From contig PSRA01000258.1 of assembly GCA_003175695.1 (NCBI GenBank), positions 1 to 64,000 of the forward strand: DNA of 64,000 nucleotides. The letters are read 5' to 3'. This stretch comes from Bacteroidota bacterium (GTDB lineage: Bacteria > Bacteroidota > Bacteroidia > Chitinophagales > Chitinophagaceae). Below, piece by piece: positions 1 to 64,000 of this stretch. The notes below the pieces were generated by a model. It did no database searches and was not told where the DNA came from. It saw only the letters and a program-made list of their open reading frames with translations. The number at the start of each line of letters is the position of its first letter. The first letter of the stretch is position 1. The position numbers were made by a program, and so were the translations under genes.

Positions 1-1
1 C

Positions 2-409
2 GCCTATAATGATGCAAAGTATTTGAATGGGAAATCCGGAAAAGCTGATTTGACTGGAAAAACGCTGGAAGATGTTCCGCAATACATTAGCCGTTCGGGC
101 ATAAACTGCACGGTAAAAAATATGTCTGTCACATTTTATTATTCCGCGGTCGGAGGATCGTGGTCGGATGCAAACAATACACGTGCTTCTGAAAAAAATC
201 CGAGTGTAGGTTATGTGTCACCTTATCAGGTGTTGGACTTTGCTATGAGCTATAAATTTCTTGACAACTATAATATTAGAGTAGGTATAAATAATTTGAC
301 AGATAATAAATACTTCACCCGAAGAACCGAAACGCTTGTCTATCTTGGTAAAGGTGTGTTACCAGGGGATGGAAGATCCATCTATTTTACCTTGGGTGCG
401 AAGTTCTGA
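2..409 (+). CDS. TonB-dependent receptor, C-terminal end (partial)
   Basis: The reading frame is open from the first bases of the window, so this is the 3' end of a longer gene that begins outside. The roughly 135 visible residues alternate polar and hydrophobic positions as in outer-membrane beta-strands. They include a segment reading RVGINNLTDNKYF, which is typical of the last strands of TonB-dependent receptor barrels, and end in an aromatic residue (YFTLGAKF), the usual signal for barrel assembly. Known family role: energy-dependent uptake of siderophores, vitamins or glycans across the outer membrane. The substrate cannot be told because the plug domain is missing. The gene ends about 100 bp before the next gene on the same strand. 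Confidence 0.85.
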   Translation, partial: AYNDAKYLNGKSGKADLTGKTLEDVPQYISRSGINCTVKNMSVTFYYSAVGGSWSDANNTRASEKNPSVGYVSPYQVLDFAMSYKFLDNYNIRVGINNLTDNKYFTRRTETLVYLGKGVLPGDGRSIYFTLGAKF

Positions 410-511
410 CCGGCCACTATAGTTTTTGGATAACCTCCTTAATCATTCGGGAAATATCCCAAAAAGATCGCAATCCTGTACGGAATTCTCGAGGCTGATT
501 GTCTTAATATC

Positions 512-1306
512 ATGAAAAAGCTGAAAATCCGGGATTTAATGGCAACAGGTTGCTGGGGCCTCTTATTGAATGTGTTTCTTATTTTCAACTCGTTCGCTGG
601 TTACGGGCAAAAATCTCAGGACTGGATTCTTGACAAAATGCCCGTTGACCTCGAAAGAGATTTCGCACTGAGTGCACTTCCTCCCCGTCTTCGTGACCAG
701 GCTACAGTTTATTTGCTCGATCCAAAAAAGGGCTACTATATTGCCAGGCAGGGAACCAATGGGTATTCGGCTATTGTGAATCGAACAGAATGGGAGCATG
801 CAGAATTTGTACAAGACACTTATGCTGCAATTAGCTACGATTCGGAGGGCACTAAAACTTATATACCGGTATTTCTTGCCGTTGCTGAAATGAGAGCTTC
901 TGGCAAATACAGTCCAGAGCAGGTAAGAGATACAATTATCAAAAGAATAATGGATGGGGTATATAAGGCCCCTTCAAGAACCGGAGTCTCTTATATGTTG
1001 TCTCCGCTGCTGCGCACTCACCCTGGACCAGATCAAAAAGACGTTGTTAATATGGTAATGCCACATTATATGTTCTATGCGCCAAGGGTGGATAATACGG
1101 ATATCAACGGCGTCTGGGATGCTCACAGTCCCTTCGCACTAACGAATGAGAATATTCTGGATAAAGAACATTGCATTTTTAATTATATCATAGTTCCCGC
1201 AGGAGATGCTGAAAGGGCGAAAATTATAGATGCGAACAAAGACCTCTTAATAAGACTTGCGGAATACAAATCCTGTCTCAAGGTTGATGCCGATCATAAC
1301 CACTAA
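512..1306 (+). CDS. Secreted protein of unknown function, paralogue of the 41689-42471 gene
   Basis: A 264-residue protein with a positively charged start and a hydrophobic stretch ending near FAGYGQ, read as a signal peptide. I do not recognise the family. The mature part is closely similar to the protein at 41689-42471. Shared blocks include ATVYLLDPKKGYY, GTNG, VNRTEWE, MRASGKYSP, a YMLSPL/RT block, a VMPHYM block and FNYIII/V near the end. Both copies finish in a histidine-rich tail (DHNH here). Conserved YYxAR and PHYM blocks suggest a globular periplasmic protein, but no catalytic motif is evident. It lies alone between the receptor fragment and a membrane protein gene, both on the same strand. 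Confidence 0.8.
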   Translation: MKKLKIRDLMATGCWGLLLNVFLIFNSFAGYGQKSQDWILDKMPVDLERDFALSALPPRLRDQATVYLLDPKKGYYIARQGTNGYSAIVNRTEWEHAEFVQDTYAAISYDSEGTKTYIPVFLAVAEMRASGKYSPEQVRDTIIKRIMDGVYKAPSRTGVSYMLSPLLRTHPGPDQKDVVNMVMPHYMFYAPRVDNTDINGVWDAHSPFALTNENILDKEHCIFNYIIVPAGDAERAKIIDANKDLLIRLAEYKSCLKVDADHNH

Positions 1307-1520
1307 ATAATTCCTTGTTTTGTTGTAATAAGGGTAAGTAACGCAGTACCGCAATCAAGGTATCAACAAGCCGGAACAGCCAGGAAAATAAGAGACGTAG
1401 CTATTCTATGAATGTCTTTGGTAGTTTGGATACCTGTCGGTGTTTGCAATTATTGTCGCGCTGAAATATCTTTGGTTTAACTTCACAGCCACAGGATCAT
1501 TTTCCAATAGACCCGCGTTC

Positions 1521-2291
1521 ATGAAAGGACTTCTAAAAATCGGTCGTCTTTTGTATGGCATCGGCATCGTTGCGGTGGGAGTGCATCAAATTATTATCAA
1601 AGATTTTCGCCCCGAAATCTTGCCTCCATTTCCTCAGTGGGCACATCAATATGTTTTGTTTCCCATTCTTATCGGAATCGCCTTAGTCTTCGCAGGAATT
1701 AGTATTGCATTCTTCAGCGCAAAAAAAACTTGCATTTATCTGGGATTTTTTTTCCTTATACTAATTGTAACCTGTCATCTGCCCTATGTTCTATTCCTCA
1801 GTCCCGTTGGACCTACCCATCTGGCAGTTTGGTTTGGGCCCGGGGAGGCAATGGCTTATTCGGGCGGCGCCTTTGTAATGGCTGGCTCATTTTCAGGAAG
1901 GCCTTTAGCAGTCGGGAGAATTTTTTTCTCCGTTCTGATGATCATATTTGGCTGCAGTCATTATGTATTTGCCGATGACGTTTCCAAAATGGTACCAAAA
2001 TGGGCTGGGTCTCCAATGTTCTGGACCTATTTTGTAGGTGTAGCATTGATAGCTTCAGGCATTGCCATCATTTTCAAAATATGGATAAAAACGGTTGCCC
2101 TGCTGTTAGCCGGTATGCTTTTTCTCTTTTTTATTTTTTTCCATGTGCCCGATGCCATGAATAATCCTTCTGAAGGTCATGGAAATGAAATTGTACGTGC
2201 ATTCCTCGCGCTGATATTCTGCGGAATCGCATTGGTGATCGCATTAACCAATAGTCCTGAACGCCAAACAATAAGGCAATTTGCCCGATGA
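1521..2291 (+). CDS. Duplicated DoxX-like integral membrane protein
   Basis: About 256 residues with seven or eight hydrophobic helices. An open frame extends upstream to a GTG at 1440, but the ATG at 1521 (MKGLLKIGRLLYG) gives the natural DoxX-type start, so I prefer it. The protein is an internal duplication. Each half begins with an arginine-containing amphipathic turn (IGRLLYGIG and VGRIFFSVL), has a conserved histidine at the end of helix one, a PxW loop, an ALxxSGI-type helix and a helix ending in HLP or HVP. DoxX-like proteins are membrane proteins sometimes linked to redox enzymes; the activity of this version is unknown. The next gene starts 46 bp downstream, so the two may be co-transcribed. 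Confidence 0.75.
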   Translation: MKGLLKIGRLLYGIGIVAVGVHQIIIKDFRPEILPPFPQWAHQYVLFPILIGIALVFAGISIAFFSAKKTCIYLGFFFLILIVTCHLPYVLFLSPVGPTHLAVWFGPGEAMAYSGGAFVMAGSFSGRPLAVGRIFFSVLMIIFGCSHYVFADDVSKMVPKWAGSPMFWTYFVGVALIASGIAIIFKIWIKTVALLLAGMLFLFFIFFHVPDAMNNPSEGHGNEIVRAFLALIFCGIALVIALTNSPERQTIRQFAR

Positions 2292-2337
2292 CATACTCAC
2301 CTGGCACATTATTTTAAGCAGCTTCAATAAACGACAA

Positions 2338-3150
2338 ATGAAACCTTTCATAGTTTTTCTACTTGCTTCTTTTATGATGCCTGCTGTTTATTCACAGGAT
2401 ACTTCAGTTTATAGACTGCCGGACGCTTTTAATTTTGATTATACTCTGTCTCAAACAGCGTCTGGGAAAAAGCCGGGTGAGAATAGGACCTATCATTTCT
2501 ACTTCACCAAAAGTGGTGAGTATGCCGCAGCAGAGTGGAGCAGCAGTGAAAATAAGAGGGGCAACCTGCTTATCGTTTTGACCAGGGTGGGAAATATCGT
2601 GGTATTGAATAATCGCGAAAAAAATGTCACTATCCTCAACACGCATAAATTGATGGCCGATATGATGGGCATGTTAAGATGGGTTCGCATGGACAGCCTG
2701 ATGGCTCATCTGCGATCGCGTTCAGACAGCTCTGATTTTCATTCTGCCAAAACCGGGAGGACAAAGCCCCTTAACAATTATACCGCCGTAGAATATGACG
2801 TTACAAGACATAGACACAAGGGTTCCGTGTGGATCGCAAATGTTGATTTCCCTACGATATCAGACTATTTCGCGAGCTTTATGCGAACAGGTATGATGCC
2901 CATGGGAAAAAGATCGATGGAAGACGGGATGGCAACACACCCACTCTTGCAGGCACTGATGCAACCAAAAACATTGATCACCGAAATCGAAATGTCTGAT
3001 TCTACCGGCAATCGGGGTTTCAATTTACAGACCTTAAGTCTGCTGCCCACACGGTCCAGCGTTTCATTGCAGGGCTTTGCCGTGAGCGACTACAGCAATA
3101 TGACACTGCGTGAAATATTCGAAGCAGAGATGAAAAGAAGAAACAACTAA
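2338..3150 (+). CDS. Secreted protein, DUF4412-like, unknown function
   Basis: The open frame reaches back to a TTG at 2281, but the ATG at 2338 begins a clear signal peptide (MKPFIVFLLASFMMPAVYSQ), giving a 270-residue precursor. The mature part has an extracellular-style beta-rich pattern with segments such as YHFYFTKSGEYAA and NNYTAVEYDV. It resembles the DUF4412 group of Bacteroidota secreted proteins, in which a protein captures a material property of the envelope that is still undefined; this assignment is by eye only. It is methionine-rich in the middle (repeated MM and MGM). It follows the DoxX-like gene at 46 bp on the same strand and probably shares its transcript. Confidence 0.65.
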   Translation: MKPFIVFLLASFMMPAVYSQDTSVYRLPDAFNFDYTLSQTASGKKPGENRTYHFYFTKSGEYAAAEWSSSENKRGNLLIVLTRVGNIVVLNNREKNVTILNTHKLMADMMGMLRWVRMDSLMAHLRSRSDSSDFHSAKTGRTKPLNNYTAVEYDVTRHRHKGSVWIANVDFPTISDYFASFMRTGMMPMGKRSMEDGMATHPLLQALMQPKTLITEIEMSDSTGNRGFNLQTLSLLPTRSSVSLQGFAVSDYSNMTLREIFEAEMKRRNN

Positions 3151-3244
3151 TTGGATTCTGATCCAAATCTGTTCCAGGAATAGAAGGTGATTGCGTATTG
3201 ACAACCTACCCTCTGATGGCTTTACACGCACGGTGCCATTCAAA

Positions 3245-3292
3245 AAAGTAGTGTCAATTAACCCACAGAAAGTAGTGTGAATTAATCGACAG
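3245..3292. repeat. Two tandem 24-bp direct repeats
   Basis: Two adjacent 24-bp units, 3245-3268 and 3269-3292, agree at 21 of 24 positions. Each starts AAAGTAGTGT and ends ACAG. They sit directly upstream of the dyad element at 3303-3344. Their role is unknown; they could be further regulator sites or a trace of an element end. Confidence 0.7.
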
Positions 3293-3302
3293 AAAAATTT
3301 GC

Positions 3303-3344
3303 GCAAGTAATAACTTGCATTTACATTTGCAAGTAATCGCTTGC
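3303..3344. promoter_or_regulatory. Paired 16-bp dyad operator, copy 1
   Basis: Two 16-bp inverted repeats, GCAAGTAATAACTTGC (3303-3318) and GCAAGTAATCGCTTGC (3329-3344), lie 26 bp apart centre to centre. The spacer reads ATTTACATTT. The element ends 29 bp before the ATG of the outer-membrane protein gene at 3374. A second copy with the same architecture lies at 35023-35064. Twin dyads at a fixed near-integral helical spacing (about 2.5 turns) are typical of a dimeric repressor binding cooperatively, for example of TetR type; the regulator itself is not in the window. Confidence 0.75.
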
Positions 3345-3373
3345 GTATTAAATATAGCTGCGAACAAAATTTT

Positions 3374-3928
3374 ATGCACAAAAAAACTCTTTTATTGGTG
3401 TGGTTTGTCGTTTTCTATTCGGGCCTGCATGCGCAGAAAGGCAATAATTCCATAAGCATGAATGCTGAATTTGCAATCCCGGGTTTTCAAAAGGAAAACG
3501 GTTTTGGTTTTTACGCGAAGGGGTTCTATGGCATAGGAAAATCTGGACAGATTACAGTATCTCTTGGTTTCGCACTTTTTCATTCTAGTGATTCTGTTAG
3601 TGATATGGAGAAAGGGAAGACATCAAAAAACCTTATCCCGGTTTTATTCGGATATAAACAAAATATAGGTAGTTTTTTTATTGAACCCAGGATTGGTTTG
3701 GGCCAATTAGGCGGCAGGTGGCAGTTGTATGGCACGGGTGATTTTGTACTCGAATCGGTCTTTGCACTAATGGGGGGAATAAGCGCGGGGTATGGTATTA
3801 AGCGATTCAGTTTCGGCATAAACTTCCTAGCGGCCCATGGAGTTGATGCTGGAGACTGGGGCAACAAATATTTTCATTATACAAGCATGTTTATAGGCTA
3901 TGATTTGTTTTCAAACCGCAGGCATTGA
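3374..3928 (+). CDS. Small outer-membrane beta-barrel-like protein
   Basis: A 184-residue precursor from the ATG at 3374, with signal peptide MHKKTLLLVWFVVFYSGLHAQ. The longer frame back to TTG at 3341 runs through the operator and is rejected. The mature part has alternating aromatic/glycine strands (GFGFYAKGFYGIG, SFFIEPRIGLGQLGG, SFGINFLAAHG), as in eight-strand outer-membrane barrels. No binding motif is seen, so the function is unknown. It is preceded by the paired dyad element, so it is probably controlled by the same regulator as the gene pair around 35 kb. The last 18 bp overlap a convergent gene relic. Confidence 0.75.
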   Translation: MHKKTLLLVWFVVFYSGLHAQKGNNSISMNAEFAIPGFQKENGFGFYAKGFYGIGKSGQITVSLGFALFHSSDSVSDMEKGKTSKNLIPVLFGYKQNIGSFFIEPRIGLGQLGGRWQLYGTGDFVLESVFALMGGISAGYGIKRFSFGINFLAAHGVDAGDWGNKYFHYTSMFIGYDLFSNRRH

Positions 3929-4192
3929 GGCTTCATATCCTGAACGCTTCAACAAGCTGATGTTGGGGTAATGTCTTAGTTTGAAATTCTCAGATTTGAA
4001 AAATATCCTTCTATCTGCACCATACTTCAGGTCATTTACAATAAGACAGGGTTGTTTGCTATCGTTGATAAAAAGCTGGGCATGGTCGACAACTATCTTC
4101 ATTTTTATCCATTCGTTCATCCCAATATCAGCATATGATTCGTATTTCTCTGGGTCTGACTTTCTGAAATCTGAAAACGGGAGGGGTTCCAT
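3911..4192 (-). pseudogene. Relic of a LamG/DUF1080-like carbohydrate-binding protein
   Basis: A 93-residue frame starts with ATG 9 bp after the stop of the upstream transglycosylase gene. Its centre (EKYES, NEWIKMKIVV, QLFINDSKQPCLIVNDLK) matches the second half of the jelly-roll domain found in DUF1080/LamG-type secreted proteins. The first half, including signal peptide and early strands, is missing. The glycine-rich strand that should follow the last block is also missing, with the frame jumping to SENFKLRHYP. I read this as a truncated remnant; an alternative is a short functional domain translated with the upstream gene. The end overlaps the convergent OMP gene by 18 bp. Confidence 0.5.
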
Positions 4193-4201
4193 ATTTTTTA
4201 A

Positions 4202-5809
4202 TCATCTCTTGACACTCGCGGGCATGAGCCGATGTCTGCGATTTACTTCAGCGAGCTCTAACATAAGCTTGTAGGAATAATAATACTTTAAAATATTGCG
4301 GACGTAGGTGGTTGTTTCCCGTCCGATTTTTTCTGAAGCAAGGATTTCAACATTATTGGGCCAGATATTGGGATCAAGGCCCCGGTCGGCAGCCATTTTT
4401 CTCAGGATGGTAATTCTGCCTGGGCCGGCGTTATAGGAAGCAAACGCAAACAAGGATCTGTTCAGCTCATCAAAATGTGCATCTCGAAAATATTTTGTCA
4501 TAAGCTCATATATGTACTTTGTTCCCGCATGAATATTGGGTTCGGTAATTCTGATGTCACCTACTTTCATCGATGCTCCTATCTTCGGCATGAGCTGCAT
4601 CACGCCAATGGCTCCTACGCGGCTCCTTACATTTTGATTGAGCCCTGATTCCTGGAAACCCATTGCCGCCAGCATCAATGGATCAAAATCATATTCCTGT
4701 CCATATTTCTCGAATAATTTTATGATTTCGCTGTAGCGTCTTGCATTGCGAGAGTTTATCGGATCCTGCAGGTGTTTAACCTGCTGATGATACTTCTTAA
4801 AAAGATAAGGTGTAATACCGAGTTTTTTTGAATGATTGTAGTAGAAATCGTTCAATTCAGCAGTGAGCAGCGGGCTGTTTTTGCGGATGGCACATCCCAC
4901 ATATCCCTCGCCACGTACAGAAACATGTTCATTCACTTCTATATTGGGCAGAATTTGTGCCCACATTTTCGCTTTCCAGTCATCTACCACAATAGTCTCA
5001 ATAATGCCGGCATCCAACATTTCCATCAGGTCTTCATCTTCCAGGTTTTCAGATACGGTGTCTATTATGATGGGTGTTTTTCCATGTCCAATCAATATTT
5101 TGTTCAGTAATTGCAGACTTTCAAAGTAGCTGGAGGATTGGCGTACCTGGATTGTTCTTCCCGACAGTTGGTCTACCTTAGTTAGAGGGCCATCTTGCTT
5201 CCTGGTTAGGACGATCTCTGATACAGTACGCTCCTCCTTTCGAGCCGCAAAGTCAACCTGCTTCGATCGCTCATCGGTTTCCGTAAGATTCCCCGCGGCT
5301 ATGTCACCTATTCCAAGAACTACGTCGGAGATGAGCTGGTTGCGAGGTACAGGGATGAATGCGAGTGTAAAAGGAATATTACGCAGCTCTTTACGATATT
5401 TTTGATTTAGAAAGCGCTCAAATTCCCGGAAGTTATCTGCGGTAATGCCCCGTTCCCTACCTTTATCGTTAAAAAAGAGCGTCCTGCTATAGGGAACAAG
5501 CACTCTTATGACACGATGCGTCAACATCGTATTGAAATCTCCCACGTATAATTTATGACTTCTCTTTAGTTCTTCAAGAAATCTCTCTGAGGGTTTGGTG
5601 AGTGAGAACTCTATTTGTGTAGTTGGTGTATCCTGTTTCTGTATTCCATTTGTCGTGTCTGAAACTGCTTTCTGAATTTCTCCGAGAGTATCGCCTTTTT
5701 TACTTGAATTTTTGCAGAAAGTAGAAACCAGACAAATTAATAATAAAATTAAGGTAAATAGTGTCTTTGTGTTCACCCTGTGGTAATGTGAAACTTCCCG
5801 CTTGAGCAT
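4202..5809 (-). CDS. MltF-like lytic murein transglycosylase
   Basis: 535 residues. After an N-terminal membrane anchor (about residues 14-32, with Cys32 as a possible but non-canonical lipid site) comes a periplasmic solute-binding-type domain (about 95-330). A C-terminal SLT lysozyme-like domain (about 360-515) follows. The SLT domain carries the catalytic glutamate in GFQESGL (Glu387), the GVMQLMP motif at 402-408 and the ASYNAGPGRI motif. This order is that of MltF, which cuts peptidoglycan glycan strands to 1,6-anhydromuramoyl products in the cell envelope. Length agrees with the family. It stands alone on the minus strand, followed only by a gene relic. Confidence 0.9.
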   Translation of the reverse strand: MLKREVSHYHRVNTKTLFTLILLLICLVSTFCKNSSKKGDTLGEIQKAVSDTTNGIQKQDTPTTQIEFSLTKPSERFLEELKRSHKLYVGDFNTMLTHRVIRVLVPYSRTLFFNDKGRERGITADNFREFERFLNQKYRKELRNIPFTLAFIPVPRNQLISDVVLGIGDIAAGNLTETDERSKQVDFAARKEERTVSEIVLTRKQDGPLTKVDQLSGRTIQVRQSSSYFESLQLLNKILIGHGKTPIIIDTVSENLEDEDLMEMLDAGIIETIVVDDWKAKMWAQILPNIEVNEHVSVRGEGYVGCAIRKNSPLLTAELNDFYYNHSKKLGITPYLFKKYHQQVKHLQDPINSRNARRYSEIIKLFEKYGQEYDFDPLMLAAMGFQESGLNQNVRSRVGAIGVMQLMPKIGASMKVGDIRITEPNIHAGTKYIYELMTKYFRDAHFDELNRSLFAFASYNAGPGRITILRKMAADRGLDPNIWPNNVEILASEKIGRETTTYVRNILKYYYSYKLMLELAEVNRRHRLMPASVKR

Positions 5810-6293
5810 ATATCTAAATAACCTGTTTAACCAAATCCCAATTCCTTTGGGGATAATAGATTCTGATATACCTGGGCTGTCCTTGGCAGATTTATTCGCG
5901 GGGAGAATTGTTCACTATCAACGGTCTCGGCCATGGGCTAATCACTGCTCCCTTATGATCCATTAATATTGTATAAAGATAATAAAGATAAGAGAATTCC
6001 TAACAGCGCGCTTTCAATTCAGTAATACCCTTGTCGAATTTTCACCATAACCGTTACCAGTAATTGCCATTTTCTTTCCATACAAAAAAAATCAAATCAC
6101 AACCTGTACTTGGCCGTTGAGGTACGGCGCAGTCACAAGTTTATGAACTCAGCTCTTTATGCATCACTTCAATCGCGAAATCAATTTTCCTTTTCAATAT
6201 TGAAAATGTGAACTGAAATTCTAATTCTGTTAATTCCAAATTATTTGAGCGGGACGTATGTCTAAAGTTTTAGCAAAATGTTTGGTGTCTGTT
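5810..6293. other. 484-bp intergenic region
   Basis: Lies between the start of the transglycosylase gene and the end of the beta-propeller gene, both on the minus strand. It must hold the transglycosylase promoter. I see no RNA gene, strong hairpin or coding relic. Confidence 0.5.
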
Positions 6294-7304
6294 TTAGCTC
6301 CCTTCAACAACCAGTATTTTAAAGGTGCCGGGTATTACCTGAGGCCGGAAGGATTCTTTTGTCGCAGGTTTGAAAGACGCACTGGGCAGATATACTTTAT
6401 GGGTGATCTGATCAATTGTGATAGTCCTTGTTCCTGGCCTGGTCTTAAAATTATCTTGCAAAAAAAATTTGTCCGGGGACAATTCTTTAATCACGGTCAA
6501 TGTGCCTTCGCCATTTGATGAATAGGCAATATTCGACTTGATGTCAAAACCAGCACCGTCTGCTCCATCGCCCGTTGGGAAACTTGCGATAACCTTGCCG
6601 TTTGTTGCATCCATCACGATCATCATTTTATTTTCGCAGGTTGCAAAAAGCCTCATGGAATTCCTGTCTATCGCAAGACCAGATGCACCGGTTCCAGGTT
6701 TGTTAGGCCATTGGTGAATTATTTTAAACGTGCGTGCATCGATGACATCTACCTCAGCCTTCTCGGCATTATTTACATAGATATCTCCTTTACCATCGCT
6801 CACTGCTGTTTCAGGCCAGCCGGAAAGTTTTACCGTGGCAAATACAGTATCGGCTACCGGGTCTATCACTGTCATATTTTTGCTCATGCCGTTACAGCTG
6901 ATAATTTTATTTGAAAAATCATCATAGAATATTCCGTCAGAAAACTTGCCGGTGGGCACATACTTAATTGTCTTATTGGACGAAAGGTCAAATACGAGCA
7001 CCTTGTTTAGAGTTCCATTACTGATATATCCTTTACCAAGGGAATGCACCAGCGCGATGCCATGAACATCTTTCTCGGTATTTATGACGCCGATGGAATC
7101 ACCGGTATTCTTATTTAAAATATTCACCTGAGAACCATGTGAAATATATAATTTGTCCGATGCGGAATCCACAGTGAGATAATCATATCCGCCTGGGCTT
7201 TTAATGGGGAATTCAGCAGAAATACGGTAGCCTTGCTTTTCCTGGGCGAAGCAATTTGCTCCCATCATAAGGATAATTGTAGCAAGAAGATAATGTTTTT
7301 TCAT
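6294..7304 (-). CDS. Secreted YncE-like beta-propeller protein
   Basis: 336 residues with signal peptide MKKHYLLATIILMMGANCFAQ. The mature part is a seven-blade beta-propeller of the YncE/YVTN type. Repeats follow the pattern D..nkiy(i/v)s.g....v.viD..t.kvi, for example KLYISHG, KGYISNG, KIISCNG, DIYVNNA, RLFATCEN, IAYSSNG and KVYLPSA. Such proteins act in the periplasm or on the surface as binding scaffolds, and some bind DNA or quinones; no catalytic residues are visible. The gene is monocistronic by spacing, with 347 bp ahead of it. Confidence 0.8.
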   Translation of the reverse strand: MKKHYLLATIILMMGANCFAQEKQGYRISAEFPIKSPGGYDYLTVDSASDKLYISHGSQVNILNKNTGDSIGVINTEKDVHGIALVHSLGKGYISNGTLNKVLVFDLSSNKTIKYVPTGKFSDGIFYDDFSNKIISCNGMSKNMTVIDPVADTVFATVKLSGWPETAVSDGKGDIYVNNAEKAEVDVIDARTFKIIHQWPNKPGTGASGLAIDRNSMRLFATCENKMMIVMDATNGKVIASFPTGDGADGAGFDIKSNIAYSSNGEGTLTVIKELSPDKFFLQDNFKTRPGTRTITIDQITHKVYLPSASFKPATKESFRPQVIPGTFKILVVEGS

Positions 7305-7651
7305 CGTGGCTATTTGGTTTGTTTATCTAGCAAAATTGAATAACTTCAGCAATTTAATATCCCGGTTCCCTCTTTTTGACAAATTGCGACGAAAAGAACG
7401 GTTTCATATACAAAATGGGTTGATGTCATCCTTTGCAGCTGAAAGTTAGGGAAAGCTATAAACCACGTACAATTCAGTGGCTTCGTTGAGTTTTATTCCA
7501 TTTTCAAACTTTTCATGGGGTTTGCGATCGCAGTGCGAATGGTTTGCGCACTTAAGGTAATCAACGCAATTACGATCATTCCGGGCCGAACGCGAGTTAT
7601 CACAAGTTGTCAATCAAATTTGAGACGTAAAAACTCGTTAAATATTAAGGT
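7305..7651. other. 347-bp intergenic region
   Basis: Separates two minus-strand genes and should contain the promoter of the beta-propeller gene. No RNA, repeat or coding relic was recognised. Confidence 0.5.
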
Positions 7652-8065
7652 TTATTTCTCTGAGGTAAAAAACCAGTGAATTCCATATTTGTCTGCAAGA
7701 TGCCCATAAATTCCAAAAGGCATATTCTTCAATTCGTCGAGAAGATCCTTGTCAGCTCCCTCGGCTAGTTTGTCAAAAACGGCTTTGAGTTCTTCATAAC
7801 TTGTGCCACGCAGACCGATCGCTATGGAATTCCCCAGATTAAATCTTCTGGTAGGATGCAACCAATCGGTCGCCGAAATCTCGATGCCCTGACTTTTTAG
7901 GCGCGAATGTGCAACCTTGCTATGTTGTTCTTTGGGCATTGCGTCACTCATTGGTGTTTCGCCCAACTTTATGATTGTTAATTCCCCTCCGAAACAATTT
8001 TTGTAGAATGACATGGCCTCTGCGCAATTGCCGTTGAACAATAGAAATGGATTTGTCTGTAACAT
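7652..8065 (-). CDS. PhnB-like VOC (glyoxalase-fold) protein
   Basis: 137 residues, full length for the PhnB/3-demethylubiquinone methyltransferase-like branch of the VOC superfamily. Landmarks are the N-terminal FLLFNGNCAEAMSFYKNCFGGEL, split here as FNGNCAEAMSFY and CFGGEL, then SDWLHP-like (ATDWLHPTR), YEELKAVFDKLAEGA and the closing FGIYGHLADKYGIHWFF. PhnB proteins are cytosolic and their substrates are poorly defined despite the name. It stands alone; the nearest upstream gene is 478 bp away on the other strand. Confidence 0.85.
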   Translation of the reverse strand: MLQTNPFLLFNGNCAEAMSFYKNCFGGELTIIKLGETPMSDAMPKEQHSKVAHSRLKSQGIEISATDWLHPTRRFNLGNSIAIGLRGTSYEELKAVFDKLAEGADKDLLDELKNMPFGIYGHLADKYGIHWFFTSEK

Positions 8066-8543
8066 AAAATTTCCCTCCCGTTTTTTGATCGATTTAGTTA
8101 AGAGACGAATGCATCTCGCGAAATTTTATCCAGGAATTTTGAAATGCCATATATGTAACAATTGGAGTTGGGTAAATTGGACAAGCCCGACCTTTTTTCT
8201 TTAACTAATTTATTGGGAGAAAGTGCCAAAGAAAGAAAAGCCCCCTTTTCCCGGACACCACTTTTAAAAATATTGCAACACTTTATCTGACCTTAAAGGA
8301 GGCAGCTCTTTTGTTAAAGAAGTCTCTACTTGTATTACGGGGATGGATGTTCGAAGTAATGTAATTCAGCTAGGTCCGGGAAGAATCACATGATTAGGAG
8401 ATCAGGTTTGCACGTGGTGAAGTGATTCTAATAATTTCCTCATTCGCAATTAGGCGCCATTGATGGTATTTGTGCCATGGCGACAGCGCTTACATTCCAG
8501 CTAGCAGACAATAATTAACTTTGACGAACAGTAAATAAAAATT
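8066..8543. other. 478-bp divergent intergenic region
   Basis: Lies between the divergent PhnB-like and DHFR-like genes and must hold both promoters. I see no operator-like dyad, RNA gene or coding relic. Confidence 0.5.
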
Positions 8544-9164
8544 ATGAGCAAAATCATCTTTGACAGCGGAATATCACTTGATGGTTTTTTCGCAGGCGAT
8601 AACAGAAGTCCAAACAATCCAATGGGTAACAACGGACAAGCCATACACAAGTGGATGTTTAAACAAAAGGCATTTTGGAAACACATCAATATGGAGGGGG
8701 GCGAAGAAGATGGTGCAGACAGTAAATTAATTGAGGACGTATTTGCACGAACCGGATCTTACATAATGGGAAAGCGAATGTTTGAAGAAGGAGAAGTCCA
8801 TTGGAAAGAAGATTTGTTCAAAGCAGATGTATACGTCCTGACACACGAAAAGCGCGCGCCCTGGATTCAAAAGGGGACGACAACTTTTTATTTCATCAAC
8901 GATGGAATTCAAAGTGCATTGGAAAAAGCAAGACAATCAGCTAAAGGAAAGGACATTAGAATACAAGGTGGTGCGAATACAATTCAACAATTTCTCCATG
9001 CAGGGCTTATAGACGAATTTTTTATTCACATTGCCCCTCTTTTTTTAGGAAGTGGTATCCGGCTGTTTGAAGGAATTGACAATGATAAATATGATATTCG
9101 GATTCTGGAAGTAATACCATCAGACTTGACGACACACTTGAGATACAGACTGACGAAGAAATAA
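8544..9164 (+). CDS. RibD C-terminal/DHFR-like reductase
   Basis: 206 residues of the dihydrofolate-reductase-fold family that includes the RibD reductase domain and YwjB/YyaP. Visible family blocks are ISLDGFFAG near the start, a GSYIMGKRMFEEGE block, KADVYVLTHEK, the nucleotide-binding GGANTIQQFLHAGLIDEFFIHIAPLFLGSGIRLFEG region (shown here as several short blocks: GGANTIQQFL, LIDEFFIHIAP, LGSGIRLF) and a basic C-terminus. It probably uses NADPH to reduce a small heterocyclic substrate; standalone members have no proven role and this is not the riboflavin pathway enzyme by context. It is followed after about 100 bp by the antiporter gene. Confidence 0.85.
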   Translation: MSKIIFDSGISLDGFFAGDNRSPNNPMGNNGQAIHKWMFKQKAFWKHINMEGGEEDGADSKLIEDVFARTGSYIMGKRMFEEGEVHWKEDLFKADVYVLTHEKRAPWIQKGTTTFYFINDGIQSALEKARQSAKGKDIRIQGGANTIQQFLHAGLIDEFFIHIAPLFLGSGIRLFEGIDNDKYDIRILEVIPSDLTTHLRYRLTKK

Positions 9165-9262
9165 AAGCAAATACTACTGACGACGATTTGGCGAAAGATC
9201 CTTCGAACGAATTATTTATCTGGGAAAAAAGCGATTAATTTTTTCACCTTAAAATATCGATT

Positions 9263-11539
9263 TTGGGCCACCTCCCTGACTTAATTCATGATCTGGCGCT
9301 CATACTCATAACAGGTGCACTGGCCCTTCTGCTTTTTAGGAGGATAAAGCAACCCATTGTATTGGGCTATATCATAGCGGGATTCCTGATAGGACCTTAT
9401 TTTCATTTATTCCCGACGGTTGCCGATAATGCCAATATTAAGATACTCGCCGAGATAGGCGTGATTTTTTTGTTGTTTAGCCTCGGACTTGAGTTTAGTT
9501 TTAAAAAGCTGATGCAGGTCGGCGCGGCAGCATCCATCACTGCACTTTTTGAAATTGTATTTATAACCATTGCTGGGTATTTCACTGGAAAATTAATGGG
9601 GTGGTCAACAATGGACAGCCTGTTTCTTGGAGGAATGCTCGCCAGCTCTTCCACTACAATTATAATAAAGGCTTTTGACGAATTAGGTGTAAAAACAAAG
9701 CAATTTGCCCGCGTCGTTTTCGGAGTACTGATAGTGGAAGATATAGTCGTGATCCTGCTAATGGTATTGTTATCTACGATAGCAGTAACGGAGCATTTCG
9801 AAGGACGCGAAATTATCTTCACAGTGCTAAAACTCCTTTTCTTTCTAATTTTATGGTTTATATCCGGAATATTTCTGCTTCCGACTTTGTTCAAAAAAGC
9901 AAAATCGTTCCTGGATGAGGAAACGCTTCTCATTCTTTCACTGGGCCTTTGTCTTGGGATGGTGGTATTAGCTACAGAGGTTGGATTTTCTGCTGAGCTC
10001 GGGGCATTTATCATGGGGTCCATTATTGCGGAAACCACTCTAGCAGAAAAAGTGGAACATCTTACGAAGTCCGTGAAGGACCTATTTGGGGCAATATTCT
10101 TTGTTTCGATTGGAATGTTGATCGACCCGCAGTCAATCATTAAGTACGCAGTGCCTATTTTAATAGTCACTTCGCTTACCATGTTTGGAAAACTATTCAG
10201 TACTACCGCGGGGGCGTTGTTGTCGGGGCAACCACTTAAACAGTCTGTTCAGGCAGGAATGAGCATGGCTCAAATAGGGGAATTTGCTTTTATCGTAGCC
10301 ACACTGGGTTTGTCTTTAGGAGTTACGTCAGATTTTCTCTTTCCCGTAGCGGTAGGTGCTTCTGCCATTACCACATTTACCACTCCCTATTTAATACGCT
10401 ATTCGGAGCCCTTCTACTTATTTTTAGAGCGCCACCTGCCGAAAAGATGGATAAAAAGGTTAGGTCAGTATTCTTTAAATGCACAAAACATCCAGGCCCA
10501 GAATGATTGGAAAAGGGTGTTGCTGGCCTACAGCAAAATTGTAGTTATTAATGGCATTCTCATAATAAGCGTTATCCTGCTTTCCGCCAAGTTTCTAATT
10601 CCATTTCTGAAGCAGCATATCGACAGTGTCATTGTAAGAAACATTTTTGCGACGATCATTCCACTTGCCGTTGCATCCCCTTTCTTTTTTGCACTGCTCG
10701 CCAGAAAGCCTGCCACCATGGCCTACAAGAGTCTATGGCTCAAAAAAAGTTACCGGCGTGGTCCTTTGCTCATCATTGAAATATTACGGTTGTTAATTGG
10801 CATTTTCCTGATAGGATTCTTGGAAAGCCAGGCTTTTGACAGTCTAACGGCAATCATCATCGCTGTCCCTCTTGCCGTGGCGATATTGCTTATTTTTTCC
10901 AGCAAACTGCAACACATCTATCTGCACTTTGAAGAACGATTCTTGCGCAACCTCAATGCCCGGGAAAGAGCTGGAGACGAGCCGTTGTCGGCTAACGTTA
11001 GACAAATAGATAATAACATCCAAAGCGAATTATTGCCGTGGGACGCGCATATTGTTCAACTAACGGTTCCACAAAAAGCAGTTTACATTGGTCGTAGCTT
11101 GCAGGAGCTAGGCTGGCGTGAAAAATATGGGATTAATATTGGCTACATCAGGAGAGGAGACACTGTTCTTCATATTCCAGGAGGGAAAGATATTATATTG
11201 CCTTTAGACAATTTGGGAATCATTGCGACTGATGAACAAATACAGGTGTTTAAACCGGTCATGGATACGGAGGAGGCGCCGATTGTCGATTCGAAGGACT
11301 CAGATGCTATCGTCGTGGACAAAGTTGTCGTTAATGAGTTCACGAAACTGAAAGGGCTGGATATTCGCTCTTCCGGTATTCGGGAAAAAACTAACGGGCT
11401 GGTGATTGGCATTGAAAGAATAAATCAGAGAATATTGAACCCGGATTCTAAAACTGTTTTTGAATGGGATGACGTAGTCTGGATTGTTGGGGATAGAGAA
11501 AAAATCATCTTGTTAAAAAAAAGCGGAATAGACAAATAA
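9263..11539 (+). CDS. KefB-like CPA2 cation/proton antiporter
   Basis: 758 residues. Order: a sodium/proton exchanger domain of about 12 helices (residues about 10-385, with QPIVLGYIIAGFLIGP and SLGLEFSFKKL). An extra block of hydrophobic helices follows (about 420-560), then two RCK_C regulatory domains (about 595-665 and 685-756). There is no TrkA_N/Rossmann domain, unlike classical KefB. Start choice matters: a TAA at 9236 is in frame just upstream and the first in-frame ATG would remove three helices. The family start MGHLP is encoded by a TTG at 9263, so TTG (or a non-standard ATT just before) must initiate. Likely role: potassium or sodium efflux in exchange for protons at the inner membrane. 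Confidence 0.9.
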   Translation: MGHLPDLIHDLALILITGALALLLFRRIKQPIVLGYIIAGFLIGPYFHLFPTVADNANIKILAEIGVIFLLFSLGLEFSFKKLMQVGAAASITALFEIVFITIAGYFTGKLMGWSTMDSLFLGGMLASSSTTIIIKAFDELGVKTKQFARVVFGVLIVEDIVVILLMVLLSTIAVTEHFEGREIIFTVLKLLFFLILWFISGIFLLPTLFKKAKSFLDEETLLILSLGLCLGMVVLATEVGFSAELGAFIMGSIIAETTLAEKVEHLTKSVKDLFGAIFFVSIGMLIDPQSIIKYAVPILIVTSLTMFGKLFSTTAGALLSGQPLKQSVQAGMSMAQIGEFAFIVATLGLSLGVTSDFLFPVAVGASAITTFTTPYLIRYSEPFYLFLERHLPKRWIKRLGQYSLNAQNIQAQNDWKRVLLAYSKIVVINGILIISVILLSAKFLIPFLKQHIDSVIVRNIFATIIPLAVASPFFFALLARKPATMAYKSLWLKKSYRRGPLLIIEILRLLIGIFLIGFLESQAFDSLTAIIIAVPLAVAILLIFSSKLQHIYLHFEERFLRNLNARERAGDEPLSANVRQIDNNIQSELLPWDAHIVQLTVPQKAVYIGRSLQELGWREKYGINIGYIRRGDTVLHIPGGKDIILPLDNLGIIATDEQIQVFKPVMDTEEAPIVDSKDSDAIVVDKVVVNEFTKLKGLDIRSSGIREKTNGLVIGIERINQRILNPDSKTVFEWDDVVWIVGDREKIILLKKSGIDK

Positions 11540-11782
11540 AGTTAACGAGGCCATTAAATAAATGCGCATCTCGCCATGACATCGTCAACAAAAACATCAT
11601 TTTGTGTCATTTGAAGCCAGATCTCCGCTGTTTGAATAACGCGCATCAACATTTGTAATTCTTTCAGCTTTTATTCGCCATACTGCCGTGGAGTAAAATT
11701 CATGTTGTCGGTTGTTTATTAAGGATATATTCCTATCTTAAGTGGCGCGATGTAAAAAATCGAGTCAACATCCTTACATATC

Positions 11783-12898
11783 ATGCTAAATAAAATATTG
11801 CTCCTGACCCTTCTGAAATGCATGACGCTTTCCGGCTCGATTGCCCAGGTCGCACTGCCTCATAAAAAAGTGGATTTAGATATCGAGAAATTCAATATTA
11901 AGACAATAAGGATAACTGCTGCAGACAAGAAGATCAATCTTCCCTCTCTTTCGTCAATCCACATTGTGGATGCGAGACCGGACACTTCATCAATCGGATT
12001 GGCGCAGAATTATAATCAAAAGCCCTATTTTATCAATACATCCGGATATTTTTCAGCGGAGGCGGGGCAATTTGTGAAAGATTATGTAGTATGCGATAAA
12101 TCTGATTCTTTGTCCGTTGTGATGGTAATTAAAAAATTTTGGATTTGCGGCATCATGGATAAGGATAATAGCCCACAATTTAATGGTTTGGTTCATGACT
12201 CGATTTCCCAAAGGATCACCAATCTTCAGGCAAGGATCGAATTCTATTTAAAAAGCGGATTCGATTATTATGTTTTATATCGCTTTGATTCTACTTTTAC
12301 GAGGCCTCGATGGGCCTCTCAGGATGCTGCAGAATTGGTCGCGGAGTCTATCAAAGCTTCTTTATCAAAGCTGGTTGTTATCTCACCAAGATTACCTGGC
12401 ATACTCGCAGAGAGAAGAAAATTCAGCTGGGATCAGATTGAAATGCATAATAAAAAAGGATTCGATCTCCCAATATTGAAGGACAGTCTACTAAGAGCGG
12501 GTGTTTACTTTTCCTTTGAGGAATTCAAAAACAATGCACCCACACAAAAAGAGTTTGAATTGAGTAATGATAAGCTGACTGCTTTAATTTTTATTAGGCA
12601 ACCCGACGGTAAATTAACACCTGTTAACAATGCCTGGGGTTATTGCGATGGAAAGAATTTATTTATAAAGTCTTTGAGTTATTATTTTCGCCTTCAAAAG
12701 AGAGAAAATTCTTTTTATATCTACGGCTCAAAAAGATATGCGCATACGACGGTATTTAACATACCGGGCATTACAGAAACTATTTCCGGCAGTTCAAGAA
12801 GTTCTAATGTTTTTGTGCCGGGAGAAACATCTTCTGAAAGTTTCAACCTGAAACTCCGCCCATTTGAATTGGATTGGGATGACGGGCAGCTTAAGTAG
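11783..12898 (+). CDS. Secreted protein of unknown function
   Basis: 371 residues with a signal peptide (MLNKILLLTLLKCMTLSGSIAQ). I do not recognise the family. The sequence has a mixed alpha/beta character with a run of conserved-looking blocks: IHIVDARPDTSSIGLAQNY shown here as HIVDARPDTSSIG, a FVKDYV stretch, YYVLYRFDS, and near the end a ERRKFSWDQIE segment followed by a repetitive GYCDGKNLFIKS / YFRLQKRENSFYIYG pattern. The latter suggests a small beta domain. It stands alone on the plus strand, convergent with the protease gene 108 bp away. Confidence 0.7.
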   Translation: MLNKILLLTLLKCMTLSGSIAQVALPHKKVDLDIEKFNIKTIRITAADKKINLPSLSSIHIVDARPDTSSIGLAQNYNQKPYFINTSGYFSAEAGQFVKDYVVCDKSDSLSVVMVIKKFWICGIMDKDNSPQFNGLVHDSISQRITNLQARIEFYLKSGFDYYVLYRFDSTFTRPRWASQDAAELVAESIKASLSKLVVISPRLPGILAERRKFSWDQIEMHNKKGFDLPILKDSLLRAGVYFSFEEFKNNAPTQKEFELSNDKLTALIFIRQPDGKLTPVNNAWGYCDGKNLFIKSLSYYFRLQKRENSFYIYGSKRYAHTTVFNIPGITETISGSSRSSNVFVPGETSSESFNLKLRPFELDWDDGQLK

Positions 12899-13006
12899 CG
12901 TTAGATTTCTTACGAATTCGATCGCGCGTTGATGTCTTTGCATACAAATGCTGCGCAATAGTTGCCTTCATACTTCAACGGTTAATCCTTGGCTCATGAC
13001 TGCGAA

Positions 13007-14206
13007 TTACTGAACCAATACAAACAAATTGTTGTTGCCGACTACTGAGCTGTTTTGTAATACAGAATAAGGAAGTAAGAAATGTCCATGATAACCCCAA
13101 GGTGTACCCCATGAGTTTTGAACGATGAAGTAGCCACCCCCCGTAGGACTGGCTGAACCAGTTCCATCATCGAAATAGCCCACCAGCGGAACGGCATGAC
13201 CTCCCAGCGCTCTCAATCCTGCTGTTATATTGCCATTGGTCAATGGGTTATAAACATAACTGGTTGTGTTCAGACCTTCAAATACCGAGTAGGAAGAATT
13301 ATCATAAACGGTAAAGCCCATCAATACCGGCTTATTGTTCAGGATGGCATACTTACAATTGTTGACTTCGCTCACATCACCAGTACCCGCTATATAATAG
13401 TAGCCCGCAGTTGTCGATCCGGACACAGTAGTAGAACCGCTCTCTTTGGCTATGGAGAAATTAACAGCATTGCTGATGGCACTCGAACCGGGAGCAGTCC
13501 TATATTGCTTGGAAGTAGGCGATGCTATATTGTATCCCTGAGCATCAAGAGTAGTCGGATAGGGATAAAGATTTTCTACACTTTCACCATATGGACTAAT
13601 GGAGCTGGCAGTTCCGGAATTGCTGGTCAGACCCTGGAGTGCCTGGCCAATATTCACCATGTTGGCTCCCGGATCTGAAGTTATAGACCTGTGCTCAATT
13701 TTAACCCGTTCTACGTAGTATAAGAACAGTGGGGATAGTGCGCCGCTGGTGCCGAAAAAGCTGGCTGGACTGCTGAATTTATTGTCAACTATGGCCGAAA
13801 CAGCACTCGATGTCGAATTGATGACAGGTTGTGCTGCGGTTGCACCGTTTTTTGCATAATACTTCAGTATTTCATTTGTCTCAGTACCACAGAAACCGGT
13901 ACACGAGCCAATCTGGCCCTGGTCTCTAATTGCCGGAGTGGTCATCAGGTAACTGGATGGTAATGTGCCAGAATAGTTTACTCCGTTCGCTGTTACACCG
14001 CCATTTAACACTTCCGGGCTAAATAATGGAACATTAATCATTTCTTCATTTGAAACCGGCAACAAACCATACACGTGAGTTTGGATGGAATTTGAGCTGG
14101 CAGATGATGAATTTTCTTTGAAGTTGCTTTTGGAGCAGCTAAATAATAGACAAAGACCGGCAAGCGGCAAGTACATAGGGACTTTTGAACTACTAATTTG
14201 ACTCAT
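13007..14206 (-). CDS. Papain-like (C1) cysteine protease lipoprotein
   Basis: The frame extends to a TTG at 14248, but the ATG at 14206 is the better start (399 residues); another ATG lies at 14176. The N-terminus MYLPLAGLCLLFSC carries a lipobox-like LLFSC, so the protein is probably lipid-anchored. A serine/asparagine-rich linker follows. The papain fold is shown by DQGQIGSC, with the catalytic cysteine at position 116 of the longest frame. The active-site histidine is in GGHAVPLVGY (351), and the asparagine is in VQNSWGTPWG (378). Residue 113 is Ile where papain has a disulphide Cys. Likely role: envelope or secreted peptidase. It lies downstream of the TonB/MORN gene on the same strand. 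Confidence 0.88.
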   Translation of the reverse strand: MSQISSSKVPMYLPLAGLCLLFSCSKSNFKENSSSASSNSIQTHVYGLLPVSNEEMINVPLFSPEVLNGGVTANGVNYSGTLPSSYLMTTPAIRDQGQIGSCTGFCGTETNEILKYYAKNGATAAQPVINSTSSAVSAIVDNKFSSPASFFGTSGALSPLFLYYVERVKIEHRSITSDPGANMVNIGQALQGLTSNSGTASSISPYGESVENLYPYPTTLDAQGYNIASPTSKQYRTAPGSSAISNAVNFSIAKESGSTTVSGSTTAGYYYIAGTGDVSEVNNCKYAILNNKPVLMGFTVYDNSSYSVFEGLNTTSYVYNPLTNGNITAGLRALGGHAVPLVGYFDDGTGSASPTGGGYFIVQNSWGTPWGYHGHFLLPYSVLQNSSVVGNNNLFVLVQ

Positions 14207-14550
14207 GTGCAGTGTTTTGGCGCAGGTTAAAAAAGCGACGCGGCTCAATATAAATCAAATTATTTGTAAGCCATAATAAAAGTCAACCGTTTAGCCAATC
14301 ATTTACAAAGTGAAATGATCACTTATGTAAAAGGACTCAAGGACTACAGTCGAATGGTTCAATTCTAAAAGCCAGAGGCATTATTACCTGTATGATGGAC
14401 GTACGGAGCGTCACGAAATTTGCAAGCTGACACGTGCCAGAAGGATGCGGGAATCCTGAGTAAAGCGAGGGTTCTAACCCTGATAGATAGTTGTAGACAA
14501 GTTGTACCCAGTATTGACTTAGACATGGCCGATAGAAAATCGGAGGCTGT
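14207..14550. other. 344-bp intergenic region
   Basis: Between two minus-strand genes. It contains only a short GGGTTCTAACCC dyad near 14470 without a T-run. No coding relic or RNA gene was recognised. Confidence 0.45.
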
Positions 14551-15354
14551 CTATCGTAAGCGGAAGTTAATCGGTTGCCTTTTATAGCTTTTCACCAATC
14601 GCCCTCCATAGATGGCAGGGGGCCATTTGCCGGAAGACCTGGAAATGACGCGAACGGCTTCGGCGTCGAGTTCGGGGTCAACCGACTTGATGACCGTAAT
14701 ACCGGTTAACTTGCCTTCTTCGGTAACGATGAACTGCACGACAACTTCGCCTTCGATTTCATTACGAACGGCTGACTTGGGATAGCGCAAATTTCTACTC
14801 AGAAATGCCATCCATTCCTGTGGGCCGCCGGGAAACTCAGAATCCTTTATGAAGTCGGCAATATGGGTATTGACTGACCCATCTTCATTAAAGAAATCGC
14901 CACGTACCTGTTTACCATTCACAAATTTCGCTTTGCCAGATATCTTGCCATTTGGATAATAAGCTATGAAGTCTCCATCTTCCTTCCCATTTTTGAAGTT
15001 TCCAGACATCTCTACCTGACCGCCGCTGTAGTACCGGGTATCTTTACCGTTTTCTTTATTGTCAGCATATGCACTTTCTCGAGTGGGCCGCCCCGTACTA
15101 TCGTACCACGTATATATGCCTTGCCGGATGTGGCAGGAGTCATCGGAGAACCCACCCGTCATCTGGGGTTTGCCATTGAGATAATGATCTGTGACCTGCC
15201 AACCGGTGCCTTGCCTTATCCTGGTCCGGTAATAGGATGCGTGAGCCGCAGTGGTGTCGCGCCGGGCTTCGTTGTAATATATGGTATCTTGGGTTTGAGC
15301 AACAGCGGACAAATTGCCCAGCGAAAGGAAAGCCAGGGAGAGAAGGGGTTTCAT
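14551..15354 (-). CDS. MORN-repeat protein with TonB C-terminal domain
   Basis: 267 residues with signal peptide ending SAVAQ. Residues about 45-165 hold MORN_2-type repeats (HYLNGKPQMTGGF, YYSGGQVEMSGNF, NGKEDGDFIAYYPNGKISG, FFNEDGSV). The last 85 residues form a TonB C-terminal domain with EIEGEVVVQFIVTEEG, DPELDAEAVRVI, GKWPPA and NFRLR. TonB-C normally contacts TonB boxes of outer-membrane receptors. Here there is no transmembrane anchor apart from the signal peptide, so the protein is periplasmic and a role as a modified energy transducer or as an inhibitor-like partner is uncertain. It lies alone with 438 bp upstream. Confidence 0.85.
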   Translation of the reverse strand: MKPLLSLAFLSLGNLSAVAQTQDTIYYNEARRDTTAAHASYYRTRIRQGTGWQVTDHYLNGKPQMTGGFSDDSCHIRQGIYTWYDSTGRPTRESAYADNKENGKDTRYYSGGQVEMSGNFKNGKEDGDFIAYYPNGKISGKAKFVNGKQVRGDFFNEDGSVNTHIADFIKDSEFPGGPQEWMAFLSRNLRYPKSAVRNEIEGEVVVQFIVTEEGKLTGITVIKSVDPELDAEAVRVISRSSGKWPPAIYGGRLVKSYKRQPINFRLR

Positions 15355-15792
15355 GCGGTTAAAGATAATTTATTAAGGGAATAATTGCAATCATTGGGAT
15401 TATGCGGTTCTTTTTAAAAAAAGGCGATGGTACAAAGACTTTACTTAGAATGACACTCTCTCAATGAATTTTTCAGAACGCATTTAACAATTCAATCTTT
15501 GATGGGTGTTGAAAGTTATTAAGATGAAACACAATCATTAATTCGATCACATCACCGCTCTTCTTAGAACTATTCTCCACTGAGAATGACACTATGAGTA
15601 TGGTGTGTGAAGAATGCGGGAAGGGTCCCAAAAGGTGGTTACTTGTCCGGTTACCAATTTTGATTTTGTAAATTCAAAGAAATTTGGGGGAAACTTTTTA
15701 GTTGAAAAAATTTACTTTCTTTAAAACCTGATGTATAAACTTTAGCAGTTTTCCTTTTGAAATACTTTATTTGTAAAAATTGCAGCGACTGC
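15355..15792. other. 438-bp divergent intergenic region with TGTCATTCT repeats
   Basis: Between the divergent TonB-C and glycosidase genes. It carries two copies of a short motif, AGAATGACACT, near 15447 and 15583. These are the reverse complement of a repeat core also seen at about 42570 and 54316. No coding relic was recognised. Confidence 0.5.
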
Positions 15793-17463
15793 ATGGACCG
15801 TAAGAAATTTATTCAAACAGTTGGAATTTCATTTGCCTCATTATTTATTAATGATGTGTTTTCGTCGTGTGGTGATGGATATAAAAATTTAATGGAAATG
15901 CCGGATAAAGTGTATGCAGTAATAAATGGCAAAACTGTATTGTTGAGTGCGAATGGGAATAAGTGGCACGGTGGTAATGTGCAGGTTGAGATGGCTAATA
16001 TGAAAGATAGTATGGAAGTGCGGGTTGCGGCTCCTGGTGTTGCACTTGAGTCAATCATCCTTGAATGGGGAATTCCTGTAAATACATCTTCATTATTGCT
16101 GAATGATCACTGGGAGCGCACGTATGGAGATGTGTTATGGCAAAAGAAACCCGCAACTACTTTTTTCTCTCCGTGGTATTTTATGGAACATAATGGTGGC
16201 AATACCTCGAGCTTCGGAGTAAGGACAGGCGCTCATACCTTTTGCAGTTGGGAAGTGAATGAAAGAAACATTCACCTTACTCTCGATACACGCAACGGCG
16301 GCAATGGTGTTCAGCTGAAAGAGCGCATATTGCCAGCCGCAGAAATTGTAGTATTAAAAAATAAAGATAACGAGTCTCCTTTTGATGCGGCCAGAAGATT
16401 TATGAAGCTGATGTGCCCGGCGGCAAGAATGCCCGCGCATCCCGTGTATGGTATCAACGACTGGTATTTTAGTTATGGAAAAAATTCAGAACAATTGATA
16501 TTGGAACACACAAGGCTTATCGCACCCATGGCCGAAGAGTTAAGTAACCGCCCTTTCTCTGTTGTAGATGCAGGCTGGTTTAAAGGGTCTGCCATTGAGC
16601 CGGAAGATTGTTGCTGGGGCAATGATATGAAAACAGCGAATGAGCGTTTTCCAGATATGCCGCGAATGGCTGAAAATATTAAAAAAGAGGGAATGCGCCC
16701 GGGTATCTGGACCAGACCTTTATGCGGCAGCTTTGCTGCAGGCAATCTTACGCTGCCCGTAATCAGCGGAAGGGAAAGAAAAAGGCCGGTGCTCGACCCC
16801 TCTATTTCTGAAAATCTGGATACTATAAGAACATATTTCCAACTCTACCACCAGTGGGGATTTGAGATGATAAAATTTGATTTCACTTCATTCGACCTTT
16901 TTGGCAAATGGGGTTTCCAAATGATATCTGATAGAGCTATTACAACTTCTGGCTGGGCTATGTACGACACTTCAAAAACGAATGCTGAAATTGTGTTGGA
17001 TATGTATAAGGTCATTCGCGAAGGAGCAGGTGCAGCATACATTATTGGTTGTAATACGTTCAGCCATTTATCCGCCGGTATCTTTGAACTGAATAGAATT
17101 GGAGATGATACGTCGGGTAAAGAATGGGCAAGAACATTAAAGATGGGTGTGAATACTCTTGCCTTCAGGGGTATCCATCACGATGCTTTTTACGCTGCTG
17201 ACCCTGATTGTGTAGGGCTTACTAATGAAGTTTCCTGGGATAAAAATAAACAATGGATGAAATTGGTGGCAAAAAGCGGCGTTCCATTGTTTATATCAGC
17301 ACAGCGTGAAGCAGTGCACGAAGAACAGAAAGCTGCCATCAAAGAATATTTTGCAGTTGCTTCAAAAGGGTCGCCGCTAGGTGAACCGATTGACTGGCTG
17401 CAAAATCCTTTACCAGCACAATGGAAATTTGGAAGCGAAACAACTCATTTTAATTGGAAATAA
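15793..17463 (+). CDS. Clan GH-D glycoside hydrolase, alpha-galactosidase-like
   Basis: The ATG at 15793 is preferred to one at 15757 because it begins MDRKKFIQTVGISFASLF, a Tat-like or lipoprotein-like export signal with a possible lipidated cysteine in FSSC. The mature enzyme (about 530 residues) has an N-terminal beta domain and a TIM barrel of the GH27/GH36 clan. Landmarks are YGINDWYFSYG, SVVDAGWF, RPGIWTRPLCG and WGFEMIKFDFTSFD, whose KFD aspartate (Asp363 from this start) is the expected nucleophile. Predicted to hydrolyse alpha-galactosides or related glycans in the periplasm. It is alone on the plus strand and is followed by a small frame and a terminator. Confidence 0.85.
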   Translation: MDRKKFIQTVGISFASLFINDVFSSCGDGYKNLMEMPDKVYAVINGKTVLLSANGNKWHGGNVQVEMANMKDSMEVRVAAPGVALESIILEWGIPVNTSSLLLNDHWERTYGDVLWQKKPATTFFSPWYFMEHNGGNTSSFGVRTGAHTFCSWEVNERNIHLTLDTRNGGNGVQLKERILPAAEIVVLKNKDNESPFDAARRFMKLMCPAARMPAHPVYGINDWYFSYGKNSEQLILEHTRLIAPMAEELSNRPFSVVDAGWFKGSAIEPEDCCWGNDMKTANERFPDMPRMAENIKKEGMRPGIWTRPLCGSFAAGNLTLPVISGRERKRPVLDPSISENLDTIRTYFQLYHQWGFEMIKFDFTSFDLFGKWGFQMISDRAITTSGWAMYDTSKTNAEIVLDMYKVIREGAGAAYIIGCNTFSHLSAGIFELNRIGDDTSGKEWARTLKMGVNTLAFRGIHHDAFYAADPDCVGLTNEVSWDKNKQWMKLVAKSGVPLFISAQREAVHEEQKAAIKEYFAVASKGSPLGEPIDWLQNPLPAQWKFGSETTHFNWK

Positions 17464-17585
17464 TTCTCCTGAGGAAGGTACTGCTTCCGAAATATGTTTT
17501 AAAGATTCATAGTTTACAAATCTCATCGTTGCTGTTAACTTTAGTACTTGTTCCCGGCATATACATGATAATTGACAAGTCGAAA

Positions 17586-17663
17586 ATGAAGATAACTGAA
17601 TGGATAAAAAAAGTAAAAGATCGGTCAGCCAATAAAGAAATTCCAAGAGAAGCGATGGCATGA
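17586..17663 (+). CDS. Candidate 25-residue small protein
   Basis: A short frame of 25 residues (ATG at 17586, TGA at 17661-17663) with a charged amphipathic middle, MKITEWIKKVKDRSANKEI. It is followed 18 bp later by an intrinsic terminator, as expected for a real transcript end. It is too short for a family call; chance is possible. Confidence 0.3.
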   Translation: MKITEWIKKVKDRSANKEIPREAMA

Positions 17664-17681
17664 GCCAGAAAAACTAAAATT

Positions 17682-17708
17682 AAGCAATCGAAAAGGTTGC
17701 TTTTTTTA
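17682..17708 (+). terminator. Rho-independent terminator
   Basis: AAGCAA and TTGCTT pair around a nine-base loop and are followed by a run of seven T. It would end the transcript of the glycosidase gene and of the small frame after it. Confidence 0.75.
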
Positions 17709-17851
17709 TGATCTGGAAATCCATAAGGGCGAAGTGAGAAATTGTGGAAGATTCGGCGATAAAAATTGATCTTCCAATGGCATTCTGGTGATTTTTGCTA
17801 TGATATTAGTTGTTTTCAATCAGCGGCTTCCAACAAAGTGGTATTCGATTT

Positions 17852-17887
17852 TTTGGCTGAAGCAAAAATCTTAAGTTAATATATTTG
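17852..17887 (+). promoter_or_regulatory. Bacteroidota-type promoter
   Basis: TATATTTG at 17880-17887 fits the -7 consensus TAnnTTTG. A TTTG at 17852-17855, 24 bp upstream, could serve as the -33 box, one or two bases further than usual. The start codon of the next gene is at 17911, giving a leader of about 20 nt. Confidence 0.5.
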
Positions 17888-17910
17888 AACTACGAATTAT
17901 AAATTAACAA

Positions 17911-18786
17911 ATGGCAGATAATCCAGCAGAAGAGCAATCAAATGACGATTCGGTAAACGCTCGATCGGAAAACACTGCGCATGATATTGATCCTCCAAAG
18001 GACGTCCCGCCTATTGAATCAAATCAAGAATCGGAAAATATGGAAGTACATTACCATCCCAAACTGGAACACAAGAGAAAGCATTGGAAAGAGTATCTCC
18101 TGGAAGGTTTCATGATATTCGTTGCAGTTACTTTGGGTTTCATTGCCGAAAATATCAGGGAAGGCATAACTAACCGTCAGCATGCAAGAGAACTGGTTTC
18201 GCAGCTTGTTCATGATCTTAAGAATGATACCAGTCAATTAAATGGCATTTATGAAAAGGAATCTGATATATTGCAGGCCAACAGCGCACTGAGTGATTTG
18301 TTGAATAAACCCTTGACAGAAGTAAATACAGATCGCCTCCAGCGATTGATTGCTGCTTCGCACAATATTTGGATGTTTTATCCATCCACCGGCGCGATAG
18401 CAGCTATAAAAAACGAAATACACCTGAGGCAGTTTTCTAATTCAAATATGATTGGTCTGATTGCAGACTACGAAAAACATATTGATCTTATACGAACCGT
18501 TCAGGGAATCACTTTGCAATATCAGAGAACTTATATCGATCCTTTCCTGCTTCGTCATTTCACGCCAGCCAACTTAAACGCTCTATTCAACAATATGCCG
18601 GCTGTAAGCAAGGATACCAGAAATTTGTCAGAAGAGGATCTTATTCAAATGGGATCGGATATGGCATTGATCAGCCTCAATACAAAGGAGCTATTAGGCG
18701 ATAACAGGAGATTGTTTGCCGACGCTTCGAAACTTCTTGAGTACGCGGAGAAACAATTTAATCTTCCAATGAATGAAGGAAAGTGA
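17911..18786 (+). CDS. Single-helix membrane protein of the WKEYLLEG family
   Basis: 291 residues. An acidic, low-complexity N-terminus of about 45 residues leads into EVHYHPKLEHKRKHWKEYLLEGFM (shown here as VHYHPKLEHKRKHWKEY and YLLEGFMIF) and one transmembrane helix FMIFVAVTLGFIAENI. A helical domain of about 200 residues follows (REGITNRQHARELVSQL onward). The histidine-rich juxtamembrane motif and the FAENIRE helix end mark a large, uncharacterised Bacteroidota membrane family. The N-terminus is predicted cytosolic and the helical domain on the other side. A TAnnTTTG promoter lies just upstream and a decayed RNA ligase gene follows after one base. Confidence 0.8.
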   Translation: MADNPAEEQSNDDSVNARSENTAHDIDPPKDVPPIESNQESENMEVHYHPKLEHKRKHWKEYLLEGFMIFVAVTLGFIAENIREGITNRQHARELVSQLVHDLKNDTSQLNGIYEKESDILQANSALSDLLNKPLTEVNTDRLQRLIAASHNIWMFYPSTGAIAAIKNEIHLRQFSNSNMIGLIADYEKHIDLIRTVQGITLQYQRTYIDPFLLRHFTPANLNALFNNMPAVSKDTRNLSEEDLIQMGSDMALISLNTKELLGDNRRLFADASKLLEYAEKQFNLPMNEGK

Positions 18787-18787
18787 T

Positions 18788-19047
18788 ATGGCGAAAAATT
18801 CCAGGCGACAACTCTCACTTTTTCTGAAGAAGAATGAAGCAAGTGAATTTGAGAGTATTCGCAAAACGTTTAACCCAGATCAATTTCAACTAATTGCCTG
18901 CCACGTTACAGTATGTCGTGAAGACGAAATTGAAAATATCTCAATTGGAGCCTGCCTGCATTTTTACATTTTGACACTGTTTCTTTAATTGAACAAATTG
19001 ACGGTGGAAAATGGAAAGTTTTGGAGCAGTATGAGTTAAGGAAGTAG
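18788..19047 (+). pseudogene. 2'-5' RNA ligase-family gene, internally deleted and frameshifted
   Basis: The first frame (ATG at 18788) reads MAKNSRRQLSLFLKK, then HVTVCREDEIENI, the first HxT active-site motif of the 2'-5' RNA ligase/LigT family. It then runs into unrelated sequence and stops at 18988. In another frame, 18955-19047 encodes LPAFLHFDTVSLIEQIDGG and KWKVLEQYELRK, the normal C-terminal strand of the same family. About 80 to 90 residues between, including the second HxT motif, are missing. The gene is therefore dead. Its start lies one base after the stop of the membrane protein gene, which suggests it was once translationally coupled to it. Confidence 0.75.
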
Positions 19048-19152
19048 TGGAGTCTTATGAATGACAATTAATTTTTTGGAATTCTCAATTTCTGATCACT
19101 TCAGTAAATTCAGCTCCATTAACCTTTACACTTCCTTACATTAGCGCTCTTA

Positions 19153-19974
19153 TCATTTGGGGAACACTAATATTATCGCTGAACGAATTCCGAAGTCGGG
19201 TTTGCCTCCTTGCGGCCATGCAATTGGTATGCGCGGACCAATTTGTAGTGAAATCATTTGGTTACCGATTTTCGTGATACCAGTAACCAGCATATTGATA
19301 AAACCTGTTGCATTATTCGCGGCCCAGTTTAGTGTTGTTTCGGAATTGACAACCAGGCCTGCTCCGCTCTTCCAATTAAAAGCGACAAACGGCTGCAGAA
19401 ACATTTGATTCACGGGAGGACTATCTGTATTTCCTGCTACCGACCAAATTTGATTGATGAGAGCTCCCACTGTCCAGCCATTAACTTGTTTCAATGCAAC
19501 AACGGTAGGGCCTATGCCGAATTTTTTTGTTGCCAAATAATCATTCGTTGCAACGGGCACCAAAAAAACCGGACCTGCCCCCCAGGTAAAACCGTTTACA
19601 ACCCGGGACGGAGAGAAAAAAGCGCTCGCAACAGCATCACTGAGTCCCCCTTGGTAACTCTTATTCTCCATGACATCTTGTTGAAATATAATTGGCTGGA
19701 CCCACCTCGCAATCAGGTTCAACTTTTCAGATAACCTTACCGGAATCACCGGTTGGAAGTTCAAGGTATTTCTCCATCCATTATTTGTTCCGATACCAAC
19801 ATCCAGATTATTTTGAAATGGGACACTTACCAGCGAAGCAATGGGATTAACTAATTTTTTTGCAAGTTCGCCTGCATCACCTTTTTGCGCTTGGGCATCG
19901 AAGACTTTAATCACCAGCACTGCAGAAAAAAAAATGAACCGGAATTTATTCGACTTTTTCTTGAATGATCTCAT
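19153..19974 (-). CDS. Outer-membrane transport-like protein
   Basis: 273 residues with a basic N-terminus and signal peptide ending FDAQAQ. The mature sequence is beta-rich with many strands (NTLNFQPVIPVRLSEKLNLIARW shown as NFQPVIPVRL and KLNLIARWVQPI, then WTVGALINQIWSVAG, MISLQIGPRIPIAWPQGG). It ends in ILVFPK. It fits the outer-membrane channel-like proteins annotated as transporters or neutral porins of the MetA-pathway phenol degradation type. Substrate unknown. It is divergent from the Dyp peroxidase gene group across about 270 bp that contain a perfect dyad. Confidence 0.75.
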   Translation of the reverse strand: MRSFKKKSNKFRFIFFSAVLVIKVFDAQAQKGDAGELAKKLVNPIASLVSVPFQNNLDVGIGTNNGWRNTLNFQPVIPVRLSEKLNLIARWVQPIIFQQDVMENKSYQGGLSDAVASAFFSPSRVVNGFTWGAGPVFLVPVATNDYLATKKFGIGPTVVALKQVNGWTVGALINQIWSVAGNTDSPPVNQMFLQPFVAFNWKSGAGLVVNSETTLNWAANNATGFINMLVTGITKIGNQMISLQIGPRIPIAWPQGGKPDFGIRSAIILVFPK

Positions 19975-20083
19975 CTTGGATTGCTGTGGCGGTTAAAACG
20001 TTTGTTGGCAAAATAATGGTTGTTTAGGATCATGGGCAAGAAATTTTGCACCTCTTCGAACCAAGCCAATGTCAAAAAAAAGG

Positions 20084-20098
20084 GTTTAACTGTTAAAC
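20084..20098. promoter_or_regulatory. Perfect 15-bp dyad, candidate operator
   Basis: GTTTAACTGTTAAAC is a perfect inverted repeat with a single central base. It lies in the divergent region between the outer-membrane protein gene (start 19974) and the first gene of the Dyp group (start 20243). Position and symmetry suit a dimeric regulator. No regulator gene is adjacent. Confidence 0.4.
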
Positions 20099-20242
20099 TC
20101 TCGTTGCTTGCAAAAAGCACAACGGAAGAATCTATCTTCGTCTTCATCGCTCCTTATCTATTTCAGACAGAGTCATTTCTATCACCGTATTAATCAACAT
20201 GACAGGTCGTCACTAAATTAAATCAACATAAAAAAGTTCCAT

Positions 20243-20788
20243 ATGCAAAATCATGAATGGATGAAACCCAGCGCCGTGGCAATTCCCAAGGAAAATAAAG
20301 AATGGGAAATTGGCAGATACGGGCCCATATGGCCAAAAACACCTGCTTGTTATGGTTTTACTATTATTTGTAAAGTGATCCCCGGAAGAGCTGAGATCAT
20401 TCGGCAGCATGGCATAACCATTTCGGAAGCCATTAAAGCAACCCCAGAATTTCTAGCTCCTCTCAAATTGCACTATCTGCGTTGGGTGCTATTCGACAAT
20501 GACACGCGCTTCATGTACCAGGGCATATTTGACACGGATTTCGACAAATACACAGAAGATGCGGTTGCCCTTTTTTCTGCATCGGGAATCAACACGGTTT
20601 TTGAGAACCTGGAAGATTTTCCGAAGGATTGGAAAACGAATCCAACTTCTTTCGTCAAATTTGTCCGCGAACACCAGTGTAATAGTTTTCTCGAATACGG
20701 AGAATATCCTTACGTATCGGCAGACGAAATCAAAAAGGCTTTGAAGTTGAAAGCGCATTTTTCGGAAATGCTGGATCAAATGCAATGA
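20243..20788 (+). CDS. Dyp-like ferredoxin-fold partner protein
   Basis: 181 residues, no signal peptide. The segment LHYLRWVLFDNDTRFMYQG and FDTDFDKYTEDAVALFSASGI resembles the ferredoxin-like half found fused to or beside Dyp-type peroxidases, where a similar pattern (hF.R.hhh.....LLF.S.FDG....Y..D) occurs. The N-terminus has WKPSAVAIP-like residues and IPGRAEIIRQHG. I infer a cytosolic protein that works with the peroxidase encoded 27 bp downstream. No catalytic heme ligand is obvious. First gene of a six-gene run with spacers of 27 to 44 bp. Confidence 0.65.
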   Translation: MQNHEWMKPSAVAIPKENKEWEIGRYGPIWPKTPACYGFTIICKVIPGRAEIIRQHGITISEAIKATPEFLAPLKLHYLRWVLFDNDTRFMYQGIFDTDFDKYTEDAVALFSASGINTVFENLEDFPKDWKTNPTSFVKFVREHQCNSFLEYGEYPYVSADEIKKALKLKAHFSEMLDQMQ

Positions 20789-20815
20789 CCGCTCTAAATA
20801 ACTAAATGAGATTAT

Positions 20816-22138
20816 ATGCTTGAGCTCGATGACATTCAGCACTACCTGCTCTGTCGCCCACGCGCGGTTATTGCCCAGTATTTTTTTATGAGTTTTGATT
20901 CAGCGGAAAGCGGCCGGAAATGGATTGGCGCGCTGGCGGATAAAGTGGGCGTGGCCAAATCAGTAATGGCTTCGGAAGAAACAGACCTGAGATGGATCAC
21001 TTTGGCCTTCACTTATCAGGGTTTAAAAAAGCTTGGTCTGGATGAAGAATCTCTCTCAAGTTTTCCGGAACCTTTCAAACAAGGTATGGCCGACAGGGCA
21101 AAAATGCTGGGGTTCACGGGCGCCAATCATCCCGATCATTGGGAAGATCGCATCACCGATCCTAATCTTCATGCGACCGTGATCCTGTTTGCGCGCACGA
21201 AGGAAGAAAAACAGCGATGCATCGAACAGCACGAATCCTGGCTTAAAATGAACCCCGGAGTCATTACGCTCTCGACGCTCGTTCTCGAAGCATTACCGCC
21301 TTACGATTATATTCACGAACATTTCGGTTACCGCGATCGAATCACCACTCCGGTGATTGAAGGTATGGGCATTGTTCCAAGTCCGGGCTCGATGGCACCC
21401 AGTAAGGCTGGAGAGTTTTTCCTTGGCTATGACGACGAAACAGGCTCGATGCCGCCACAGCCCAAACCTGAAGCCCTTTCAAAAAATGGAAGCTTTTTGG
21501 CTTATGTTAAAATGAAAGAACATGTTGGTGCTTTCAGAGATTTTCTGAAGGCAAATGCCGCTACGCCCGACGAACAGGAACTCCTGGCGGCCAAAATGAT
21601 GGGACGTTGGAGAAAATCAGGGGCACCTCTGGTGCTTTCACCGGACAAAGACGATCACGCATTGGGATGGGACGAACAACGAAACAACAATTTCGACTTC
21701 GGCAACATGGATCCAAAAGGATATGCATGCCCGGTAGGTTCCCATATTCGCCGGATGAACGTGCGCGATAATCGTGTATCGCAGATTATGAACCGCCGAT
21801 TGATTATCCGAAGAGGAGGTACTTATGGACCTCACCTTCCGGAAGACGCACCGGAAGACGGAGCAAACCGTGGCATCGCCGTATTCGCGGGATGTGCAGA
21901 TATCGCCAGGCAATTCGAGTTCCTGGTTTCTGTCTGGGCCAATGACCCCGAATTCCAGGAACTCAATGAAAGAGATCCCTTTATAGGAACACACGACGGC
22001 ACTTTTAATATGACGATCCCCAAAAGACCGCTGAAAAAAACTATCAAAGGTTTACCAGCTTTTACATCGGTGAAAGGTGGCGCTTATTTCTTTCTACCAG
22101 GTATCAAAGCACTGCATTTTCTTGCATCGTTGAAATAA
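20816..22138 (+). CDS. Dyp-type heme peroxidase with altered GxxDG motif
   Basis: 440 residues without a signal peptide, long as in class C/V Dyp peroxidases. The fold is shown by ITLAFTYQGLKKLGL near the start, HATVILFARTKEE, and the proximal heme ligand in CPVGSHIRRMN (His310), followed by RLIIRRGGTYGPHLPEDA and GTHDGTFNMTIP. The family motif GxxDG is FGYRDRITTP here: Asp174, the acid needed for peroxide cleavage, is kept but the final glycine is Arg175. Known reaction: oxidation of bulky dyes, carotenoids or porphyrins with hydrogen peroxide. The change beside the heme may alter substrate access. Second gene of the six-gene run. Confidence 0.9.
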   Translation: MLELDDIQHYLLCRPRAVIAQYFFMSFDSAESGRKWIGALADKVGVAKSVMASEETDLRWITLAFTYQGLKKLGLDEESLSSFPEPFKQGMADRAKMLGFTGANHPDHWEDRITDPNLHATVILFARTKEEKQRCIEQHESWLKMNPGVITLSTLVLEALPPYDYIHEHFGYRDRITTPVIEGMGIVPSPGSMAPSKAGEFFLGYDDETGSMPPQPKPEALSKNGSFLAYVKMKEHVGAFRDFLKANAATPDEQELLAAKMMGRWRKSGAPLVLSPDKDDHALGWDEQRNNNFDFGNMDPKGYACPVGSHIRRMNVRDNRVSQIMNRRLIIRRGGTYGPHLPEDAPEDGANRGIAVFAGCADIARQFEFLVSVWANDPEFQELNERDPFIGTHDGTFNMTIPKRPLKKTIKGLPAFTSVKGGAYFFLPGIKALHFLASLK

Positions 22139-22171
22139 ATTTTTTGCTATGGTTCTTAAATTCCCAGCATC

Positions 22172-23194
22172 ATGATTAAGATTGACCAGTCCCGGGCAAG
22201 ACTATACAACCAGTTCCTTTCTCCCCGGAAGTATATATCAGGAAAACGAAGATTTTCTATTTACTGGACCTGGAGTTATCCCTGGGAAGCGAACCAGGAT
22301 ATAACGAAAATGGACAATCGATTTTCTACGATGACAGAAGTGCGCCGGGTTTCCTGGCCCGCTTTTGAATCGATAGAATACTCGGAAAAAATGTTTCTGC
22401 AAGGGATTGCAGGTACGCTTGAACTGTTTCATCTTTCACTGGTGAGTTTTCAATTGCTCGTGGAAGAAGTCACAGGACAGCCGGTGTGTGTCTACCAACG
22501 TATAGACCAGGCCGGTCAACGTCTGCCCATCGACGAGCGAATACTCAATGACACAGATACACTGATGGTATTTGGGCTCGACCATATGGTAACAGAACAG
22601 GAAGCCTCACCTGAAGAAATACAGGCATTGAAGGAATTCCTGAAACGGCCTGGCACCTGCCTAATCCTGGGGCCTCATCATGATGTGGGAAATTCTGCGG
22701 ACATGAAACAGCGCCAAATGGAATATAAGCATCATGGCGATCCACTAGTTCCGAGACAACAGCGGTTTGGAAAATATACCCGTTCACTGATGAAAGGACT
22801 TGGTGTTCCCGTAGAGAACCAGTTCGGCCTCAGACCTGCCACAGTGAAAGGCACTAATCAATTGGTCCCGCTTTCAATCAACCATGACCTGGACCAGCAT
22901 GGCTTATTGAAGAATGTATCGACATTTGTCTTTCATATGCATTTACCTCATTATGCTGTAACGACCGAAGATCCAAATGCAGTGCGCGTGCTGGCGCGCC
23001 AACCGATCGATCTGTCAAATCCACATCCCTTCACCGAAGCGGGCAACCGCGAATTCAACATGTTCCTCTGGATGCCCCCCAATTCGGAACGTGCTGGTGA
23101 CATTCTCCTGGCAGACTCCACCATTTTCACCACTCTCTTTGGAGGAGATGAAAGCGTGGAACATTTCTGGAGAAATCTTGCCAATTTCCGTTAA
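22172..23194 (+). CDS. Amidotransferase-like (GATase/DUF4350-like) protein of unknown function
   Basis: 340 residues without a signal peptide. An N-terminal part of about 100 residues with no family resemblance is followed by an alpha/beta domain of the class I glutamine amidotransferase-like/DUF4350 type: DTLMVFGLDHMVTEQEAS, EEIQALKEFLKRPGTCLILGPHHD (shown as separate short blocks) and the closing ILLADSTIFTTLFGGDES. The usual nucleophile cysteine is not at a clear elbow, so activity is unproven. Conserved in place between the peroxidase (33 bp) and the porin (34 bp), it most likely belongs to the same process. Confidence 0.55.
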   Translation: MIKIDQSRARLYNQFLSPRKYISGKRRFSIYWTWSYPWEANQDITKMDNRFSTMTEVRRVSWPAFESIEYSEKMFLQGIAGTLELFHLSLVSFQLLVEEVTGQPVCVYQRIDQAGQRLPIDERILNDTDTLMVFGLDHMVTEQEASPEEIQALKEFLKRPGTCLILGPHHDVGNSADMKQRQMEYKHHGDPLVPRQQRFGKYTRSLMKGLGVPVENQFGLRPATVKGTNQLVPLSINHDLDQHGLLKNVSTFVFHMHLPHYAVTTEDPNAVRVLARQPIDLSNPHPFTEAGNREFNMFLWMPPNSERAGDILLADSTIFTTLFGGDESVEHFWRNLANFR

Positions 23195-23228
23195 TGAGGA
23201 AATCCACCGGCTTTTTAATAGGGGCAAC

Positions 23229-24443
23229 ATGAAGCGTCGGAGGATATGCATGACAGTTAGCTCGGGAATATTTGGTATTTTTCTAATTTTATTTTATCCA
23301 CTTTATACCTTCGCTCAGGATAGTACAAAAACGTTTGAGATTTATGGAGCCGTTGCGACTGATGCGGGCTATAATTTCAACACCATTGATCCTGCCTGGT
23401 ACGATGTGATGAGACCTACGAAGCTTCCAGCCTATGAAGGCCAGTTCGCACCTGCTGGTAATACGTTTTTTGGAGTGAGGCAATCAAAATTTGGCGTAAG
23501 AAGTTCTTTCCCTACTGCTGCCGGACAGTTGTTGACTCGCTTCGACATCGATCTCTTTGGATTTGGGAAAGATGCAGGACAGACTACTTTTCATATCGTC
23601 AACGCATATGGGCAGTTGGGCAAGCTACTTGTCGGTCAGACTGCCTCGGCTTTTATGGATATGGAAGTATTTCCGGTTACCATGGATTACTGGGGACCAG
23701 CTTCCAGAAATTTTATGTTTAATATCCAAATTCGCTATACGCCGATAGACAATAAGAATGACAGGTTTTGTATAGCACTGGAACGTCCCGGTGCGACTGC
23801 TGACGAAGGTGATGACCTTGCCATTCCGGGACTGGCTGAGACAAAAGGCGTTTTCCGCTTTCCGAATCTTTCGGGTAACTACCGGCACAATTTGTCCTGG
23901 GGTTATGTGCAGGCAGGATTCATGCTCAAGAGCCTTCGATGGACAACAACTCCCGGGGTGGCGCAAGTCGACTTGAGCGGAAATACGGCGGCCTGGGGTT
24001 TCAATGTGAGTACTGTTGTCAATGCCTCTCAACGCATCAAATTTAAATTCCAGGGAGTGGGTGGGGAGGGAATCGGAAATTATTTCGCTGATGTATTGCC
24101 CGATATCGGTTTAAAAAGTAATCCCGATCCATCCAGGCCGGCCCTGGGAACTGCCCTACCCTTATGGGGATTCTTTCTTTTCACTGAAATCGCGTGGACT
24201 AAAGTCCTGAATAGTTCTATTGGTTACTCAATGGAAGAGGTTAAGAATAGCGACTTGCAATCTGCGAGTGCAGTCAGGCTGGGGCAATATGGTCTGGTTA
24301 ATCTTTTTGCACGACTGCGCCCGGATTGGCTGGTTGGAATAGAGTATCAGTATGGCCGCCGGGATAATTTCCAGGACCGCTTTCATTCTGTTGGAAATAA
24401 GATTCAGTTTTCTGTGAAGATTAATTTTTCCAGCAAGTTCTGA
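23229..24443 (+). CDS. DcaP-like outer-membrane porin
   Basis: The open frame reaches 22977, inside the previous gene, but the ATG at 23229 begins MKRRRICMTVSSGIFGIF with a signal peptide ending FAQ, giving 404 residues. The mature part matches DcaP-type trimeric porins: IYGAVATDAGYNFN, SRFGVRSSFPT-like (SKFGVRSSFPTAAG), DIDLFGFG, AYGQLGKLLVGQTASAFMD and a final FSVKINFSSKF. Known DcaP channels admit small anionic compounds such as dicarboxylates. Its place in the Dyp group suggests that it imports, or exports products of, the peroxidase substrate (inference). Confidence 0.85.
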   Translation: MKRRRICMTVSSGIFGIFLILFYPLYTFAQDSTKTFEIYGAVATDAGYNFNTIDPAWYDVMRPTKLPAYEGQFAPAGNTFFGVRQSKFGVRSSFPTAAGQLLTRFDIDLFGFGKDAGQTTFHIVNAYGQLGKLLVGQTASAFMDMEVFPVTMDYWGPASRNFMFNIQIRYTPIDNKNDRFCIALERPGATADEGDDLAIPGLAETKGVFRFPNLSGNYRHNLSWGYVQAGFMLKSLRWTTTPGVAQVDLSGNTAAWGFNVSTVVNASQRIKFKFQGVGGEGIGNYFADVLPDIGLKSNPDPSRPALGTALPLWGFFLFTEIAWTKVLNSSIGYSMEEVKNSDLQSASAVRLGQYGLVNLFARLRPDWLVGIEYQYGRRDNFQDRFHSVGNKIQFSVKINFSSKF

Positions 24444-24487
24444 TAATTTATTGCATCAATTGTGAACAACCTTTTAATACAAATATC

Positions 24488-24925
24488 ATGATCGACATCA
24501 TCTCCCGGTTCTTCACTAATCTTCTCGAAAGGACACAAGGACCCATGCACTTCCGGTTTCTCCTGCAGCCGACTATGTCACTAATATTCGCGATTATCGC
24601 TGCGGTCCGTGATGCTAAAAAAGGAGTGTCGCCTTATCTCTGGAGAATGATTTCGGAGGGAAGTAAGCGAAAAGTGATTATACGCGAAGGATGGAAAGAT
24701 GTCGGAAAAATTTTCATTCTGGCGTTAGCGCTCGATGTGATCTACCAGTTGGTGGTGATTTTTAAGTACCATACCGAGGAAGGATTTTATCCACTTGAAT
24801 CCATCGTAGTAGCTGCTGCTCTAGCTATTATTCCGTATATCTTAATTCGCGGCCCGGTGAACCGGATAGTAAGAAATTTCATTCCTAAAAAAAATACAGA
24901 CAACCAGGAAGAAAAAAAGCATTAG
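24488..24925 (+). CDS. Small integral membrane protein in the Dyp group
   Basis: 145 residues. Two or three hydrophobic helices are visible (LLQPTMSLIFAIIAAVRD, GKIFILALALDVIYQLVVIF, IVVAAALAIIPYILI), separated by basic loops (ISEGSKRKVIIREGWKD). The C-terminus is charged and cytosolic (KKNTDNQEEKKH). I do not recognise a function. It lies 44 bp after the porin gene and 39 bp before the NTF2-like gene on the same strand, so it probably belongs to the same transcript. Confidence 0.7.
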   Translation: MIDIISRFFTNLLERTQGPMHFRFLLQPTMSLIFAIIAAVRDAKKGVSPYLWRMISEGSKRKVIIREGWKDVGKIFILALALDVIYQLVVIFKYHTEEGFYPLESIVVAAALAIIPYILIRGPVNRIVRNFIPKKNTDNQEEKKH

Positions 24926-24964
24926 TACAAAAACAATTTTTTGGTTTTATAATGAGAAATTAAA

Positions 24965-25375
24965 ATGCGAACAAATACTCCATTAGCAACTATACATCAA
25001 TATATTGATTCCTTTAACCGCGGTGACGCCATCGCTATGGCTGCGACTTTTGCGGTGCCCGGGCAAATACTGGACGGAATGGCGCCTCACGTTTGGCAGG
25101 GGCCAACTGCGACCACCGATTGGTACAGAGATGTTTTAGCCGAAGGCCAGGCACACGGAGCCTCTGGATATTTCGTGACTCTTGGCGATCCTTTGCACAA
25201 CAATGTGACCAACGACAGTGCATATGTGGTCCTGCCAGCTACCATGACGTTCGACGCCAAAGGCATCAAGGTGGTCCAGTCTGGTGCGATTTTCACTGTC
25301 GCGTTGCGCAAAACAGCAGATGGGTGGCTTGTCGTCGCATGGGCGTGGGCGAAGGGGGTAAATAAGAGTCAGTAA
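24965..25375 (+). CDS. NTF2-like (SnoaL/DUF4440-type) protein
   Basis: 136 residues, a complete cone-like NTF2 fold of the SnoaL/DUF4440 group: HQYIDSFNRGDAIAMAATFA at the start (shown as IHQYIDSFNRGDA), then GMAPHVWQGP, AYVVLPATMTFDAKG and the closing strand TADGWLVVAWAWAKG. Family members are small-molecule isomerases, hydrolases or binding proteins, often paired with oxidoreductases. Last gene of the six-gene Dyp run. Base composition is slightly richer in GC than its neighbours, seen as codon ends in C and G. Confidence 0.8.
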   Translation: MRTNTPLATIHQYIDSFNRGDAIAMAATFAVPGQILDGMAPHVWQGPTATTDWYRDVLAEGQAHGASGYFVTLGDPLHNNVTNDSAYVVLPATMTFDAKGIKVVQSGAIFTVALRKTADGWLVVAWAWAKGVNKSQ

Positions 25376-25518
25376 TCATTTTTCTTTCGAAAACACTTTA
25401 TTAAAGCTGGATAAATTATCGACAAAGACAAAGATGAAATTCAAATGTTAATTCGATTACTACAGGGGTCGCCTGGCGAATGAGGAATTGCCTTTGTTGT
25501 GTTTATACCCGACATTTT

Positions 25519-25910
25519 TCAGGAATTAATTTGCTCTCGGAAAATTTGACTTAATATTTCCTTTAGACGGATAACGCTTGGCACCTTTTTAATGACATTT
25601 GTTGCACCCAGTATTAGGCAGCTTTCCGTAATATCATTGTCGCAGATGTTGAATACATATAAATAGGAGTATTCTCCAGCTTTTCCATTTTTCTCATTTC
25701 GCGCAGGCATTCCAATCCATTCATTATAGGCATATTGATGTCGAGAAAAATAAAATCAGGACGAAAATTCGGATTTCCTTTTAGCATTCCAATGGCTTCT
25801 AATCTGCCAAATGCAAATTCACAACGAAGGGGGATTAGCATCCTGGAAACGGCCTTCTGAAAGAAATTGTGGTCATCGGCGTCGTCATCTACAAGAAAGG
25901 AGAGAAACAT
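25519..25910 (-). pseudogene. Response regulator receiver domain, frameshifted
   Basis: The start (ATG at 25910) gives MFLSFLVDDDADDHNFF, the acidic pocket of a receiver domain, and FLDINMPIMNGLE with the phosphoacceptor aspartate. After TPIYMYSTSAT near 25640 the frame changes and stops at 25614. The normal end of the domain continues in the next frame as NDITESCLILGATNV and IKKVPSVIRLKEILSQIF, stopping at 25519. A one-base deletion (or two-base insertion) in the DNA explains both parts. As read, the conserved lysine of the domain is lost, so the protein is probably inactive. A sequencing error in the ACAATGAT stretch is the alternative. Confidence 0.7.
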
Positions 25911-26588
25911 ATTTTCTCTTTGATTTTGGTTGACCAAAAGTGTTTTAATCGAAGCGAAAAGGCCTACCTATAATGCGTTTGTAAAAGAAATGGGATATCA
26001 ACAGGGAAACAGCGCAGAGAGCGCCGGGTTTATAGCTCTCAGCGCTGTTTCTTCGCTCTTTCTCCACGAGCGAAACTATACCGGACCACAATTGACGCCG
26101 CAAGAGAAGCATGAATAATATGGTAAGGTGGCGTGGGTTATTCAAGCGACTATAATCAAAAGCGAACTGCTCGCTGGTTGAAACTTTCCAATGAAGCGAG
26201 GAATCAACTTTGTTGAAAATAGTTTGGAGATCCCAGCGAAACGAACGATTTGTTCTCGCAAGAGTTGACCAATCACTACGAATTACATTTAATGTTCGTC
26301 TATCCCTATCAGATGTAATGCTAATATGCCCAGTGCGGAGCCCGGATATCGATCTATTATTTGGAAAGTATTCCCATTTTGAGATCATTCTATGCGAATC
26401 CAGCTTATCGCTTCTTTAAGATATCCGAATAATATAAAACTTCCTGTCTGCATGGAAGCCTTATTATCAATGCCTTGTACAGCCTTCCCGAGATTTGCCG
26501 GTTTCTGGCACATCCAAATCATCAAATGGCAATATACTTGCAAATACTTACGGTCGAAAGGCATGTTTAGTGCAGAAATTAAACCTCC
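25911..26588. other. 678-bp region upstream of the T9SS cargo gene
   Basis: Holds the strong hairpin at 26007-26050 and no protein frame with family-like sequence. It separates the receiver relic on the minus strand from a plus-strand gene, so promoters for both should lie here. Confidence 0.45.
26007..26050. terminator. Hairpin with 16-bp arms
   Basis: The arms AAACAGCGCAGAGAGC and GCTCTCAGCGCTGTTT pair except for one A-A mismatch around a 12-base loop. The ends AAA and TTT are symmetric, so it could act on either strand, but the T-run is only three bases. It lies about 100 bp upstream of the receiver-domain start on the minus strand. Terminator, RNA processing site or remnant of a palindromic repeat are all possible. 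Confidence 0.45.
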
Positions 26589-27530
26589 ATGAAAAAGATT
26601 ACTTGTGTAGCCCTATTCTCACTATTGATTAGCACGTTTGCTAAAGCAGGCTCCTGCTCTGCGATTGGAACTGGAAACTGGGAAACTCCTGGCAATTGGA
26701 CTTGCGGACATGTTCCTGGTGCAGGTGATAACGTGACGATTGGAGCTGGAATCATAATTACAGTGAATGTCAATAACCTGGCAGTTATTGGTGACCTCAG
26801 CATTTCGGGAACGCTGGATTTCACGAATGGCGCAAAAATAAATTTGGCAGCGGCCTCCGTCGTAAATATTTTTTTCGGTGGCGCCATCACCGGAGGTAAT
26901 GGTGGGGCCAAGCTTGTTTTTCCTTCCACTTCGTATTCGGGCCCATTTACAACAACCGGTCCTTACTATTTTAGTAACAGCGGGCAAGGTAACGGTTTGT
27001 TACCAGTGATTTTGGCTTCTTTTTATCTGGCACAACAAAATCAGGAAGTCTTTCTTTACTGGACAACAGAAAATGAAGAGAATATAAATTCTTTTGAAAT
27101 CGAATCGAGCCGGGATGCGAATTCTGACTGGCAGGCCTTACAAGAAGTTCCTCCGATGGCAGGTAATGCGAGCGGTTATTCATATACTTTTATCGATCAC
27201 AACCAATTGAGTGGAGATAGGTATTATCGTCTAAAGATCATAGACAGGGACGGCAAATATGTTTACAGTAAAGTGTTGTTCATTAGCTCGAGCCAAACAA
27301 CAACATTCTCCATAAGACCTACGCTGGTAGTTAGTTCATTGAATGTCATTTTGCCCACAACGGGCGCAAGCGTGGTTTCGATTTTCAGTACTTCCGGCTA
27401 CCTGGTTAAAACATGGACTGCAGGAAGTGAAACTTTCAACATCGATGTTTCAGGTTTGAGTGGAGGGGAATATTTCCTGAGAGCTTCCCAGGGAAAGAAC
27501 TTGTTCGTCACGAAATTTTTTAAGCAATAA
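26589..27530 (+). CDS. Secreted protein with type IX secretion C-terminal domain
   Basis: 313 residues with signal peptide MKKITCVALFSLLISTFAKA. The N-terminal domain opens with GTGNWETPGNWTCGHVPGAGD, split here as GNWETPGNWTCGHVP, and continues as DNVTIGAGIIITV and AVIGDLSISGTLDF, a G8-like right-handed beta fold. A linker LPVILASFYLAQQNQEVFLYW is followed by a fibronectin-like strand pattern NINSFEIESS and RYYRLKIIDRDGKYVYSKV. The last 80 residues form a T9SS sorting domain ending SGGEYFLRASQGKNLFVTKFFKQ (short blocks GGEYFLRA and VTKFFKQ). Predicted to be exported and attached to the surface. Confidence 0.8.
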   Translation: MKKITCVALFSLLISTFAKAGSCSAIGTGNWETPGNWTCGHVPGAGDNVTIGAGIIITVNVNNLAVIGDLSISGTLDFTNGAKINLAAASVVNIFFGGAITGGNGGAKLVFPSTSYSGPFTTTGPYYFSNSGQGNGLLPVILASFYLAQQNQEVFLYWTTENEENINSFEIESSRDANSDWQALQEVPPMAGNASGYSYTFIDHNQLSGDRYYRLKIIDRDGKYVYSKVLFISSSQTTTFSIRPTLVVSSLNVILPTTGASVVSIFSTSGYLVKTWTAGSETFNIDVSGLSGGEYFLRASQGKNLFVTKFFKQ

Positions 27531-28053
27531 TCTTTGGGTTTAGAGGAATGCGAAAGGTCGCTGCTTCGTAGGTCACTCGACCGCTATAATTTTGTACTGC
27601 TCCATCAGTAAATCATTTTTCTTACCTCCAGCTACAAAGGGCACTTTGAAAAGCTTCCTTCAACAGAAAGCAACTTAAACAGATGAATTTGTCCAAAGAT
27701 GTCCTTCAGCAACAAATGAAAGCAGTAATGGGACAAAGATTGTTTGTGCATTGGACTCGGTAAGGCTGCAGTGAGAAAATTCCATCTCGAGCCTTTAAAA
27801 CCCTTACGCAAAGAAGTAGAACCCGTCTGAATTTTGCACAACCAATACCAGAAATAGTAAAGATATCAATCGCACTCAACAGATGTATTCAAGTCTCCCT
27901 CAAAGAAATCAAGGCGATCCCGGGCCAATTCACTATTATTGAAATCCTTTGTAATTTGTCACAATAAGTGAGAAAACAATTCCCTGAGTTTAGGGAAGTC
28001 TTCACGTACTCTTACGTTGGAAGGCTGCGATATTTGACTAAATTCATTGATAT
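27531..28053. other. 523-bp intergenic region
   Basis: Between two plus-strand genes. I see no terminator, RNA gene, repeat or coding relic, so it should hold the RmuC promoter and possibly an unseen RNA. Confidence 0.45.
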
Positions 28054-29583
28054 ATGGTCTATGAAATTTCATTAATCGGTTTAACAATCCTCGCCGTCAT
28101 TAATCTGTGGACTTCCCTACGAAATAGGAATCAATCTGACACACGCTTTAAAGAAAAGCTGACTAAGATTGATTTTGAGTTAGGGAAAGTAGACCCATTG
28201 ATGAGAGACGAATTTGCCAGAAGCAGGAATGAGAACCAAAAATCGTTTCAGTCAAGCAGGGAGGAATTGTCTAACTCATTTAAGACCCTGGGCGATACGC
28301 TCTCAAAAACTGTAACAGATCTTTCGTCTTCTCAAAAAAATCAGTTGGATACATTTTCCAAACAACTGGTTGAATTACACGAGCAACTGGACAAATCTGC
28401 AAGAGACAACAGGATTGAACTAAAAAATTCTCTGCAATCTTTCGAAGAAAAATTCACACAAAATGTCAGGGAATTTAACCTGTTGCAAAAACAAAAATTT
28501 GACGAGCTTTCAGATAAACAGGAGCAGGTAAAGAATGAGACTGAATCGAAACTAAAAGAAATTCGGGAGACTGTTGAAACCAGGCTACAAAACCTACAGG
28601 CAGAAAACAGCAGTAAACTGGAAGAAATGCGAAAAGTAGTGGATGAAAAACTCCATGAAACTGTTGAAAAAAGATTCAATGAGTCTTTCAAACTGATTAG
28701 TGAAAGGCTTGAACAAGTTCACAAGGGATTGGGAGAAATGCAAACCCTTGCCTCTGGAGTGGGCGATCTGAAAAAAGTATTGACCAATGTAAAAACAAGG
28801 GGAAATCTGGGAGAGATACAACTTCAGACAATCCTCGAGCAGATACTTTCCCCGGAGCAGTATGAACAAAACGGATGGGTTAAAGAAGGAAGCCAGGAAA
28901 GAGTTGAATTTGTCATTAAACTCCCTGGCAAAAACAGGGACGACAGGCCGCTTCTGCTTCCAATAGATTCAAAATTTCCAAATGAAGATTATCAACGTCT
29001 GGTTGAAGCATATGAAAACATGGCGAACCTTCAACCCAGGGATTTGGAAGCGATTTCGAAACAATTTGAAGCGTCTGTAAAGAAAAATGCGAGAGATATA
29101 AAGGAAAAATATATCAATCCCCCAGTTACTACTGATTTTGCCATCATGTTTGTTCCTACCGAAGGCCTTTACGCAGAAGTGCTACGTAGGCCCGGATTAT
29201 TTGAAATCTTGCAGCGGGATTACAAGGTTACGGTAGTGGGACCAACTAACCTGGTAGCATTTCTAAGTAGTCTCCAAATGGGATTCAAGACGCTTGCTAT
29301 TGAAAAGCGTTCGAGTGAAGTCTGGGAAGTGCTTGGTGCTGTTAAGACTGAATTTGGCAGCTTTGGAACTATTCTGGAAAAAACGAAAAAGAAGTTGCAG
29401 GAAGCTACCAATGTAATCGACCAGGCAGGTGTCCGCTCGAGGGCCATCGAAAGAAAATTGAGGACTGTTCAAGAACTTCCCCAGGAGCAAGCCCTGTCTT
29501 TGCTCGGAGAGTCCTTAGAGATTGAAATGGATAATAATTTAATTAATGAAGATGGAGTTGACGAAGAAGGGCAAATCGGGTGA
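28054..29583 (+). CDS. rmuC: RmuC family DNA recombination protein
   Basis: 509 residues. One N-terminal transmembrane helix (ISLIGLTILAVINLW) is followed by a long coiled coil (about residues 30-230, with many Q, E and K heptads such as KLKEIRETVETRLQNL). The RmuC catalytic-like domain spans about 240-490, with TRGNLGEIQLQTILEQIL, LPIDSKFPNEDYQRL and DFAIMFVPTEGLYAEVL (short blocks). RmuC is predicted to restrict DNA inversion at repeats through a nuclease-like fold. The order anchor, coiled coil, RmuC domain agrees with the family. It stands alone, with 523 bp of intergenic DNA before it. Confidence 0.92.
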   Translation: MVYEISLIGLTILAVINLWTSLRNRNQSDTRFKEKLTKIDFELGKVDPLMRDEFARSRNENQKSFQSSREELSNSFKTLGDTLSKTVTDLSSSQKNQLDTFSKQLVELHEQLDKSARDNRIELKNSLQSFEEKFTQNVREFNLLQKQKFDELSDKQEQVKNETESKLKEIRETVETRLQNLQAENSSKLEEMRKVVDEKLHETVEKRFNESFKLISERLEQVHKGLGEMQTLASGVGDLKKVLTNVKTRGNLGEIQLQTILEQILSPEQYEQNGWVKEGSQERVEFVIKLPGKNRDDRPLLLPIDSKFPNEDYQRLVEAYENMANLQPRDLEAISKQFEASVKKNARDIKEKYINPPVTTDFAIMFVPTEGLYAEVLRRPGLFEILQRDYKVTVVGPTNLVAFLSSLQMGFKTLAIEKRSSEVWEVLGAVKTEFGSFGTILEKTKKKLQEATNVIDQAGVRSRAIERKLRTVQELPQEQALSLLGESLEIEMDNNLINEDGVDEEGQIG

Positions 29584-29653
29584 ATCTGATTCATGATAAA
29601 CAAATTCACAGCCATTTTTCGTTTATGCATCTCCGGTAATTCGATACAAGTTT

Positions 29654-32347
29654 CTATTTGTGGTTGCTGGCAAGGTTCTGCGATCTGATGAGGGACGCAG
29701 ATTCATATTTTTTCTTTGGGTTTGTTTTCCTTTTTAACTTTGAAATGCTTGTGTTATGATGAGCTTTCTTACTCGATTTTTTTGACTTTTCAGTTTTCTT
29801 AGGTTTGTAAGAGGTCTGGACAAAAATTGATTTTTTTGAGGCGATCGGTTTGTGCAACTGCTGTCTGGCACTATCAAGTTTAGCATTTACAAAATCATTC
29901 ATTTCTTTTTGCAGATCTTCGGAGGCCTTATCAACCACAGCACTCATATCTGTTTTGATGTCTGGATTATTGATTGTTCCGCCGAGTTTCACTAATATGT
30001 TGACCGATTCATCCAACTTGACTGGAATCCCTTTTTTAGCAGCGTCTGTTACGACATTTTTTACAAAAGCAGTTCCCTTTTGACCGAGTTCGCTGCGCGG
30101 AACCTTCAGGTTAATGTCATATGCCATGGCCTGATCGAAACCATGCGATCCAAACACTTCCATATCAATATCACCCGTATGTACAGGGAAAGCGCCCAAA
30201 ACTACTTTTCCGCCTTCAAAGGAAAAGTCTGCATGTATATCTTTTAACGAGATATCTTTTAGTTCTTTGATGTCAAGGGTCTGGGAGAGTTTATCGATTG
30301 GACCAAAAGCCTTTAGTGATCCTTCTGTCAGAACAATATTTCCATCACCATGTAAGGTTGGGTAGTTTGGTTGCATGTCCTGATCCAGATTGCCGTTAAC
30401 ATTCATACGGGCATTGAATTTACCAGTCATAAACCTGCCAACGGGCATAATTTTCTGCAGCGTGTTAAAGGCTAAAAATGTTTTCTGCATATCGACACCG
30501 TTTACATCGTAAGTCATTGCGATTACTGGATTTTGTCTTCCCTCCTTTGTCGAATAGGTTCCGTTGATCAAGATTGTTCCTTCTAAGGCTTCTGCTTTGA
30601 TTTGTTTGAAATATAAGGTCTCGTCAATTACGGCCATTGTGCCAGAAAGATTATGCATATCCAGGTTGCCATGGTGGAAATTTTCCACTTCGGCTTTGAT
30701 GTTAAAATTGATGTTGGCAGGTACTTCCAAAGCATAGGGCACAGGAGCGATTTCGTGCAATTTTGCGCTATCCCTGACTGATCCCAACCATTGACTGAGA
30801 TTGATTTCATCTGCCTTGAGATCGATTGAAGCCTGCAAGGGTTCATTTTTGATTGCATATTCAAAAGCATTACTAAAAGCGCCGGTAGCTTCAAAATGTG
30901 TGGTGAGATATGCGCCTTTTAATTCGTTAATCTGAGTATTCTTGGGATTCAGAGTTAGAAGCAGATCGGTCAACACGATCCCATCCGGATAGTCCTTCGA
31001 GATATATAAAAAGTCTTTGAGTGAAAAATTACCAGCCGCCGTAAATTTATTCTTCTGTTGTTTACCTAGATCTGAAATATTTCCTTTTGCAGAAATGTTA
31101 GCATCGAGCATTCCACTCAGCCTCGTGCCTGATTCCAATTTCATCATTCTTGAAATATTTGCCAGGTTCATTTTACCGGAAAAAGCCATATCAATAAATG
31201 GTTTGGATTTTGGATTTTTTAGCAACAAATGAAAATCCAAGGAGTCATTTTCAATTTCAACATGTGCCCTGTGAATATTCACGAGAGTGTGATCCTCTAA
31301 GCCATCAGGGTTGTCAATATTTACTGCCAAGTTTAAGTTTTTGAGCGCAATGGGCAGATCAGGATATTGGCAAAAGCCATTTTTCACATCAAGATTCAAA
31401 TGATAAGCGGGTGAGTGTTTAGAATCATACCTCCCAACTACAAATCCATTCAGCACAACTAGTCCACTTGATTGGAGGCTTTCAAAGTCACGCCGATAAG
31501 CGGGAGATAATAATGAGAGCACATTTTTTAATTCTGTGGTGGGCGATCTGAAATTGATATTCATATCATAGCTGCTATCGTTCATCCACTTGAAATAAAA
31601 GTCTGAATGCAGCTTCAGTTCGTTGAGGTAAATATCATTGGTAATGAACGTTGCTTCGCGTCTTTTAGGGTCGAACTTAATGGCAAGATCCATTCGCGCT
31701 TTTGCGTTGAGGTGGAATGGAATCGAACCACCTTTCATAAATTGGACGGCATCGGCGTTGATCTTTGTTTTCACTGCAAACAACCCGCGGATATGACCAA
31801 CTTTCCCCTCCTGTTCCAAACCTAATGTCTCTACCTGGATATTCCTGGTTTCATCTTCATATTTTATATATCCATTGTGAATAGCATATTTTTTCAAATC
31901 CCATTTCACTGGTTTGCCATCCGTTGCTATTGGGTCTGAGGATTTCTCTGTTTTCAGAATATCCCAGTTGCTGTGTCCGTTCTTAAGAATCAATCCATGT
32001 ATTCTGGAGTCGCTGATATTAATGGAATAAATACTCAGGCTGTCGGCCATAACAAATTGAAAGGGGTTGCAGGCCAGACCAAGTTGTTTAGCACTTAGCA
32101 GGGTATCCCCATCAAATTCCCCCACACCAATGATTTGAAAGTTATTTAGACTTATTGATACATATGGAAAATCGCGCAACCAGGATAGGCCAACATCCGA
32201 GAAGCTGACATGCGCTGCTAACTCTTTGTCCAGTCGGGTTTTTACAATACGATTGATGTTGCTTTTGAAAATGTAAAAACCTATAGCAGCAAGCGCAACA
32301 AAAGCGAGCAGAATAAGCCCAAACGTTTTTAGGATTTTGTTTTTCAT
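29654..32347 (-). CDS. Large AsmA-like envelope protein with lysine-rich tail
   Basis: 897 residues. An N-terminal membrane helix (LKTFGLILLAFVALAAIGFY) is followed by a periplasmic AsmA-type beta-groove region, with family patterns such as HVSFSDVGLSWLRDFPYVSI, NNFQIIGVGEF and near the end GDGNIVLTEGSLKAFGPI (short blocks). AsmA-like proteins bridge the inner and outer membranes and are thought to move phospholipids. The last 60 residues are very basic (KPKKTEKSKKSSKK, then KLKRKTNPKKK), unusual for the family; they may bind acidic lipid or LPS. The gene stands alone with a short gap before the TonB receptor. Confidence 0.85.
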   Translation of the reverse strand: MKNKILKTFGLILLAFVALAAIGFYIFKSNINRIVKTRLDKELAAHVSFSDVGLSWLRDFPYVSISLNNFQIIGVGEFDGDTLLSAKQLGLACNPFQFVMADSLSIYSINISDSRIHGLILKNGHSNWDILKTEKSSDPIATDGKPVKWDLKKYAIHNGYIKYEDETRNIQVETLGLEQEGKVGHIRGLFAVKTKINADAVQFMKGGSIPFHLNAKARMDLAIKFDPKRREATFITNDIYLNELKLHSDFYFKWMNDSSYDMNINFRSPTTELKNVLSLLSPAYRRDFESLQSSGLVVLNGFVVGRYDSKHSPAYHLNLDVKNGFCQYPDLPIALKNLNLAVNIDNPDGLEDHTLVNIHRAHVEIENDSLDFHLLLKNPKSKPFIDMAFSGKMNLANISRMMKLESGTRLSGMLDANISAKGNISDLGKQQKNKFTAAGNFSLKDFLYISKDYPDGIVLTDLLLTLNPKNTQINELKGAYLTTHFEATGAFSNAFEYAIKNEPLQASIDLKADEINLSQWLGSVRDSAKLHEIAPVPYALEVPANINFNIKAEVENFHHGNLDMHNLSGTMAVIDETLYFKQIKAEALEGTILINGTYSTKEGRQNPVIAMTYDVNGVDMQKTFLAFNTLQKIMPVGRFMTGKFNARMNVNGNLDQDMQPNYPTLHGDGNIVLTEGSLKAFGPIDKLSQTLDIKELKDISLKDIHADFSFEGGKVVLGAFPVHTGDIDMEVFGSHGFDQAMAYDINLKVPRSELGQKGTAFVKNVVTDAAKKGIPVKLDESVNILVKLGGTINNPDIKTDMSAVVDKASEDLQKEMNDFVNAKLDSARQQLHKPIASKKSIFVQTSYKPKKTEKSKKSSKKAHHNTSISKLKRKTNPKKKYESASLIRSQNLASNHK

Positions 32348-32620
32348 GGTATTGGATTAAACGATGTGAAATGAACCACAATCTTATGCTGGTATCAGGC
32401 AAAATAACTGCCAGATTACTAGGATCATCGCCTAATTATACATGATTTATTATTTGCGAGAGTAAGTTGTTCGTAACAAGAAGATTGTCTAAAAAAAAAT
32501 TTCCAGGACAGTTCATTTTTTGCCAGCAAGTTCTTTCCCAAATTAGGAATACCCAGGATTTTTTTAATGACGAAGAACACCGAGGGCGCGATATCAGCCA
32601 GTACCTGACTTGAAACCATA

Positions 32621-34891
32621 TCACCACACCCTGATTTTAAATCCACCATTAAATATGAAGCCGTCTGTTGGCGCCCATATCTCTTTGAATTGCGGATTTC
32701 GTATCGTTCCCGTATAAATAGATTCATATTTAGTTTGCCGGGTGTCGGTAAAATTTTCAGCATTTACAAAAAGACTGAAATGTTTAAAGCTGTATTCGGC
32801 CGACATACCCATAACCCAAAAATTGGGTCTTGTCTGTCCATTGCTAAGCAACTGTTCTCCCGTATAGAATAGTTCGTATCCCACTCTTAATTTTCCTTCG
32901 ATTTCGTAGGATAAAGTTACATAGAGGCGGTCCTTTGCCGTCAGAGGATTGAGGCTGTCAGTATTATTATAGTGTCTTCTTGCATCAGTAAAAGTATAGC
33001 CTACATACACTGAAATATCGTCGAGGTCCAGTTTCAGATTTGTCTCTGATCCCTTGCTGTCGAGATAACCGTCGGCATTATAAAATTCAAAGTTCCCGTC
33101 CGGGAGCGGCGCTTCACTCAGGACTAAGGGGCTTTTCAAACGTGTGTAGAAAAAAAGTTGATTGACAGAAACTGAGGCTTCGTCAGAAATTCTTTTTCTG
33201 AAATTGAAATCGATATTCGCACCGACCGATCTTTCGGGGCTAACTTTGGATAAATCCAGGGGCTCAATATTTTGGTACCCCTTTTCTTCTGCTTCTTCTG
33301 AAAATATGGAGGGAGTTTTGTACCCCAGACCCCCTCCAATGCGCGTCGTGAACAGCGTCGAGATTTTATACATAGCAGAAATCCTTGGCAGAAAAAAATA
33401 ATTTTGTCGGTCTGTTCCATCTATCCTAAGGCCACTTTCCAGGATAATCTTCTCGGAAACTTTAAAATTGTTCTGAACGAATGTCCCGAGAGTAGTAAGA
33501 CTACTATTGAGGGGATAGGCCGTAACGTTAGTTTGTGTAAAATTGTCGGTCCAAACATTCCCGCCTACAATCCATTCCGATCGTTTATTTTGCAATAGGT
33601 AACTTAACTCACTGAAGCTGGATACCTGCTTGCCAGAAAATAAATAGCCTGGTTTTGTTATCGTTCGGTCGAAATAACCGATGCTGTTTTTGAAATTAAG
33701 GATTTTATCCCCTGAGAATTTCTTTTCAAACTGTAATTGGGTAGACAACCTGGTTGAAAGGTTCTTTTCGAAGTAGGAGTGAGTACTATCGTTCTTATGT
33801 TGAATTAACCGCATGTCTCCCCCCAACCGATTTTCGAAATTTGCGTTTGCTCCGAGTGAAACCGTCGTCGAATTGTTGACGTAGTAGAAGACCTTGGGGT
33901 TAATCGTAAACCTGCTAAATTTGGGAATATCAGATAAGCCATCTTTGTCGACATCATAAGCTGCCTGCCAGTTCTGCGCTGAATAAAGTGTGATGCCAAT
34001 TTTTTTGAATTTCTGAGCATAAAATCCACTTACATCACCTGCGTTAGTTTGGTTCCCGTTAACGAGGAATGATAACTCCTTTTTTCCGGTTGGTACTTTG
34101 GAAACGAAATTTACCAATCCAGCAATTGCTCCTCCTCCGTAGAGCGTGGATGAGGCTCCCTTAATCACTTCTACTCTTTTCAGGTCAAGTGGAGGAATTT
34201 GAATAATACTCAGTCCGGTTGAATATCCGGTATACAATGGAAATCCATCCTTTAACAGCAAGGTATATTTTCCATCAAGTCCCTGTATGCGGATGCTTGA
34301 ATTTGCAGATGTGGCCGAAGTCTGCTGTGCCTGAATGCCCGTACTTTCAGACAATATCATTCTTACATTGCCTGGATTACTCACAGATTGTTCTTCAAGT
34401 TCTTCTCCGGAGATGGTTTCTATCCTGGTGGGAATATTGCCTATTGTCCTGCTGCTTCTGGTGGCAGACACGACCACTTCACCAAGTTCACCTTCTTTAG
34501 GTTGCAAAAAAACAGTTCTGATTGAAGTGTCTGACAGCGGGAAAACTAAACTGTCATAGGTTTCTTTGTAGCCAACATGCCTAATAATAATTACTTGCTT
34601 TCCATCTGGAATGTTTTTCAAAGTCATCGTTCCATTGTCGTCTGCTATTGCCGCGATATTAATACCACGGACCAGAACCGTTGTACTTACCAAAGGTTCC
34701 AGCGACCGTGCGTCCTTGATACGAACCCGTAATGTGTGTTGTGCGTAACCGCAAACTGAGACACTTGACGCAACGAAAAACAAAAAGAAATTTCTAAGAT
34801 TCGATGCGAATTGCCTGAAGGAATTTTTATGTAGAGAACGCAGTTTGAATTCCGGGTAGAATTGCCATAAAACGCGGACAATCATCTTCAT
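32621..34891 (-). CDS. TonB-dependent receptor with carboxypeptidase-like N-domain
   Basis: The frame opens with a TTG at 34900, but the ATG at 34891 (or 34885) is more likely, giving about 756 residues. A cytosolic-looking basic lead and signal peptide ending VCGYAQ are followed by a carboxypeptidase D-like beta domain (HTLRVRIKDARSLEPLVSTT, AAIADDNGTMTLKNI). Then comes the plug (GELGEVVVSATRS, RIQGLDGKYTLLLKDGFP, VEVIKGASSTLYGGGAIAG) and a 22-strand barrel ending FIFNGGFKIRVW. The plug and FTDTRQ strand resemble siderophore or metal-related receptors, but the ligand is unknown. It is divergent from a PDZ aspartyl protease gene; the region between carries the second copy of the paired dyad. 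Confidence 0.9.
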   Translation of the reverse strand: MKMIVRVLWQFYPEFKLRSLHKNSFRQFASNLRNFFLFFVASSVSVCGYAQHTLRVRIKDARSLEPLVSTTVLVRGINIAAIADDNGTMTLKNIPDGKQVIIIRHVGYKETYDSLVFPLSDTSIRTVFLQPKEGELGEVVVSATRSSRTIGNIPTRIETISGEELEEQSVSNPGNVRMILSESTGIQAQQTSATSANSSIRIQGLDGKYTLLLKDGFPLYTGYSTGLSIIQIPPLDLKRVEVIKGASSTLYGGGAIAGLVNFVSKVPTGKKELSFLVNGNQTNAGDVSGFYAQKFKKIGITLYSAQNWQAAYDVDKDGLSDIPKFSRFTINPKVFYYVNNSTTVSLGANANFENRLGGDMRLIQHKNDSTHSYFEKNLSTRLSTQLQFEKKFSGDKILNFKNSIGYFDRTITKPGYLFSGKQVSSFSELSYLLQNKRSEWIVGGNVWTDNFTQTNVTAYPLNSSLTTLGTFVQNNFKVSEKIILESGLRIDGTDRQNYFFLPRISAMYKISTLFTTRIGGGLGYKTPSIFSEEAEEKGYQNIEPLDLSKVSPERSVGANIDFNFRKRISDEASVSVNQLFFYTRLKSPLVLSEAPLPDGNFEFYNADGYLDSKGSETNLKLDLDDISVYVGYTFTDARRHYNNTDSLNPLTAKDRLYVTLSYEIEGKLRVGYELFYTGEQLLSNGQTRPNFWVMGMSAEYSFKHFSLFVNAENFTDTRQTKYESIYTGTIRNPQFKEIWAPTDGFIFNGGFKIRVW

Positions 34892-35022
34892 CGTCCGCAA
34901 GATACCTCTAGATTCTGAAGATTTTTGGAAGCATTAACTCTTCGTCTAAATGACCGGTGAGCCCGGTAAAATCGAAGACTGGCAAACAATTCGGGTCCTC
35001 TCGGCAGCAAAAAAAAACTTGC

Positions 35023-35064
35023 GCAAGTGATTACTTGCATTTACTTTTGCAAGTAATCACTTGC
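35023..35064. promoter_or_regulatory. Paired 16-bp dyad operator, copy 2
   Basis: GCAAGTGATTACTTGC (35023-35038) and GCAAGTAATCACTTGC (35049-35064) repeat the architecture of the 3303-3344 element with the same 26-bp centre spacing. Over the 46 bp compared, 42 bases agree. A partial third half-site, ACTTGCGCAAGT, overlaps the left edge (35017-35028). The element ends 54 bp before the GTG start of the aspartyl protease gene and lies about 130 bp from the start of the divergent TonB receptor, so it could control both. Confidence 0.75.
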
Positions 35065-35118
35065 ATGTTATAATAACGGCAGGCATAAGCAATTAAATAC
35101 TGCTTGTAATTATTTATT

Positions 35119-36369
35119 GTGTCATGTACCAACCATATCCGGTTTTTGTCATCATTCAGACTGTCCTCATCAGCCAGGTTTATTGGTGTGTGCAACCTAC
35201 TCGCCGCACTCTTAGTTTTCTACGCCACGACTGCGCGGGCAGAAATTAAAACCCCGCCGTCCCGACTGCTCAGCGTCATTCCATTCCGAGTACTTAGTGG
35301 GGGCATAATCGTTATCAAATCAAAAGTTGGCGACTTTCCTGATTCGCTGAATTTCATTTTTGACACGGGAAGTGATGGCATCTCCCTTGATTCAACCACT
35401 TGCGAAAGATTGCATATTTCCACACAGTTGTCCGATCGAAAAATACGTAGTATCTCGGGCATAAGCCTTGTAAGGTTCGTTCCCAATACAGTCTTGCGCA
35501 TGCCTGATCTCAATATCGACAGCCTTAATTTTTATGTGAATGATTTTAGCATACTCACGAGTGTGTATGGAGAAAATATCGACGGCATTATTGGGTATAG
35601 TTTTTTTAGCAAGTTCATTGTTAAGATTGACTATGACAGCTTAAAAATTTATGTGTATTCGAGAGGTTCAATAAAATATCCCAAAGGGGGCTATCTCACG
35701 CACCCGTTCATCGTGAACCTTCCTGTTGAATCGGCAAAAGTGAAGGAAAATGCGGATATCACGGCCAGGTTCTATTTCGATACAGGGGCGGGCCTATGTT
35801 TATTACTGTCTAATGATTTTATTAGCGACAGTGCACTGTTTAACATTAAGAAAAAGAAACCCGTAGAGACCCTCGCGCTTGGAGTGGGAGGGAAAAAGAG
35901 CTTACGGCAAACGACAGTCAAGGATTTTAAGTTCGGCCCATTTCATTTTCGAAACGTACCTGCTTATATTTTTGACGATGAGTACAACATCACGTCATAC
36001 CCTTCACTAGCCGGTCTTATCGGAAACGATTTGCTGGATAGATTCAATGTGATATTGAATTATGGACGCAGAGAAATTTATATGACACCCAATTCTCATT
36101 ACCGTGATCTTTTTGATTATTCATACACAGGCCTTGGCATTTATTGGATTGGTGGCGACGTACGTGTATCTGACGTAATAAAAGATTCACCGGCTGAAAA
36201 GGCTGGTTTTAAAACAGACGACATCATAATTGGTGTTGCTAATAATTTTTCCGGAAATATCCAGGATTACAAGAATCTTCTTCAAAGAACCGGCGAAAAA
36301 ATAAAAGTCGTTGTCAGGCGGGAGAATAAGTTGCTTGAGTTTAAGCTGAAGGTGAATAGTATTTTTTGA
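35119..36369 (+). CDS. Periplasmic retropepsin-like aspartyl protease with PDZ domain
   Basis: 416 residues. The start must be the GTG at 35119: a TAA lies at 35107 in frame and no ATG occurs until the protease domain. After a signal or anchor segment ending TTARA come two copies of the aspartyl motif, FIFDTGSDGISL (Asp82) and ARFYFDTGAGLCLLL (Asp221), as in single-chain retropepsin-like bacterial proteases. A C-terminal PDZ domain (about residues 330-416, DSPAEKAGFKTDDIIIGV) probably reads protein tails. Likely role: periplasmic cleavage of misfolded or signal proteins. It is transcribed away from the TonB receptor across the paired dyad operator. Confidence 0.88.
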   Translation: MSCTNHIRFLSSFRLSSSARFIGVCNLLAALLVFYATTARAEIKTPPSRLLSVIPFRVLSGGIIVIKSKVGDFPDSLNFIFDTGSDGISLDSTTCERLHISTQLSDRKIRSISGISLVRFVPNTVLRMPDLNIDSLNFYVNDFSILTSVYGENIDGIIGYSFFSKFIVKIDYDSLKIYVYSRGSIKYPKGGYLTHPFIVNLPVESAKVKENADITARFYFDTGAGLCLLLSNDFISDSALFNIKKKKPVETLALGVGGKKSLRQTTVKDFKFGPFHFRNVPAYIFDDEYNITSYPSLAGLIGNDLLDRFNVILNYGRREIYMTPNSHYRDLFDYSYTGLGIYWIGGDVRVSDVIKDSPAEKAGFKTDDIIIGVANNFSGNIQDYKNLLQRTGEKIKVVVRRENKLLEFKLKVNSIF

Positions 36370-36484
36370 AACGCGCTTCGCGAATTGCAGCCACTGCTCG
36401 TCTGAGATTTTGTTTAAACACTTAGAAAGGGAGATGGTACGAAGGCGCCCAGATTATAAGTGTAGCACAATAGTGCGATTAATT

Positions 36485-37028
36485 TTAATACTTGGGAGGG
36501 GATTTTTCCATATTCCTGGAAAGAGGAAAATTCGGATAGCGGTCAGTGCTCGACAAACTGCATTTGGATAATTCTTTTTTGCCGGCTTCTTCACTGATTA
36601 CTTTCAGCTTAGTCCTGGCATATAACCATCCCATTTTGGCGTCCTCTTCTATATGATATACTTTTCCTGAATGAAGCCATAGATTAAGATGAAACTCGTT
36701 TTCAGCCCGGGATGAAAAATTATGATCACCGGCATCCAGAATCGTATAAAGAAACGCTTTAGTAGGTAGCCAGCCAACCTGGAAACTGTCCACGTTCTAT
36801 TCGCATAGGGAGGCAAATCCATAGATGCTCGGTCTGAGAAATACACCACGGTTTTCCCGGAATCCGGAATAATATTCTTCACATCCTTGTAATTTGTCCT
36901 GGTTGCCTCTTGTAAATCTGGAATCTCGTAGGTGCTGTCGTTACCCCTGAAGGTGGCGTGGCTTTTTGTGCGATTAGGCTGGTGCAGCAAATAGTCTGGC
37001 TTAAAACCAAAAGGGTTCTAACGGTCAT
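36485..37028 (-). pseudogene. DUF2846-type secreted protein gene with frameshifts
   Basis: Parts of one protein lie in three frames. A start at 37028 reads MTVRTLLVLSQTICCTSLIA, a signal peptide. The next part, in a second frame, includes EIPDLQEATRTNYKDV and KTVVYFSDRASMDLPPYANR. The third frame, ending at 36485, has VGWLPTKAFLYTILDAGDHNF, HLNLWLHSGKVYHIEEDA and MGWLYARTKLKVISEEAG, the core of the DUF2846 lipoprotein-like family. Two single-base shifts are needed, near the signal peptide junction and near 36790. The gene is therefore inactive as read. Confidence 0.6.
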
Positions 37029-37117
37029 GGTCTTGGTAGGGGCTTAAGGGTGCGATCAAATATAATTTGCGTCTTTACAATTCCAATAGGCTGCTTCTTG
37101 GAATTTCTCTGATGGAC

Positions 37118-37207
37118 TTTTTTTAACCTCACAAAGCAAGCAGAGGACACAAAGAATCGAGGCAACCAAATTTTGTGAGTGTCTCCGTGCTTCTTTGAGG
37201 TAAAAAG
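37118..37207. repeat. Imperfect palindromic intergenic repeat
   Basis: The left arm begins TTTTTTAACCTCACAAAGC and the right arm, read in reverse complement, begins TTTTTACCTCAAAGAAGC. Both continue with a GAGxACAC-like stretch. The CACAAAG/CTTTG core recurs in the repeats at 51889, 53488 and 57481 and in the half-element at 50604. It lies in the upstream region of the ABC-type permease gene. Confidence 0.5.
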
Positions 37208-37300
37208 AAAACTTAAAAGTGGAGCTCGCTCGATATCGTAAACGAAAATTATTTAATTTGGAAGATATCGACTGACCTGAGCTTACCAAAAGAAACTTCT

Positions 37301-39751
37301 ATGATAAAAAATTATCTTAAAACCGCCGTTCGCAATCTGTGGAAGCATAAATCATTTTCTTTCATAAACATTATCGGCTTAACCATTGGCCTAACAAGTT
37401 TCATCCTGATTGCATTGTTTATTTTTGATGAACTTACGTTTGACCGGCTCCATAGGAACGCGGATAATATTTACCGGATAGTTGAAAGCAAGACATCTGC
37501 TGAGGGTAAAACTACCAGGAGATCCGGCACAGGATTTCAGGTTTCTGCCAGGGCAAAGGCTGCTTTTCCTGAAATTCAGGACGTGGCTCGTATTTCGACA
37601 TATTGGCGTGCCGACATTACAACCGCAGATGATAGAGCAAATGTTTTCCACGAGTATTTTATTGCTGCCAATCCCGGCTTCCTGAACATTTTCAGCTTCC
37701 CCTTGATATATGGCGACCGAAGCAGTGCATTAACGGAGCCGAAGTCGGTTGTTCTTACAGAAGAATCAGCAAGGAAGTTTTTTGGGACTTCCAACGCAGT
37801 TGGAAAATTATTACTCTTCGACAATGACTCTGTTCCATATAAGGTAACGGGAGTTTTGAAAAACTTCCCTGCTAATTCGAGCATTTCTTTTAATCTGCTC
37901 GTGTCGGAATCTTCTATTCTGAACAACTCAAATGCGAAAGAATTTATTGCCAACGACTGGAGCTCAGGTGCATTCTCCACTTATCTCTTACTTAAAGAAA
38001 ACGCTGACGTTCCTGCTCTGGATGACAAATTGGATAATCTTATTGCTGCAAATCACAATGCAGAACCTGGCGTTAAAACCAGTGTTCAATTACAGGCTTT
38101 GAAAAATGTGCATTTTTATTCGAACGACATTGAAGGTAATTCCGGTAAGAAGGGAAATATTTCCTACGTATATGTTTTCCTCATCGTTGCCTGCTTCATA
38201 ATTTTTATTGCTTGCATCAATTACATGAACCTTTCTACCGCCCGATTTACGAACAGGGGAAAGGAAATCGCTGTACGCAAAGTTGCCGGCGCATCGAGGT
38301 CGACAATCATCAAGCAATTTCTTGTTGAAGTATTGCTCGTAACTATTCTTTCCGTTCTTCTTTCCATTGCACTTGTAAATTTCCTATTACCGGCATTTAA
38401 CGCATTCACGGAAAAACACCTCACCCTTAACATACACACTGACTACCGGATATGGGCAGGTATTTTTCTGACAATAGCCATCGTTACTTTGTTAGCGGGT
38501 CTTTATCCCGCCTTGTTTCAATCACGTCTCAATCCCTTGTCGTTGTTGAAGACCAAAATTCAATTAGGGCGAGGTAATATTTCTTTAAGGCGCTCGCTGG
38601 TTGTATTCCAGTTTATGATCTCCATCGTTCTTATTGCAGCCACTATCATTATTTACGAGCAAATGCAATTTGTAAATAAGAAAGACATGGGTTTTGATAA
38701 AGATAAACTAGTAGTGATTGATATCAACAGTGGCAAAGTGCGCCGGGCTGCAGCAACAATAAAAGATGAATTTACAAAGATGCCCCAGGTCAGATCGGTT
38801 GCTATGTCGTCGAGAGTTCCCGGCGAATGGAAAACCATTCCCTCTGTAAAGGTAAATGCTGACAAAGGTAACCCGACAAATGGAAAGGACATGTATTTCT
38901 TTGGTGTGGATGGTCAGTTTCTCTCGACCTATAATATTAAGTTATTAAAAGGTAGAAACTTCTTCTCATCAGGCAACGCAGATTCTTCGGCCGTGCTCAT
39001 TAATGAAGCTGCTGCAAAAGAGCTTGGCATAACGGATGTCCTGGGTCAGCCTTTAACGATTCTATCTGCCAAATTCGGTGGCGATACTCGTTCCGAGCTT
39101 GAAAAGCCTTTTACTGTAACAGTTGCAGGCATTGTGAAAGATTTCAATTTTCAGTCCCTGCACGAGCCGCTTGCCCCCATGGTGATCGGATTTGAAAAAA
39201 CCTTCGGTATTAGTTTTGGTTACTTTACTGTGAAACTGACGGGTGCCGATATCGATGCAACACTAAAAAAATTGAATGCTGTTCTGCGAAGTGTAGACCA
39301 GGAACATCTCTTCGAGTATCACTTTTTGGACAAACAATGGGACTTGCTTTATCGGCAAGACAAGATAAGGCAAACCATTTTTCTTGGGCTCTCCCTACTT
39401 GCCATTTTCATTGCGGCATTAGGATTGTTAGGTCTTACCATTTATGCGGCCGAACAACGTGTAAAAGAAATCGGTATACGCAAGGTATTGGGAGCAAGCG
39501 TCAGTGGTATCGTGTTAATGCTTTCAAAAGATTTTTTAAAGCTGGTGCTGATCGCTGCCTTAATTGCAATTCCGGTTGCATGGTTCTTCATGAACAAATG
39601 GCTCGAAGATTTTGCTTACCGGATAAATATCAACTGGGGTGTTTTTGTTTTGTCTACCCTGGCGGCAATTATAATTGCTATGGCAACGATCTGTTTGCAG
39701 GTCGTAAGGGCTGCCATTGCAAATCCTGTAGAAAGCCTCCGCAATGAATAA
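37301..39751 (+). CDS. FtsX/MacB-type ABC transporter permease
   Basis: 816 residues. The layout is typical of Bacteroidota double-FtsX permeases: a first helix (FINIIGLTIGLTSFILIAL), a periplasmic MacB core, then helices at about 285-410 ending RLNPLSLLKTK. A second repeat follows, with its own helix RSLVVFQFMISIVLIAATII, periplasmic domain and final helices ending in the VVRAAIANPVESLRNE block. Such permeases work with an ATPase encoded elsewhere to act on envelope lipoproteins or peptides by a mechanical mechanism; no ATPase gene is next to this one. A small UUCG hairpin spans the stop codon. Confidence 0.88.
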   Translation: MIKNYLKTAVRNLWKHKSFSFINIIGLTIGLTSFILIALFIFDELTFDRLHRNADNIYRIVESKTSAEGKTTRRSGTGFQVSARAKAAFPEIQDVARISTYWRADITTADDRANVFHEYFIAANPGFLNIFSFPLIYGDRSSALTEPKSVVLTEESARKFFGTSNAVGKLLLFDNDSVPYKVTGVLKNFPANSSISFNLLVSESSILNNSNAKEFIANDWSSGAFSTYLLLKENADVPALDDKLDNLIAANHNAEPGVKTSVQLQALKNVHFYSNDIEGNSGKKGNISYVYVFLIVACFIIFIACINYMNLSTARFTNRGKEIAVRKVAGASRSTIIKQFLVEVLLVTILSVLLSIALVNFLLPAFNAFTEKHLTLNIHTDYRIWAGIFLTIAIVTLLAGLYPALFQSRLNPLSLLKTKIQLGRGNISLRRSLVVFQFMISIVLIAATIIIYEQMQFVNKKDMGFDKDKLVVIDINSGKVRRAAATIKDEFTKMPQVRSVAMSSRVPGEWKTIPSVKVNADKGNPTNGKDMYFFGVDGQFLSTYNIKLLKGRNFFSSGNADSSAVLINEAAAKELGITDVLGQPLTILSAKFGGDTRSELEKPFTVTVAGIVKDFNFQSLHEPLAPMVIGFEKTFGISFGYFTVKLTGADIDATLKKLNAVLRSVDQEHLFEYHFLDKQWDLLYRQDKIRQTIFLGLSLLAIFIAALGLLGLTIYAAEQRVKEIGIRKVLGASVSGIVLMLSKDFLKLVLIAALIAIPVAWFFMNKWLEDFAYRININWGVFVLSTLAAIIIAMATICLQVVRAAIANPVESLRNE

Positions 39752-39762
39752 CTTCGGTTATT
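39747..39762 (+). terminator. Stem-loop over the permease stop codon
   Basis: AATAAC and GTTATT pair around a TTCG tetraloop, overlapping the TAA stop at 39749-39751. No T-run follows, so it is more a transcript-stabilising stem-loop than a classical terminator. Confidence 0.35.
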
Positions 39763-40086
39763 AAAAAGCGTTTGAGATCGGGGCGAATGCTGGATTTCGC
39801 GGCATTCGACTTCTTCCAAATTAAATAATTTTCTTTTATGCCGTTATACAAGCTCTACCAGCGAGCATTTATTTTTGACCATATGGGTAAACGGCATTCA
39901 CAAAGTGGAGAAACCTGAAGAAAGAAATTCTTGTTTGATTGATATTTACTTCTATCTTTAAGACGGATGGGGCCGGCTCGGATGAGGCGGCCCGCGCTAC
40001 AGACGAGAAGAACGACCCTGACGATCCTTAAACCCATTTGCATACCATAAATCTCCATGGTACCCCATGGATACCCAGGCTCTGAC
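39763..40086. other. 324-bp intergenic region
   Basis: Between two plus-strand genes. It has a GC-rich stretch near 39965-40010 (GGCCGGCTCGGATGAGGCGG) that differs from the surroundings. I see no gene, RNA or clear repeat in it. Confidence 0.4.
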
Positions 40087-40989
40087 ATGTATTACATACT
40101 TTACGGATTTCTGTACCTTGTTTCACTCCTGCCCATGCGCGTGCTTTATTTGCTTTCGGACTTTATTTATTTGATTTTATATTACGGCTTCGGTTATCGC
40201 AGGATAGTGGTGATGGATAATTTGCGCCATGCTTTCCCTGAAAAACCGGAGGCGGAGCTCGTCCGGATTTCGAAGAAATTTTATCATAATTTCATCGATT
40301 CTTTTGTCGAAGTGATCAAGCTTGTATCTGCCAGCGAGTCCTGGTTGAAAAAACGATTTACTGTAGACGCTCAGGTGTTGGATGAATTATATTCAACCGG
40401 CAAAAGCTGCCAGATGCATTTGGGCCATACTTTCAATTGGGAGTGGGGGCAGATTGCAGTATCGGGTTTGACAAAATACAAGATACTGGTTGTATATATG
40501 CCCATCGGCAATAAGGTTTTCGAAAAATTGTTCTACAAGCTTCGAACGCGCAGCGGCAATTCATTTTTGGCCGCTCCTCGAATGAAGGAAGCCATTATCC
40601 CATTTCTCCCATCTCAATACCTGCTTGGGTTAGTCGCTGACCAGTGTCCAGGTAATATGCAGACCTCTTATTGGATTGATTTCCTCGGTCGCCCGGCGCC
40701 TTTTGCCAGCGGGCCCGAAAAAGGTGCGCGCAACGGGCATCTGCCGGTGGTTTTTGCTACCATTCATAAACTCCGGCGCGGTCATTATCATGGCACGATG
40801 CACCTGGCCTGTATGGATGCAGCAACATTGCCGGAAGGGGAACTAACACAGAAGTACGTACGATACCTGGAATCTGTGATACGTCAACATCCCGATATGT
40901 GGTTGTGGAGTCATCGGAGATGGAAGCATGCATGGAAGGACGAGTATGCATCGATGAAAATCGATGAACCGGGAAGAGCCTCGGCATGA
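40087..40989 (+). CDS. LpxL/HtrB-type lipid A acyltransferase
   Basis: The frame opens 30 bp earlier, but the ATG at 40087 (MYYILYGFLYLVSLLPMRVLYLL, shown as MYYILYGFLYLVSLL) begins with the membrane segment expected in this family, giving 300 residues. The acyltransferase motif HX4E is in LGHTFNWEW (His114, Glu119 from this start), and the family closes with WLWSHRRWKHAW. The enzyme should transfer a secondary acyl chain to a lipid A precursor at the cytosolic face of the inner membrane. It stands alone, as is usual for this gene in Bacteroidota. Confidence 0.9.
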   Translation: MYYILYGFLYLVSLLPMRVLYLLSDFIYLILYYGFGYRRIVVMDNLRHAFPEKPEAELVRISKKFYHNFIDSFVEVIKLVSASESWLKKRFTVDAQVLDELYSTGKSCQMHLGHTFNWEWGQIAVSGLTKYKILVVYMPIGNKVFEKLFYKLRTRSGNSFLAAPRMKEAIIPFLPSQYLLGLVADQCPGNMQTSYWIDFLGRPAPFASGPEKGARNGHLPVVFATIHKLRRGHYHGTMHLACMDAATLPEGELTQKYVRYLESVIRQHPDMWLWSHRRWKHAWKDEYASMKIDEPGRASA

Positions 40990-41688
40990 TTTGATTCGGA
41001 AATATGTAACGAATATCTATTGTATGATTTAACTGCCATTTGATTTGCCCACGTCACATTGTTTTCATTTGCGATTCTTTAATTTTGCAATAGCTACTAA
41101 CTATCATCAATAATTGACAAGTTCCTTCTGGATTTAATCCAGGCCCAGGAGATAAGGGAAGGTCAGTCTTTGAGTCTATCAGCAAGCACTTTAATCAATC
41201 ATTTACAAGAGAGGGTTTCAATTCTGACATGGACATGAGCAGCTATATTTTGGATCATGAACAGACAGATGCCCCGCATCACACGGAATGACGGTTGAGC
41301 CTGGATTCAGATTCATGCATTAGTATCCCCTCGATTATAGTTCAGCACCTTTCTGCATTTTCCTTAGACTCCCAACCAATTGGAATCGACTTTTGTCCAT
41401 TTGATGGCTTGGGATTGAAATATTAAATCCTTTTGAATGATGCGTTGACAGCGACAAAGTAATCTAATTGCAGCCATTGCGTCTTCCGATCTTGAAATTG
41501 TTACACTAGATTTTGAATTGAAATTCATAGATTTAGCCAGGTAAAACGATATGGACCACCTGATCCTGATGTCATGTTTAGAAAGAAAATTATTTGAAAC
41601 GAGTGTCCGGATTTCAAGCCATTCATTGTCTTTAGCTGGGAGATGTTATTATTTGTATTCAAAATCACCTGATATGGTCGGCCAAATT
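40990..41688. other. 699-bp intergenic region
   Basis: The longest unexplained stretch. It holds a possible -7 box TAATTTTG at 41080-41087. A frame from 41551 reaches the next gene, but its first 46 residues lack any pattern and the real start is inside it. No RNA gene or repeat was recognised. Confidence 0.4.
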
Positions 41689-42471
41689 ATGATTGCAAAA
41701 AACGGCAGAAGTTTGTTAGTAGCCATCTGCATCACTTTTATTTCTTTGCAGAATTTTGCTCAGGAGTCAGCAGGCTGGCAACTTGAACAAATGCCCGACA
41801 GTCTTGAATTTCAATACGCGTTAAGTTCGCTCCCGCCGCATCTTAGGGAAAATGCAACGGTATATTTGCTTGATCCGAAAAAGGGCTATTATGTAGCACG
41901 CAAAGGGACGAACGGCTTCTGTGCTTATGTAAATCGTACTGAATGGGAAAGAGGCGAATTTGTGCAGGATATTTATGCGCCGCTCGGATTTGATTCATTA
42001 GGTTCAAAAACACTTTTGCCAATATTTCTTGAAGTTGGCAACATGAGGGCTTCAGGAAAATACAGTCCTCAGCAGTTACAGGATATTGTTGTACAACGAG
42101 TGAAAGACGGGACTTATAAGGCACCGCCAAGAGCCGGCATTTGCTACATGTTGTCGCCTTTGTTTCGCACCCGAACCGACCAGGGAATCGTGAGTATTGT
42201 AATGCCTCATTACATGATTTATGCCCCGTTTACTGAGGACTCAGATATCGGCGGTGGCTGGGTAACCGGCGGCCATCAGCCTTTTGTTGCCAGCACTGGT
42301 CCGGTTTTAGACAAGGCACATTCTATTTTTAATTATATAATTATCGCGGCAGGCGAAACTGAAAAGGCAAAGATTATAGAAGAAAATAAGGATTTACTGG
42401 AAAAACTTGGCGCATATAAATCCTTTTTGAAAGCTGAAACAAGTACTGCGGAACATCATCATAATAATTGA
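41689..42471 (+). CDS. Secreted protein of unknown function, paralogue of the 512-1306 gene
   Basis: The frame opens at 41551, but the ATG at 41689 (MIAKNGRSLLVAICITF) gives a signal peptide ending NFAQ and a 260-residue protein, close in length to the paralogue. The mature part shares ATVYLLDPKKGYYVARKGTNG (short block), VNRTEWERGEFVQDIY, MRASGKYSP, CYMLSPLFRT and VMPHYM with the 512-1306 protein, then ends in EHHHNN. Conservation is spread evenly, so both copies are probably under selection. The two genes are 40 kb apart with no shared neighbours, which speaks for a distant duplication or for gain of one copy. Function unknown. Confidence 0.8.
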   Translation: MIAKNGRSLLVAICITFISLQNFAQESAGWQLEQMPDSLEFQYALSSLPPHLRENATVYLLDPKKGYYVARKGTNGFCAYVNRTEWERGEFVQDIYAPLGFDSLGSKTLLPIFLEVGNMRASGKYSPQQLQDIVVQRVKDGTYKAPPRAGICYMLSPLFRTRTDQGIVSIVMPHYMIYAPFTEDSDIGGGWVTGGHQPFVASTGPVLDKAHSIFNYIIIAAGETEKAKIIEENKDLLEKLGAYKSFLKAETSTAEHHHNN

Positions 42472-42805
42472 CCCATCTTTAGAAGGTAAAGGCTGGAAAT
42501 TTTAAATCCGTTCCTGGAAGGTTAAATCTTCTCCTTCATGTTTTTTCCTTCTACGTCCACCCTCAGGCTGTCATTCTGAGTGCAGCATCTCAGTAAAGAT
42601 GATGCATAACTGTATATTCTTTCTCATAAGGCTCCTGTTTCAAAGAAGCTATTCATAAATTATAATCGCATGCTCTTTTCGATTAATTCGTTTAGGCATT
42701 TCCGATCGAGCATTCGTCCGAAAGAGGTGATTGCGGGCCAGCGGTTCTAATAACAATAAGAATATTTATTTTTGGACACGCTTTGACGAAACTTCGGGGT
42801 CCTAT
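42472..42805. other. 334-bp intergenic region with a TGTCATTCTGAGTG repeat
   Basis: The repeat core TGTCATTCTGAGTG lies near 42569-42582 and is repeated exactly, in reverse complement, near 54314. The frame open from TTG at 42731 joins the ThrE gene but lacks family sequence before 42806. Confidence 0.5.
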
Positions 42806-43591
42806 ATGGAAGAAAGAGACGCAATAGAAGAAACCAACAATAGTGCATTCGGACCGTTGCTATTAGATGTCGGCATTTCCCTGCTAAAGGCTGGAGCAAG
42901 CGCTAGTCGGATAAAAATTGTATTGTCAAGGTTGGCGGAAGTGTATCATTACGTACCTCACATCACCATTGGATCAAGCGTCATATCGCTTGTTTTAGAC
43001 GATAGTGACGGCAATATGATGTTCAATCGTAGTCGCAGCACGCCCGTGCACGGAATTGATTTTAATGTAATTTCAACTATCAGCAGGTTAAGTATTGCGG
43101 CGGAAGAAAAAAAAATGACCCTTCAGGAATTGGAGAAGGAGCTAATTAAATCTCAGTCACCCCAGCGATATCCCCGCATCATCACACTTTGTTTTGTAGG
43201 TCTCGCCGGTGCAGCCTTCTGTTATACTTTTGGAGGTAGTTATACTGAAATGTTGATCACCTTTGGCGCAACCTTTTGTGGACTATTTGTCAAGCAGCAA
43301 TTGACAAAATCAAATTTCAACTCTTATCTCTGCACTTATGTGGCAGCAACAACAGCTTCATTTTTTGTTGGCCTTTTTCACGCCACGGGATTGGTCGTTT
43401 CACCTATAGATGCGTTCTCAGCATGCGTTCTTTTCCTGATTCCGGGCGTCTTGTTAATTAATTCTTTCATCGATCTCATTGACGGAAATACTATAAATGG
43501 AATAGTGAGGCTTGTCAATGCTTTGATACATATACTTGCGATCGCAATAGGTTTATTCACAACAATTGGCATTTTAAACTTGAAAGGCTAA
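42806..43591 (+). CDS. ThrE-like threonine/serine exporter, N-terminal subunit
   Basis: 261 residues from the ATG at 42806 (MEERDAIEETN); the longer frame from TTG at 42731 is rejected. The protein has the cytosolic ThrE/YjjP (DUF1212) domain with LLLDVGISLLKAGASASRI and a conserved HGIDFNVISTISRL stretch. Five or more helices follow (PRIITLCFVGLAGAAFCYTF, ASFFVGLFHATGLVV, ACVLFLIPGVLLINSFIDL). In ThrE the two halves are one chain; here they are split. Its stop codon shares one base with the start of the next gene, so the subunits are coupled. Likely role: export of small amino acids at the inner membrane. Confidence 0.85.
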   Translation: MEERDAIEETNNSAFGPLLLDVGISLLKAGASASRIKIVLSRLAEVYHYVPHITIGSSVISLVLDDSDGNMMFNRSRSTPVHGIDFNVISTISRLSIAAEEKKMTLQELEKELIKSQSPQRYPRIITLCFVGLAGAAFCYTFGGSYTEMLITFGATFCGLFVKQQLTKSNFNSYLCTYVAATTASFFVGLFHATGLVVSPIDAFSACVLFLIPGVLLINSFIDLIDGNTINGIVRLVNALIHILAIAIGLFTTIGILNLKG

Positions 43592-44067
43592 TGGCGGAAT
43601 GGATAAATATTTTGTTTAAGGCTTTTTTCTGCGGCTGTGCTGCCCTCGGGTTTGCCATACTTTTCAATGTGCAAAGAAAAAATCTCGCCATTGTGTGGAT
43701 TGGTGGCGTTATTGTGGGCCTGGTAAAATTCAGCGTGCTACAATATTTTTCAGCTTCTATCATATTTGCTTCATTTTTGGCATCTCTGACACTCGGCATC
43801 TATAGTTTAATCACTGCACAAAGACGCCAGGAACCTCTAATTATCTTTGCTATACCGTCAGTCATCCCTCTTGTTCCGGGAGTGTTTGCATACCGAACTA
43901 TGTTTGGACTGATAGAACTTACCAGAAGCGTGGGCCCCGACTTTTCCCGCACACTTTCGGAAACAGTACACAATAGCGTATTGACACTTTTTATAGTGAT
44001 GGCATTCTCCATCGGAATAGTCATCCCCTACCTGATCGGAAAAGATCTTCTAAATAAAGCCACTTAG
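43591..44067 (+). CDS. ThrE-like exporter, C-terminal subunit (DUF3815-type)
   Basis: 158 residues with four or five helices (FFCGCAALGFAILFNVQRKN, WIGGVIVGLVKFSVLQYF, FASFLASLTLGIYSLI, IVMAFSIGIVIPYLIG) and a conserved IFAIPSVIPLVPGVFAYRTMFG loop (shown as IPSVIPLVPGVFAYRT). This is the second half of the ThrE family, which pairs with the preceding subunit. The stop of that gene and this start share one base (TAATG), showing translational coupling. No regulator is next to the pair. Confidence 0.85.
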   Translation: MAEWINILFKAFFCGCAALGFAILFNVQRKNLAIVWIGGVIVGLVKFSVLQYFSASIIFASFLASLTLGIYSLITAQRRQEPLIIFAIPSVIPLVPGVFAYRTMFGLIELTRSVGPDFSRTLSETVHNSVLTLFIVMAFSIGIVIPYLIGKDLLNKAT

Positions 44068-44273
44068 AGAAATCTGTTGACCGATAAAGTATTTTTGTAC
44101 TCCGGGCCCACTGACACTTTAGACTTTGCTCTACTTTATTGCAACAGCCACAAATTTCCACTTTCAATATTGCCATTCGATATTGTCAAAGATCTTCATG
44201 AGTCTAAAGGTCCTTTGTAACCTTTGTCAGCAATTCTTTTTCTTTGAAAACTAATACGTAATTTCAAAATTAC

Positions 44274-45584
44274 ATGACTAAAAAACGCAGGGACTTTCTA
44301 AAAATTTCAGGACTGGCTGGCTTGGCTATTACCGGATCCGACATGATTAGCGGATTTGGATCCGACAAACCAGGAACCGGGAATTTAGACAGCAACCCCT
44401 CGGTAGCAAATACGAAAGATCCTGATGAAAAAAATTCCGGTGATGAATCCTTAAGTGTGATTGGCTTATATGGACCCTGGGCGGCCTCACTGACGGAAAA
44501 TAAATTACCCTCGTTATCTTTCAGAAGCGCGCAAGGGTCAGACGCTGCAATTTGGAGAGACCAGGCAAGGAAGCGTGTTATTGAAAGACTTTCTATACCG
44601 GATTTAGGGAAGATGCCCGATGTGAAATTGATTAAGAAATACGAATACGATGGTTTACAAATTGAGGAATTGAGTTGGCAGCTTCCTTATGGCCGGCCCA
44701 CTCAAGCCATCTTACTTAAACCATTAAACGCAAAAGAGCCCCTTCCTGCCATTCTCGCTTTCCATGATCATAGCGGAGATAAATATTTTGGCAGGCAAAA
44801 AATCACGAGAACTGTCAACCAGCATCCGCTGATGGAAGCCCATCAAAAGCAATATTACTCCGGCCATGCCTGGGCCAATGAAATCGCAAAAAGGGGATAT
44901 GTTGTGCTGGTACCAGATGCTTTTCCTTTTGGGAGCAGAAGAGTCATGATGCAGGATGTTCCCCCAAAAATGCGCCAGGAACTTAATGATGAAGATCCAG
45001 ATAACCCGGTTAATATACATGCCTACAATAAATGGGCAGGGGAACATGAACATATCATGGCTAAATCATTATTTAGCGCCGGCACAACATGGCCTGCCGT
45101 GTTTTTTGCAGAAGATCAAAAGGCACTTGACATATTAAGTGCAAGAAAAGATGTGGATCCACTTAGGATAGGATGTGCAGGACTATCGGGGGGAGGCATG
45201 CGAACGGTCTTCATGGGCGGCCTCGACCCAAGGATCCAGTGTGCTATTAGTGTGGGATTCATGACGACATGGAAGGATTTTCTTCTCCATAAATCGATCA
45301 ATCATACCTGGATGGTCTACGTGCCGCTTCTGCCCAATGAACTCGACTTTCCTGAAATTCTGAGTCTCCGGGTTCCCCTTCCGACACTTGTATTGAATGA
45401 CGAGGACGACGATTTATATACCCTTTCAGAAATGAAACATGCGGACCGGATTCTTGCTGAAGTCTATCATAAAGCAGGTGCGGATGACCGCTATAAATGT
45501 TCTTATTTTCCGGGACCGCATAAGTTTGATGCAAAGATGCAGGAGGAGGCTTTTGAGTGGTTTGATAAGTGGCTGAAGACCTGA
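44274..45584 (+). CDS. Tat-exported alpha/beta-hydrolase (acetyl xylan esterase-like)
   Basis: 436 residues. The start reads MTKKRRDFLKISGLAGLAI, a twin-arginine signal (RRDFLK), so the protein is probably folded before export. The alpha/beta-hydrolase core shows PAILAFHDHSGD as the oxyanion region, the nucleophile elbow GLSGGG (Ser305), an aspartate in LVLNDEDDDLYT (376-380) and the histidine in FPGPHKFDA (His416). It resembles dienelactone-hydrolase or acetyl xylan esterase-like enzymes of Bacteroidota polysaccharide metabolism. Substrate not determinable; no carbohydrate gene lies directly beside it. It is convergent with the outer-membrane protein gene 93 bp away. Confidence 0.85.
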   Translation: MTKKRRDFLKISGLAGLAITGSDMISGFGSDKPGTGNLDSNPSVANTKDPDEKNSGDESLSVIGLYGPWAASLTENKLPSLSFRSAQGSDAAIWRDQARKRVIERLSIPDLGKMPDVKLIKKYEYDGLQIEELSWQLPYGRPTQAILLKPLNAKEPLPAILAFHDHSGDKYFGRQKITRTVNQHPLMEAHQKQYYSGHAWANEIAKRGYVVLVPDAFPFGSRRVMMQDVPPKMRQELNDEDPDNPVNIHAYNKWAGEHEHIMAKSLFSAGTTWPAVFFAEDQKALDILSARKDVDPLRIGCAGLSGGGMRTVFMGGLDPRIQCAISVGFMTTWKDFLLHKSINHTWMVYVPLLPNELDFPEILSLRVPLPTLVLNDEDDDLYTLSEMKHADRILAEVYHKAGADDRYKCSYFPGPHKFDAKMQEEAFEWFDKWLKT

Positions 45585-45676
45585 GCTATAAATATTATCA
45601 GCTCGGTCTGGATAACCACCATAATGCTTACCATTCACTTTCATTAGCTTCGCAATCTATTCAGCCTGTTTCTTCC

Positions 45677-46573
45677 TTAAAAAAACACCACCTGATATGC
45701 CATCGAAAATGAGTTGTAGTTATAGCCACGGGTAGCAAATGCACCTGCACTGACTTGCAGTTTAATGGATTGTCCCCTGGCAATAGGTAAAGACCATGTA
45801 CCTCCGATCCGCCAATTATCAAATGAAATGCTTGTCTTGGAATTATTGACATAGGTTACACCGCCCTTGAAAAGTGTTGTATTGAGGCTTACCCACATCT
45901 GGTTTTTAAAATAGTAGCAGGCGTGAGCCTGTATGCTGAAGACAGGATGTTGGCTTCGAATTTTGCCACCGAGATAATTGTTGTTCTTTGTATAAAACCA
46001 CACTCCCGTATAAGCTTCCAGGTAAAAGCGCTCAAACCTTTTTGAAACGCCGATTTCAGGCTTGATTCCCCAACGATTGTTGCCCAGATTAATATATTTG
46101 GAATTGTCATATTGTCCCGTGGGCATGCTTATCACAATGCTTGCTCCTACAATAGTTTTTTGTTCAAAATGCACAAATTGTTGTTTATCCTGAAGGGGGG
46201 AACCTATCAGATTCATACCGAATCTCAGTTGGGCATCATCGAATCCTGCACGGACGCCGCTTGTATCATGACCATTCACAGTCAAATTGCCGGACAAGAA
46301 TGTGTAAGGAACTGCGACTGCAATTCGAGATAATTTACCGGCCAATCCGAAAGTTCGAACGTATCCCAGTACAGCTGTCTGTGCTGTTATGCTGAAATCG
46401 GCGATGGGTAATGTAGGGTCACTCACGACATTGCCAGATGACACTCCATAAGCCAATCCCAGTGCGTTCATGTTTTTTGGTAAGGAAGCGTAACGCCTGG
46501 GATCCAATTCCTGACCTTTTAGCGTCAGACTGATGGACATAATAATGTTAAAAAAGCAAACTGCCTTTTTCAT
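45677..46573 (-). CDS. Outer-membrane transport-like protein (MetA-pathway phenol degradation type)
   Basis: 298 residues with signal peptide MKKAVCFFNIIMSISLTLKGQ. The barrel pattern includes PKNMNALGLAYGVSSGN, QTAVLGYVRTFGLAGKLSRI (short block), VAVPYTFLSGN, DDAQLRFGMNLIGSP, GASIVISMPTGQYD and RWGIKPEIGVSKRFE. It ends in a phenylalanine pair (YQVVFF), the mark of outer-membrane insertion. This family is annotated as transporters of hydrophobic compounds on thin evidence. It is convergent with the esterase gene and divergent from the GH123-like gene. Confidence 0.8.
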   Translation of the reverse strand: MKKAVCFFNIIMSISLTLKGQELDPRRYASLPKNMNALGLAYGVSSGNVVSDPTLPIADFSITAQTAVLGYVRTFGLAGKLSRIAVAVPYTFLSGNLTVNGHDTSGVRAGFDDAQLRFGMNLIGSPLQDKQQFVHFEQKTIVGASIVISMPTGQYDNSKYINLGNNRWGIKPEIGVSKRFERFYLEAYTGVWFYTKNNNYLGGKIRSQHPVFSIQAHACYYFKNQMWVSLNTTLFKGGVTYVNNSKTSISFDNWRIGGTWSLPIARGQSIKLQVSAGAFATRGYNYNSFSMAYQVVFF

Positions 46574-46841
46574 TTTCTTAAGCTGCCTATTTTTGTAGCA
46601 AAGAGCCTTCAGGCTCGAAAATGGTTAGATGCTCCTGGTACCAATTTAGTTTATTTAAAATACTTAAGGCGCCTCCCATTCTCGAAATTAATGCCCGTGT
46701 ATCTTGATCACTGTAACAAGGACGGGGGGCAATTGAATTGAAACTACATAGATATGGCGTAACAGGACTTAGATTTGCTACCTAATTGAATAAGGAAAAG
46801 GGCTGTTCTCTATATCCCTTGTTTGAAAAATTGAAATAAAA

Positions 46842-48701
46842 ATGAAAAGTGCAGGATTGATTTTTTGTTTGATACTATTTTATACAGCCACGGTTTTCGG
46901 CCAGGTTTATAAGGCACAGATTGATTCAGTCATCCTTCCATCAATATCAGGCGGACATTACCAGGCTGAATTTAATTTGGATGCTCCTTTAGATGCTTCA
47001 AAATGGGAAAAAGTGCAGAAAGGAATGCACGTTGCATTCGGAACGTCAGATGAAAAGTATTTCAGAACTGAAGTTCCTGACATCAATGAAAATAGCGCTT
47101 CCTGGGAAGCTACCGGTTGGAAAGGGGAGAGATTGAATGCACAGATCGTATTCTGGTCTGTTGATACCCTAAACCAACTCCACTTAACCTTACATGATCT
47201 CCTAGGTGACAACGGAAAACTGCTAAGCAAAAGCAATATTGAACCCAACCTGGTATACTATGTGCTGTCTAATTATCCTTACAATTCAAAAGGTTTTGAT
47301 TGTGGGCCATCACCGTACAAGAACGGATACCTGATGCCTGACAGGTTTGATTCACTGCGTGCTTCCGACCGGTTTGATCTGCCAGCTAAAACAGTGAGGC
47401 AAGTTTGGTTATCATGCAATATTCCATCCAATGCTGAGCCAGGAATATACAGTGGCAATGTTGACGTGGAGTCTGGAAGAGAACGCAAGACCTTGAAAAT
47501 TCAGATCAGGGTACAAGATCAATTATTACCCAAACCACACGATTGGAAATACCGGCTCGATTTATGGCAGAACCCATGGGTCATTGCTGAATATTATCAT
47601 GTAAAACCGTGGAGCGAAGAACACAAGGCTTTGCTGAAAAAGCATCTTCGGTTATATGCGGATGCTGGGGGTACATATATTACTACTTATGGCGTGCATT
47701 CACCGTGGGCTGGTAACGAATATGTAGTGGAGGGGGGAATGATTGAGTGGATTAAAGAGAAAGACAATACCTGGAAATTCGACTATACTATTTTCGATCA
47801 GTACGTGGAATTGGCTATGAGCATGGGCATTGACAAAGCAATAACGATATATACACCTGTGCCATGGGGTTACAGATTTCGTTATTTAACTGAAAATACC
47901 GGCCAATACGAATATGCGTCGTGGTCACCCACATCAGAAGAGTTCAAAAGCGTATGGAGAGCCTTTTTAGATGACCTGAAGATTCATCTTGAAAAGAAAG
48001 GATGGTTCGACAAAACTTATCTCGGCATTAACGAAAATCCTATGGACCAGGTGTTGGCTGCTATTAAAGTGATCAAAGCACATTCAAATAAATGGAAGAT
48101 CACTTATGCCGGTAACTGGCATCCTGAACTCGATTCGTTGTTGGATGATTACTGCTTCCTGTATAGTAAAGAAGCAAGCGTGAGAGATACAAAAGCCAGA
48201 GCCGCAAAAGGATTCACGACGACCTATTATGTATGCTGCAATCCTGATAAGCCGAATAATTTTGTTTTTTCTCCACCCGTTGAAGGCAGGTGGATCAGCT
48301 GGTACTCCATGGCGCATGGCTACAGCGGTTTTTTGCGTTGGGCGTATGATGCCTGGCCAGCCGACCCGGTTAGAGATGCGCGTTATGGATCCTGGGCGGC
48401 AGGAGATTGTTATCTGGTCTACCCCGGTGGCAATAGCAGTATAAGATTTGAGAAACTGAGAGAAGGAATTGTAGATTATGAGAAGATCAGGATATTGAAA
48501 GAGAAAGCAGCAAAATCGACCGACAAGAATGTTCAGAATTTGATGCAGCAATTGAATCAGCACTTGGAAACCTTAGTGACGGAAAAAGAGTTTAATACGG
48601 AGAAAATTACCAGGGATGTAGAGAAGGGTACAAAGCTGGTAGAGGAATTAAGCGACAGATTAGCACAGGCAGATGCCGGCAGTCGTTTTGCTAAAGAATA
48701 A
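46842..48701 (+). CDS. DUF4091 / GH123-like glycoside hydrolase
   Basis: 619 residues with signal peptide MKSAGLIFCLILFYTATVFG. An N-terminal beta-sandwich (about residues 20-230) leads into a TIM barrel: DWKYRLDLWQNPWVIAEYY, HLRLYADAGGTYITTYGVH (short blocks), the candidate catalytic strand YLGINENPMDQ, and RAAKGFTTTYYVCCNPDKPN. The DUF4091 end follows: WAYDAWPADPVRDARYGSWAAGD and RFEKLREGIVDYEKIRILKE (short blocks). GH123 enzymes release N-acetylgalactosamine from glycolipids with a paired acid and substrate acetamide mechanism; the exact residues cannot be confirmed here. It should act in the periplasm. Confidence 0.85.
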   Translation: MKSAGLIFCLILFYTATVFGQVYKAQIDSVILPSISGGHYQAEFNLDAPLDASKWEKVQKGMHVAFGTSDEKYFRTEVPDINENSASWEATGWKGERLNAQIVFWSVDTLNQLHLTLHDLLGDNGKLLSKSNIEPNLVYYVLSNYPYNSKGFDCGPSPYKNGYLMPDRFDSLRASDRFDLPAKTVRQVWLSCNIPSNAEPGIYSGNVDVESGRERKTLKIQIRVQDQLLPKPHDWKYRLDLWQNPWVIAEYYHVKPWSEEHKALLKKHLRLYADAGGTYITTYGVHSPWAGNEYVVEGGMIEWIKEKDNTWKFDYTIFDQYVELAMSMGIDKAITIYTPVPWGYRFRYLTENTGQYEYASWSPTSEEFKSVWRAFLDDLKIHLEKKGWFDKTYLGINENPMDQVLAAIKVIKAHSNKWKITYAGNWHPELDSLLDDYCFLYSKEASVRDTKARAAKGFTTTYYVCCNPDKPNNFVFSPPVEGRWISWYSMAHGYSGFLRWAYDAWPADPVRDARYGSWAAGDCYLVYPGGNSSIRFEKLREGIVDYEKIRILKEKAAKSTDKNVQNLMQQLNQHLETLVTEKEFNTEKITRDVEKGTKLVEELSDRLAQADAGSRFAKE

Positions 48702-48877
48702 TTGGGGAAACTACCTCAATACAGCTTGAAATGCCCAAAATTTCGGGGCACAACTACTTTGTCGTTTCTGAAACATCAAACATGCATCAATTATTGAGTA
48801 AGATCCTGGGCAAGTGTGCAGACTTTTATTATTGAAATTCATTTGCTATTTTTAGTATACACCAATCCCCAAAAATC

Positions 48878-49708
48878 ATGAATTTCTTTGACAGGCTCTC
48901 CAATGGCTGGACGCTTTCGATGAACAGTCTAAAAGTTCTGAAGGAAAATAAACAGCTGATTATTTTCCCGATATTGTCTGGCATTTCAATGGTATTAATT
49001 ATCGGTTCATTTCTGTTTTTTCTTTTTGCTTCTACTGGTTGGGATATCGACTATTTACAAAATGAAAGTAAGTTCGAGTACTATTTATTCGGCTTTCTTT
49101 TTTACCTGGTTAACTACTTTGTTGTCGTATTTTTTAATACAGCCCTCATTCAATGCACCCGCGACTATTTTAATGGCGAGACTCCTTCTGTAAAAAAGGG
49201 TCTTCAATTTAGTTTATCCCGGTTAGGGGCGATTTTTACCTGGGCGGTTTTCGCAGCCTCCGTCGGTTTAATTCTAAGGACGATTCAGGAAAATGTTGGC
49301 GCATTGGGTAAGATCATTACGGGCATCTTTGGAATTGTCTGGAGCATCGCGACTTTTTTCGTTGTACCAATCATAGCTTATGAAAACCTGAATCCGATTC
49401 AAGCTGTCAAGAGGTCATCAAAAATGATGAGAGACAAATGGGGAGAAAGTTTGGGTGCTGGTTTCAGTTTTGGACTTTTGCGACTAGTTGCGATATTAAT
49501 AATTTGCCTTCCGCTTTTCCTGGTCGGTCTGATTTTTTCACCTGAAGTTGGAATCGTCCTGGTATGCCTCGGAGTTTTCTTCGTTATGGCAGTTTCAAGC
49601 GCGGCAAGTACGATTTTCATTAGCGCGGTTTACCATAACATAAATGGCGATCCCGTGGCTCATTTTAATGATAAATTTGCTGACAATTTGTTCCAACCAA
49701 AAAAATAG
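48878..49708 (+). CDS. DUF6159-type polytopic membrane protein
   Basis: 276 residues with six helices (IIFPILSGISMVLIIGSFLFF, YYLFGFLFYLVNYFVVVFF, GAIFTWAVFAASVGLIL, IFGIVWSIATFFVVPIIAYEN, FGLLRLVAILIICLPLFLVG, VGIVLVCLGVFFVMAVSSA). Conserved hydrophilic spots are RLSNGWTLSMNSLKVL at the start and PIQAVKRSSKMMRDKWGES in the loop, which match the uncharacterised DUF6159 family. Function unknown. It ends 102 bp before the convergent SYLF gene, with a strong terminator between. Confidence 0.8.
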   Translation: MNFFDRLSNGWTLSMNSLKVLKENKQLIIFPILSGISMVLIIGSFLFFLFASTGWDIDYLQNESKFEYYLFGFLFYLVNYFVVVFFNTALIQCTRDYFNGETPSVKKGLQFSLSRLGAIFTWAVFAASVGLILRTIQENVGALGKIITGIFGIVWSIATFFVVPIIAYENLNPIQAVKRSSKMMRDKWGESLGAGFSFGLLRLVAILIICLPLFLVGLIFSPEVGIVLVCLGVFFVMAVSSAASTIFISAVYHNINGDPVAHFNDKFADNLFQPKK

Positions 49709-49754
49709 AGATAAGAAGTTGCCTGAAGCCTGAGAGGCTGGCATTCATCTGATT

Positions 49755-49782
49755 AAAAAAGGCCGCAAAAGCGGCCTTTGAA
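49755..49782. terminator. Terminator between convergent genes
   Basis: AAAGGCCGC and GCGGCCTTT pair around a four-base loop (AAAA). The A-run on the left becomes a T-run on the minus strand, so it terminates the minus-strand SYLF gene at 49810 best, and it also lies after the plus-strand membrane protein gene. Confidence 0.8.
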
Positions 49783-49809
49783 AATTTACATATAGGGATT
49801 ACCGTTATT

Positions 49810-50355
49810 TCAAAAGGCCTTGTAAGAAAATTTTTGCCCACCAACGGATGCTTCTGCCATGAGTCCACCGATATCCTGAGTAAATACTGCAACGCCATCG
49901 GTGTATTTTGCATTTTTAGAGACGCCCGATTTGACTGCAACAGCGGATACCTGGCCGCTGAACTCTACTTTGTTTGCTTTGAGGCGGTTCAGCGCTTCTT
50001 CGTTTTCAAAAAATATTACTTCCCGATATGCCTGGCCACCTATTTGTGCGCCGACAGTTACTCCGCCCACCTTGGCCATGCCGATTTCTTTACCTTTTTC
50101 ATATACCGTCCCCGCTCCGCCAGAGCCGCCTACTATGAAACCTCCCTTTCCTACTCTTGGGAAGATGACATATCCGTAGGAATTGTCAAATAGCTTATTC
50201 ATAGAGGGGTCGGCTTTAGTAAATTCCGATTTTGCCTTCGCACTTTCTGACAATAATTTTTCTTTTTCTTTCGCGTCCTGCGCCGTAAGGGAGTGTGGCA
50301 GGACAATAATAGTCAGCGCAAAAAGGATTAATCTGCCCAGGATGTTCTTTTTCAT
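49810..50355 (-). CDS. SYLF-domain lipid-binding protein (Ysc84-like), copy 1
   Basis: 181 residues with a signal peptide ending LTAQDAK. The SYLF/Ysc84 domain fills the mature part: SFTKADPSMNKLFDNSYGYVIFP (short block KLFDNSYGYVIFPRVGKGG), GGSGGAGTVYEKG, QIGGQAYREVIFFENEEAL, and the end GGLMAEASVGGQKFSYKAF. SYLF domains bind phosphoinositide or acidic lipids in eukaryotes; in bacteria the role is unknown, perhaps envelope lipid handling. A paralogue lies at 56732-57280. It faces a terminator shared with the membrane protein gene. Confidence 0.88.
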   Translation of the reverse strand: MKKNILGRLILFALTIIVLPHSLTAQDAKEKEKLLSESAKAKSEFTKADPSMNKLFDNSYGYVIFPRVGKGGFIVGGSGGAGTVYEKGKEIGMAKVGGVTVGAQIGGQAYREVIFFENEEALNRLKANKVEFSGQVSAVAVKSGVSKNAKYTDGVAVFTQDIGGLMAEASVGGQKFSYKAF

Positions 50356-50603
50356 AATTCTACATTATTGGTTAAAATATGAAGTTGCCAGTTTTTTTGG
50401 CTATACATGGGTATCGTCCTGACCGGATCAAACTGAATCTTCATTCGAATTTTAATTGTGACTCTTATTGTAAAATTAAACAAGTTTCCGGAAAGGACCT
50501 CTAAAAGACTCTTGCTTCTACTTCGGCTGCAACCAAACAACCGTAACCTTCTTACTCCGTCCTTCCTTTTCCAGTTTCACAGGTCGTTAATGATTTTGTT
50601 TAA

Positions 50604-50650
50604 TCACAGAGGTTTCGCGGGACATACAGAAGAACACAGAGGTTTGCGAC
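50604..50650. repeat. Half copy of the CACAGAG intergenic repeat
   Basis: Contains two direct copies of CACAGAGGTTT, about 30 bp apart, each followed by GCG. Only one arm is present, so no hairpin can form. The second copy runs into the hydrolase relic at 50642. Confidence 0.5.
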
Positions 50651-50812
50651 AAAGACGAGTTATTTGCGATAGATAAAGTGAAAGACTTCTACAATTTAAT
50701 ACCCGGTGACCAATGGCAATTCTTCGTGATGAAGAATGCTACGCATGCAAAGATTCCTCTTGAATCCTGGGAAGAAATAGTTACCTGGCTGGATAAAACC
50801 TTCGCACAATAG
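50642..50812 (+). pseudogene. C-terminal relic of an alpha/beta hydrolase
   Basis: In the frame ending with TAG at 50810-50812 the sequence reads DKDELFAIDKVKDFYNLIP and NATHAKIPLESWEEIVTWLD, the acid and histidine end of an alpha/beta hydrolase of the serine aminopeptidase type (Asp in DKDE, His in NATHA). The domain's first 200 residues, including the nucleophile, are absent. The left edge coincides with the CACAGAG repeat, which suggests a deletion or repeat-mediated recombination joined the two. It may be translated from the GTG at 50678, but no activity is expected. Confidence 0.55.
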
Positions 50813-50934
50813 GATTTTCCTCAAGAGATTATTCTTACTAAACGACAAGTAGCAGCGCTTTTTGTGAGCATCGCATTTTGTTCTAAGAACTATTTCGGGC
50901 GATGATGCTATTTTAGTAGATTTGAATACATTCA

Positions 50935-51867
50935 ATGAAAACCTTCCATGTAATAACAGCGGCGTTTGCTGCAATAATCCTTTTTCTCTACGGGTTGCAA
51001 GGATTCAGTCGTGAACTTCAAACCGTCGGGGGAGAAAAATTAAAAGTATGGCTGGGAAAGGTTACAGCCAATCGTTGGGTTGGTTTTCTCATTGGAGCCT
51101 TAGCCTCTGCTGTGATACAGTCCAGTACAGCCGTGATCTCCCTTGCGGTTTCGCTTGTTGACACCACTGTCATTAGCTTTCGTTCGTCCCTGGCAGTTAT
51201 GCTGGGTGCCAAACTTGGCACTACTTCTACGGCATGGTTGGTTTCGTTCAGGCTAATGAGCATAGGCCCTTTTTTTATTGTTCTTGGTGCAATCATTTCA
51301 GTTCTGCCCTGGAAAAACAAAATATTTGGTAAGGCAGTATTTTATTTTGGTTTCGTCTTTGTTACACTGAGCCTCATTTCTGACGTATTGGAGCCCCTGC
51401 GAAATAATCCGACATTCATGAGATACCTATTGATGGCTGGTACACCATGGATAGGAGTGCTCGCAGGTCTGGTATTCACGGCAGTAGTTCAGTCCAGCAC
51501 TGTTACAACGGGATTGGGTATTCTCCTGGTTCAACAGGAGGTTCTTCCTCCTGAGGCCGCAGTCTTTCTCGTTATTGGGGCGAATGCTGGAACTACGTCT
51601 ACTGCGTTGGTCGCTAGCTTGGGCATGAATCACACGGCACGTGCAGCCGCAGTAACAAATACTCTTTTCAACCTGGTGGGAACACTTCTATTCTATCCAT
51701 TCATCGTACCATATGCCCGATTTGTTATTCATATCGCGGCCGACCCTGGTCAGGGCGTTGCCCTTGCTCACCTGACCTTCAATCTCGTTATCACACTACT
51801 TTATCTTTCAACCTTAAATTGGTGGGCACCTCTAATACAGAAGTGGTTTCGTTTGAGCCCAGCATAG
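50935..51867 (+). CDS. Sodium/phosphate symporter (Na/Pi cotransporter family)
   Basis: 310 residues with about eight helices. The defining QSST motif occurs twice, in AVIQSSTAVISLAVSLV and VVQSSTVTTGLGILLV, each followed by a GTTSTAxxAS-like stretch (KLGTTSTAWLVS, NAGTTSTALVAS). This inverted repeat is the mark of the NptA/PiT-type Na/Pi cotransporters. Expected role: sodium-coupled phosphate uptake at the inner membrane. Length matches family members that lack the PhoU tail. It is followed by a palindromic repeat that can serve as a terminator. Confidence 0.9.
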   Translation: MKTFHVITAAFAAIILFLYGLQGFSRELQTVGGEKLKVWLGKVTANRWVGFLIGALASAVIQSSTAVISLAVSLVDTTVISFRSSLAVMLGAKLGTTSTAWLVSFRLMSIGPFFIVLGAIISVLPWKNKIFGKAVFYFGFVFVTLSLISDVLEPLRNNPTFMRYLLMAGTPWIGVLAGLVFTAVVQSSTVTTGLGILLVQQEVLPPEAAVFLVIGANAGTTSTALVASLGMNHTARAAAVTNTLFNLVGTLLFYPFIVPYARFVIHIAADPGQGVALAHLTFNLVITLLYLSTLNWWAPLIQKWFRLSPA

Positions 51868-51888
51868 GAGAACGAGGCTGAATTTGTT

Positions 51889-51963
51889 ATTTCACGCAAA
51901 GACGCAAATGAAGGCCACTTCAACCTTCGCGCCTCTGCTCACCTTGCCGTCTTTGCGTGAAAT
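51889..51963. repeat. Palindromic intergenic repeat, possible terminator
   Basis: Arms of about 20 bp, ATTTCACGCAAAGACG on the left and CGTCTTTGCGTGAAAT on the right, are nearly perfect. The centre carries CCTTCGCGCC. It belongs to the CAAAG/CTTTG repeat type seen at 37118, 53488 and 57481. It lies 21 bp after the phosphate symporter gene and may end its transcript. Confidence 0.6.
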
Positions 51964-52020
51964 CGCCGTTAAGGTTAAGCGGATATTTGTCGTAACTTAA
52001 TAGACTCTTATTTTTAAAAT

Positions 52021-52908
52021 ATGCAACCAATAAGAAAAGAGGACATCAGACAGGAAGTATTTGACCTCTATGATGATTATGCGCACAGTCGAATTGAAAG
52101 ACGCGAGTTCATTCAAAAACTTTCGACTTATGCAGTGGGCGGTATTACTGTTACCGCACTTACCAGTTTTTTGATGCCTGATTATGTGGCCACTCTGCAG
52201 ACGGATCAAAACGATCCGCGATTCAAATCGGAATACATCTATTATCAATCGCCCAAAGGTGGTGGCAAAATAAAAGCATTGCTGGTGAAGCCCGCAGATG
52301 CAAAAAAGAAATTGGGAGGGGTTGTTGTCGTGCACGAGAACCGTGGGCTCAATCCATATATCGAAGACGTGGCGAGAAGGACCGCTCTTGCAGGATTCAT
52401 TGCATTGGCTCCCGATGCATTGACACCATTGGGTGGTTATCCGGGTAATGATGACAAGGGCCGCGAAATGCAAGCCAAAAGAGACAAAAATGAAATTTTA
52501 GAAGATTTCATCGCCGGATATGATTACCTGAAGTCGGATCCGGATTGTAGCGGCAAAATTGGTGTGGTTGGTTTTTGTTTTGGTGGATGGGTTTCCAATA
52601 TGATGGCGGTAAGGATTCCGGATTTGTCAGCTGCTGTGCCATTTTATGGAACTCAACCAGCAGCCGAAGATGTTGCAAAAATAAAAGCGCCTTTGCTCTT
52701 ACATTATGCAGGATTGGATTCGCACGTCAACGAAGGATGGCCCGCGTACGAGGCCGCATTGAAAGACCAGCATAAAGAATACACGGCCTACATTTATCCC
52801 AATGTCAATCATGGTTTTCATAATGACACTACCCCGAGATATGATAAAGATGCAGCAGAACTTGCCTGGAAAAGGACCATCGACTTTTTCGATGCAAAGT
52901 TGAAGTAA
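52021..52908 (+). CDS. Dienelactone hydrolase family protein with Tat-like signal
   Basis: 295 residues. A leader of about 25 residues leads into [18 protein letters not shown], a twin-arginine-type motif with a hydrophobic stretch, so export by Tat is plausible. The dienelactone hydrolase triad is Cys186 in [10 protein letters not shown], Asp233 in GLDSHVN and His264 in NVNHGFHND, with [13 protein letters not shown] as the oxyanion region. Family enzymes hydrolyse lactone or ester bonds. Next gene on the strand is a DinB-like protein 78 bp away, so both may be co-transcribed. Confidence 0.9.
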
Positions 52909-52986
52909 GACATGCATCCTGTAGCCATTTACCGTAGATAAGAACATCTGGAATAACTTCTACTTTTTATCCTTCAAATAAATCTT

Positions 52987-53481
52987 ATGCCTGAATTAGC
53001 AAAAATCTGGCTAAAGGAACTCAATGGTGAGATTCCCGCCACAGAAAAATGTCTTGAGAGAATTCATGAAAAAACCTGGGAATTCAAACCTCATCCCAAA
53101 TCTATGACCATGGGATACCTGGCTCAATTGGTTGCGGAGATCCCTTTCTGGATCACTAACATGCTTGAAAAAGGAGAAATAGATTTTGCGAATTTCAAAC
53201 ATGCAGAATTGAAAACCAATGCTGACCTCGTTGCGCATTTCAAGTCCAACGTCGAAGGGCTTCAAAAAGCGCTTCAACACGCAACGGATGAAAGTGTCAA
53301 TAGAATGTTCTACCTAAAAGCCGGAGGAAAGGAATTATTTAAAGCGCCCAACAAGGAATACATCACACCAACATTTCATCATTGGGTCCATCATCGGGGG
53401 CAATTGACGGTGTATATGCGACTTTGTGATATTGCTGTGCCTTCGATCTATGGACCGTCTGCCGATGATAAAACATTTTGA
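52987..53481 (+). CDS. DinB-like four-helix protein
   Basis: 164 residues with the DinB/YfiT four-helix pattern: start KIWLKELNGEIPATEKCLERI (short block), MTMGYLAQLVAEIPFWI, a CTERM helix with TFHHWVHHRGQLTVYMRL. Histidine-rich HHWVHHRGQL carries the usual metal-binding triad (His residues) of DinB proteins. DinB-family members transfer thiols or bind small molecules. The end GPSADDKTF is typical. It follows the dienelactone hydrolase gene. Confidence 0.85.
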   Translation: MPELAKIWLKELNGEIPATEKCLERIHEKTWEFKPHPKSMTMGYLAQLVAEIPFWITNMLEKGEIDFANFKHAELKTNADLVAHFKSNVEGLQKALQHATDESVNRMFYLKAGGKELFKAPNKEYITPTFHHWVHHRGQLTVYMRLCDIAVPSIYGPSADDKTF

Positions 53482-53487
53482 GGCCAA

Positions 53488-53551
53488 GGGTCACAAAACG
53501 CACGAAGGATACAACGTTGTCCTTCTCGTATCCTTCTTGTTCTTTGTGCCC
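53488..53551. repeat. Palindromic intergenic repeat, possible terminator
   Basis: The arms GGGTCACAAAACGCACGAAG and the reverse complement of the right arm, GGGCACAAAGAACAAGAAG, agree in most positions. It lies 7 bp after the DinB gene, before a convergent gene, and could terminate both. It shares the CACAAA core with the other palindromes listed. Confidence 0.55.
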
Positions 53552-53675
53552 TATTCTGATAAAAAAATCATCACAACACCTACAAAACGTTCAGTGCGGC
53601 AGGTGTTGGACAGATATGAGAATGCAGAAAATAATCGGAGAGATTAATCATGATTATGAGTCGGAAGATTAGGAA

Positions 53676-54161
53676 TCAGGTCCCTTCTGTAATTGGATAC
53701 CCATTTTCCGCAAGAAATTTTTCAACCGCCTCCGGTTGCCTCGTTCCAATCATCACATTTTTGCCTGTACTGAGAGTAATACTAATTCCAAAATTTCCTG
53801 AAGTTGTATAAGCTTTTCCAGCTCTGCCAAACCGAATACCCCATCCGCCGTAATCTGTGATGGGATAATATTTAGTCACTTTGATTTTGGATATTTCTGA
53901 CTTGGTAATGCATTTGAATTTTATCTGGAAAGGAAGAAACCTAAAGCAGAATGTGTCATTGGTTATTTTGGTCTCAAGTGTCAGTAGCTTAAATAAAATG
54001 AATATTGACAAAGTGACCACAAATGAAATTATGCCCACATAGCTTTTCTCAACCAAAACGATGACGCCTGACAAGATGGTCATAGCGAGCAGGATGCCAA
54101 GAAGGATTAATCGGATAATCTTTTGATCAAATTTTTGTTCTTCTGTGTAAATGGCATTCAC
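53676..54161 (-). CDS. Small membrane protein with a PH-like C-terminal domain
   Basis: 161 residues. The start is a GTG at 54161 (MNAIYTEEQKF) because a TAA precedes it in frame and the next ATG lies inside the first helix. Two helices (LILLGILLAMTILSGVIVL, IISFVVTLSIFILFKLL) are followed by a cytosolic beta domain with YPITDYGGWGIRFGRAG and VEKFLAENGYP. This is reminiscent of bacterial PH-like membrane proteins. Function unknown. It is convergent with the DinB-like gene 194 bp away, across a palindrome. Confidence 0.7.
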   Translation of the reverse strand: MNAIYTEEQKFDQKIIRLILLGILLAMTILSGVIVLVEKSYVGIISFVVTLSIFILFKLLTLETKITNDTFCFRFLPFQIKFKCITKSEISKIKVTKYYPITDYGGWGIRFGRAGKAYTTSGNFGISITLSTGKNVMIGTRQPEAVEKFLAENGYPITEGT

Positions 54162-54255
54162 AGGTTAAAGTTTTAGCTGGTAACTAGGCGAAACAATTGG
54201 TGGTCAGCACCGCATGACTGGCAATTCTTAATCCTAATATAACAAAAAATGCAGA

Positions 54256-54402
54256 ATGAAATATTCATCGTCCGTTTTCGTTATTACCTTGGTGATCTTC
54301 GTTGCGCTCTACTTCACTCAGAATGACACCCCGGGATATTTGAATTTGATGAAGGCCTTACCGGATGATGCGTTGACTCCAATGCTAAAAGCGAAAAAGT
54401 GA
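54256..54402 (+). CDS. Candidate 48-residue single-helix peptide
   Basis: ATG at 54256, stop at 54400-54402. The start MKYSSSVFVITLVIFVALYF is a plausible membrane anchor or signal, and the rest is GYLNLMKALPDDALTPMLKAKK. The reading frame runs across a TGTCATTCTGAGTG repeat copy (54314-54327), so it may instead be a repeat-born chance frame. Confidence 0.25.
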   Translation: MKYSSSVFVITLVIFVALYFTQNDTPGYLNLMKALPDDALTPMLKAKK

Positions 54403-54459
54403 CGACCTTTGAGAAGATTCCCACCCCATAAGAAACAAGAGGAATAAATAAGCCCAAGG

Positions 54460-55170
54460 ATGAAATTGGTTTCTTACTTACATTATTTCTTCTACATAGC
54501 CTGGAATTGGAATCCAATACTGGCTTCCTTTATTATTTATTATGAAATTAAAGGAGAAAGGAAGTACCATATAAATACGATTGGAGAAAACGAATTAAAA
54601 AGCCTGAAAGCAAGGGGAATTGACATTTCGCATTTCCATATTTATATGCCTGTCAACTACTATGTGTTGGAACACTTAATGCAGGAAATTGTGCGGTTCA
54701 ATGGAAATAAAACGTTCCTTGATATCGGCTGCGGGAAAGGGAGAGTATTGATAGTCGCTGCAACTTACGGGTTTGAGCATATTACCGGAGTTGACATTTC
54801 GGAAGAGTTCTGCGATGAAGCGGAGGCAATAACGCAACGGTACTCATCAAAGAATCCGCAAGCCGATTTTACAATTGTGAATGTCGATGCTTGCAAATAT
54901 GATATTCCTAACGAAGTCACGACAATTTTTCTCTTCAATCCTTTCGACGAAATTATAATGAATGAAGTTGTCAATAATATCATAAAAAGCCAACATCGAT
55001 GTTCGAGAGATATTCGCGTAATATATGCATACCCAGAGCACAAATCCATTTTTCTGGAGCACGGATTTGTGGAAACTTTTTGTCTGAAAAAATGGAATCA
55101 TTTTGAGGGAGTGATTTTGCATCTCGTAGGGAAACTTACCCCTCAGACGCAGAATATGGCATCTTCATAG
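54460..55170 (+). CDS. Class I SAM-dependent methyltransferase
   Basis: 236 residues. An N-terminal hydrophobic region (LVSYLHYFFYIAWNWNPILASF) may anchor or cap the active site. The Rossmann core has the SAM motif FLDIGCGKGRVLIVAATYGF (shown as FLDIGCGKGR), the acidic strand HITGVDISEEFCDEA and NPQADFTIVNVDACKYDI. It is similar to family members that methylate small molecules or isoprenoids; substrate unknown. The end EGVILHLVGKLTPQTQ is not diagnostic. It stands alone between the PH-like and alcohol dehydrogenase genes. Confidence 0.85.
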   Translation: MKLVSYLHYFFYIAWNWNPILASFIIYYEIKGERKYHINTIGENELKSLKARGIDISHFHIYMPVNYYVLEHLMQEIVRFNGNKTFLDIGCGKGRVLIVAATYGFEHITGVDISEEFCDEAEAITQRYSSKNPQADFTIVNVDACKYDIPNEVTTIFLFNPFDEIIMNEVVNNIIKSQHRCSRDIRVIYAYPEHKSIFLEHGFVETFCLKKWNHFEGVILHLVGKLTPQTQNMASS

Positions 55171-55487
55171 GCCGGAAAAACTTTGTACATCTCCTATACC
55201 GGACAGCGTGGTGCGGAAGTTCAATCCTCATCCAAAGAAATCTTTTTAATGAATGCGGTTGTATTTGGTAGATCAATGAGGATAATATACCTTTAAAATA
55301 AGTTTCTCCCGGATCATCATTTTCTGCTAAGTAACCTTTCAACCTCTTCTATCTCAAATAGACTTCGTACTACTATCTAAAGTCAAAAATATTTTGACCT
55401 GGCTCTGCCTAGAATTAGTTCTACCCATTCGATTCTACTACTGTTGTCCTGCCGCACCCCTCTTATTCACCTTTAAACGATTATTTT
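55171..55487. other. 317-bp intergenic region
   Basis: Between the methyltransferase and alcohol dehydrogenase genes on the plus strand. No terminator, repeat or coding relic was recognised. Confidence 0.45.
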
Positions 55488-56579
55488 ATGCCCGAAATTC
55501 AAGAAGCTCCAGTTGGCAGTCTAACTTCAATGAGGCTTCCATCAAAAGGCTATGCCGCAATGGCCCCATCAGAAAAACTAGTTCCCTGGAATTTTACAAG
55601 AAGGCTTCCCAGGCCACATGATGTACTTGTGGAAATAAAATATTGCGGCATCTGTCATACTGATATCCATTTTATAAGAAACGATTTTGGCATGTCTACT
55701 TATCCATTGGTGCCGGGACATGAAATGGTCGGAATCGTAAAGGAGATCGGTGATAAGGTATCGAAATTCAAAGTCGGTGATACCGTCGGCATCGGATGTC
55801 TCGTCGATTCATGCAGGGAATGCGAGAATTGTAAACAGGATCTTGAACAGTATTGCGTCAATGGCCCTAGTTTCACATATATCTCTCCTGAAAAACATGG
55901 CGATGGAATTATCCCGGGAGGATATTCCAATCAAATCGTTTGCGATGAAGATTTTGTACTCAGAGTAGCAAATCATCTACCGCTTGAAAGAGTTGCTCCT
56001 TTGCTTTGTGCAGGAATAACCACTTATTCACCTCTACGAAGATCGAATGTTGGCAAAGGTCAGAAAGTTGGAGTTGTCGGTCTCGGAGGTCTGGGTCATA
56101 TGGGTGTCAAGCTTGCGGCCGCAATGGGAGCAGAAGTAACTGTTCTAAGCACCTCTGCTTCGAAAGCTGCAGATGCAGCAGGCTTAGGTGCTCACAAGTT
56201 TATCCTCACCAACGATGAAGAGCAAGTGAAATCTGTTCAACTTTATTTTGATTTTATCTTAAATACTTTAGCTGCTGACCATGATTACAACTTTTATCTT
56301 TCGATGCTGAAGTCAAGGGGTACCATGGCTTGTGTTGGAGTGCCTCATGAGCCGGCTCATATACCAGCTGCTAACCTGATTTGGAATGGGAAATCTGTTG
56401 CAGGGTCTTTGATAGGAGGCATTGCCGAGACGCAGGAAATGCTCGATTTCTGTGCAGCTCATAATATCACAGCAGATATTGAATTGATAAATATAAAGGA
56501 TATCGAAAAAGCTTTTGAAAGGATCGAAAAAAAAGATGTGAAGTTTAGGTTCGTCATCGATATCGCCACGATCGAGTAG
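55488..56579 (+). CDS. Zinc-dependent alcohol dehydrogenase (YahK/CAD-like)
   Basis: 363 residues. Catalytic zinc ligands are Cys53 in KYCGICHTDIH and the PGHEM histidine (His78). The structural zinc cluster is CRECENCKQDLEQYC (Cys109, 112, 115, 123). The nucleotide site is GVVGLGGLGHMGVK with HAHM-type histidine. This is the YahK / cinnamyl alcohol dehydrogenase-like branch, reducing aldehydes with NADPH. Length matches the family. It is convergent with the SYLF copy 2 gene across a terminator. Confidence 0.92.
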   Translation: MPEIQEAPVGSLTSMRLPSKGYAAMAPSEKLVPWNFTRRLPRPHDVLVEIKYCGICHTDIHFIRNDFGMSTYPLVPGHEMVGIVKEIGDKVSKFKVGDTVGIGCLVDSCRECENCKQDLEQYCVNGPSFTYISPEKHGDGIIPGGYSNQIVCDEDFVLRVANHLPLERVAPLLCAGITTYSPLRRSNVGKGQKVGVVGLGGLGHMGVKLAAAMGAEVTVLSTSASKAADAAGLGAHKFILTNDEEQVKSVQLYFDFILNTLAADHDYNFYLSMLKSRGTMACVGVPHEPAHIPAANLIWNGKSVAGSLIGGIAETQEMLDFCAAHNITADIELINIKDIEKAFERIEKKDVKFRFVIDIATIE

Positions 56580-56638
56580 TAGCTTCTTCCTTCCAGTCGT
56601 AGCATAACAATGACGCTTAGGAAGAATTTTAAGAAATA

Positions 56639-56680
56639 AGAGGGCCAACGTGACTTTTTAGTTGTGCACATTGGCCCTCT
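56639..56680. terminator. Terminator hairpin between convergent genes
   Basis: AGAGGGCCAACGTG and CACATTGGCCCTCT pair with one mismatch around a 14-base loop. On the minus strand the downstream sequence is T-rich (CTTATTTCTT), so it ends the SYLF gene at 56732 best. It also lies 60 bp after the alcohol dehydrogenase stop. Confidence 0.7.
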
Positions 56681-56731
56681 AACTGTTAGTCGGAAGCGAG
56701 GATCGCCTGCCGGCTGAATGAGGTATTTTTA

Positions 56732-57280
56732 TTAAAATGGCTTGAAACTAAACTTCTGTCCGCCTAAGGATGCTTCTACCATTAAGCCACCTTTTTCCTG
56801 AGAAAATACCACGACGCCTTCTCTATAATTCGCATTGGCTGATGCTCCCGACTTGACGGCAATTGCTGAAGTTTGAGCGTCAAATTCAACCTTATTATGT
56901 GTGAAGCGATCAAGGGCATCTTTACTTTCAAAGAAAATAACTTCGCGATAAGCCTGGCCACCAGCCTGGGCACCTACGCTTACTTGAGTCATATGTGCAA
57001 TGCCGATAGGGTTTCCTCTTTCATAAACTATTCCTCTTCCCGCTGCTCCCCCAACTCCTACAGCACCTTTACCAACGTTCGGAAAGATGACATACCCATG
57101 TGAATTTTTGAAAAGATTTGCCATGGAAGGATCTCCTTTAAGGAATGATTCCTTGGCTAGCTTACTTTCGTTCAATAGTTTTTCTTGCGATTCGTCCTGC
57201 GCCTTTAGTATCCGCGGCAAAAAAAATCCGGATAGCAGCAAGAGGAAAAATGCATTTCTGACCATGATTAGATTTTTCAT
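56732..57280 (-). CDS. SYLF-domain lipid-binding protein (Ysc84-like), copy 2
   Basis: The frame extends to 57397, but the ATG at 57280 (MKNLIMVRNAFFLLLLSGFF) gives a signal peptide ending LKAQ and a 182-residue protein, the same size as copy 1. The SYLF domain carries SHGYVIFPNVGKGAVGVGG, RGIVYERGNPIG, QAGGQAYREVIFFESKDAL and GGLMVEASLGGQKFSFKPF. It is clearly homologous to the 49810-50355 gene. Copy 2 has RGIVYERG in place of AGTVYEKG, a change near the predicted lipid site, so the two may differ in ligand. Function of bacterial SYLF proteins is unknown. Confidence 0.88.
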   Translation of the reverse strand: MKNLIMVRNAFFLLLLSGFFLPRILKAQDESQEKLLNESKLAKESFLKGDPSMANLFKNSHGYVIFPNVGKGAVGVGGAAGRGIVYERGNPIGIAHMTQVSVGAQAGGQAYREVIFFESKDALDRFTHNKVEFDAQTSAIAVKSGASANANYREGVVVFSQEKGGLMVEASLGGQKFSFKPF

Positions 57281-57639
57281 AATTTTTAAGTTTGAGTTTT
57301 TACAAGGTCCAATTAGAAGTAACTGTTCAAAAAATCTGCCATGAAGGATGACCCTGATATAAGCCTGATTCCCAGATTCTTTGCCTATGGATTTCAAATT
57401 TTAAGAAAACCTTTGGTTGGCATTTATAGGGGATATTTTGCCGCACATTTGTTGATTCAAAGCAGTTTTTTTACCACGGAAAACACAGAGGGACTCATAT
57501 CATTTGGGTCCCTCTGTGTTTTTTTCTCTGCGACTTATGTGATCTCTGAAGTTAAATAAAGTTATATCCTCGCAGATTGAATTATTCCCCGGTTCAAGTT
57601 CTTGAAATCCAATTTCATTAAATTTGAAAAAACCCTCTC
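57281..57639. other. 359-bp divergent intergenic region
   Basis: Between the SYLF copy 2 and GMC oxidoreductase genes, both promoters should lie here. TAAATTTG at 57619-57626 fits the -7 box TAnnTTTG but sits only 14 bp before the GMC start codon. It holds the palindrome at 57481. Confidence 0.45.
57481..57521. repeat. Palindromic intergenic repeat, CACAGAG type
   Basis: AAACACAGAGGGAC and GTCCCTCTGTGTTT are perfect 14-bp arms around a 13-base loop and are followed by TTTTT. The CACAGAG core is the one in the half-element at 50604. It can also function as a terminator, but lies upstream of the plus-strand gene. Confidence 0.65.
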
Positions 57640-59355
57640 ATGCCCGACTCCATTTCGCTTGACTTAAAAGGAAAGGACCAACACACATACGACGCCATCG
57701 TCATTGGATCTGGTATTAGCGGAGGATGGGCAGCAAAGGAACTTTGTGATCATGGTCTGAAAACGCTGATTTTGGAACGCGGCAGAAATGTTCTCCACAA
57801 AAAGGATTATCCAACTGCGCTTAGGGATCCGTGGGAGTTCGCACATCGCTTGCAGTTAACAAAAAAAATTGTCGATGAGAACCCTGTCGTGAGCAAATGC
57901 TATGCTTTTGATGAAAGTGCCCAGCATTTTTTTGTAAAAGACAAAGAGCATCCATATGTCCAGGAAAAACCCTTTGACTGGATCCGGGGTTACCAGGTTG
58001 GAGGAAAATCGCTTATGTGGGGGCGCGAAACACAACGCTGGAGTGACTTCGAATTCGACGGTCCTGCACGAGACGGTTTTGCAACGGACTGGCCTATCCG
58101 TTATAAAGATCTTGCGCCATGGTATAGTCACGTGGAAATCTTCGCAGGGATTAGTGGCAACCGAGATGGTATTGAGAACCTTCCGGATGGCGAATTCCTT
58201 CCTCCCTGGGCATTCAATTGCGTTGAGGAAAGTATGCGGGATCGCTTTAACAACCATTACAAGAACCGACGAATGATTGTCGGCCGTTGTGCGCATTTAA
58301 CTGAGCCAAAGGAGATTCATCTGAAGCAGGGCCGTGGTAAATGCCAGGCCCGTAACCTCTGCCATAGAGGTTGTCCGTATGGGGCATATTTCAGTTCTAA
58401 TTCTTCCACTTTGCCTTGGGCCATGTCTACGGGAAACCTCACAATCCGTCCTCATTCTGTTGTTCACTCCATCATCTATGATGAAGAAAAAAAGAAGGCA
58501 ACAGGTGTGCGCGTTATTGATGCTGCCACAAAGGAGACGACTGAATACTTCGCGAAAATCATTTTCCTCAATGCATCGTGCCTGAACACAAATCTGATTC
58601 TGCTGAATTCCACTTCGCGCCGATTTCCAAAAGGCTTGGGCAACGACTACAATGTATTGGGCCATTATGTGGCATTCCAGAATTATCGCGGCATGATCAC
58701 TGCAGACATTGATGGACCTTCTGATAAATATTATTACGGTCGTCGTCCCTTGGAAATGCTGATCCCGAGTTTTCGTAATCTTCGCAAACAGGAAACGGAT
58801 TTTCAACGTGGCTATATAACTTTCTGGGCAGCTGGCCGTAACCGGGCAGAGGCGGAAGGCATAGGACAACAATACAAAGAAGCAATCATTGAAGCGGGAA
58901 ATTGGACGGCATACATGTCAATGCAAGGCGAAGTGATCCCAAAGGTTGAAAATCACGTACGCTTGCATCCCGAACTCAAGGATCCATGGGGAATTCCGCA
59001 GCTAGTTACCAACGTTAGTTATTCTGATAACGATGAGCGAATGCTTAAAGATTTTCTCCAGCAAGGTGCAGAGATGTTGGAAGTTTCAGGCTGTCAAAAT
59101 ATTAAAGCAAGCGATCTTAAATGGTCTCCCGGGCTTGACATTCATGAGATGGGTGGTTGCCGAATGGGAAAAGATCCGAAAAGCTCGATGCTGAATAGCA
59201 ATAACCAACTTCATGCATGTCCAAATGTTTTCGTTTCTGACGGCGCTTGCATGACTTCAACGGGAAACCAGAATCCTTCACTTACTTACATGGCGTTGAC
59301 TGCAAGAGCTGCGAATATTGCTGTGGATCGACTGAAGAAAGGAGAATTGCAATAG
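57640..59355 (+). CDS. GMC-type flavin oxidoreductase
   Basis: 571 residues without a signal peptide. The FAD site is AIVIGSGISGGWAAKELCDHGLKT (shown as IVIGSGISGGWAAKE) with LILERG. A mid-region cysteine-rich block, GKCQARNLCHRGCPYGAYFS, and the substrate region YIVLPLWAM-like are typical of bacterial GMC enzymes. The closing signature is DGACMTSTGNQNPSLTYMALTARAA (shown as STGNQNPSLTYMALTA), with the catalytic histidine in LDIHEMGGCRM. GMC enzymes oxidise alcohols or sugars. The gluconate dehydrogenase-type small subunit often found beside such genes is not present here. It ends three bases before the convergent gene. Confidence 0.9.
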   Translation: MPDSISLDLKGKDQHTYDAIVIGSGISGGWAAKELCDHGLKTLILERGRNVLHKKDYPTALRDPWEFAHRLQLTKKIVDENPVVSKCYAFDESAQHFFVKDKEHPYVQEKPFDWIRGYQVGGKSLMWGRETQRWSDFEFDGPARDGFATDWPIRYKDLAPWYSHVEIFAGISGNRDGIENLPDGEFLPPWAFNCVEESMRDRFNNHYKNRRMIVGRCAHLTEPKEIHLKQGRGKCQARNLCHRGCPYGAYFSSNSSTLPWAMSTGNLTIRPHSVVHSIIYDEEKKKATGVRVIDAATKETTEYFAKIIFLNASCLNTNLILLNSTSRRFPKGLGNDYNVLGHYVAFQNYRGMITADIDGPSDKYYYGRRPLEMLIPSFRNLRKQETDFQRGYITFWAAGRNRAEAEGIGQQYKEAIIEAGNWTAYMSMQGEVIPKVENHVRLHPELKDPWGIPQLVTNVSYSDNDERMLKDFLQQGAEMLEVSGCQNIKASDLKWSPGLDIHEMGGCRMGKDPKSSMLNSNNQLHACPNVFVSDGACMTSTGNQNPSLTYMALTARAANIAVDRLKKGELQ

Positions 59356-59358
59356 CAA

Positions 59359-61134
59359 TCATTTGCCTTCAATCCAAGTCTTCAAGTCGATTCCTTTCGC
59401 GAGGAGTTGTTGAGCCTCATCAAACTTTTTCTCCGAATACTCACTGAAAAAGCCTCTTTTCTTGAATTGCTTCAACATGCCAATATCGGGTTTACCTACA
59501 TACTGCTTTAATGAATGATAATAACCCGTACTAACCAGGAAATAGCTTTCCGTTTGATTTGATTCATGCTCATCGAATTCTATAGAAATAAACTCATTTT
59601 GTAAAAGCTTGGAATAGTGGCTATCAACGTTGGCCAGATCTGATATTTGATCACTGGAGTCCGATGATTTGATGGCATAAGATGCAGGAACAATTTCAGG
59701 TTTTACTTCTTTATCCACCGAATAGTCGATTCCGGCATAATTCAGCTCCCAGAACATAAAGGCAGATTCCAACTTAATTCTAACCTTATTTTGTTTTGAC
59801 GGCGGAATACTAACTGGCATGATCATATCTCTTCCGCCCATACTGCCAATAATAGGAAAGTAATCAACAAATTGCCAACCTTTGTCAGTTTCTACATAAA
59901 CCATCAGTGATAGCGCCTGATCTTTCTGCCAGCGATCCAGCTTGTCTTTGTCTGCTTTATCCTGCTTCAATTGATATTGCTGGAATTTTTCGCCAAAAAG
60001 GGAAGAGAAATCGTCAAATATAAATGCAGCCCATGATGAGTTTTTTGCATGAACTATGAGTTTTGCCAGCCTGGCGTCGACGGGTTTTTCGAAAGTCAAA
60101 ATGACTGATCCAAAAGCTGAATTCGAATCATGCTTTTCATTGAACCAGTAACTCTTTCCATCCTTGTTCTTAAGAGTCACGGCCGCATCCTTTGTAGTTA
60201 AAGATGTGGAAAGAGGTGGCATCGCCTGATCAAATGTGTGGGCGTGTCCATTTCTATCCAATAATACATTAGTGTGTGCGTCATGTGTTATTTTCATGAG
60301 CGCAACTTGATTTATTTTTTGCTCTTCCTGCTCGCTATTGACTATTCTAAACTTATATCTACCATTCACATTAACCAGACTGTCCAAGGGTAAATAGTCT
60401 GTTTTTTCAAGTGAAGAATAAATGGCCCCACTGAATAAGCCGTTCTTAAATTGAAAGTTATTATGTTGATATACATATACGTGCGGGCAGCCGCAGTTCT
60501 GGTTAGTAGAAGACGACGGTGTACTTGGAGTGCTTGTTGCGGCAGCTATTACGATGACAATCGCGGCTGTGATAGCTACTACGCCAATTGCGCTTAAGAC
60601 ATGATTAGCAGTCGTCCTCCCCTTGTCCTTAGAGAAAATATCCACGCGTGATATTGAACTCATGGGAAGCGATAGGTGAGTGCTGTCCTTTAAACTGTCA
60701 GAAAGCGCATAAATCTGCACGGTTTTAAGTACTATATCCTTATACTTATGTTTGTATTGAGTTGACGAGTTATGGGGAAAAAGATATTTGGACCGATCAT
60801 CATCTATGGTGACTGGATCGACTTCAGCTTCAATGATTTTGTCGTCAATCTTAATATTTCTTAGTTCATAATTCCCATTTTTGAGGGAAACAATTATGAT
60901 CTTATGTTCGGCCTGGAGCGATAGGAGCGTTGAGTCTGAAACGGTTTTCTTAGAATTGGAGTGGTAAAAGTTCGTGAAGCAACCTAAGCTTAGAATGATC
61001 ATAGTCATAAAATAAATAATTCCAGCCTTTCTCCTTTTTTTGCTGACAATGCAAAGAATTGGCAGGAATAGAAGGATCATGATGGTTGCAGGAGAGGGGA
61101 TTAGGCGTTTCATGTTGCTTGATTTTAGATCCAT
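59359..61134 (-). CDS. Membrane protein with CPxVYxY motif, unknown function
   Basis: About 591 residues; the start is read as the ATG at 61134 (the frame opens at a TTG 15 bp earlier). Two N-terminal helices (ATIMILLFLPILCIV, AGIIYFMTMIILSLGCF) and one more near residue 190 (VVAITAAIVIVIAAAT) anchor it. After it comes CGCPHVYVYQHNNFQFKNG, close to the CPxVYxxxGxxYxFxGE motif of an uncharacterised bacterial family, then GAIYSSLEKTDYLPL and a large periplasmic beta domain. Function unknown. It begins two bases after the stop of the radical SAM gene, so the two are made together. Confidence 0.75.
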   Translation of the reverse strand: MDLKSSNMKRLIPSPATIMILLFLPILCIVSKKRRKAGIIYFMTMIILSLGCFTNFYHSNSKKTVSDSTLLSLQAEHKIIIVSLKNGNYELRNIKIDDKIIEAEVDPVTIDDDRSKYLFPHNSSTQYKHKYKDIVLKTVQIYALSDSLKDSTHLSLPMSSISRVDIFSKDKGRTTANHVLSAIGVVAITAAIVIVIAAATSTPSTPSSSTNQNCGCPHVYVYQHNNFQFKNGLFSGAIYSSLEKTDYLPLDSLVNVNGRYKFRIVNSEQEEQKINQVALMKITHDAHTNVLLDRNGHAHTFDQAMPPLSTSLTTKDAAVTLKNKDGKSYWFNEKHDSNSAFGSVILTFEKPVDARLAKLIVHAKNSSWAAFIFDDFSSLFGEKFQQYQLKQDKADKDKLDRWQKDQALSLMVYVETDKGWQFVDYFPIIGSMGGRDMIMPVSIPPSKQNKVRIKLESAFMFWELNYAGIDYSVDKEVKPEIVPASYAIKSSDSSDQISDLANVDSHYSKLLQNEFISIEFDEHESNQTESYFLVSTGYYHSLKQYVGKPDIGMLKQFKKRGFFSEYSEKKFDEAQQLLAKGIDLKTWIEGK

Positions 61135-61136
61135 AT

Positions 61137-62345
61137 TTATGCAGGGCAATGCGCAGATCTGATCAGGGCCTCAGAATTATTCTCTTCAACAAGAAGATCC
61201 TTGACATTGAAATTCTTGGTATGGCAGAAGGGGCATGCATTGATAAACCCTGCGGAATCTATATACATTGTCCTGTTTCCACCGGCTAAACAGCCGATTC
61301 TTCTTTGGTGGTAGCCATGATAAATCGCAATGGGGAAGTCACTATATCGCGGATCGGAATTCATTGTTTCAAAGAAATGATCCAGGATAGCGAATGCTGC
61401 TTTGTCTAGCAGTACATCCTTGTTCGCATAGTGACCGACTGCCTTTGGTTCCAGCATTTGAATAAAAACCACTTTCATTTTCTTTGCAAGCTCCGCATAT
61501 GCCATCAGGTTGTGCCAGGAAAGGAAAGATTTTGTAACGCAGATAGTAAGTCCAACAACTAATTGTTCTTGCTGCGCATGCCGAATGGCCTGGATCGCCT
61601 GTGAGAACGAATCTCCGAATCCGCGAAACTCATTGTGTTTTACAGGATCAAAATGATCCAGGCTAATGACGACTCCGGTCAGGCCAGCATCCTTTAAGGC
61701 CTTTGCATTGGCGGCAGTAAAATTGAAACCTGATGTCAAAACGTAGAATTCTGACTTTTTTTCGGCACTTGAAATCATTGCCAATAAGTCCTTAATTCTA
61801 ACTAATGGTTCCCCTCCACTCAAATGAAACTGCGATATCCCATCGTGCTGAAATTTTTTTACAACAGCGTTAAGCTCTTCAAGATCCAGCGTCTCTTTGT
61901 GATTGAGGTTGTTCCACTCAATACAATGTTCGCATCGAAGAGGGCATTTTCTTGTGATCGCAAAAAATATCAAAGTGAGCAAATTGGATTTATGCCGAAT
62001 CGGCCGGATGCGGTTGAATTCCCCCAGGATATAGTCATTGAAGATTTTTGTTGGAAATGCAGGCGCATATAGATGATGGTAATACTTGCCATTCACTTTT
62101 ATGAGTTTCAAGTTCCCGCGCCCCATTGTTACTTCGCGTATTTTTTTTAGTTGTTTTAATACTTTAGCCGGAGTAGTCAGCGACCGGTAGGTTTTGGCGG
62201 CAAGGATAAAGAGATGAATTTTGACCCATAGATGAACGCAGTTCTTTTCGAATCTCTTTAACACCCTTATTTTGTAAAAAGGGTTTCCTGTAAGATCAAC
62301 AGAAGGCTTGACCTGAGGTTTAGTTGAAAAAGGGGCAACTATCAT
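61137..62345 (-). CDS. Radical SAM protein with C-terminal SPASM-like cysteines
   Basis: 402 residues. The radical SAM cluster motif is CxxxCxxC, here CPLRCEHC (Cys134, 138, 141). Downstream are the expected HLSGGEPLVR and glycine-rich strands. The C-terminal part has extra cysteines (GCLAGGNRTMYIDSAGFINACPFC and a final HCPA), as in SPASM/twitch domains that bind a second iron-sulfur cluster. Such proteins modify peptides or small molecules. The substrate is unknown; no precursor peptide is evident nearby. It is translated together with the membrane protein gene and is divergent from the KAS III-like gene across 150 bp. Confidence 0.9.
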   Translation of the reverse strand: MIVAPFSTKPQVKPSVDLTGNPFYKIRVLKRFEKNCVHLWVKIHLFILAAKTYRSLTTPAKVLKQLKKIREVTMGRGNLKLIKVNGKYYHHLYAPAFPTKIFNDYILGEFNRIRPIRHKSNLLTLIFFAITRKCPLRCEHCIEWNNLNHKETLDLEELNAVVKKFQHDGISQFHLSGGEPLVRIKDLLAMISSAEKKSEFYVLTSGFNFTAANAKALKDAGLTGVVISLDHFDPVKHNEFRGFGDSFSQAIQAIRHAQQEQLVVGLTICVTKSFLSWHNLMAYAELAKKMKVVFIQMLEPKAVGHYANKDVLLDKAAFAILDHFFETMNSDPRYSDFPIAIYHGYHQRRIGCLAGGNRTMYIDSAGFINACPFCHTKNFNVKDLLVEENNSEALIRSAHCPA

Positions 62346-62495
62346 AAATTCCCATTTATGAAAGATATTTCAGCAAAAGTTTGTGGTGTGGAGACAAGCG
62401 TGAAGGAGTAAACAAAGAAGAGGTTACTAAATATACAATTTCTTTTCATAATTCATGATTTAATTTTTGTACATTAATACTTACATTTTTTTCGT

Positions 62496-63380
62496 ATGGG
62501 CGTTAGTGTGAACCATATTCATGCTTTTTACGGCAAAGAAACAGATCTTTTTGCCGGAAGAAATCAAAGTGTTTTTAATCTGGCAAATAATTGCCTTCAG
62601 GATATAATAGAGGAAAAAAAAGTTTACAGTCACTTACTAGCGAGTACATCCTGCCCCGACTCAATATCTCCTTCGCTTGCGCAGTGTATAATACAGCACA
62701 ATCATGAAAAGTTTCACGCAAGCCATGCGTTGGACATTGTGCAGGGTTGCACAGGTGGTGTGAGCTCAATGATAATGGCCTCACAATTGGCAGAACTGAA
62801 TAAAAGCAATATTTTGGTTATCGCTGCTGATGCAGCTCAAAAAGCTACTTCAATTTTCAGCGAAGTATATCATGTTTTCAAAAATGGCGCATTTGGATGC
62901 TGCATTTCCTACACCAATGATCGGAAAGGATTGATTCATTATAAAAGTTGTCAATATAAAGATTTACATGAGGTCGTTACCATTCGTCTTGGACATGATG
63001 CCGACAGAGTAATTAATGAACATATTGATGGCGTTGGTAAAGATCCGCGAAAATATCTTGGTCTTGCTTTGGATAATCACCTTGCTTTAAAGCTCATGCA
63101 AAAGGCTGAAAGGTTCTATCTTGATTTCATAAAAGAAGCTGGACATCCTGATATCCTTATTCTCCACCAGGTAAATGTCCACATCATCAACCACCTGGAA
63201 AAAGTATTTGAAAAATACCCCATTCGTTTTATCAATAATGCTGAACAGACAGGTAATTGCGGATGCGCAACTACAGGTATAGTCCTTGATTCCATCAAAG
63301 ATGAAATTGAAAATAAAAAGGTGATGATTGGAAGTTTTGGTACCGGTGGCGTCATCATAGCAGGTCTTTGGCAATTTTAG
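62496..63380 (+). CDS. KAS III-like 3-oxoacyl synthase
   Basis: 294 residues, somewhat shorter than typical FabH (about 320). The thiolase-fold triad is complete: Cys85 in DIVQGCTGGVSSM, His224 in ILHQVNVHII and Asn254 in QTGNCGCATTG. The family also shows SGVSSMI-type active-site helix and the closing GSFGTGGVIIAGLWQF. KAS III enzymes start fatty acid synthesis from acyl-CoA and malonyl-ACP; variants make specialised lipids. The acyl-CoA ligase that starts 118 bp downstream on the same strand suggests activation of a primer for it. It is transcribed away from the radical SAM gene. Confidence 0.88.
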   Translation: MGVSVNHIHAFYGKETDLFAGRNQSVFNLANNCLQDIIEEKKVYSHLLASTSCPDSISPSLAQCIIQHNHEKFHASHALDIVQGCTGGVSSMIMASQLAELNKSNILVIAADAAQKATSIFSEVYHVFKNGAFGCCISYTNDRKGLIHYKSCQYKDLHEVVTIRLGHDADRVINEHIDGVGKDPRKYLGLALDNHLALKLMQKAERFYLDFIKEAGHPDILILHQVNVHIINHLEKVFEKYPIRFINNAEQTGNCGCATTGIVLDSIKDEIENKKVMIGSFGTGGVIIAGLWQF

Positions 63381-63497
63381 TCAGATGTCATGCATTGACA
63401 ACCGTTTCAATTGTTAAACACTTACAACTCACTCTTATTTTTTTTCTTTATCTTTTGACAACATATTTCTCAACCACTAGTACAATTCATCCACCGC

Positions 63498-64000
63498 ATG
63501 AGAGGCTTAATGATGGAATATCAGCTCACGCTGCCCACTATTTTGCGTAGAGCTGAAACCCTGTTCGGAAACAAAGAAATCGTTAGTTGTCTCCCCGACA
63601 GGAGCATTCATCGCTACACTTACCAGGATTTTTCCAAGCGGGCAAAAAAGTTAGCAGTCGCTCTTCGCCAATTGGGTATCGGGCACGGAGATCGGGTAGC
63701 CACATTTTGCTGGAATCACTACCAACACCTTGAGGTGTATTTCGCTGTGCCCTGTACGGGAGCAGTTGTGCATCCACTTAACATCCGATTTAGCCCGGAT
63801 GATCTCAGTTATATCGTCAACCATGCTGAAGACAAAATCCTGATAGTGGACCAGGTCCTATTACCATTGTTTGAAAAATTCAGGTTTTCTGTACATGTTT
63901 CCAAGGTGATAGTAATTCGGCAAACTGCAGATCCGCTGCCGGAAGATTATTTAAACTATGAGGATGTTGTTACGGGCGGTGATGATTCTTTATTTGAACC
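63498..64000 (+). CDS. Acyl-CoA synthetase (AMP-binding), partial
   Basis: The frame begins with ATG at 63498 (MRGLMMEYQLTLPTILRRAE) and remains open to the window end, giving about 167 residues of the N-terminal domain. The MRGLMMDYPLTLP-like start and the blocks GDRVATFCWNHYQHLEVYFA (shown as DRVATFCWNHYQ), PCTGAVVHPLNIRF and SPDDLSYIVNHAEDKILIV are typical of FadD13-like long-chain acyl-CoA synthetases. The catalytic AMP-binding P-loop lies beyond the window. It should activate an acyl chain to its CoA ester, possibly for the KAS III-like enzyme encoded just upstream. Confidence 0.85.
   Translation, partial: MRGLMMEYQLTLPTILRRAETLFGNKEIVSCLPDRSIHRYTYQDFSKRAKKLAVALRQLGIGHGDRVATFCWNHYQHLEVYFAVPCTGAVVHPLNIRFSPDDLSYIVNHAEDKILIVDQVLLPLFEKFRFSVHVSKVIVIRQTADPLPEDYLNYEDVVTGGDDSLFE

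Follow-up and report, generated by a model that had tools for sequence, protein, structure and literature searches.

Paired operators built into promoters as predicted targets of one ArsR autorepressor in a Chitinophagaceae genome

In the genome of a Bacteroidota bacterium (Chitinophagaceae), we found five promoters that each appear to carry two built-in operators. These are probably the sites of a single ArsR autorepressor, encoded on contig C222, which would control its own operon and four further targets; judging from the sequence data, we put the probability of this reading at about 85%. The window, i.e. the whole 64,000-nucleotide stretch analysed, is the start of contig C250 in an assembly of 4.58 Mb and 275 contigs (78.8% complete, 0.2% contamination), and it is on this assembly that the assignment of C222, C199, C238 and C250 to one genome rests. 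The analysis names a candidate regulator for two loci of the window.

The paired element in its promoters

The element occurs in the window at 3299-3344 and 35019-35064. Sequence comparison showed 42 of 46 bases to be identical between the copies, and each copy contains two 6-4-6 dyads (starting at 3303 and 3329, and at 35023 and 35049) with centres exactly 26 bp apart, just as an earlier note on this DNA had described. In both copies, TTTG or CTTG is followed after 20 bp by TAnnTTTG, giving a rightward promoter of the Bacteroidota type with the dyads embedded in it. The features are listed below, dyads without strand.

3298-3301, plus strand: -33-type box TTTG of copy 1 (consensus TTTG/TANNTTTG in the available part of PMC6847099)
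3303-3318: dyad 1 of copy 1, GCAAGT-N4-ACTTGC, a predicted ArsR dimer site
3322-3329, plus strand: -7-type box TACATTTG of copy 1, the last G of which is the first base of dyad 2
3329-3344: dyad 2 of copy 1, with one mismatch, predicted to lie over a transcription start at about 3334-3335
3374-3928, plus strand: predicted target 1, a 184-aa protein without family or structure match, with its start 29 bp past copy 1
35018-35021, plus strand: -33-type box CTTG of copy 2, a weaker match
35023-35038: dyad 1 of copy 2, a dyad match and predicted ArsR dimer site
35042-35049, plus strand: -7-type box TACTTTTG of copy 2
35049-35064: dyad 2 of copy 2, with a start point predicted near 35054-35055
35119-36369, plus strand: predicted target 2, an aspartyl protease with a PDZ domain (PF13650, 4e-20; PF17820, 1.3e-10)

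Single dyads with up to two mismatches gave nine strand-matches in the window, compared with a mean of 1.85 and a largest count of 8 in 100 shuffles. A generic scan for paired dyads (6-4-6 dyads, agreement of at least 21/24, spacing 23-30) of the 64-kb window picked up nothing but the two elements, in three rows of which one is the second element in a shifted register; three shuffles gave 0, 0 and 0 rows. Given these counts, neither the single dyads nor the pairs are expected by chance.

The available part of PMC6847099 gives the Bacteroidota promoter consensus as TTTG/TANNTTTG with start points 4-5 nt past the -7 box, and the -33 motif is weak in the data of that study itself. Dyad 1 thus occupies the interval separating the two boxes, and from the published distance dyad 2 is predicted to cover the start.

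The earlier note had proposed a genome-wide search for further copies and a regulator gene next to one of them, and the search yielded further copies and a candidate regulator gene. GCAAGT-N4-ACTTGC occurs without mismatch at seven places in the genome, all inside pairs; with one mismatch allowed, the second dyad of copy 1 (at 3329), a C238 pair and three lone matches (on C1, C113 and C224) also came up. Over the whole genome, single dyads with one mismatch were near background (13 vs 8 for the reversed pattern), so that lone matches carry little weight. The five pairs start at C250:3303, C250:35023, C222:12532, C238:16501 and C199:784, the last with a spacing of 24 bp, and all five show TAnnTTTG, a promoter box facing the next gene, between the dyads. 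The -33-type box is TTTG in four elements and CTTG in one, and the gap to the -7 box is 20 bp in four and 18 bp in the one on C199; with TTTG and TANNTTTG boxes at suitable spacing, the elements match promoters of the Bacteroidota primary sigma factor. On C222, the element ends 6 bp before the ATG of an ArsR gene, which is followed by an AHSA1/SRPBCC gene and then by a third gene without known family. Next to the C238 element is a VOC-type (glyoxalase-like) gene, with an AHSA1 gene further on, and the C199 element is followed by a truncated homologue of the third C222 gene, the contig ending within it.

Copy 1 indeed lies 29 bp before a gene; the identity of the product as an outer-membrane protein, also claimed in the earlier note, found no match in Pfam, NCBIfam or PDB. 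Copy 2 lies between a TonB-dependent receptor (32621-34900, minus strand, TonB Plug domain) and the protease, and the domains proposed for both genes were matched. The element points to the right, so the likely targets are the genes at 3374 and 35119 rather than the TonB receptor. The receptor was rejected as a target, there being no TAnnTTTG on the minus strand of 34900-35100. The dedicated regulon of receptor, protease and outer-membrane protein proposed earlier thus keeps the protease and the 3374 gene, loses the receptor and is predicted to be wider, with five promoters.

Protease homologues were found in 19 of 38 relatives (E<=1e-30) and homologues of the 3374 protein in two of 38 (G312 and, weakly, G309). 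None of the homologue loci fetched for the two had a GCAAGY pair in its flanks (up to 1.5 kb), a comparison that more decayed sites could escape; the wider regulon therefore looks recent or private to this lineage.

Several other features were seen near these loci. Two head-to-tail 24-bp repeats (3245-3292, 88% identical, AAAGTAGTGTnAATTAAnCnACAG) lie ahead of copy 1 and end 5 bp short of its -33 box; they have no other match in the genome at up to two mismatches and are perhaps an activator site. Window genes 512-1306 and 41551-42471 (62% and 59% identity) belong to the family of the third C222 gene and are without the paired element. This family has at least five members in the genome (C222, C250 twice, C213 and C199), no Pfam match and, in PDB, only one weak row at E 0.57. 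On C238 (L023, 1182-4337), a TetR-like gene and genes resembling, by eye, those of TolC and RND adaptors are divergent from the VOC gene, and a TTAACATTGTTAA palindrome lies ahead of the TetR-like gene.

The ArsR gene linked to the element

The C222 ArsR (C222:12580-12921) has 114 amino acids and scored 70.0 bits with the ArsR/SmtB-type model NF033788 (cut-off 55) and 2.2e-09 with PF01022. Directly downstream of arsR is the SRPBCC/AHSA1 gene (PF08327, 3.8e-25), and a 6-4-6 dyad lies at the promoter of arsR itself, both as in the Rv2034 operon discussed below. Among 15 ArsR family-model matches in the genome, 12 of them over the cut-off and all read, only the C222 protein has the helix SRQAVSLH. 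Since this helix is the only one of the 15 to match GCAAGT, we assigned the GCAAGT elements of the window to the C222 ArsR. The ArsR gene set may be incomplete, and an unsequenced ArsR may be the regulator instead.

The family search covered 294 genomes including the own one, at up to three mismatches and with the reversed pattern as a control. It matched 28 genomes including the own one, and the reversed pattern matched none. The element is present in 27 of the 293 other genomes, at one place each, and 26 of these 27 copies lie at most 16 bp before a homologue of the C222 ArsR gene. The 27th (L087, genome G033) is followed by a RibD_C-domain gene about 100 bp on; this GCAAGT-type pair is a possible non-self target in another genome. 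A search of 33 genomes of the genus without mismatches found 11 elements in 10 of the 32 other genomes, 11/11 before an ArsR gene with the helix RQA[VI]SL (G035 and G282 are counted in both sets). Given this linkage in 26/27 and 11/11 cases, the regulator is most likely an ArsR protein and not one of the TetR type.

Same-genus genome G305 has two ArsR-AHSA1-third-gene operons, both with the element. Among 13 third-gene loci of other genomes, the fetched stretch lacked the element in 11, and the other two are those of G305; this counts against the reading preferred here.

Recognition helix and half-site

The own genome has seven further ArsR matches. In five of them (C59 twice, C224, C93 and C100), the layout recurs with different half-sites (GCAACC/GAAACC, GTAACC, GCAACC, GCAGTC and GTAGTC/T); those on C123 and C213 have no such layout before the start. 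Employing homologues from other genomes, we compared the helix with the half-site. Two residues of the recognition helix, 42 and 46, appear to set two bases of the half-site, as judged from covariation.

The first set comprised 90 distinct homologues from the family search and fetched stretches, 73 of them with a paired dyad at an agreement of at least 20/24. The rules read from it were noted before the hold-out result was seen: at position 42, Q goes with C (or A) and P with T at base 2; at position 46, K goes with C and L, Q or S with G at base 5. The hold-out comprised 75 distinct proteins, of which 67 had an element and 65 remained after L222 and L154 had been dropped as register-shifted. 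No element was called for 17/90 first-set and 8/75 hold-out homologues. Over all 181 proteins, 156 of the 180 with enough upstream sequence reached the agreement, as did 10 of 180 shuffled upstreams. The code tables omit sixteen proteins for which the motif search had supplied the first locus; some of them were also found by protein search.

In the hold-out, which shares descent with the first set and is not independent of it, P went with T in 37/37 cases, Q with C in 19/19, K with C in 37/37 and L or Q with G in 25/25. Residues outside the rules were E (with G, twice) and V (with T, once) at position 46, and A, S and T with mixed letters at position 42. The corresponding counts in the first set were 35/37, 23/25, 39/42 and 29/30, with E going with C once. 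The exceptions came from five proteins, of which L031, L130 and L141 were off-register by eye; an apparent match, L121, was also off register. Positions 42 and 46 seem to act separately, because each of the four residue combinations goes with the half-site expected for it.

Shared descent was considered in two ways. On well-supported branches of the tree, there was only one independent pair per helix rule. When all branches of the best tree were used, 7 to 9 of 10 pairs for position 42 and 8 to 11 (mostly 11) of 11 pairs for position 46 were as predicted over 200 draws. Among matched pairs at least 50% identical outside the helix, 41/44 and 54/55 were as predicted.

A structure predicted for the close homologue L149 from a 29-sequence alignment (mean pLDDT 88.6) has residues 42 and 46 on helix 41-53; being four apart, they would share one face of it. 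The nearest solved folds to this model are those of the ArsR proteins 3f6o, 3f6v and 2oqg.

Proposed control, alternatives and related systems

We propose that the element serves the Bacteroidota primary sigma factor as a promoter and has two ArsR operators built in. Dyad 1 would take up the space from the -33 box to the -7 box, dyad 2 would begin on the last -7 base and cover the start point, and RNA polymerase would be blocked by an ArsR dimer bound to either of them. The C222 ArsR would control its own operon (arsR, the AHSA1/SRPBCC gene and the third gene) and four more promoters, those of the window genes at 3374 and 35119, the VOC gene on C238 and the third-gene homologue on C199. Its specificity would come from Q at position 42, selecting C at base 2, and L at position 46, selecting G at base 5; the AHSA1-type partner or its ligand may control release. 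On this proposal, the earlier note holds up in predicting paired operators for a dimeric repressor whose gene lies outside the window, with five promoter-linked pairs and an ArsR gene on C222.

The repressor of the earlier note was to be of the TetR type and to bind cooperatively at a fixed spacing of 26 bp. TetR-type proteins also bind dyads of such size, and a TetR-like gene (NCBIfam matches below cut-offs) lies divergently beside the C238 copy; the stretches read around the C222 and C199 copies contained no TetR gene, and in other genomes the copies adjoin ArsR genes in the proportions given above. The dyad letters, moreover, track the ArsR recognition helix. As to spacing, 26 bp is about 2.5 turns at 10.5 bp per turn, which would place the dyads on opposite faces of the DNA, and it is found in 27 of the 30 elements of the GCAAG class. 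Over all classes, however, the homologous elements are spaced at 23-30 bp (26 bp in 89/138; the element caller covered 22-30 bp only), and TAnnTTT lies between the dyads in 115/138, compared with 4.3% after shuffling. Such a range is easier to reconcile with promoter geometry than with a fixed cooperative contact, the GCAAG class counting against this, and cooperative 2.5-turn spacing was rejected as a general design rule. We consider a cooperative TetR-type repressor very unlikely.

Paired palindromes are typical of REP-like repeats, and two copies sharing 42 of 46 bases might be read as a mobile or structural repeat without regulatory role. Tens of copies in odd places, which the earlier note had named as the sign of a mobile repeat, did not turn up: there are five pairs, each with a promoter box towards the following gene. 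The element occurs once per genome in the 27 other family genomes, nearly always before one gene family, and the sequences flanking the two window copies look unrelated on comparison. A repeat of this kind is hardly credible. An operator over promoter boxes and start normally represses, and each of the five elements has its dyads in that position relative to the boxes and the predicted start; this argues against the same ArsR binding general ArsR sites and activating, or acting both ways, at some targets. Such dual action has a precedent, as Rv2034 is reported to repress itself and activate dosR and phoP (PMC3338718, as far as available), and we regard it as unlikely here.

Compared to these alternatives, repression by the C222 ArsR through promoter-embedded operators is the reading we prefer, and a broader one may follow from it. 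It seems fairly probable that the ArsR-AHSA1 modules of Bacteroidota form parallel channels insulated by the helix code, and that the GCAAGT channel has captured four other promoters, including those of the PDZ protease and of the 184-aa protein without family match. Each paralogue would then have its own promoter-embedded double operator, with position 43 possibly setting base 4. If true, the GCAAGT channel shows a local autorepressor in the course of becoming the controller of a regulon. A two-residue code taken from natural promoters would let the operator, and then the regulon, of each paralogue be predicted from sequence. It would also supply Bacteroidota with repressors that are insulated from one another.

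The closest characterised system that we found is Rv2034 of Mycobacterium tuberculosis. According to the available part of PMC3338718, Rv2034 is an ArsR protein with a footprinted GTAAGT-N4-ACTTAC site that represses itself, its operon (Rv2034-Rv2035-Rv2036) includes a polyketide_cyc2 gene, and it did not respond to seven metals tested. The two systems are alike in the ArsR protein, the 6-4-6 dyad at its own promoter, the SRPBCC-type operon partner and some further targets. They differ in phylum, half-site class and targets, and the same part of PMC3338718 describes one dyad for Rv2034 and no pair embedded in TTTG/TAnnTTTG. The ArsR homologues compared here include a class with the Rv2034 half-site, GTAAGT; from its T at base 2 and G at base 5, the code would predict P and then Q or L at the two helix positions of Rv2034.

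Makarova et al. 2009 (PMC2701414, available part) listed ArsR-COG3832 (Aha1) pairs as TA-like modules with several copies per genome and described their ArsR subfamily as having no metal motifs. This is the gene pair of C222 and is known from that work in comparative genomics; the pair is predicted there, and neither operators and promoters nor a helix code are mentioned in the part available. SdpR-type autorepressors (NF033789) are alike by their name as ArsR-type autorepressors, and the C222 ArsR scored 61.6 bits with this model against a cut-off of 100. Metal-sensing ArsR/SmtB repressors (SmtB, CzrA and CmtR) have the same fold and matched less well than 3f6o or 2oqg, in sequence as well as in fold. 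Among the matches listed from the open-access literature (PMC), with subscription papers outside this scope, no title or abstract dealt with the operator pair or the helix code; the double operator in a promoter, its sharing by five promoters and the code did not show in these matches.

An AHSA1-like ORF was found within 1.4 kb in 54 of the 72 hold-out arsR genes with enough sequence (75 in all). Among 280 matching plasmid records, ten ArsR homologues were fetched, one from Bacteroidota and nine from other phyla, and an SRPBCC gene was next in 6/6 of those with gene tables (four had none). A dyad was seen by eye near the start in 9/10, one of them weak (4/6 matches), and base 5 fitted the position-46 rule in the eight with K or Q, the ninth having E; these dyads are qualitative only, as 5/6-match dyads also arise by chance. 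Those of L295, L296 and L298-L303, distant ArsR homologues on plasmids of Alphaproteobacteria, Cyanobacteriota and Actinomycetota, are of the 6-4-6 type (L302 being the weak one), and in several of them an SRPBCC gene adjoins the ArsR homologue.
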